Shown: piece by piece, positions 1 through 23,801 of the stretch
Layout: every line of letters begins with the position of its first letter
Numbering within the stretch: position 1 is the first letter of the stretch
Origin: a virus
DNA length: 23,801 nt
IMG/VR virus record: IMGVR_UViG_3300022841_000067
Location: 1-23,801 of that record
Strand: one strand, 5' to 3'
Translations under genes and position numbers: made by a program
Notes under the pieces: model-generated
The model's database searches: none
What the model was told of the DNA's origin: nothing
What the model saw: the letters and a program-made list of their open reading frames with translations, nothing else

Positions 1-55
1 CATCCCCATCCACCAAGTATTCAAAAACAATGCTTGCTCTAATAACCTTGCTCAT
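1..55 (-). CDS. Partial small phage protein, N-terminus only
   Basis: This is the first 18 codons of a leftward gene that runs off the left end (begins MSKVIRASIVFEYLVDGD). Its ATG shares one base with the TAA of the next gene upstream (TAATG), the tight coupling used throughout this arm. Too little is present to assign a family. The IVFEYLVDGD segment looks like a beta strand plus turn. Confidence 0.6.
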   Translation of the reverse strand, partial: MSKVIRASIVFEYLVDGD

Positions 56-288
56 TAGTTTTCCTCTCTGGTAATTACAAACTCAAACTCGTCATTGCTT
101 GTATCAAAGGCACGCTGAAACTCTGCCTCGTCTTGGAAGTAGAACCAGATACGCTCATCGAAGCTCTCGTCCGCAGACATCTGCTCATACTTGTTGCTGT
201 CGTTCAGAATCACAACTTGTGCCTTTGTGTCTCCAGGTATCTCTGAGTCTTTCCAACTGTAATCAACCCAAGTAACTCGCTCTTGCAT
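55..288 (-). CDS. Hypothetical acidic phage protein, 77 aa
   Basis: I do not recognise this protein. It is acidic and soluble-looking, begins MQERVTWVDYSW and ends in TREEN, with no membrane segment or cysteine motif. The frame stays open further upstream, but the ATG ending at 288 is preceded by a GAAAGGGA ribosome binding site at good spacing, while the upstream ATG has none. It lies just downstream of a terminator-like hairpin at 377-409, so it probably has its own start of transcription, although I could not identify a clear promoter. It couples to the partial gene at 1-55 by TAATG. Confidence 0.7.
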   Translation of the reverse strand: MQERVTWVDYSWKDSEIPGDTKAQVVILNDSNKYEQMSADESFDERIWFYFQDEAEFQRAFDTSNDEFEFVITREEN

Positions 289-376
289 TTTGTCCCTTTC
301 ATCGTTCGTGTAGATAGTATTGCATCTTCCTGCAAAAATAGCAAGCACATTTGCAAACTAATTTTTATCGTGTCGG

Positions 377-409
377 AAAAAGGAAAACCCCCGCAGTTAT
401 CTGCGAGGG
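377..409 (-). terminator. Intrinsic terminator after the 433-621 gene
   Basis: Read leftward, a 9-bp stem (arms 401-409 and 388-396, one A/C mismatch, loop of 4) is followed by a T-rich run (TTTTCCTTTTT, 387 down to 377). It sits 24 bp past the stop of the leftward gene ending at 433 and separates it from the gene at 55-288. Confidence 0.8.
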
Positions 410-432
410 CATCCTATGTTCTTGTGTGATTA

Positions 433-621
433 TTAGTTACCTTTTAGTGTCTCTATCAGTTCGTATAACTCTGTTCGTAAATCCTCGTATCGTTGGTAGT
501 TCTCTTGCGAAATCTCCAAGGTGTCCCAGTGAACTAACTTGTCAGCATGAGCCATGATTGTGTCTTTGTAGCGTTCGTCAATTAGTTCGTCAACTTTTGA
601 CTCGATTAGCATTACTCTCAT
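433..621 (-). CDS. Hypothetical helical phage protein, 62 aa
   Basis: This small charged protein is mostly alpha-helical by composition (heptad-like runs in ESKVDELIDERYKD and in the last 20 residues) and may form a short coiled coil. The start ATG has a strong AAGGAGA site 8 nt upstream. It overlaps the preceding gene by 4 nt (ATGA), so the two are translationally coupled. It is the last gene before the terminator at 377-409. Function is unknown. Confidence 0.75.
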   Translation of the reverse strand: MRVMLIESKVDELIDERYKDTIMAHADKLVHWDTLEISQENYQRYEDLRTELYELIETLKGN

Positions 622-654
622 TTGGTTGTCTCCTTAGTTTCGTATTCTTGGTTG
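618..654 (-). repeat. 37-bp direct repeat, copy A (RBS plus gene junction)
   Basis: This 37-bp stretch matches 821-857 with one mismatch. Each copy carries the 3' end of one small gene, the AAGGAGA ribosome binding site, and the ATG of the next. The C-terminus ending QEYETKE-TK is therefore shared by the proteins at 618-824 and 821-919. Confidence 0.85.
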
Positions 655-824
655 TCGTTTTCGGTCATTCCAGACTCTTCGTTCCAAGCGTTAGTTATTG
701 CGTCTAGGTATCCAATTGCATAATCTAGTTCGCTAACGCTTCCACCACCCCTAGCAATTGCTTGTCGTTGATACTCTAAGTTTGCTTCTGCTTCAGCGTG
801 CTCGTTCTCTATCCATTTGGTCAT
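618..824 (-). CDS. Hypothetical phage protein, 68 aa
   Basis: It begins MTKWIENEHAEAEANLEY and carries a helical N-terminal half, then GGGSVSELDYAIGYLDAITN and a hydrophilic tail. A strong AAGGAGA site precedes the ATG. The start overlaps the stop of the 32-aa gene upstream by ATGA. The last residues repeat those of the upstream gene because of the 37-bp duplication. Function is unknown; the small leftward genes look co-transcribed. Confidence 0.75.
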   Translation of the reverse strand: MTKWIENEHAEAEANLEYQRQAIARGGGSVSELDYAIGYLDAITNAWNEESGMTENDNQEYETKETTK

Positions 825-857
825 TTGGTTATCTCCTTAGTTTCGTATTCTTGGTTG
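821..857 (-). repeat. 37-bp direct repeat, copy B
   Basis: Second copy of the 37-bp gene-junction repeat at 618-654, with one mismatch. It suggests that one small gene arose by local duplication, or that the RBS-containing junction was a recombination site. Confidence 0.85.
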
Positions 858-919
858 CCCTCGCATAGGTTACAAAAGGGTGTGCAATCGTAGCTTCCTT
901 CGTGCCTTGGGCATTCCAT
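821..919 (-). CDS. Tiny zinc-knuckle-like protein, 32 aa
   Basis: This 32-codon gene has coupling on both sides: its ATG shares a base with the stop of the gene upstream (TAATG), and its TGA overlaps the next ATG (ATGA). Four cysteines (C3, C12, C16, C19) give a C-x8-C-x3-C-x2-C arrangement that could bind one zinc ion. The tail QEYETKEITK nearly repeats that of the next protein. The metal-binding role is inferred from spacing alone. Confidence 0.65.
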   Translation of the reverse strand: MECPRHEGSYDCTPFCNLCEGNQEYETKEITK

Positions 920-1113
920 TAGGGCATTTCCTCCAAGCCGTCAATGTCTAGCTCATCGCCTTGCGGCTTTGTGTTTAGGTCAGGCAATTCATCGAACAAG
1001 AGTTCGCATTCCAATACTTTTGCAATCAACTGTTCGGCGTGTTCAAACGAATCCGCTTTGAACCATAGTTTTCCGTATTCACCTGTTGAATAGTGTGCTA
1101 GATAAGTCGGCAT
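919..1113 (-). CDS. Small alpha/beta phage protein, 64 aa
   Basis: It begins MPTYLAHYSTGEYGKLWFKADS. It shares a layout with the proteins at 1621-1851 and 2145-2315: an M-x-x-Y-x-V/A strand, a second strand ending in (E/K)A-(D/E)S, a helix rich in E and A, then an acidic tail. The frame extends upstream only from a TTG. The ATG ending at 1113 has a GGAGG site 7 nt away, which decides the start. Function is unknown; it may be a paralogue of the other two. Confidence 0.75.
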   Translation of the reverse strand: MPTYLAHYSTGEYGKLWFKADSFEHAEQLIAKVLECELLFDELPDLNTKPQGDELDIDGLEEMP

Positions 1114-1114
1114 C

Positions 1115-1387
1115 TTAGTCCTCCAATTCCTGGTCAACCCACGCGTGTAGGTGATGTGCGTCCACGATAGCCCATGCTGGCGCGGTCATGTCGTTCCGGT
1201 AACTAACTCCTGTTGGCAAGTCCACCAAGGACTGGTGCAACCCTTCTCGCGATAGTTGAATCGCTTCCTTGCACACTGGTATCATCTCAATACCAATTGG
1301 CGGATAGTGATTAGCTCGTAGGTGAATTGACAACGCTGTGTCAATGTCGGTTGAATCTGCTAGGTCATACGCCATAGCCGACCCCAT
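1115..1387 (-). CDS. Hypothetical phage protein, 90 aa
   Basis: It begins MGSAMAYDLADSTDIDTALSI and ends VDQELED. The centre holds a proline-containing loop (YPPIGIEMIP) and a His-rich stretch (DAHHLHAW) that could bind metal or simply be surface-exposed. The ATG is preceded by AAGGGA at 6 nt and shares one base with the stop of the 33-aa gene upstream (TAATG). No family is recognised. Confidence 0.72.
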   Translation of the reverse strand: MGSAMAYDLADSTDIDTALSIHLRANHYPPIGIEMIPVCKEAIQLSREGLHQSLVDLPTGVSYRNDMTAPAWAIVDAHHLHAWVDQELED

Positions 1388-1488
1388 TAGAAGTCCCTTA
1401 GGATGTCTAGCAGTTCAGCAACTTGTTCTTCGGTTAGCTTGTCAATTGCATCTTCGTTTATCATGCTTCCGTTTGCCCATTCATTCAT
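1387..1488 (-). CDS. Tiny helical protein, 33 aa
   Basis: This 33-codon gene is preceded by a near-perfect GGAGGATTCAGA leader before its ATG. It is the first gene after the consensus promoter at 1521-1549. Its C-terminal half (LTEEQVAELLDILRDF) is a clear amphipathic helix resembling the C-terminus of the 28-aa protein at 1532-1618 (TTPEQVMEDL). Function is unknown. Confidence 0.7.
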   Translation of the reverse strand: MNEWANGSMINEDAIDKLTEEQVAELLDILRDF

Positions 1489-1520
1489 TCTGAATCCTCC
1501 TTGTTGTTGTTGTTGGTTAT

Positions 1521-1549
1521 AACCTATCATACTATTTGTTGTTTGTCAA
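1521..1549 (-). promoter_or_regulatory. Leftward promoter, TTGACA-N17-TAGGTT
   Basis: On the minus strand the -35 TTGACA (1544-1549) and -10 TAGGTT (1521-1526) are 17 bp apart, with an extended -10 TGA before the hexamer. It fires toward the 33-aa gene at 1387-1488. It overlaps the 3' end of the 28-aa gene at 1532-1618. Confidence 0.75.
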
Positions 1550-1618
1550 ATCTTCCATAACTTGTTCTGGTGTCGTGTTGTTTAGGTCAATCTTCTTAGT
1601 CTCGCCCATGCCTATCAT
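1532..1618 (-). CDS. Tiny hypothetical protein, 28 aa
   Basis: It begins MIGMGETKKIDLNNTTPEQ and follows the acidic protein at 1621-1851 with a 2-nt gap. The ribosome binding site is weak (GGCGAG), so it may rely on coupling; a start at the second methionine is possible. Its coding end overlaps the -35/-10 of the promoter at 1521-1549. Support is the tight packing and the helical tail shared with the 33-aa protein. Confidence 0.5.
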   Translation of the reverse strand: MIGMGETKKIDLNNTTPEQVMEDLTNNK

Positions 1619-1620
1619 AA

Positions 1621-1851
1621 TTAGCTCGCCCATGTGCTGTCTCCTTCTTCCTTCTCTTCTTCTAAATCTTCTTGGTCGATTATTTCGTCTTCGGCTTCAT
1701 CTTCCTCTTCTATCTCTCTCACGTCAATAGAATCCACTCCAAAGTATTGGCAAGTTTCATCATAGATAGCTAGCCTCTCAGCTTCCTCGGCGCTATCAGC
1801 TTCTATCTCTCCTACGAAATCTATCGTTAGTGACACTTCGTATCTAGTCAT
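1621..1851 (-). CDS. Small acidic alpha/beta phage protein, 76 aa
   Basis: It begins MTRYEVSLTIDFVGEIEADS followed by an AEEAERLAI helix and a very acidic tail (EEEDEAEDE). The layout matches the proteins at 2145-2315 and 919-1113, a type of small protein often seen in phage accessory regions. An in-frame ATG lies two codons upstream, but GAGGAGG abuts it and is ideally spaced (6 nt) for the ATG ending at 1851. The acidic tail could mimic DNA or bind basic partners; that is speculation. Confidence 0.75.
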   Translation of the reverse strand: MTRYEVSLTIDFVGEIEADSAEEAERLAIYDETCQYFGVDSIDVREIEEEDEAEDEIIDQEDLEEEKEEGDSTWAS

Positions 1852-1872
1852 TAGCATCCTCCTCGCTTAGTT

Positions 1873-1995
1873 TTACCATGTTGCGCCCTCCTTGCTCTCT
1901 TGTCGGTGTTGTTCTGTGTCGTGAGCTAGGCATAGCTTTGTGTTGTAATCGTGCTTAGTTATCCTAGCACACTTTCCGCAATTGCGATAAAGCAT
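1873..1995 (-). CDS. Tiny zinc-ribbon-like protein, 40 aa
   Basis: It begins MLYRNCGKCARITKH and has a CGKC knuckle plus a later LCLAH (C22 and H25), giving CxxC...CxxH ligands for one zinc. A longer open frame exists up to 2070, but those codons overlap the gene at 1997-2152 in another frame and lack a ribosome binding site. The ATG ending at 1995 has GAGG at 6 nt and follows the upstream stop by one base. The partner, DNA or protein, is unknown. Confidence 0.68.
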   Translation of the reverse strand: MLYRNCGKCARITKHDYNTKLCLAHDTEQHRQESKEGATW

Positions 1996-1996
1996 T

Positions 1997-2152
1997 TCAA
2001 TCCTCGTTCCAAAATTCTTCTCGGATAGTTCTGAGCTTTTGATACAATGATTCAATCTGGTAAGTTTCATCGGTGTTGTTCGGCGCTGTGTTCTCTAGTA
2101 GCTCCATAAGCCACTCAGTATCCTCCACTTCTAGGCTTATGTTCTTATACAT
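1997..2152 (-). CDS. Small helical protein, 51 aa
   Basis: It begins MYKNISLEVEDTEWLMELLENT. A short strand is followed by two amphipathic helices (residues about 11-21 and 31-49), with no cysteines. GGAG lies 7 nt before the ATG, and the start overlaps the end of the gene at 2145-2315 by 8 nt. The phage-like overlaps on both sides support it. Function is unknown. Confidence 0.68.
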   Translation of the reverse strand: MYKNISLEVEDTEWLMELLENTAPNNTDETYQIESLYQKLRTIREEFWNED

Positions 2153-2315
2153 CAAGCAACTCCACATCACCTATGCCCATTTGAATTTCGTCGAAGTATA
2201 GCTTTTCCTCAAAATACAGCGCGGAAGCTTCTGCTCTGGCTTCCTCCTCGCTCTCGGCTTCGACTTCTATAACCGCGGTGTGCAATTCACTCATGTTTAC
2301 TAGGTATGTTGCCAT
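2145..2315 (-). CDS. Small alpha/beta phage protein, 56 aa
   Basis: It begins MATYLVNMSELHTAVIEVEA and continues with an acidic ESEEEARAEA helix and a final strand pair. It is the clearest relative of the proteins at 1621-1851 and 919-1113. A strong GAAGGAGA site precedes the ATG. It is the first gene after the promoter at 2345-2373. Confidence 0.75.
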   Translation of the reverse strand: MATYLVNMSELHTAVIEVEAESEEEARAEASALYFEEKLYFDEIQMGIGDVELLDV

Positions 2316-2344
2316 TTTGTCTCCTTCGTTTTGTTGTTAGTCAT

Positions 2345-2395
2345 AACTTACCACACTTTGTGTGACTTGTCAAGTCCCGTTACCTAATTGTTACT
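2345..2395 (-). promoter_or_regulatory. Leftward promoter with GTTACC box pair
   Basis: The minus strand carries TTGACA (2368-2373), a 17-bp spacer and TAAGTT (2345-2350). Just upstream lie GTTACC (2379-2384) and GTTACT (2390-2395), exactly 11 bp apart as written on the plus strand. This is the opposite orientation to most other box/promoter pairs in the window. The pair overlaps the 3' end of the gene at 2384-2506. Confidence 0.72.
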
Positions 2396-2506
2396 TTCCT
2401 TGCTCTTGCATTCTTCACAATGGTAAACGTCCGTTGCGAATAAGTCGCTGTTGTAATTGTGTTCTATGTAAAATTCCTGGCAATGGTCACACAGTATTAT
2501 CTTCAT
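2384..2506 (-). CDS. Zinc-ribbon protein, 40 aa
   Basis: It begins MKIILCDHCQEFYIEHNYNS and has a second knuckle, CEEC (C30, C33), giving a CxxC-x20-CxxC rubredoxin-like zinc ribbon with no other domain. The start overlaps the preceding gene by 20 nt and has only a weak GAG site, so coupling is likely. Such ribbons usually bind nucleic acid or proteins of the transcription machinery; its target is unknown. Confidence 0.7.
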   Translation of the reverse strand: MKIILCDHCQEFYIEHNYNSDLFATDVYHCEECKSKESNN

Positions 2507-2678
2507 GCACTCTAACATTACCACTCACCGCCAGACCCCAATGGTTGGATACTCCTATCGCCTTTTCTAGGGCGCTCCACGCCTTTTCGCTAGTCTTGTA
2601 ACCTTTGCCGTCACGTCCCTTGGCTATAATCGTGCCGTAGTTTTCTATCTCAAGCGCGTAATCAAATCTAGTTTGCAA
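2487..2678 (-). CDS. Hypothetical phage protein, 63 aa, TTG start
   Basis: It starts at TTG, preceded by AAGGAG at 7 nt, and overlaps the upstream gene by 11 nt. It begins MQTRFDYALEIENYGTIIA. It has a beta-rich first half (YALEIENYGTIIAKG), a lysine/glycine loop and a helix (EKAWSALEKAIG). Possibly a small fold like the other alpha/beta proteins here. No family is recognised. Confidence 0.72.
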   Translation of the reverse strand: MQTRFDYALEIENYGTIIAKGRDGKGYKTSEKAWSALEKAIGVSNHWGLAVSGNVRVHEDNTV

Positions 2679-2940
2679 TTGTAATCTCCTTTTCGTTGGC
2701 GTTATCCCAAATTGCTATCTGGTTCCAAAGCGTAGCATACATTCTGGCTTTTGTCAAGTTACGAACTAGGCGTGTCTTGTCTAGCCAGACTTTTCCTGAT
2801 TCGCTATCCGTCCACACTCCGACTATCATCCCGTTGGTTAGTTCTGAGGGGTCTAGTTCGCGTTCAGCGACCCAAAATCCGTCCGTCATTCTGATAGGAT
2901 GATAGTTGCCGTTCTGATAAAGGTAAGTGCCGTCTTGCAT
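2668..2940 (-). CDS. Hypothetical phage protein, 90 aa
   Basis: It begins MQDGTYLYQNGNYHPIRMTD and looks beta-rich in residues 1-55 (several aromatic and glycine turns), with a helical end. GGGAGG lies 7 nt before the ATG. It is the first gene downstream of the consensus promoter at 2969-2997. The role is unknown. Confidence 0.75.
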   Translation of the reverse strand: MQDGTYLYQNGNYHPIRMTDGFWVAERELDPSELTNGMIVGVWTDSESGKVWLDKTRLVRNLTKARMYATLWNQIAIWDNANEKEITIAN

Positions 2941-2968
2941 TAGTTTCCTCCCAATTGGTTATGGCTAA

Positions 2969-2997
2969 AGCCTAGCATAGTTCTTGGAGTTTGTCAA
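2969..2997 (-). promoter_or_regulatory. Leftward promoter, TTGACA-N17-TAGGCT
   Basis: On the minus strand TTGACA (2992-2997) and TAGGCT (2969-2974) are separated by 17 bp, and an extended TGC precedes the -10. It lies immediately beyond the stop of the gene at 3000-3113 and drives the gene starting at 2940. Confidence 0.8.
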
Positions 2998-2999
2998 GT

Positions 3000-3113
3000 T
3001 TATTTACAACTATTATGCCCGATAGTTTCCGAGTATTCAGCGAACAACTCAGCGCAACCGCAACATTCATACAGTTTCCATGAATCGCTCAGAACTCTCC
3101 TATATGGCATCAT
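3000..3113 (-). CDS. Tiny cysteine-rich protein, 37 aa
   Basis: It begins MMPYRRVLSDSWKLYECCGC and ends GHNSCK. The CCGC knuckle plus the late H and C could form a zinc site. The frame runs open to 3236, but only the ATG pair at 3113/3110 is preceded by GGAGG, and the first overlaps the upstream stop as ATGA. Confidence 0.65.
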   Translation of the reverse strand: MMPYRRVLSDSWKLYECCGCAELFAEYSETIGHNSCK

Positions 3114-3295
3114 CAGTTGTCCTCCACGAAGTTCAAAGTTTTGCCACAATTCTGGCAAGATTCTTGAGTATACAATTCCACGCAACCATACCATCCCGCA
3201 TAGTGTTCTGAGGATTTTGCACAATAGTCTCCGCAAAAATACTCCAAGTCTACTAGGTGACCAGTTGCGTCCTCGATAATGTTTATGTTGCTCAT
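3113..3295 (-). CDS. Small cysteine-rich zinc-binding-like protein, 60 aa
   Basis: It begins MSNINIIEDATGHLVDLEYF, followed by CGDYC, a lone Cys (WYGC) and CQNC. Five cysteines, two of them in CxxC/CxxxC knuckles, suggest a zinc ribbon. The ribosome binding site is weak (GGGG), and the start overlaps the upstream stop by ATGA, so coupled translation is likely. It resembles the other ribbons in composition only. Confidence 0.7.
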   Translation of the reverse strand: MSNINIIEDATGHLVDLEYFCGDYCAKSSEHYAGWYGCVELYTQESCQNCGKTLNFVEDN

Positions 3296-3408
3296 TTATA
3301 ATACCCCGATGCTATCTTGGTAAAGTGTGTCAACTTTGACTTATTGGGATTAGGGACATGAACATAAGTCCCGTTGGCTTTTGCCTTAGCTTTTGCTATT
3401 GTTGCCAT
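3292..3408 (-). CDS. Tiny basic protein, 38 aa
   Basis: It begins MATIAKAKAKANGTYVHVPN and is lysine-rich and strongly basic. It has the best ribosome binding site in this arm (AGGAGG before the ATG). It is the first gene after the promoter at 3437-3465, which suggests high expression. The basic N-terminus could contact nucleic acid; that is inference from charge only. Confidence 0.72.
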   Translation of the reverse strand: MATIAKAKAKANGTYVHVPNPNKSKLTHFTKIASGYYK

Positions 3409-3436
3409 AGTATTCCTCCTGATTGGTTATGGTTAC

Positions 3437-3490
3437 AACTTACTACAGATTATGGTGTTTGTCAAGTTTATTTGGTAACATTCTGGTAAC
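3437..3490 (-). promoter_or_regulatory. Leftward promoter with upstream GTTACC box pair
   Basis: The minus strand shows GTTACC-N5-GTTACC (3485-3490 and 3474-3479, 11-bp period), then 8 bp, then TTGACA (3460-3465), a 17-bp spacer and TAAGTT (3437-3442). The boxes abut the -35, as expected for a direct activator. It drives the basic 38-aa gene and those behind it. Confidence 0.75.
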
Positions 3491-3507
3491 GTATTTTCCT
3501 CCAAGTC

Positions 3508-3548
3508 TTTGTAGGTATTCTACAAAGCTTTTGTAGGTATCCTACAAA
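3508..3548. repeat. Two tandem TTTGTAG-N5-CTACAAA palindromes
   Basis: Two 19-bp inverted repeats (3508-3526 and 3530-3548) share the spacer GTAT[T/C] and start exactly 22 bp apart, about two helical turns. This is the signature of a dimeric repressor binding cooperatively on one DNA face. No gene for such a repressor is recognised in the window. Confidence 0.75.
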
Positions 3549-3567
3549 GTGTATTGTGTTATTATAG

Positions 3568-3773
3568 TATAATACAACATAAGCAAAAGTGTTGTATTGC
3601 AACATAATAGGGCATACTATAATAGGTCGTGTTATAACACTTTTAGGGCATTCCTGAGAGTTTCCTGATAGAAAATACTCGCGACACGCCGTAAAAAAGG
3701 GTCGGAAACGACAAATTTCGTGTGTTGGTTAGTAGTAAGTGTTATGTATTATTATAATTATAATACAACATAA
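3568..3773. repeat. Direct repeat TATAATACAACATAA, two copies
   Basis: The identical 15-mer occurs at 3568-3582 and 3759-3773, each preceded by AT-rich sequence with TATAAT or TTATAATTATAA. Partial inverted versions (TGTTGTAT) lie between the copies. The AT-rich cores could be unwinding elements or promoters. Confidence 0.6.
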
Positions 3774-3843
3774 CGCATAGTGCTACTATCTAGGGAAAAA
3801 GTGCCATTTTTAGACACCTTTTCCCAGACAACTCTCAGGAATG
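3649..3843. repeat. 14-bp perfect inverted repeat pair flanking 167 bp
   Basis: CATTCCTGAGAGTT at 3649-3662 is the exact reverse complement of 3830-3843. The right arm overlaps the 3' end of the gene at 3835-3948. The enclosed segment contains the 15-mer copy, the GAAA-loop hairpin and the 3793-3825 hairpin. Confidence 0.7.
3793..3825. other. Strong hairpin downstream of the 3835-3948 gene
   Basis: Two 11-nt arms (3793-3803 and 3815-3825) pair fully, allowing one G-T, around an 11-nt loop. The A/T runs lie inside the stem and no T-tract follows on either strand, so it is not a standard terminator. It may protect the 3' end of the leftward transcript. Confidence 0.5.
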
Positions 3844-3948
3844 AATTACCATCTTTCCATTATCATCAAGATAGATAGTCTTCCTGCTATCATCATCATG
3901 CCATCCTAATTCGGCATTCCAAGATTGACCTAATGGTGGCGCTATCAA
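3835..3948 (-). CDS. Tiny hypothetical protein, 37 aa, TTG start
   Basis: Read from TTG it gives a balanced peptide ending LDDNGKMVIHS, with a WNAELGWHDDDSRKT centre. The TTG overlaps the stop of the gene at 3945-4067 (TTGA), and GGTGAAGA upstream is a modest ribosome binding site. The composition looks like a real protein with a terminal beta hairpin. Lack of an ATG lowers confidence. Confidence 0.5.
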   Translation of the reverse strand: MIAPPLGQSWNAELGWHDDDSRKTIYLDDNGKMVIHS

Positions 3949-4067
3949 TCTTCACCGACTACGCTAAGGATTTTCAGGATAGCTTTCTCTATTGTCTCGC
4001 GGTCTTGTTGGTCTTTCGCGTCATAAAAAAATTCCCATAACTTATCGAACACTTGTTCGTTTGTCAT
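3945..4067 (-). CDS. Tiny helical protein with LexA-type box in its codons, 40 aa
   Basis: It begins MTNEQVFDKLWEFFYDAKDQ and continues helical to the end. GAAGGAGTAAG before the ATG is a strong ribosome binding site. Codons 2-7 contain the 14-bp palindrome CGAACAAGTGTTCG, identical to the operator-like box at 4365-4378. A promoter with a good -10 lies at 4096-4125. Function is unknown; an SOS-linked role is only inferred from the box. Confidence 0.68.
   Translation of the reverse strand: MTNEQVFDKLWEFFYDAKDQQDRETIEKAILKILSVVGED
4046..4059. promoter_or_regulatory. LexA (SOS)-type box inside the 40-aa gene start
   Basis: CGAAC-N4-GTTCG, preceded by T on the plus strand, matches the LexA/DinR operator type of Gram-positive bacteria. 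It lies about 30 bp past the expected transcription start of the leftward promoter at 4096-4125, within codons 2-7, so a bound repressor would act as a roadblock. Confidence 0.5.
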
Positions 4068-4095
4068 CTTACTCCTTCGTTTCGTTGTTGGTCAT

Positions 4096-4160
4096 AACCT
4101 AGCACACTTATTGGCTTTCGTGTTGCAGTTGGCAAGATTAGTTTATAACAGTTTGGTAAC
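4096..4160 (-). promoter_or_regulatory. Leftward promoter with GTTACC/GTTATA pair
   Basis: The minus strand has a -10 TAGGTT (4096-4101) with extended TGC, and a poor -35 (CAACAC or AACACG, near 4119-4125). GTTACC (4155-4160) and GTTATA (4144-4149) lie upstream, 11 bp apart. The ACACGAAA before the spacer recurs at the promoter near 4870, suggesting a shared weak -35 type that needs an activator. It drives the 40-aa gene at 3945-4067. Confidence 0.6.
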
Positions 4161-4300
4161 GCCCTTGATACTGTGCATAAGCCTAATAACAAGGGGTATG
4201 CCCTAGGAAGCTACTGCAGGCGTTCTAACGCCATTAGGTATCACTTGGTCATAATCATACCAAGGGGGTTGCGTTATGCCCTTAGCGAGGCGCTGGTGGC

Positions 4301-4355
4301 GTTACTAAATCGTTATCGAATCGGGGTTGACAAACTTTGGAAAGTATGCTAGACT
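4301..4355 (+). promoter_or_regulatory. Rightward promoter with GTTACT/GTTATC pair
   Basis: GTTACT (4301-4306) and GTTATC (4312-4317) are 11 bp apart and end 9 bp before a perfect TTGACA (4327-4332). A 17-bp spacer leads to TAGACT (4350-4355) with extended TGC. The expected start is near 4362, just before the LexA-type box at 4365-4378. No gene lies directly downstream on this strand. Confidence 0.72.
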
Positions 4356-4364
4356 ACTCCAATG

Positions 4365-4378
4365 CGAACAAGTGTTCG
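4365..4378. promoter_or_regulatory. LexA (SOS)-type operator at a promoter start
   Basis: CGAACAAGTGTTCG is a perfect palindrome that fits the Gram-positive LexA consensus CGAAC-RNRY-GTTYG. It occupies about +4 to +17 of the promoter at 4327-4355 and also lies ahead of the opposing leftward promoter at 4403-4431, so one bound dimer could block both. Confidence 0.62.
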
Positions 4379-4402
4379 GGTCGTATTTTGAGTGTCAGAT
4401 TC

Positions 4403-4452
4403 AGCTTAGCACAAAAGCGAACAAAAGTCAAGCCCGTTACCAAATCGTTATA
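4403..4452 (-). promoter_or_regulatory. Leftward promoter, TTGACT-N17-TAAGCT, facing 4327 promoter
   Basis: On the minus strand TTGACT (4426-4431) and TAAGCT (4403-4408) are 17 bp apart with extended TGC. Boxes GTTACC (4436-4441) and GTTATA (4447-4452) lie just beyond the -35, written on the plus strand. It points straight at the rightward promoter at 4327-4355, with expected starts only about 30 bp apart. Confidence 0.6.
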
Positions 4453-4470
4453 ATCGGCGCTCGCTGTATC

Positions 4471-4525
4471 GTTACCAAATCGTTACCAAAAGGGGCTTGA
4501 CAATTAGGGATTAGTCTGCTAGACT
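4471..4525 (+). promoter_or_regulatory. Rightward promoter with perfect GTTACC pair
   Basis: GTTACC at 4471-4476 and 4482-4487 (11-bp period), 9 bp, TTGACA (4497-4502), 17 bp, TAGACT (4520-4525) with extended TGC. Expected start near 4532. The -10 and initial transcribed bases (TAGACTAGACAAAAAACCC) are identical to those at 4976-4994. Confidence 0.75.
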
Positions 4526-4531
4526 AGACAA

Positions 4532-4587
4532 AAAACCCCCAAAAAAGTCGGGCTAAATTAGACAAAGCAAAACGCCGACTTTTTAGG
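4532..4587 (+). ncRNA. Candidate short RNA, about 55 nt
   Basis: A transcript from the promoter at 4497-4525 would run into a 10-bp stem (AAAAAGTCGG at 4542-4551 with CCGACTTTTT at 4575-4584) whose right arm ends in five T, giving a short structured RNA of roughly 55 nt. No open reading frame with a ribosome binding site is present. It converges on the leftward gene at 4608-4844. This is inferred from signals only. Confidence 0.4.
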
Positions 4588-4594
4588 GTCGGCG
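4563..4594 (-). terminator. Terminator of the 4608-4844 gene
   Basis: Read leftward, CGCCGAC (4588-4594) pairs with GTCGGCG (4573-4579) around an 8-nt loop, followed by TTTTGCTTTG. It begins 13 bp beyond the stop of the 78-aa gene. The same region can form the terminator stem of the rightward short RNA. Confidence 0.75.
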
Positions 4595-4607
4595 CTCGCG
4601 GTTAGGG

Positions 4608-4844
4608 TTAGCGTTCTAGCGGAACTGTGTCTAGTCCGTTCAGCTCTAGGGTCTCGTTTACCCAGTTGAAAGCGTTCAAGCGTCCCTTTTTACCTTTGCC
4701 AAATTCGGCGTAAGTGTCAATACCCGTCAGGCGCTCTAGGATTTTCATTCCTGGTTCTCGTGTCATAGTCATTCGCCTAGTGTCCCAACTCCAAATCTCA
4801 GTTCTTAGCGCGATACCGATTAATCTCAATTGAATTGAATCCAT
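4608..4844 (-). CDS. Hypothetical phage protein, 78 aa
   Basis: It begins MDSIQLRLIGIALRTEIWSW and then has a basic middle (TRRMTMTREPG, KGKKGR) before a final acidic helix. Net charge looks near neutral, with a positive patch that could contact nucleic acid. AAAGGGAG precedes the ATG. It is a single-gene unit with its own promoter (4870-4899) and terminator (4563-4594), isolated within the regulatory island, which suggests separate control. No family is recognised. Confidence 0.75.
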   Translation of the reverse strand: MDSIQLRLIGIALRTEIWSWDTRRMTMTREPGMKILERLTGIDTYAEFGKGKKGRLNAFNWVNETLELNGLDTVPLER

Positions 4845-4869
4845 TTTTCTCCCTTTGTTTGATAGCTAT

Positions 4870-4899
4870 AGCCTAGCACAGTTTTAGAGTTTCGTGTCA
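4870..4899 (-). promoter_or_regulatory. Leftward promoter of the 78-aa gene
   Basis: The -10 TAGGCT (4870-4875) with extended TGC is clear. The -35 is TGACAC (4894-4899) at 18 bp, or GTGACA at 19 bp. The GTTACC/GTTATA boxes at 4903-4919 lie immediately beyond, shared back-to-back with the rightward promoter at 4953-4981. Confidence 0.62.
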
Positions 4900-4902
4900 C
4901 TT

Positions 4903-4981
4903 GTTACCAAATCGTTATAAAAGTTTCGTTACCGAATCGTTATAAAAAAAGCTTGACAAACTGCAATTAGTTTGATAGACT
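4903..4981 (+). promoter_or_regulatory. Rightward promoter with two GTTACC/GTTATA pairs
   Basis: Two box pairs, each with 11-bp period (4903/4914 and 4928/4939), stand 25 bp apart. Eight bases after the last box comes TTGACA (4953-4958), then 17 bp and TAGACT (4976-4981). Expected start near 4988. It drives the stretch with the 16-codon frame. Confidence 0.72.
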
Positions 4982-4984
4982 AGA

Positions 4985-5095
4985 CAAAAAACCCGCGGGG
5001 ATTTTAGGGCTTAGGAATTTTGGGCAGAGTCGGTTATCTCCCGGATTCTCAGGAATTATGGGCATCCTGTTGTTTTGTATCCTCTATTTACTTAT
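4985..5095 (-). ncRNA. Candidate antisense RNA, about 110 nt
   Basis: The perfect promoter at 5102-5130 would start RNA near 5095, running leftward to a GC-rich CCCCGCGGG followed by TTTTTT (5000 to 4985) that may end it. It would be complementary to the leader, the ribosome binding site and 13 codons of the small rightward frame at 5058-5108. The terminator is weak because the palindrome leaves only a 3-nt loop. The RNA could instead read on to the gene at 4608-4844. Confidence 0.35.
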
Positions 5096-5108
5096 GGTGT
5101 TAGCCTAG
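5058..5108 (+). CDS. Candidate 16-aa hydrophobic membrane peptide
   Basis: The frame encodes MGILLFCILYLLMVLA, wholly hydrophobic and long enough to span a membrane. AGGA lies 3-4 nt before the ATG. It is downstream of the strong rightward promoter at 4953-4981 and overlapped by an opposing promoter. It resembles in size and character the toxin part of type I toxin-antitoxin pairs, but a 16-codon hydrophobic frame can also occur by chance. Confidence 0.3.
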   Translation: MGILLFCILYLLMVLA

Positions 5109-5130
5109 CAGAACGCCGACCCTTTGTCAA
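5102..5130 (-). promoter_or_regulatory. Leftward promoter, TTGACA-N17-TAGGCT
   Basis: On the minus strand TTGACA (5125-5130) and TAGGCT (5102-5107) are 17 bp apart with extended TGC. It lies at the end of the 16-codon rightward frame and reads antisense through it. A GCCGAC/GTCGGC inverted repeat spans its -35 and spacer and could be an operator. Confidence 0.75.
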
Positions 5131-5149
5131 GTCGGCGCTCGCTGTATGG

Positions 5150-5230
5150 TTATAGGGCCAGCACAAAGACAACCGCTAAGGCTAACCCGAACGCTATCCC
5201 TACTAAGAAATCTTTGGTTGATTCTTTCAC
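5150..5230 (-). CDS. Tiny single-pass membrane peptide, 26 aa, GTG start
   Basis: It begins MKESTKDFLVGIAFGLALAV and has a short charged head then one hydrophobic helix (residues 8-26). The GTG overlaps the upstream stop as GTGA, and GGTGGTGAC serves as ribosome binding site. Inner-membrane location with the head in the cytoplasm is likely. It might modulate a host membrane protein; no family is recognised. Confidence 0.55.
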   Translation of the reverse strand: MKESTKDFLVGIAFGLALAVVFVLAL

Positions 5231-5340
5231 TTTGTCACCACCAATTTTGTCTTGGCATACTTTTCGCGCCTAGTATTCCTTAGGTGTATCGCCAGCAACT
5301 TGGCGCTAGGTGTTCGGTTGCTATCTAGTCGCTTAGCCAT
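5227..5340 (-). CDS. Tiny basic protein, 37 aa
   Basis: It begins MAKRLDSNRTPSAKLLAIHL and is very rich in lysine and arginine. The start shares a base with the stop of the gene at 5340-5573 (TAATG), and the end overlaps the membrane peptide by GTGA, so the three genes form one coupled unit. The strong positive charge suggests nucleic-acid contact, which is inferred only. Confidence 0.62.
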   Translation of the reverse strand: MAKRLDSNRTPSAKLLAIHLRNTRREKYAKTKLVVTK

Positions 5341-5573
5341 TAGATACCCCAGGCCCTTTTGACTAGGTTGCGGTGGCGTGATGTTGTAACGCTTCCGCGT
5401 TGTGTCGGCAATTCGCCCATAATTCCAGAAGCTAAGTCAATAACGGCAATTTGGCTAGAGTAGCTGAAGACGGCGTATTGTGTCGAGTCAAGCCAAGCGC
5501 CAGACATAGAGTTGCCGCGGAAGTTTTCGCGGTTAGCCAACTTGGTTGCAATTGTCTTGTAGTTATCTTGCAT
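5340..5573 (-). CDS. Hypothetical beta-rich phage protein, 77 aa
   Basis: It begins MQDNYKTIATKLANRENFRG, then NSMSGAWLDSTQYAVFSYSSQIAVIDL and a basic C-terminus. The middle looks like three or four beta strands, a layout I associate with small proteins of actinobacterial and archaeal viruses; I cannot name the family securely. The frame stays open upstream from a TTG, but GGAGG stands 8 nt before the ATG ending at 5573. It has a palindrome and hairpin just upstream. Confidence 0.75.
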   Translation of the reverse strand: MQDNYKTIATKLANRENFRGNSMSGAWLDSTQYAVFSYSSQIAVIDLASGIMGELPTQRGSVTTSRHRNLVKRAWGI

Positions 5574-5592
5574 TGTGTTTTCCTCCATTGTG

Positions 5593-5609
5593 TTAGGCAA
5601 ATTGCCTAA
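5593..5609. promoter_or_regulatory. 17-bp palindrome upstream of the 77-aa gene
   Basis: TTAGGCAA-A-TTGCCTAA is a perfect 8-bp inverted repeat around one base, 20 bp before the gene start. It may be an operator or, in RNA, a small hairpin ahead of the ribosome binding site. Confidence 0.5.
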
Positions 5610-5617
5610 TCGTGACT

Positions 5618-5640
5618 AGGCGGGGAATTGCACCCCGCCT
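5618..5640. other. GC-rich hairpin AGGCGGGG-N7-CCCCGCCT
   Basis: An 8-bp perfect stem with a 7-nt loop lies between the genes at 5653-5727 and 5340-5573. No T-tract follows on either strand, so it is more likely an mRNA stability or processing element, or a protein site, than an intrinsic terminator. Confidence 0.55.
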
Positions 5641-5652
5641 AAGGCCCTAGCC

Positions 5653-5727
5653 CTAGTCTGCCAAGTAGTCACCTTCAGCGACTAGCTCGGCTAGTAAGTC
5701 GTCAATTGTAGTGTCTAGTTCTTCCAT
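5653..5727 (-). CDS. Tiny acidic protein, 24 aa
   Basis: It begins MEELDTTIDDLLAELVAEGD and is almost wholly an acidic amphipathic helix. The ATG overlaps the upstream stop (TAATG). An ATG four codons earlier (ending 5739) is an alternative giving 28 aa. The ribosome binding site is poor, so coupling is likely. Confidence 0.5.
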   Translation of the reverse strand: MEELDTTIDDLLAELVAEGDYLAD

Positions 5728-5891
5728 TAGTTCCACCATTCTTCCATCGTCCTTTGAGCAATTACATAATTGCCAGTTTCTTGTAATGTGAGTAAGTAAA
5801 CGGCCAGTTCTCCTAGCTTTTGGTTTACTAAGTTGCTTTCGCTACTTTTTATTGCGTTACGCAATTCTGCGATTACTTTGCTGTAATCCAT
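5727..5891 (-). CDS. Small helical protein, 54 aa, first leftward gene
   Basis: It begins MDYSKVIAELRNAIKSSESN and forms two helices, ending EEWWN. GAAGAAG is a weak ribosome binding site. It is the first gene of the leftward arm after the divergent junction, about 40 bp from the promoter at 5933-5961. Possibly a small helical regulator or hetero-oligomer partner; no DNA-binding motif is recognised. Confidence 0.65.
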   Translation of the reverse strand: MDYSKVIAELRNAIKSSESNLVNQKLGELAVYLLTLQETGNYVIAQRTMEEWWN

Positions 5892-5932
5892 TAGTTTCTT
5901 CTTTCGTTTAGTGTTGCCTTGTTGTTGTTACA

Positions 5933-5961
5933 AGCATGGCACAAGGCCGACTAGAGCGCAA
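5933..5961 (-). promoter_or_regulatory. Probable first leftward promoter
   Basis: On the minus strand TTGCGC (5956-5961), 17 bp and CATGCT (5933-5938) with extended TGC stand upstream of the first leftward gene. The hexamers are poorer than those further left, but spacing and position are right. Confidence 0.42.
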
Positions 5962-6046
5962 GTTTTAGGTGACCGAAAGAAACTATTTTATTGGGGCAGG
6001 GGCGCGTCTGTAGCCGGGTCACAACCGTGTGTAATATATTTTTGAT

Positions 6047-6081
6047 TTGGTTTTTTTCGATACACGTGGTAAGATATACCC
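6047..6081 (+). promoter_or_regulatory. First rightward promoter, leaderless type
   Basis: TTGGTT (6047-6052), 17 bp and TAAGAT (6070-6075) end exactly 6 bp before the ATG at 6082, so RNA would begin at or next to the start codon. No Shine-Dalgarno sequence is present, which fits a leaderless mRNA. Confidence 0.62.
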
Positions 6082-6321
6082 ATGAGCGAAATTACAGTTT
6101 CAATGTCAGGCTTTGGCCAGTACACACTTGCCCTCAGCATCGTGGATGCCGGACAAGAAAAGGACACAATAGAGGTCTGGATGGCGGTCTTTACTGACAT
6201 CGAGGGTGATTCCAGCTGGGAGGTTTACTTCGAGATGGGGCCAGACTACGAGGCATGGGACTTGATAGATGAAGCCATCACCGCTTACCGCGATACAATA
6301 GAGGAAGGCCACCCAACATGA
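6082..6321 (+). CDS. Hypothetical acidic phage protein, 79 aa
   Basis: It begins MSEITVSMSGFGQYTLALSI and is beta-rich in residues 1-55, ending in an acidic helix (WDLIDEAITAYRDTIEEG). It is the first rightward gene and is probably leaderless. Its end overlaps the next start by ATGA. Possibly related in fold to the small alpha/beta proteins of the left arm. Function is unknown. Confidence 0.78.
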   Translation: MSEITVSMSGFGQYTLALSIVDAGQEKDTIEVWMAVFTDIEGDSSWEVYFEMGPDYEAWDLIDEAITAYRDTIEEGHPT

Positions 6322-6521
6322 ACATCACACAGTGGATTAAGTACGGCGTAGACAAAGGGTATTGCACACCTTCCTATTGTGCGACTCATGACGGTGACCC
6401 GCTAACTGAGGCAGAAGAGATACAGTGGGAAGAGGGAGAAGACCCTTGCACCCACTCTGTGAGGCTCATAGAGGACCGCGAGATGAAAGAAAACCTAGAG
6501 AAAAACAGGCCAGGCAACTAG
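6318..6521 (+). CDS. Small Cys/His-containing phage protein, 67 aa
   Basis: It begins MNITQWIKYGVDKGYCTPSY. Conserved-looking Cys and His positions (C16, C21, H24, C44, H46) in YCTPSYCATHDG and DPCTHSVRL resemble a type of small protein common in actinobacteriophages, possibly metal-binding. GGAAGG lies 9 nt before the ATG and it overlaps the upstream gene by 4 nt. I know no assigned function. Confidence 0.75.
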   Translation: MNITQWIKYGVDKGYCTPSYCATHDGDPLTEAEEIQWEEGEDPCTHSVRLIEDREMKENLEKNRPGN

Positions 6522-6544
6522 GATAACCTGTAAAAATTTCGGCT

Positions 6545-6589
6545 AATTTTTTACACAAAACAGATATGTGTAAAAAATTCTGCTATACT
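6545..6589. promoter_or_regulatory. Rightward promoter with 13-bp palindromic operator
   Basis: Perfect 13-bp arms (AATTTTTTACACA at 6545-6557, TGTGTAAAAAATT at 6567-6579) surround 9 bp and end 5 bp before an extended -10 TGC-TATACT (6584-6589). No good -35 is present; the palindrome occupies its place. A repressor or activator dimer site is likely. As RNA it could also act as a bidirectional terminator for the gene ending at 6521. Confidence 0.62.
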
Positions 6590-6629
6590 TTTAACCTAAG
6601 GCCACTATATCTTTAAAGTAAAGGACACA

Positions 6630-6833
6630 ATGTCAAGAGGATTAACAGAAGAACCAGAACAAACCACAGAGGGAAGCGACCTTAACGATGTCAGGCAGGC
6701 GTTCGATGACCTAGCTGGCTACGTTGGGATGCTATCTGTGCGGCTAGAGACGCTAGAAGACCTACTGGCCAAGGCATTAAAGAGCTCTTTGCCCGAAGAC
6801 GAGGCAGCAGACAAAAGGATAACAGGACTGTGA
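6630..6833 (+). CDS. Small coiled-coil-like phage protein, 67 aa
   Basis: It begins MSRGLTEEPEQTTEGSDLND, with a hydrophilic N-terminus then a leucine-rich heptad stretch (about residues 22-48), suggesting a dimer or trimer. AAAGGAC precedes the ATG. It overlaps the next gene by GTGA, so it may assist the candidate small terminase. Function is unknown. Confidence 0.75.
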   Translation: MSRGLTEEPEQTTEGSDLNDVRQAFDDLAGYVGMLSVRLETLEDLLAKALKSSLPEDEAADKRITGL

Positions 6834-7327
6834 GCAAAGCGGTATCAGTAATAGACGACATCCTGCTAAAAGCAGCAGCTGGTGGTAAGTCTGGCGATGA
6901 GATAGAAGCGATTACTGGTATACCTGCAGCCCAGGCACTGAACAAGGTCAAAGAACTGCTGGCTAGTAGAGATGTATGGAACGAGATGGAGCAGCGCCAG
7001 TTGCTGCTTGCGGAACTGCACGAACTAAAAGAAAGCCTGCGGGTGCAGGCCATAGATGGCGGAGACCCGGACGCGGCCAGGACGTTGCTAAGAACTTTAG
7101 AGGTAATCGGGAAGCGGTTGGACACTCAGCAGCTTGTGCTGGATGAGAACCTGTTAAAGCTGACAATGTTCCAGCAGCGGATACTACTAAGGGCAATGGA
7201 TGCAGCACTTAACTTTGCCAAGAAGGAACTGCGGGAGCGATACCCAGAGGTAAGCCTGTCTGAACTGGACGGGCTGGTAGCTGAAGGATTGCAACTGGCT
7301 AAGTATGAGCTGGAGGATGAGATTTGA
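6830..7327 (+). CDS. Possible terminase small subunit, 165 aa, GTG start
   Basis: Residues about 18-45 (AGGKSGDEIEAITGIPAAQA onwards) form a helix-turn-helix-like segment, followed by long charged helices (47-165) suited to oligomer formation. That is the usual layout of small terminase subunits, which recognise packaging sites and deliver DNA to TerL. It lies four genes before terL, at the expected place and size. No sequence motif proves the function; another DNA-binding phage protein is possible. The GTG overlaps the upstream TGA. Confidence 0.5.
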   Translation: MSKAVSVIDDILLKAAAGGKSGDEIEAITGIPAAQALNKVKELLASRDVWNEMEQRQLLLAELHELKESLRVQAIDGGDPDAARTLLRTLEVIGKRLDTQQLVLDENLLKLTMFQQRILLRAMDAALNFAKKELRERYPEVSLSELDGLVAEGLQLAKYELEDEI

Positions 7328-7521
7328 TAGTAGACATGAAGGACATGAACTATAAGAAGTACTTCGTAAGCGGAGTAGAGTCCGGTGCCCAAAAAGAACG
7401 TGAGCAGATTGTTGACTACCTAAGAGACTTGCAATGTGATGTACTTGCCCATAATGATGAGTATAGCGTTTCAACTCTTCAGAAGGTAATCACCTGGATT
7501 GAGGGCAGAGACAATGACTAA
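7324..7521 (+). CDS. Hypothetical protein, 65 aa, TTG start
   Basis: The TTG has GGAGG exactly 7 nt upstream and overlaps the previous stop (TTGA); later ATGs are badly spaced. It begins MIVDMKDMNYKKYFVSGVES and has a helical centre (KEREQIVDYLRD) and C-terminal helix (STLQKVITWIEG). A similar helical type is common in actinophages. Function is unknown. Confidence 0.7.
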   Translation: MIVDMKDMNYKKYFVSGVESGAQKEREQIVDYLRDLQCDVLAHNDEYSVSTLQKVITWIEGRDND

Positions 7522-7582
7522 GAAAACACGGTCAGAGATTATGACTAAGAAAACAGTGTCAGAACTATACCGAAAACGGTAG
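7514..7582 (+). CDS. Tiny basic peptide built of a 9-residue duplication, 22 aa
   Basis: The frame is two adjacent 27-nt copies (MTKKTRSEI and MTKKTVSEL) plus YRKR. GAGG precedes the ATG and it overlaps the upstream gene by 8 nt. It is strongly basic. The duplication is plain in the DNA; translation is uncertain. Confidence 0.4.
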   Translation: MTKKTRSEIMTKKTVSELYRKR

Positions 7583-7617
7583 TTTCCTGACAATCCACAA
7601 AAACATAAAAACCAGCA

Positions 7618-7651
7618 TCCATAAAAATGGACAACAGTCCACAATAGTGGA
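7618..7651. promoter_or_regulatory. Phased TCCA/TGGA operator-like array
   Basis: TCCA (7618), TGGA (7628), TCCA (7638) and TGGA (7648) alternate at exact 10-bp steps, making three overlapping 14-bp inverted repeats with 4-nt centres. It lies in the 205-bp gap before the DUF3310 gene; the rest of that gap shows only GTAAC-N6-GTTAC (7680-7695) and the promoter at 7764-7772. Confidence 0.5.
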
Positions 7652-7763
7652 ATGTAACCTATACCGCACAAACGCAAAAGTAACTTTAGGGTTACAAGTG
7701 TTATCAAACCGCTTGCGATTGTTTAGAGGGCTAAACGATTGTAAACACTACCTTTTACACCCT

Positions 7764-7772
7764 TGCTACACT
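7764..7772 (+). promoter_or_regulatory. Extended -10 promoter before DUF3310 gene
   Basis: TGC-TACACT stands 15 bp before the ATG at 7788, with AAGGAC between. No -35 match is seen, as for other rightward promoters here. Confidence 0.45.
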
Positions 7773-7787
7773 ACCAAAAGGACAGAG

Positions 7788-8072
7788 ATGACAGACTTAG
7801 TAAACCACCCAAAGCACTACACCAGTCACCAAAGTGGCGTCGAGGCAATCGACATAACACGACACATGGGCTACAACCTCGGCAACGTGATGAAGTATAT
7901 CTGGAGAGCAGACTTAAAGAACGATGCAATTCAGGACCTAGAGAAGGCACAGTTCTACTTGGCAGATGAGATAGCCAAGCGTAAGCAAGCCCAGGTAAGC
8001 CAACTTGCTGACAAGCTGCGTCACACCGAGGACTGGATTGTTAGGAACTGGAGAGACGATGCCGGTTTATGA
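7788..8072 (+). CDS. DUF3310 family protein, 94 aa
   Basis: The segment NHPKHYTSHQSGVEAIDITR, followed by MGYNLGNVMKYIWRADLKND and DLEKAQFYL, is the hallmark of DUF3310, a widespread phage family of unknown function (sometimes labelled nucleotide kinase without proof). Residues 5-65 hold the domain; the end is a charged helix. The frame is open upstream to 7647, but the ATG at 7788 has AAGGAC at 6 nt and starts the conserved region properly. Confidence 0.85.
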   Translation: MTDLVNHPKHYTSHQSGVEAIDITRHMGYNLGNVMKYIWRADLKNDAIQDLEKAQFYLADEIAKRKQAQVSQLADKLRHTEDWIVRNWRDDAGL

Positions 8073-8235
8073 TTACGCCTGCGACAAGGCACACGTCGAG
8101 GAACGGTCTCACGCAATGGGCGTTTACCCAGATGTAACCTGCGGTAGGTGCAATGGTAAAATGTATAGAGTAATAAGTGCGCCTAAGAGTATTGTATTTA
8201 AGGGGCCAGGATTCTACTCAACGGAGTATAAATGA
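8059..8235 (+). CDS. FmdB-type zinc-ribbon protein, 58 aa
   Basis: It begins MPVYDYACDKAHVEERSHAM, the start typical of FmdB-family zinc ribbons (MP-x-Y-x-Y-x-C). The second knuckle CGRC (C28, C31) is intact, and the first is C-x3-H (CDKAH) instead of the usual CxxC. The end, GPGFYSTEY, is also typical of the family in phages. GGAGAG precedes the ATG, and the gene overlaps both neighbours. Role unknown, perhaps transcription-related. Confidence 0.82.
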   Translation: MPVYDYACDKAHVEERSHAMGVYPDVTCGRCNGKMYRVISAPKSIVFKGPGFYSTEYK

Positions 8236-9743
8236 TTGACAGCGTTATAGATTCGGTAATTGAGGACCTGAGGAAACGCAGCAAGAAGGCGGAGTACTTG
8301 GTTGACCCTGCTCTATGGGTTGAAGAGGTATTGGGCAAGCACCTGTGGAGCAAGCAGCGCGAGATTGCAAACAGCATTGTAGACCACAGCCACACGGCTG
8401 TAGTTAGTTGTAATGGTGCCGGCAAGTCTGGTCTCGCGGGTATGCTTGCTGTTTGGTGGATTGCTACTCACGACCCATACGAGGTTGCGTTGATTTGTTC
8501 CGCACCTACTTATGTACAGATTGCACGTGTGCTCTTCCGTGAAATCCAAGACAACTTTAAACTGGCCAAGGCCAACGGTCACGCGATGCCCGGCTACATT
8601 ACTCAAGGCCAAGAGTGGAAGCTAGATGACGGAACTGTAATTGCATTCGGTAGAAGGCCAGCCGACAAGGACATCGTGTCTGCGTTCCAGGGTATCCACC
8701 GTAGATACGTTATGGTAATCCTGGATGAGGCCGGTGGTATCCCAGAAGATTTGTATACGGCTACTGAAGCTGTTACCAACACAAAGGACGCTAGGGTTTT
8801 AGCCATCGGCAACCCGGACAACAGGGGTACGCCGTTCCACAAGATATTCCGAGATGACCCAACCTGGAATAAGATTAAAATTAGCGCCTACGACACTCCT
8901 AACTTCACGGACGAGAAGCACGAGGTACCACCTGAGCTGCTGCCACTGCTAATCCAGAAGGAGTGGGTTGAGCGCCAGAAGATTTCATGGGGCGAAGAGT
9001 CCACTAGGTTCAAGTCCAAGATTCTGGCTGAGTTCCCAGACGAAGCTGAGAACACATTCTTTACACAGACCAACATAGATAGAGGTATAGACTCTGACTT
9101 TCCAGAGGACTTTGAGCAGCGAGCCGTACTGGGTGCTGACATCGCTCGCTTTGGTGAGGACGATTCTGTAGTTTACATAAATCGCGGCGGACGGCTGCGC
9201 CGCCTAGATAGTTGGTCCAAGGCAACTGCCATTGAGACCGCAACTCGCATACATAGATTGGCGATAGACAATGGAGTATCTGAAGTTCGTATTGACGCTG
9301 CTGGCCTTGGTGGTCCTGTCGTTGACATTGTTGCCTCTCTTTGTGATGGGAAGTATATTGTTATTTCTATCTTGGGTTCTGCTGCTAGCCCTGATAACAC
9401 TCGCTGGCTTAATGCGAGGGCAGCTAATTACGATGCACTTAAAGAAGGTCTCGCGGGGAACAAGATAGACCTAGACCCTGATGACAAGCTCCTGCTTGAA
9501 GAGGTACTGATGATTAGGTACAAGTTCAACGCCAAGGGTGCCATCCAGATTGAATCCAAGGATGACATGAGAAGCCGGGGCGTAAAGTCACCTGACTCGC
9601 TGGACGCTGCGGTCTACGCTTGTGCCGACATGAGTGGACTGCTTGGTAGTCCGTGGCTTGACAAGAAGCCGGGCGATACTGTGAGTTATGACTACGCAAG
9701 CATGGAAAAGGAAGACCCTTTCCTCTCGGTTTGGTCTTGGTAA
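8232..9743 (+). CDS. terL: Terminase large subunit, 503 aa
   Basis: This ATP-driven motor packages DNA into the procapsid and cuts the concatemer. The ATPase domain (about 1-220) has Walker A SCNGAGKS (59-66), Walker B VMVILDEA with D165 and E166, and the coupling motif AIGNPDNRGT (191-200). The RNase H-like nuclease (about 295-470) shows LGADIARFGEDDS (D303), VRIDAAGLGG (D355) and SPDSLDAAVY (D455/D458). Length is normal and all catalytic residues are present. GGAG precedes the ATG, which overlaps the FmdB-like gene by ATGA. The portal follows. Confidence 0.97.
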   Translation: MIDSVIDSVIEDLRKRSKKAEYLVDPALWVEEVLGKHLWSKQREIANSIVDHSHTAVVSCNGAGKSGLAGMLAVWWIATHDPYEVALICSAPTYVQIARVLFREIQDNFKLAKANGHAMPGYITQGQEWKLDDGTVIAFGRRPADKDIVSAFQGIHRRYVMVILDEAGGIPEDLYTATEAVTNTKDARVLAIGNPDNRGTPFHKIFRDDPTWNKIKISAYDTPNFTDEKHEVPPELLPLLIQKEWVERQKISWGEESTRFKSKILAEFPDEAENTFFTQTNIDRGIDSDFPEDFEQRAVLGADIARFGEDDSVVYINRGGRLRRLDSWSKATAIETATRIHRLAIDNGVSEVRIDAAGLGGPVVDIVASLCDGKYIVISILGSAASPDNTRWLNARAANYDALKEGLAGNKIDLDPDDKLLLEEVLMIRYKFNAKGAIQIESKDDMRSRGVKSPDSLDAAVYACADMSGLLGSPWLDKKPGDTVSYDYASMEKEDPFLSVWSW

Positions 9744-9748
9744 GTATC

Positions 9749-9757
9749 TGGTAGAAT
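9749..9757 (+). promoter_or_regulatory. Extended -10 promoter before portal gene
   Basis: TGG-TAGAAT (9749-9757) lies in the short gap after terL. The start would be near 9764, leaving a short leader with AAAGGAC before the portal ATG. No -35 is seen. Confidence 0.55.
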
Positions 9758-9787
9758 AGTGTTATCGACTTTTAAAGGACTTTTAAT

Positions 9788-11197
9788 ATGGATTTGAAGA
9801 AATTTACCCAGGAATTTGACGCAATGTCAGCAGAAAATGAGCTTTTGCGGGAGTCTTACGCATCAATGACTCAAGCGGTCATGGCATTCGATGACAATGG
9901 CTGGAATGATATCTCAGTTGCTGCGGGCACAGATGGGTTTACTCTTGACCAGTTGAAAGATGCCTCAGGTAGAATCAGAGAACTGGCAGAAGGTAACCCG
10001 CTGCTGAAGCGTGGTTGCGCTTTGCGTTCAAGTTATGTGTTTGGCAAGGGAGTATCGTTTGGTATCCTTGCACCTAGAATCCAGAAATACATCGATGACC
10101 AGTTTAACCAGGACGTACTGTTTAGCTCCGAGGCACAGACCATAAACGAGCGTAGCCACTTTACTGATGGCCAGTTCTTTGTGCTGGGCAGCCTGTCGAC
10201 TAAACAGTTCCAGAGGATTCCCTTTACAGAGATTACGGGAGTGGTGACCAACCCTGACAACCCGGAGGACATCTGGTACTACAGGCGCAGCTGGACTCGC
10301 AAGGCTCAGGACCTAGGCGGTGCTGGGAACCGCGACCAAGAGCTAAAGGTCTGGTATCCAACTGACACCTACAACCCGCTAAACGGTAGGTTTGTTGCAA
10401 GGATTGCAGATGACCCAGTAGACGCAACCTTTAGGATGTTTGCAAGTAGAGTTAATCGTAGAGCCGGTAGAGTCTTTGGTGTGCCAGATGCTTTGCCAGC
10501 AGTGCCTTGGGCACACGCTTACAACGAGTATTTAAAAGACGGCTCAAGAATGCTTAAGGCTTTGTCCATGTTTGCATGGCAGCTAAAGTCAAAGACCAAG
10601 ACTGGTGTTGCTAACGCAGCCGCTGCAATCGCTACGCCTCCGGGTGCCGGCTCCACAGCTGTAATGGGCGCAGACATGGAGCTCAGCTCGATGCCTCGTG
10701 GCGGCAGCGTCGACCTAACAGACGGCAGGCCACTTGGTTCTATGGTAGCTTCCGCACTAGAGGTATCCGTGGTTGCTTTGCTATCGGACCCTGGAACTGC
10801 GGGTGCCTACGGCACCGCTGCTACACTTGACGTACCGACCCTTAAGGCAATGGAAGCTCGCCAGCAAATTTGGACCCAGTTCTACAGGAGAGTCCTTAAC
10901 TTCATCGGGGCCAAAGACCCACAGATAAACTGGCCAAAAATTGAGTCTGAGCCAAGCCAAAGATTGATGCAAGCACTTGCCCTTGCGAAAGAGACAAACG
11001 CTATCTGGGACGATGAATATCGCGAGGCAGTTATCGAGACACTTGACATTCCTAAGCTGCACTTAGGCCCACCATCAGAGGGAGGCTCTGGGACCGGGTC
11101 TAGCGTTGTACCTTCGCAGGGTAACACTGGAGTTGCTGGTTCAATGCAAGACAACGCACAAGACCTAGCTCAGGCGGACGCAGCACCAACTGCATAA
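9788..11197 (+). CDS. Portal protein, 469 aa
   Basis: The portal forms the dodecameric ring at one capsid vertex through which TerL drives DNA. Size, place directly after terL and before the protease, and segments such as KRGCALRSSYVFGKGVSF and ITGVVTNPDNPEDIWYYRRS fit actinophage-type portals. The C-terminal 45 residues are low-complexity (GGSGTGSS, then Q/A-rich) and probably disordered inside the head. AAAGGAC precedes the ATG. No catalytic motif is expected, so the call rests on order and overall resemblance. Confidence 0.9.
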   Translation: MDLKKFTQEFDAMSAENELLRESYASMTQAVMAFDDNGWNDISVAAGTDGFTLDQLKDASGRIRELAEGNPLLKRGCALRSSYVFGKGVSFGILAPRIQKYIDDQFNQDVLFSSEAQTINERSHFTDGQFFVLGSLSTKQFQRIPFTEITGVVTNPDNPEDIWYYRRSWTRKAQDLGGAGNRDQELKVWYPTDTYNPLNGRFVARIADDPVDATFRMFASRVNRRAGRVFGVPDALPAVPWAHAYNEYLKDGSRMLKALSMFAWQLKSKTKTGVANAAAAIATPPGAGSTAVMGADMELSSMPRGGSVDLTDGRPLGSMVASALEVSVVALLSDPGTAGAYGTAATLDVPTLKAMEARQQIWTQFYRRVLNFIGAKDPQINWPKIESEPSQRLMQALALAKETNAIWDDEYREAVIETLDIPKLHLGPPSEGGSGTGSSVVPSQGNTGVAGSMQDNAQDLAQADAAPTA

Positions 11198-11202
11198 TGG
11201 CA

Positions 11203-11211
11203 TGGTATAAT
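11203..11211 (+). promoter_or_regulatory. Extended -10 promoter before protease gene
   Basis: TGG-TATAAT is a perfect extended -10, 8 bp past the portal stop. A start near 11218 leaves a leader with TTGGAG before the ATG at 11242. Confidence 0.6.
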
Positions 11212-11241
11212 AATTCCTAGTGATTACTTCATTGGAGATTT

Positions 11242-12222
11242 ATGACTATTAAGTTAAACGAGTCCGTTACATTTGCCCCGGTAGAGACCAAGGGCAATAA
11301 GTGGCGTGTAAAAGTTATTGAGTCCGGATGGGGCTCATCAGGGTACTACGCCCCTGCCGTCCTTCAGGAATACGGACCACAGGTATTCAAAAAGGGCACC
11401 AAAGTATTTATGAACCATCCATCAAACTCTGAGTCATCTGACCGTCCCGAAAGAGACGTGCACCAGCTAGCAGGTAAACTTGTTAGCGATGCCGTGTTTT
11501 CCGAGAACGGTCTTGTCGCAGATATTGAATTTTATTCCCACTACGCTCCTATTATAAAGGAGATGGCTGGGGATGTAGGTTTGTCTATCCACGCATTTGG
11601 TGAAGCCAGTGCCGGAGAAGCAGAAGGGCGAGAAGGCCCAATCATCGAATCTCTAGTGGCAGACCCACTAACGAGCGTAGATGTCGTTACCGTAGCCGGA
11701 GCTGGAGGAAAATTCTTGACTCTACTTGAAAGCTACATAAAGAAGGACGAAGATGCCGCACAGGTGTCAGAGTCCCTATCGGAAGGAAATGAAAGTATGA
11801 TTACAAAGGAAGAATTTGAGGCTGCTATGCTAGACCTTAAGACTACCGTTGTTGAAGCTCTCACACCACTACGCGAGTCGATTTCGGCCCTAGTAGAGGC
11901 TGCCACTCCTGCCGAGGGTCAAGAAGTAGAGGGCGAACCTGAAGAGGTCACCGAAGCTATTAACCCCGTTGATGTGGCTGTGAAGTTCAACGAATCACGC
12001 TTGCCTACTATGGCCCTTGCTAGAATAGCAGAGACCCTAAAAAGCGAGCTTAACCAAAAGAATGTTGATGAGCTAATTGCTGACGAGAAGAACTACGTCA
12101 CTGCAATTTCCGAGTCGAGTTCAGTTCCAAGTGCCACCTTCGGTGTCATCGAGGAAGCAACACCTAGCATGACCGCCGCAGACGAGTTTGACGCTATTGT
12201 CAACCGAATCTCTAAGAAGTAA
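11242..12222 (+). CDS. Capsid maturation protease fused to scaffold, 326 aa
   Basis: Residues 1-160 resemble phage prohead proteases: VFMNHPS (H59), GLSIHAFGEA (S115) and DPLTSVDVVTVAGAGG (141-156) form the likely Ser/His active site. Residues 165-326 are acidic and helical (SLSEGNESMITKEEFEAAML onward), as expected of an internal scaffold removed on maturation. It lies directly before the decoration and capsid genes. An internal ATG preceded by a GGAA-rich sequence near 11797 could produce a separate scaffold protein. Exact catalytic residues are inferred. Confidence 0.82.
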   Translation: MTIKLNESVTFAPVETKGNKWRVKVIESGWGSSGYYAPAVLQEYGPQVFKKGTKVFMNHPSNSESSDRPERDVHQLAGKLVSDAVFSENGLVADIEFYSHYAPIIKEMAGDVGLSIHAFGEASAGEAEGREGPIIESLVADPLTSVDVVTVAGAGGKFLTLLESYIKKDEDAAQVSESLSEGNESMITKEEFEAAMLDLKTTVVEALTPLRESISALVEAATPAEGQEVEGEPEEVTEAINPVDVAVKFNESRLPTMALARIAETLKSELNQKNVDELIADEKNYVTAISESSSVPSATFGVIEEATPSMTAADEFDAIVNRISKK

Positions 12223-12234
12223 GGAAGATAGTAA

Positions 12235-12582
12235 ATGGCTCTCAACGAGATTTACGCAATTGGTAGCGAACTAGTATTCCCTGTCGCATCAACAGTTGAT
12301 TCAGGAGACGTAGTGTCTGTTGGAACTGTAGTTGGCGTGGCAATGGAAGACGCATTCACCGGTGAAGATGGAAACCACTACACCACTCTCAAACTTGATG
12401 GTGTATTCAAGTTTGTAACAGCAAACGACGACATTGCGGTAGGGGCAAACGTTTACGTTGACTCCGACGACGCTGTGACTTCAACAGCAACCGACAACAA
12501 GTTCATCGGACACTGTGTCAAATCAGGCACTGGATACGTTGTAGCCCGTTTGGTTGCCAACTCAGCCGACGCAGCAGCTTAG
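12235..12582 (+). CDS. Capsid decoration protein, DUF2190-like, 115 aa
   Basis: This small beta-rich protein has the form of DUF2190-type head decoration proteins: an N-terminal strand ending VFPVAS, GDVVSVGTVVGVAMEDAF, a loop, then GVFKFVTANDDIAVGANVYV and a final IGHCVKSGTGYVVARL. It would bind the outer capsid surface and stabilise it. AAGGA precedes the ATG. It lies between the protease and the capsid gene, the usual place. Confidence 0.85.
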   Translation: MALNEIYAIGSELVFPVASTVDSGDVVSVGTVVGVAMEDAFTGEDGNHYTTLKLDGVFKFVTANDDIAVGANVYVDSDDAVTSTATDNKFIGHCVKSGTGYVVARLVANSADAAA

Positions 12583-12597
12583 TCGATAGGAATAAAT

Positions 12598-13701
12598 ATG
12601 ACTCAGAAAATTACAGCTCGCCACATTGAGGCAGCAAAGCTACTTGAGGGAGCTCTTCGCGGAGACCGTCAGGACAAGCTAAAACTACAGGAGGGCATTT
12701 CAACCTCCGACCTACCAGTGCTACTTAACCCAACGCTCAACAAGATTATGTTGGAAAACTACGCAGCACTGCCAAAGGTATGGGACCAGTTTGCAACCCG
12801 TTTGGTTGTTGACGACTTCCGCCCAGTAACCTTCCAGGCAATGAAGTACGATGACGAAGGACTAGACAACGCCGGAGATACTTTCCGTCCAGGTTCACTA
12901 CCTACCGTTGCCGAGTACGACGAGTACCCAACTGCCGGCTGGTTCGATGTTACCGAAAGCACGATGGCTGTTAAGAAGGCCGGTACTCGTGTACGTTTCT
13001 CATGGGAGACAATCGTTAACGATGGACAGATTGGTCTACTTGAGCGTCTACCTATTGAGCTTGCTCAGAAGGCAGCTGGAAAAGAAGACGAAGAAGTAAC
13101 CAAGCAGCTAGTTTCGTCCTCTGGACTAAACACTGACAACTTCAAGTCCGCTAACCAGAACCTGCTTGCAGGCAACGGTGCTCTAGACATTAACACTCTA
13201 GAGGCAGCTATTGAAGCAGCCAACTTGCAGACCTACCAGGGTGGCCCAATCACAACCATTAGCCGATTTGCGCTAGTGGTACCTCGTGCACTTGAAATGA
13301 CTGCTCGCAAGATTCTTGCAATCCAGTCAGTTCGCACCGAGACCACAGTTGGCTCGACTGTCACCTCACTAGTGAGCGGCAACCCAATCGGTACTCAGGT
13401 TGAGATTGTTGTAAACGACTGGTTGACCAAGATTAACTCTGGTGCCGGAGCCTACTGGTTCCTAATCCCAGTGGTTGGTCAGTCCCTTAACCCTAACCTA
13501 GCACTAGGCTTCCTACGTGGATACGAGACTCCTGAGCTTCGTATCAAGATGAACGGTGGAACCTTCCTGGGTGGCGGAGACGTACCTGCTCGCGATGGTT
13601 CATTCGACAACGATGATTTCGAGATGAGAATCCGTCACATCGCTACCGGTGGCTTCATCGTTCCAACCGGAACCATTGTGTCAACAGGAGCCGGTTCCTA
13701 G
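12598..13701 (+). CDS. Major capsid protein, HK97-fold type, 367 aa
   Basis: This is the shell protein. Its place after the protease and decoration genes, its size and the composition (many F, N, T, P; QAMKYDDEGLDNAGDTFRPG, GWFDVTESTMAVKKAGTRVR and the C-terminal FEMRIRHIATGGFIVPTG) fit an HK97-fold capsid protein of the type found in actinophages. An N-terminal helical arm of about 50 residues may be the E-loop/N-arm region or a short delta segment. AGGAA precedes the ATG. The UUCG terminator follows at 13727. Confidence 0.9.
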   Translation: MTQKITARHIEAAKLLEGALRGDRQDKLKLQEGISTSDLPVLLNPTLNKIMLENYAALPKVWDQFATRLVVDDFRPVTFQAMKYDDEGLDNAGDTFRPGSLPTVAEYDEYPTAGWFDVTESTMAVKKAGTRVRFSWETIVNDGQIGLLERLPIELAQKAAGKEDEEVTKQLVSSSGLNTDNFKSANQNLLAGNGALDINTLEAAIEAANLQTYQGGPITTISRFALVVPRALEMTARKILAIQSVRTETTVGSTVTSLVSGNPIGTQVEIVVNDWLTKINSGAGAYWFLIPVVGQSLNPNLALGFLRGYETPELRIKMNGGTFLGGGDVPARDGSFDNDDFEMRIRHIATGGFIVPTGTIVSTGAGS

Positions 13702-13726
13702 TAAATAACCTTTCTTGGTTCGGAAG

Positions 13727-13757
13727 TCCTCACCCTTCGGGGTGGGGATTTTCTGTT
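13727..13757 (+). terminator. Intrinsic terminator after the capsid gene
   Basis: A 9-bp GC-rich stem (13727-13735 with 13740-13748) closed by a TTCG tetraloop is followed by TTTTCTGTTT. It closes the head-gene transcript and isolates the nrd operon. Confidence 0.9.
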
Positions 13758-13770
13758 TTCAGGACAGTTG

Positions 13771-13776
13771 TATAAT
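13771..13776 (+). promoter_or_regulatory. Promoter -10 of the nrd operon
   Basis: A perfect TATAAT lies 14 bp past the T-tract of the capsid terminator. Start near 13783 gives a leader with AAGGAGG before nrdH. The -35 position is occupied by the terminator tail. Confidence 0.6.
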
Positions 13777-13807
13777 AATAGACCAACAGGAGAAAAAGGA
13801 GGATTTA

Positions 13808-14038
13808 ATGTCTAAAGTTATGGTTTATACTTTGCCGTCGTGTGTCCAATGTGACAGCACAAAGAGGTATCTAAAGAGGTTTGACATAGAGTACGAGGAG
13901 GTAAAGCTCCAGGATGACCCAGGAGCGATGGAAATCGTAAAGACGATGGGATACACCGCCGCACCCATAGTCGTGGCAGGAGACAGCCACTGGAGCGGTT
14001 TCCGTATGGACAGACTGGACACGCTTAAGGCAGCTTGA
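13808..14038 (+). CDS. nrdH: NrdH-redoxin, 76 aa
   Basis: This glutaredoxin-like thioredoxin-fold protein delivers electrons to the class Ib ribonucleotide reductase. The active-site motif is SCVQC (C12, C15). TAAPIVV (cis-proline loop) and HWSGFRMDRLDTL are diagnostic of NrdH. Length is normal. The frame is open to 13715, but AAGGAGG stands 6 nt before the ATG at 13808. It opens the nrdHIEF operon and overlaps nrdI by 4 nt. Thioredoxin reductase of the host probably reduces it. Confidence 0.95.
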   Translation: MSKVMVYTLPSCVQCDSTKRYLKRFDIEYEEVKLQDDPGAMEIVKTMGYTAAPIVVAGDSHWSGFRMDRLDTLKAA

Positions 14039-14407
14039 TAGTTTACTTTTCTAACGTAAGCGGTAACACTAAACGCTTTGTGGAGAAGCTAGGTTTCCCA
14101 GCAGAGAGAATACCTCTTAGCTGGGATTCTGCATCTCCTCTGGAAGTCGATAAAGACTTTATATTGGTTACCCCTACATACGGCGGCGGGAATGACAACA
14201 GCACTGTGCCTAAGCAGGTTGTAAAGTTCCTAAATAGCTCTGGCAACAGAGGACACCTCAAGGGGATAATCGGTACGGGTAACACAAACTTCGGTGAGCA
14301 TTATTGCAAAGCTGCAGAAATTATATCAAAGAAGACAGGCGTTCCAATCTTGGACCGAGTAGAGATATTCGGAACGCCAGAAGACATCGAAAGAGTGAGG
14401 AATAAAA

Positions 14408-14433
<26 letters not shown>
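14035..14433 (+). CDS. nrdI: NrdI flavodoxin, 132 aa, TTG start
   Basis: NrdI supplies the oxidant that assembles the dimanganese-tyrosyl cofactor of NrdF. The flavin phosphate loop is [10 protein letters not shown] (residues 6-15); TPTYGGG (48-54) and [15 protein letters not shown] (82-96) contact FMN. The start is TTG, overlapping the NrdH stop as TTGA, with AAGG close upstream. It overlaps nrdE by 26 nt. Length is typical. Confidence 0.95.
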
Positions 14434-17463
<3,030 letters not shown>

Positions 17464-17469
17464 GCGTTA

Positions 17470-17478
17470 TGGTATAAT
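17470..17478 (+). promoter_or_regulatory. Extended -10 promoter just after nrdF
   Basis: TGG-TATAAT lies 6 bp past the nrdF stop. RNA from about 17485 would run only about 75 nt before the terminator at 17523-17570, so it would be short unless the terminator is bypassed. Confidence 0.5.
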
Positions 17479-17479
17479 G

Positions 17480-17570
17480 TATTGAGTTGCGGCCCTCCTT
17501 CGCATCTCAATAATGCACAATGGACCCACCTCGTTGAGATTCAGTTTTCCGGGGTGGGTCTTCTCTATGT
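17480..17570 (+). ncRNA. Candidate structured leader or short RNA with alternative hairpins
   Basis: TATTGAG (17480-17486) can pair with CTCAATA (17506-17512), while the overlapping ATCTCAA (17504-17510) can pair with TTGAGAT (17534-17540), which lies in the loop of the terminator stem. The two pairings exclude each other, as in attenuators. No known riboswitch class is recognised. Confidence 0.35.
17523..17570 (+). terminator. Intrinsic terminator after the nrd operon
   Basis: An 11-bp stem with one G-T (17523-17533 with 17550-17560) is followed by TTCTCTATGTT. It shares the 9-mer CGGGGTGGG with the capsid terminator, giving similar sequences on both sides of the nrd cassette. Confidence 0.75.
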
Positions 17571-17574
17571 TGAC

Positions 17575-17583
17575 TGATAGAAT
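17575..17583 (+). promoter_or_regulatory. Extended -10 promoter of the fibre cluster
   Basis: TGA-TAGAAT ends 9 bp before the ATG at 17593, so the leader would be only a few nucleotides. It restarts transcription after the nrd terminator. Confidence 0.6.
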
Positions 17584-17592
17584 AGTGGGACG

Positions 17593-18408
17593 ATGATTAT
17601 ATTCCCGGATAGCAACCTGCCAGTACAGTCTGAGGACTGGGGCGAAAAGGTAGAAAAAGAAATAGTCCGGATTGACAAAAAGACCGGTGGCGGTGGTGCT
17701 ACCGGAGGGGCTGGTTCAGCTGGTCCTCAAGGACCTCAGGGTCCTAAGGGTGACGAAGGCGAGCAGGGACCAGAAGGCGAAGCTGGCAGCCAAGGTGAAA
17801 CCGGTGAGCAAGGCGATACTGGTGAACAGGGTGTGCAAGGTGAGCAAGGCGTCCAAGGTGAAAAAGGCGTTCAAGGAGAACAGGGCTTTCAGGGTGAAGA
17901 TGGTGACCAAGGAGTAGAAGGTCAGACAGGTGCTCAGGGCGAACAGGGTCCAGTTGGTCCAGTAGGACCGAATGGTGACAAAGGCGACTTAGGTGCTAGT
18001 GGCCCAATGGGAACACGGGGCCCTGTTGGTGCAGTTGGCCCAGACGGATTAACAGCTTACCAGATTGCAACTGCTGCTGGGTTTAACGGGACCGAACAGC
18101 AGTGGCTTGATTCTCTTAAGGGAGAAGCCGGGCGAGATGGAGAAAAAGGAAAGCCTGGGGCATCGGGTGGCGGTGGCTCTGACGGGCTAACTGGTTTAAG
18201 TGCATATCAGGTTGCACAGCTTAATGGCTTTAGTGGTAGTGAGTCTCAGTGGCTTGCTACTTTGGTTGGGCCTGAGGGTCCTCCACTGAACACAAACTTA
18301 GACGCAGGAACTGCTAATGAGATGTTTTTTGGAATCAATACGATAGAGTGCGGAGTGTATAATAGTGTATACGGCGGGTTACTACCCATTGACGGCGGAA
18401 GTGTGTAA
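17593..18408 (+). CDS. Collagen-like fibre protein, 271 aa
   Basis: Residues 1-33 are an N-terminal attachment segment with a coiled part. Residues 34-150 are Gly-x-y collagen repeats, rich in GEQG/GVQG units, which form a triple helix. Two copies of the module L-(T/S)-AYQ-(I/V)-A-x5-GF-x-G-(T/S)-E (153-176 and 202-226), a small unit common in phage fibres, follow. The end has NLDAGT...GIN and IDGGSV, a motif shared with neighbours. It shares one base with the next gene (TAATG). Probably a trimeric virion appendage; receptor unknown. Confidence 0.85.
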
Positions 18409-18983
18409 TGGCAACTAGAATACAATTCAGACGGAGCCTTTCGGGTGAATGGACTGCAGGGAATCCAATTCTGGCGCAGGGCGAACTTGCCATTGAGCTT
18501 GACACCAGCCGCTTTAAAATAGGCGACGGAGTTGAGGCGTGGAACGACCTGCCCTACGGCGGGATAGACGGCCAGCAAGGAGCTCAGGGCACCCAAGGTA
18601 TTCAGGGAACCCAAGGTATCCAAGGAGTTCAAGGGGACACTGGTTCACAAGGTGAAACGGGTGCTACGGGCGCAACAGGCGCAAACGGAGCTACCGGTAT
18701 TGAGTGGCAAGGGACTTGGGACAACACTGCTGACTATGTAGACAATGATGCTGTTTACTATAACGGAACTTCATGGTTTGCTTCAGGAGACCCAACAGTC
18801 GGAGAAGAACCAACAGACAGTGCTGCAAATTGGTTTCCACTAGCAATCCAAGGTGCAACTGGTTCACAGGGCATACAGGGTATACAGGGCATACAGGGCG
18901 AACAAGGCATTCAGGGTGAGCAAGGTGTACAGGGTGAAACCGGCACATTCGATGGAACAGTAATTGATGGCGGAAACGCCTAG
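18408..18983 (+). CDS. Fibre protein: Mtd_N-like, collagen, glycan-binding module, 191 aa
   Basis: Residues 1-52 (TRIQFRRSLSGEWTAGNP...FKIGDGVEAWNDLPYGG) match the N-terminal module of phage tropism determinants (Mtd_N type). Collagen-like G-x-y repeats occupy 53-98 and 148-180. Between them, residues 99-146 (IEWQGTWDNTADYVDNDAV, then WFASGD and NWFPLA) resemble a chitin/cellulose-binding CBM5/12-type module. The protein ends at VIDGGNA. The ATG overlaps the upstream stop by one base. Probable glycan-binding fibre; ligand not predicted. Confidence 0.83.
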   Translation: MATRIQFRRSLSGEWTAGNPILAQGELAIELDTSRFKIGDGVEAWNDLPYGGIDGQQGAQGTQGIQGTQGIQGVQGDTGSQGETGATGATGANGATGIEWQGTWDNTADYVDNDAVYYNGTSWFASGDPTVGEEPTDSAANWFPLAIQGATGSQGIQGIQGIQGEQGIQGEQGVQGETGTFDGTVIDGGNA

Positions 18984-18986
18984 GAA

Positions 18987-19001
18987 TGGTAGAATAAGAC
19001 A
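18987..19001 (+). promoter_or_regulatory. Leaderless promoter of the 418-aa gene
   Basis: TGG-TAGAAT (18987-18995) ends exactly 6 bp before the ATG at 19002. No ribosome binding site lies in the 18-bp gap, so the mRNA is probably leaderless. Confidence 0.6.
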
Positions 19002-20258
19002 ATGGCCCTACCCACAAACATTAGTTATGGAACTGTAGTCGCACAGTTCCTGCTTGCCTACGCCGATGGTCCGGACACTGACCCCAATCCAGATGGAATC
19101 CCAGCTAAGGGAACTCTTTACTTTCAGCCAAGCCCAATAAAACTTCTTGACGCTTTAGCAAGTCCAAATCCTGTAACCGTCCTTCCTGCAAATGTAGAGT
19201 GTTTGCTTGATGTAGACGGTTACCTCCTTGGCAGCGATGGCAATAAGGGCGTAAGGCTTGTAGCCACAGATGACCCAGACATTAATCCAGTTGACTGGAC
19301 CTGGAAGGTTGACTTTAGGCTTACCGATGCAAACGATGTGCCAGTACCGGTCAACTCGTTTAGCTTCGAGCTGCCATCTGAAACAGAGGTTGACCTAACT
19401 GTAGTTGCACCAGTCGCTGCTGCTAACGGAACATTCTACATAGTGGGACCTACTGGCCCATCTAACATTCTTTCAGTTGGCACAGTAACCACACTTGACC
19501 CTAGCCTTGATGCCACTGTGCAGATTACGGGAACCTCTCCAGAGCAGGTTATAAACTTCGGAATCCCAGAAGGTGAAGCTGCAACGATAGCTGTCGGCAC
19601 AGTAGATACTGTCGCTCCCGGTCAGCCTGTCACGGTTGCAAACTCTGGTACAACCTCCGAAGCAGTATTTGACTTCGAGATTCCCCAGGGCGCTGCAGCG
19701 ACCATAGCGGTGGGCAATGTATCTAGCGTTACAAACGCTACGCCAGCCACGGTTTCAAACAGCGGCACAAGTGCCGAGGCTGTCTTTGACTTCCAGATAC
19801 CAGCAGGTATTCAAGGTATCCAGGGTGAAACTGGAAACACTGGAGCAACTGGACTTAACTGGCAGGGCAATTGGGACAACTCAGTTGACTATGTAAACAA
19901 CGATGCTGTCTTCCACAATAGTGCATCTTGGTTTGCGTCTGGCAACCCTCCTGTCGGAGAAGAGCCATCATCATCTGCAGCTAACTGGTTTACTCTAGCC
20001 CTTCAGGGCGAGCAGGGAATCCAAGGAGATGCTGCAACTATTGCCGTAGGAAACGTGTCTACTGGTAATGCCGGCTCCTCTGTGCTGATTAGTAACACGG
20101 GAACCAGCGGCGCTGCAGTCTTTGACTTTACGATTCCAAAGGGTGACACGGGCAGCTTAGGAGCTCTCAGCGCCACGTCTCCAATAGTTTACAACTCTGG
20201 AAGCTCCACAATTTCGCTTGACCAGGATTCTTTGGTAATAGACGGCGGGACTGCATGA
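19002..20258 (+). CDS. Modular virion fibre protein, 418 aa
   Basis: Residues 1-150 form an N-terminal beta domain (VVAQFLLAYADGPDTDPNP, PAKGTLYFQPSP, DDPDINPVDWTWKVDFRLTD), a type met in actinophage tail proteins. Then come four copies of a 35-40-residue beta unit ending FDF-x-IP (about 157-190, 193-229, 232-268, 344-380). A collagen patch (268-284) and a CBM5/12-like module (286-333, WQGNWDNSVDYVNNDAVF) are inserted between copies three and four. The end is VIDGGTA. It has no ribosome binding site. Likely receptor-binding appendage. Confidence 0.82.
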   Translation: MALPTNISYGTVVAQFLLAYADGPDTDPNPDGIPAKGTLYFQPSPIKLLDALASPNPVTVLPANVECLLDVDGYLLGSDGNKGVRLVATDDPDINPVDWTWKVDFRLTDANDVPVPVNSFSFELPSETEVDLTVVAPVAAANGTFYIVGPTGPSNILSVGTVTTLDPSLDATVQITGTSPEQVINFGIPEGEAATIAVGTVDTVAPGQPVTVANSGTTSEAVFDFEIPQGAAATIAVGNVSSVTNATPATVSNSGTSAEAVFDFQIPAGIQGIQGETGNTGATGLNWQGNWDNSVDYVNNDAVFHNSASWFASGNPPVGEEPSSSAANWFTLALQGEQGIQGDAATIAVGNVSTGNAGSSVLISNTGTSGAAVFDFTIPKGDTGSLGALSATSPIVYNSGSSTISLDQDSLVIDGGTA

Positions 20259-20264
20259 TAGAAT
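20256..20264 (+). promoter_or_regulatory. Extended -10 promoter before the 132-aa gene
   Basis: TGA-TAGAAT overlaps the stop of the 418-aa gene. A start near 20271 leaves a leader with AAGGAC before the ATG at 20290. Confidence 0.55.
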
Positions 20265-20289
20265 TGAACTTGAATTTAAGGACTGATTA

Positions 20290-20688
20290 ATGCCAGCACA
20301 AACTGTCATAAAACTGCGTAGAGATACAGCTGCTAACTGGACCAGTACTGACCCAACCCTTGCGGCTGGTGAAGCTGGCTTCGAGTCAGATAGCAACAAG
20401 CTTAAAATCGGTGACGGCTCAACTGCTTGGACCTCTCTTGCTTACGCATCAAGCGGTGCATCAGTAGAAGTTTCAGACTCACCACCAGCGGATGCAGAAG
20501 CAAACACTCTCTGGTGGGATTCTTCAGACGGAATCCTTTACATTAGGTATGATGAATTTTGGGTTGAGGCAGTTGCAGGAACAGCAGGACCACAGGGGCC
20601 GGCGGGACCGGCATTAGCAAACATTGACGGTGGAACGCCATCCTCAGTATATATTGGAATAACATCGATTGACGCTGGAGGCGTGTAA
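20290..20688 (+). CDS. Mtd_N-like fibre protein, 132 aa
   Basis: Residues 1-55 (TVIKLRRDTAANWTSTDPTL, KLKIGDGSTAWTSLAY) are an Mtd_N-like module. Residues 58-92 (VSDSPPADAEANTLWWDSSD, GILYIRYDEFWVEA) are a small beta unit frequent in phage fibres. A short collagen stretch (GPQGPAGPA) and the C-terminal NIDGGT-x-SSVYIGITSIDAGGV complete it. The end overlaps the next gene by TAATG. It is the most compact of the three Mtd_N-like proteins. Confidence 0.82.
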   Translation: MPAQTVIKLRRDTAANWTSTDPTLAAGEAGFESDSNKLKIGDGSTAWTSLAYASSGASVEVSDSPPADAEANTLWWDSSDGILYIRYDEFWVEAVAGTAGPQGPAGPALANIDGGTPSSVYIGITSIDAGGV

Positions 20689-21386
20689 TGGCAATTAATA
20701 TTCAATTCAGACGGGGCACAGCTTCCGAGTGGACAGCTGCAAACCCGACTCTTGCAGTCGCAGAGTTCGGCGTTGAGACAGACACTGACAAGTTTAAGCT
20801 TGGAGACGGCGCTACAGCGTGGACTTCATTGGCATACGGCGGCATTAAGGGTGACGATGGCACAAGCGGTGTAGCTGCAGCCACGGCCCCCCTTGCTTAC
20901 AACTCTGGAACAAGCACTGTCAGCATTGACCTTTCGGCTTACGACACCTCCTCAGAGGTCGACACTAAGCTTGCAGATTACGATACCTCTGCGGAGGTCG
21001 ATACTAAATTAGCTGATTACGATACCTCTGCTGAAGTAGATACTAAGCTAGCAGACAGCAAGCTTGCAAGCTTTGTCACAGATGCAACGACAGCCCGAAC
21101 ACTTACTACAGCAGCAGACGAAGGCAAGACACTTCAGTTCACTAGCGGCTCGGCAACTGTCCTAACCGTAAATGCAAGCTCGGACTTTACAGTTGGCGCA
21201 AGGGTGGACATAATTGCAGACGGCTCAGGTGCGCTTACTGTGACCGCAAGCGGTGCAACAATCAAGGCAGCGGAAGTCTCAACAACTTCAGGCAGCTTCA
21301 CCATCGGCGCTCAGTATTCAGCAGCGACTCTTTTGTGCGTGGCAACTGACGAATACAGACTAATCGGTAACATAGCGGCGGTCTAA
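20688..21386 (+). CDS. Mtd_N-like fibre protein with 13-residue tandem repeats, 232 aa
   Basis: Residues 1-52 (INIQFRRGTASEWTAANPTL, KFKLGDGATAWTSLAYGG) are Mtd_N-like. Three tandem 13-residue units YDTS-x-EVDTKLAD (85-97, 98-110, 111-123) probably form a trimeric coiled-coil stalk. Residues 130-232 are a beta-rich tip domain (TLTTADEGKTLQFTSGSATV onward). Unlike its neighbours it lacks the C-terminal IDGG motif. It likely forms a fibre segment. Confidence 0.8.
   Translation: MAINIQFRRGTASEWTAANPTLAVAEFGVETDTDKFKLGDGATAWTSLAYGGIKGDDGTSGVAAATAPLAYNSGTSTVSIDLSAYDTSSEVDTKLADYDTSAEVDTKLADYDTSAEVDTKLADSKLASFVTDATTARTLTTAADEGKTLQFTSGSATVLTVNASSDFTVGARVDIIADGSGALTVTASGATIKAAEVSTTSGSFTIGAQYSAATLLCVATDEYRLIGNIAAV
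20940..21056 (+). repeat. Three 39-bp tandem repeats
   Basis: Three in-frame copies encode YDTS-(S/A)-EVDTKLAD. Third-position differences show that they are not brand new. Copy number may vary in relatives and set stalk length. Confidence 0.85.
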
Positions 21387-21950
21387 ATGAGTTTGATGTT
21401 ATTAGGGATACTCAACTCCCAAGCGGCAGGTGGTGGCGGCGTGCCAGCTTACGACCTACTAGAAACAACAACGCTAACAAGCACAACTTCAAGCATTACT
21501 TTTTCAGGGCTAGGGTCTTACTCGGATTATGCTCACTTGCAGATTCGAGCGGTTCATAGGGACACAAGAACCAGCCTACATTCTGCTATTGCTCTAATGC
21601 GATTTAACGGCGAATCTTCAAATTACAGTTTTCACCGTTTAGTAGGTAACGGTAGCAGCGTTTCGTCAGGTTTTGCGAATTATGCAGGCATATATATGGG
21701 TTTAAGCTCAACGAATCAAACTGTATCGGGTAACTTTGCAAGTACCACTTGCGATATTTTAGATGCGTTTAGTTCGACAAAAAACACCACAGTACGCTCT
21801 CTAAGTGGGCATAGTCTTGGAAGTGTTTTATTACTTTCAAGCCTTTGGAGAGTAACAGACCCCATTACTTCAATCAACATTTTTCCAGATGATAGTAATA
21901 GTTGGGTAGCTGGTTGCCGCTTCTCACTCTACGGAATAAAGGGGGCATAA
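21387..21950 (+). CDS. Beta-rich virion protein, paralogue 1, 187 aa
   Basis: After a short N-terminus (GGGGVP), it has YDLLETTTLTSTTSSITFSG, MRFNGESSNYSFHRLVGNGS, then a C-terminal ITSINIFPDDSNSWVAGCRF ending SLYGIKG. The same layout recurs in the next two proteins. These are likely tail-spike or fibre-tip jelly-roll-like domains. The start directly follows the upstream stop with weak GGCGG, so coupling is probable. Confidence 0.78.
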   Translation: MSLMLLGILNSQAAGGGGVPAYDLLETTTLTSTTSSITFSGLGSYSDYAHLQIRAVHRDTRTSLHSAIALMRFNGESSNYSFHRLVGNGSSVSSGFANYAGIYMGLSSTNQTVSGNFASTTCDILDAFSSTKNTTVRSLSGHSLGSVLLLSSLWRVTDPITSINIFPDDSNSWVAGCRFSLYGIKGA

Positions 21951-22439
21951 ATGCCAACACCAACATACGACCTACTAGCAAGCACGACACTAGCGACAGC
22001 AGCTTCAAGCGTGACATTCAGTTCTATTGACCAGAGCTACGGGGATTTGATTTTGGTTGTAAATTCTGTTTCAAGCTTTGGAAGTTTTATTAAAGTCAGA
22101 TTCAATGGCTCAAGCTCTGGCTATAGTTATGTCCGAGCGCAAGTCTCTGGCTCAAGCGCAATCAGCTCTGCTGGAACTTATGACGCTGTAATAGCTGGTT
22201 TCACGTCAAACGTCTCCGACGCTGTAAACATTGCTCAAATTATGGATTATGCCGCAACTGACAAACATAAAAGTGTTTTAGTAAGAGCCAACGCTACTTC
22301 TTTAAGCACTGGTATGTATGCAAACAGGTGGGCAAGCACTGCGGCTATTACCTCTTTAGCCATAACTGATTCAAATGCTGATTCATTTGTTTCAGGCTCA
22401 ACATTTAATTTATACGGGATAGCTAAGACGGTGGTCTAA
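21951..22439 (+). CDS. Beta-rich virion protein, paralogue 2, 162 aa
   Basis: It shows YDLLASTTLATAASSVTFSS, VRFNGSSSGYSYVRAQVSGS and the end SLAITDSNADSFVSGSTFNL then YGIA, in the same order as the protein before it. AAAGGGGG precedes the ATG, which starts directly after the upstream stop. It appears to have arisen by tandem duplication; the pair may bind different receptors or assemble as a hetero-trimer. Confidence 0.78.
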   Translation: MPTPTYDLLASTTLATAASSVTFSSIDQSYGDLILVVNSVSSFGSFIKVRFNGSSSGYSYVRAQVSGSSAISSAGTYDAVIAGFTSNVSDAVNIAQIMDYAATDKHKSVLVRANATSLSTGMYANRWASTAAITSLAITDSNADSFVSGSTFNLYGIAKTVV

Positions 22440-22931
22440 ATGACAATGACACTAATAGAAACAATCACAGTCGGGTCAGGTGGGGCGGCTTCTATCGAGT
22501 TCACAGGGATACCGCAAGATGGTAAAGACCTTTTGGTTCTTTTATCAGCCAGAGCCAACACAGTTCAAGCACTTTGGATGCAACTAAATGGAAGCAACTC
22601 AGACTTTTCGGGCTTACGTCTTACCGGGACTGGGAGCAGCGTTATTGCAACAACGGAAACGGTGCAAGTAGGCTTTATCAATCGTAGTAGCTCTACCGCA
22701 AACACTTTTGGAAACGCCGCTATTTACATTAGCAATTATGCAAGTTCAACCGCTAAAAGTATTTCAACGGATTCTGTCAATGAAAACAATGACACAAGCG
22801 CACTTCAAAACATAAATGCGACAATCTGGGATAATACTGCAGCTATAACATCGTTACTAGTAGAGCCTCAATCTGGGGCAAGTTACCCATTCTTAGAACA
22901 CACAACCGCTTCTCTTTACACAATCAGTTAG
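22440..22931 (+). CDS. Beta-rich virion protein, paralogue 3, 163 aa
   Basis: It is the most divergent of the three: LIETITVGSGGAASIEFTGI, MQLNGSNSDFSGLRLTGTGS, and the end AAITSLLVEPQSGASYPFLE then TTASLYTIS. A second ATG two codons in is an alternative start. GGTGG precedes the first ATG, which follows the upstream stop directly. Likely a receptor-binding or fibre-tip protein. Confidence 0.77.
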   Translation: MTMTLIETITVGSGGAASIEFTGIPQDGKDLLVLLSARANTVQALWMQLNGSNSDFSGLRLTGTGSSVIATTETVQVGFINRSSSTANTFGNAAIYISNYASSTAKSISTDSVNENNDTSALQNINATIWDNTAAITSLLVEPQSGASYPFLEHTTASLYTIS

Positions 22932-22939
22932 GAAAACAA

Positions 22940-23182
22940 ATGTCAGAAACCCCAGTCAAAGTAGTAGTAGACCTAAGCAAGCCAAAGGGTCAACGAGAGT
23001 CAATAATTGAGCTAACCAAAGCTGAAATTAAAGAACAAACAGCAATGGCTGCAGAGGCAGAAACTCAGCGTATAGCAGACGAAGCTGCTCAAGCGGAAGC
23101 TGCTGCAACCCGTCAAGCGGGACTAGATAAGCTAATTGCCCTTGGTCTAACAGAGGCTGAAGCACTAGCTCTAACCCGATAG
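22940..23182 (+). CDS. Small helical phage protein, 80 aa
   Basis: It begins MSETPVKVVVDLSKPKGQRE with a short strand, then a long alanine/glutamate-rich helix (about 26-62) and a UBA-like end DKLIALGLTEAEALAL. Such proteins often stand beside fibre genes, perhaps as assembly helpers. AGGA lies 7 nt before the ATG. Function is not established. Confidence 0.75.
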   Translation: MSETPVKVVVDLSKPKGQRESIIELTKAEIKEQTAMAAEAETQRIADEAAQAEAAATRQAGLDKLIALGLTEAEALALTR

Positions 23183-23187
23183 CAACC

Positions 23188-23202
23188 TGATACAATATAC
23201 TC
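23188..23202 (+). promoter_or_regulatory. Leaderless promoter of the 79-aa gene
   Basis: TGA-TACAAT (23188-23196) ends exactly 6 bp before the ATG at 23203, and there is no ribosome binding site in the gap. Same geometry as at 6070 and 18990. Confidence 0.58.
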
Positions 23203-23442
23203 ATGGCTATTAATTTCCCAGATGCTCCGTCAACCGGAGATGAATTTACCTCAGGTGACCGTACATGGAAGTGGGACGGTACCACTTGGGAGACTGTTGG
23301 CATAGGCTTAACTGCCACCTCGCCCGTTGTGCTGACCGGAGCTGACATCAGCTTTGACTCAACTTCAATTGAGACTAACGCTACTGACATTGCAACCAAG
23401 GCCGCTGACTTTAGTAAAAACTTTTTAACGATGGGAGCCTGA
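23203..23442 (+). CDS. Small virion-associated protein, 79 aa
   Basis: The start MAINFPDAPSTGDEFTSGDR followed by TWKWDGTTWETVG is a short beta module found in many phage fibre and baseplate-attached proteins. The rest (residues 35-79) is a strand plus helix of unknown role. The gene is probably leaderless. Confidence 0.75.
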   Translation: MAINFPDAPSTGDEFTSGDRTWKWDGTTWETVGIGLTATSPVVLTGADISFDSTSIETNATDIATKAADFSKNFLTMGA

Positions 23443-23443
23443 T

Positions 23444-23776
23444 ATGGCGATAACTTACAAGGTGCTAGGGCAGTCTGCCCCGACTGGCACAACTAACGTA
23501 GACCTTTATACTGTGCCGAGCTCAACTAGCACTGTAGTCAGCACAATAAACGTCACCAACCTAACGGCTGAGGCAGCTACCTTCAGTGTCTACGTGAGGG
23601 TTGCTGGTGCCACGGCTGCCAGTGCTAACACTCTGCTCAAAGATGTACCGCTAGCTGCCAACTCTCTCTTCTCTGCCACACAAGGTATTACCCTTGGTGC
23701 TGCAGACGTTCTCACGGTAAGCACTGCTACTGCAGATGCTTTGTCATTCCAAGCATTCGGAAGCGAGATTAGCTAA
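23444..23776 (+). CDS. Beta-rich virion protein, 110 aa
   Basis: It begins MAITYKVLGQSAPTGTTNVD, then LYTVPSSTSTVVSTINVTNL and a final DVLTVSTATADALSFQAFGS. This is a common small beta-sandwich type in phage structural modules, often beside fibres. GGGAG precedes the ATG, one base after the upstream stop. Exact place in the virion is unknown. Confidence 0.78.
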   Translation: MAITYKVLGQSAPTGTTNVDLYTVPSSTSTVVSTINVTNLTAEAATFSVYVRVAGATAASANTLLKDVPLAANSLFSATQGITLGAADVLTVSTATADALSFQAFGSEIS

Positions 23777-23801
23777 TGGGCGTATCAGTATTTCCACCGG
23801 T
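23776..23801 (+). CDS. Partial gene, first 8 codons
   Basis: The ATG shares a base with the stop of the 110-aa gene (TAATG). MGVSVFPP is all that is visible before the window ends. The short sequence is of the type that opens small phage structural proteins, but no assignment is possible. Confidence 0.6.

Follow-up and report, generated by a model that had tools for sequence, protein, structure and literature searches.

GTTACC direct repeats at helically phased distances from actinophage promoters: probable sites of a host response regulator, most likely MtrA

Control of phage promoters by a host response regulator is known from cyanophages, whose PHO boxes (11-bp repeats) place phage genes under PhoB-type control. 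These boxes are GTTCACC repeats serving phosphate genes, as general knowledge has it, and the Streptomyces PHO box has the same GTTCACC repeats, whereas the boxes described here read GTTACC. MtrA, essential in Mycobacterium tuberculosis, is better known for control of the cell envelope, division, and osmotic state. The closest precedent is CtrA, whose sites in alphaproteobacterial phages led to a proposal of "lytic deferment" (PMC9437464). There, as here, sites for a host OmpR-family response regulator lie in promoter regions of unrelated phages of one host group; the phylum and the regulator differ, however, and CtrA binding was demonstrated by EMSA, whereas the actinophage boxes are known from sequence alone and the key evidence is the helical phasing of box to −35. 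Promoters bound by MtrA in Mycobacterium, Streptomyces, and Corynebacterium (PMC10609481, PMC5650626, PMC13189361) share with the phage boxes the direct repeat GTnAC(C)-N5/6-GTnAC, and the MtrA half-sites of Streptomyces venezuelae ssgB and whiI, at about −55 (PMC13189361), lie close to the phage box position. The phage boxes differ in serving phage genes, in being nearer consensus and far denser, and in their near-consensus −35 and −10 elements. Actinomycete GlnR boxes (PMC10704036) have the same 5+6+5-bp layout, 11-bp period, and GTnAC a-site, but their b-site is usually GAAAC, and their spacer and flanks are unlike those of the phage boxes. No link between MtrA and phages was found in the literature searched (open-license full texts).

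The stretch of DNA analyzed here (the window) is a 23,801-base virus record, a fragment of an actinophage-like genome. Small leftward genes at the left are followed by a control region and then by rightward genes, including terminase, portal, capsid/protease, both ribonucleotide reductase subunits, and tail fiber proteins. The best cultured matches to the terminase and capsid (33 to 46% identity) were mostly phages of Arthrobacter, Clavibacter, Microbacterium, Curtobacterium, and Streptomyces, and a Stenotrophomonas phage was one of the top matches; because most are actinophages, the host is likely an actinobacterium. Phage tRNAs as a host clue yielded one doubtful call among 11 relatives, and an Rfam search returned no match. 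The ribonucleotide reductase large-subunit gene (14825 to 15215) had 78% DNA identity to Erwinia phages, which is unexpected in an actinophage-like genome. An AT-rich region at 3500 to 3800 with nested palindromes (TATTATAATTATAATA, and GTAGGTATYCTACAAAG twice) may be an origin or operator region.

The repeat GTTA[CT]-N6-GTTA[CT] occurs 8 times in the window, compared to a mean of 0.15 and a maximum of 2 in 300 dinucleotide shuffles. All eight pairs fall within 2001 to 5600 (spanning 2.3 to 5.0 kb, the control region), where the shuffles had a mean of 0.04 and a maximum of 1. In a scan of half-site spacings from 0 to 30, spacing 6 gave eight pairs and each other spacing gave zero to two. All eight boxes have the direct repeat GTnAC(C)-N5-GTnAC with the 11-bp period of MtrA-bound promoters. 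The boxes and the promoters assigned to them are as follows, where d is the number of base pairs between box (5-base half-site) and −35, and reversed means that the box is oriented opposite to the promoter it serves.

2379 to 2394: box GTTACCTAATTGTTAC, reads plus, reversed, serves a minus-strand promoter, d = 5
2345 to 2373, minus strand: promoter TTGACA (2373 to 2368), N17, TAAGTT (2350 to 2345), preceding a 56-aa ORF that starts at 2315
3475 to 3490, minus strand: box GTTACCAGAATGTTAC, d = 9 from a minus-strand TTGACA
3437 to 3465, minus strand: promoter TTGACA (3465 to 3460), N17, TAAGTT (3442 to 3437), preceding a 38-aa ORF that starts at 3408
4145 to 4160, minus strand: box GTTACCAAACTGTTAT, −10 TAGGTT (4101 to 4096) 43 bp past the box, weak −35, preceding a 40-aa ORF that starts at 4067
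4301 to 4316, plus strand: box GTTACTAAATCGTTAT, d = 10 from TTGACA
4327 to 4355, plus strand: promoter TTGACA-N17-TAGACT, TG before the −10
4436 to 4451: box GTTACCAAATCGTTAT, reads plus, reversed, serves a minus-strand promoter, d = 4
4431 to 4426 and 4408 to 4403, minus strand: promoter TTGACT, N17, TAAGCT, served by box 4436
4471 to 4486, plus strand: box GTTACCAAATCGTTAC, d = 10 from TTGACA
4497 to 4525, plus strand: promoter TTGACA-N17-TAGACT, TG before the −10
4608 to 4844, minus strand: 78-aa ORF without assigned function, antisense to any plus-strand transcript from 4327 or 4497
4903 to 4918: box GTTACCAAATCGTTAT, reads plus, serves minus, −10 TAGGCT (4875 to 4870) 27 bp away, weak −35; precedes the 78-aa ORF (4844 to 4608) and is in tandem (25 bp) with box 4928
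4928 to 4943, plus strand: box GTTACCGAATCGTTAT, d = 9 from TTGACA
4953 to 4981, plus strand: promoter TTGACA-N17-TAGACT, TG before the −10

The earlier note had reported six pairs at 4144 to 4981 and two more to the left, and all are present (4145 to 4160 on the minus strand; 4301, 4436, 4471, 4903, and 4928 on the plus strand; 2379, plus, and 3475 to 3490, minus). The TTGACA-N17-TA[GA][AG][CT]T promoters it placed after four pairs were also found (4301, 4471, 4928, and minus-strand 3475), at 9 to 10 bp from the 5-base half-site or 8 to 9 bp if GTTACC is counted. For every one of the eight boxes, a promoter can be named that it would serve, whether on the plus or the minus strand. The note had overlooked that boxes 2379 and 4436 are the reversed form, standing upstream of TTGACA (5 bp) and TTGACT (4 bp), both −35s of minus-strand promoters. 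Also overlooked was the position of minus-strand box 4145 and box 4903, at matching distances from the minus-strand −10s TAGGTT and TAGGCT, with weak −35s. Six boxes adjoin a TTGAC −35; the assignments of 4145 and 4903, made from the −10 alone, are the weakest.

Other features of the region were also noted. A −10 of its own, TGGTAAGAT, lies nearly at the start codon of the first rightward gene (6082; region 6044 to 6082), which lacks a box; therefore, the plus-strand box promoters may not drive the rightward operon. A small-RNA reading of the leader past the 4497 promoter was dropped because it folded only slightly better than shuffles (z = −1.5). Three CGAAC-N4-GTTCG palindromes (993 to 1006, 4046 to 4059, and 4365 to 4378) resemble actinobacterial LexA (SOS) boxes. 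Of these, the palindrome at 4365 directly follows the −10 of promoter 4327 and is retained in the related locus L054; such palindromes are weakly enriched among relatives (15 versus 7 in the control).

A total of 80 related loci were found through the terminase, and in these the spacing-6 pair was enriched (80 versus about 6). When distances to TTGAC were tallied in these relatives with no selection on the −35, forward boxes had it at d = 9/10 and 19 to 21 bp and near zero elsewhere, apart from small stray peaks at d = 2 (four cases) and d = 34 (three cases). Reversed boxes had it at 5 and 15/16 bp and inverted boxes at 10 and 20 bp, again with near zero at other distances. Extended −10s lay 32/33 and 42/43 bp, or 27/28 bp, from the box; the window distances of 43 (minus-strand 4145, in the class one turn further) and 27 (4903) match these classes. 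Within two clearly orthologous blocks of L054, 0 of 50 half-site bases were changed, versus 10 to 13% of flanking non-coding bases; a third block, possibly a paralogous alignment, had 1 of 10 half-site bases changed. The earlier note had made conservation in related phages a test of its reading; the boxes are conserved there and also kept in unrelated actinophages. Among cultured phages, those whose terminases are nearest (Molivia, CN1A, and Cassita) lacked the spacing peak.

Spacings that recur one helical turn apart classically indicate a regulator obliged to face RNA polymerase. The fixed, helically phased distance from box to −35 is the signature of an activator touching RNA polymerase, and the boxes occupy the position of sites at activator-dependent promoters (class I/II type), upstream of the −35 at a fixed helical phase. 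Several predicted −35 and −10 elements are near consensus and could fire unaided, which counts against a need for an activator. Repression, in which the host regulator would silence the phage promoters until dephosphorylated, a deferment switch as for CtrA, could draw on the same flanking near-consensus promoters, on the phage precedent (PMC9437464), and on the ability of MtrA to repress as well as activate (PMC5650626). However, the boxes lie upstream of the −35 and −10 rather than over them, and they keep a helical phase that repression does not need; we rate this reading the least likely of those weighed here.

The same arrangement recurs in other viruses. A scan of viral contigs for the exact box, a gap of 8 to 14, TTGACA, N17, and TA returned 45 matches in 40 stretches, and 43 of the 45 had a gap of 10 or 11, out of seven values allowed; some stretches are near-duplicates, so there are fewer independent events. 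In comparison, a slightly stricter scan of 84,980 bacterial genomes returned 16 chance-like matches, with gaps scattered over 8 to 13. Unrelated carriers include L101 (P22-like portal, podovirus-like line) and L093 and L106 (DUF932/Gp88 proteins), with mostly actinophages as relatives. Through one weak match, a conserved non-coding region was found close to the right end in cultured Streptomyces Loccivirinae phages (36 records; Stanwilliamsviridae). TTTACC-N5-GTTACC, with slight variation in the half-sites, is present in 13 aligned Loccivirinae phages. TTGACA lies 10 bp past the box in Patelgo, Moab, Gilson, and Kenrey but 21 bp past it in Faust, TunaTartare, Sham, Annadreamy, Beuffert, Karp, and Comrade through an 11-bp insertion, a shift by one full helical turn; BillNye and Wakanda keep the box without TTGACA. 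Faust was isolated on Streptomyces lividans. There is also another box, reversed, with a second TTGACA 15 bp beyond it. All of these spacings (10, 21, and reversed 15) fall in the same phased classes as in the terminase relatives. Directly upstream of the Loccivirinae box promoter is TGTGGATAA, a motif resembling a DnaA box (L208, about 1480 to 1500; 13 aligned phages). The rest of the Patelgo right arm has no strict box. Arthrobacter phage Qui and Corynebacterium phage C3PO were set aside; each has one box-like sequence with no −35 at a phased distance.

Bacterial chromosomes also contain the box. GTTAYC-N5-GTTAYC was found 112 times in Microbacteriaceae versus 24 for the reversed control, with NlpC/P60 and M23 peptidases, sugar/amino-acid binding-protein genes, GDPD, and one ammonium transporter gene as neighbors. 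Actinomycetes at large had 11 spacer-matched sites versus 0 in the control; one of them is GTTACCAAATCGTTAT near a fatty acid synthase (FAS) gene, and Rv2524c, a gene returned to below, belongs to the FAS family. A gene-anchored check was mixed, with the box at 6 of 29 NlpC/P60 loci, 0 of 30 top M23 loci, and 2 of 57 amt and glnA loci. Of 98 Actinomycetes genomes, 87 have an MtrA that scores over the cut-off of its family. G244, a rhodopsin-bearing Microbacteriaceae genome read as a possible host type, encodes MtrA along with a GlnR-like protein. The strict pair is not enriched overall in the whole G244 genome. Separately, a bacteriorhodopsin-like gene in G244 is preceded by a box (GTTACCAAAACGTTAT) at about 50 bp (L185, 477365).

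With 8 boxes in 24 kb, the phage has a far higher density than the chromosome of G244, where 1.66 Mb contains 3 intergenic boxes, as might be expected if a phage-encoded regulator of another DNA-binding family used the boxes as its own switch; many phage ORFs match no family, and a weak "DNA binding protein" match was obtained for one. Such a regulator would have to be reconciled with the same box in phage lines whose portal and other genes are unrelated and with its over-representation in Microbacteriaceae chromosomes, and we consider it improbable. A mimic of the host regulator, which the earlier note had offered as an option, found no support: a search for the OmpR-type DNA-binding domain (Trans_reg_C, PF00486) was negative in all 20 virus records (31 to 72 kb, some maybe incomplete).

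An OmpR/PhoB-family regulator reading the 11-bp direct repeats, as first proposed, is well supported. Among the three named candidates, PhoP, GlnR, and MtrA, the PHO box, with its consensus taken from general knowledge, fits worst. The tightest of 294 M. tuberculosis MtrA fragments, from Rv2524c, contains GTTATCAAATCGTTAT (PMC10609481). Boxes 4436 and 4903, the best form, match it at 15 of 16 positions, with an identical spacer and the sole difference at a degenerate position. The Streptomyces coelicolor MtrA consensus is KTRACC-N5-GTKAC (PMC5650626). The S. venezuelae GlnR consensus, GTnAC-n6-GTnAC, overlaps that of MtrA and fits most boxes, and MtrA and GlnR share sites in Streptomyces (PMC10704036). 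The boxes match this GlnR form at 7 to 8 of 8 positions and the a/b form GTnAC-n6-GaAAC at 7 to 8 of 9 on the better strand, so that simple consensus counts do not separate the two regulators. GlnR, a nitrogen regulator that would couple phage transcription to nitrogen status, is further favored by its presence beside MtrA in G244 and by the host sites adjoining sugar/amino-acid binding-protein genes and the ammonium transporter gene. However, GTTAY describes the boxes better than the GlnR b-site of S. coelicolor and Mycobacterium smegmatis (GAAAC/GCAAC) does, the MtrA site shares their spacer, CAAATC, and the C following GTTAC, and sampled amt/glnA upstream regions rarely have the box; GlnR is an unlikely reader, if the leading competitor. 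MtrA is the better candidate, though not proven, above all through the 15/16 match of box and spacer; the gene-anchored check favored NlpC/P60 over amt and glnA but gave none at the top M23 loci. Since MtrA fits best and is known more for envelope, division, and osmotic control, a "nutrient-sensing" regulator, as the earlier note had it, is not established.

On balance, we favor the reading that the boxes are sites of a host OmpR-family response regulator, most likely MtrA, that activates phage sigma-A promoters. A head-to-tail MtrA dimer would occupy the pair of 11-bp repeats that adjoins the −35 on its upstream side, with a forward box spanning about −60 to −45 relative to predicted start sites. 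Bound MtrA would touch RNA polymerase and increase initiation at the sigma-A promoters of both strands in the phage control region, and its phosphorylation state may gate or boost phage transcription. We infer MtrA as the reader, phosphorylation gating, and the genes that gain, and activation over repression from the box-promoter geometry. A speculative gain would be the tying of transcription to envelope or growth state. A broader proposal, that several unrelated actinophage groups, cultured Streptomyces phages among them, each acquired MtrA sites on their own at a fixed helical spacing upstream of their sigma-A promoters, letting a host envelope and cell-cycle regulator activate their promoters and tie infection to host state, is put forward tentatively, at a little short of even confidence.

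Considering the near-MtrA boxes, the fixed helical distance, and the recurrence in unrelated actinobacterial viruses, these viruses probably let a host signaling protein switch on viral genes. Since cultured Streptomyces phages carry box promoters, the hypothesis is testable now. If true, natural promoter variants (10 versus 21 bp) would be available for study of the contact between MtrA and RNA polymerase, and viral genes throughout an entire host class would be activated by a host two-component regulator, a case open to direct test. These phages would then be the actinobacterial counterpart of the CtrA-linked phages, working by activation.
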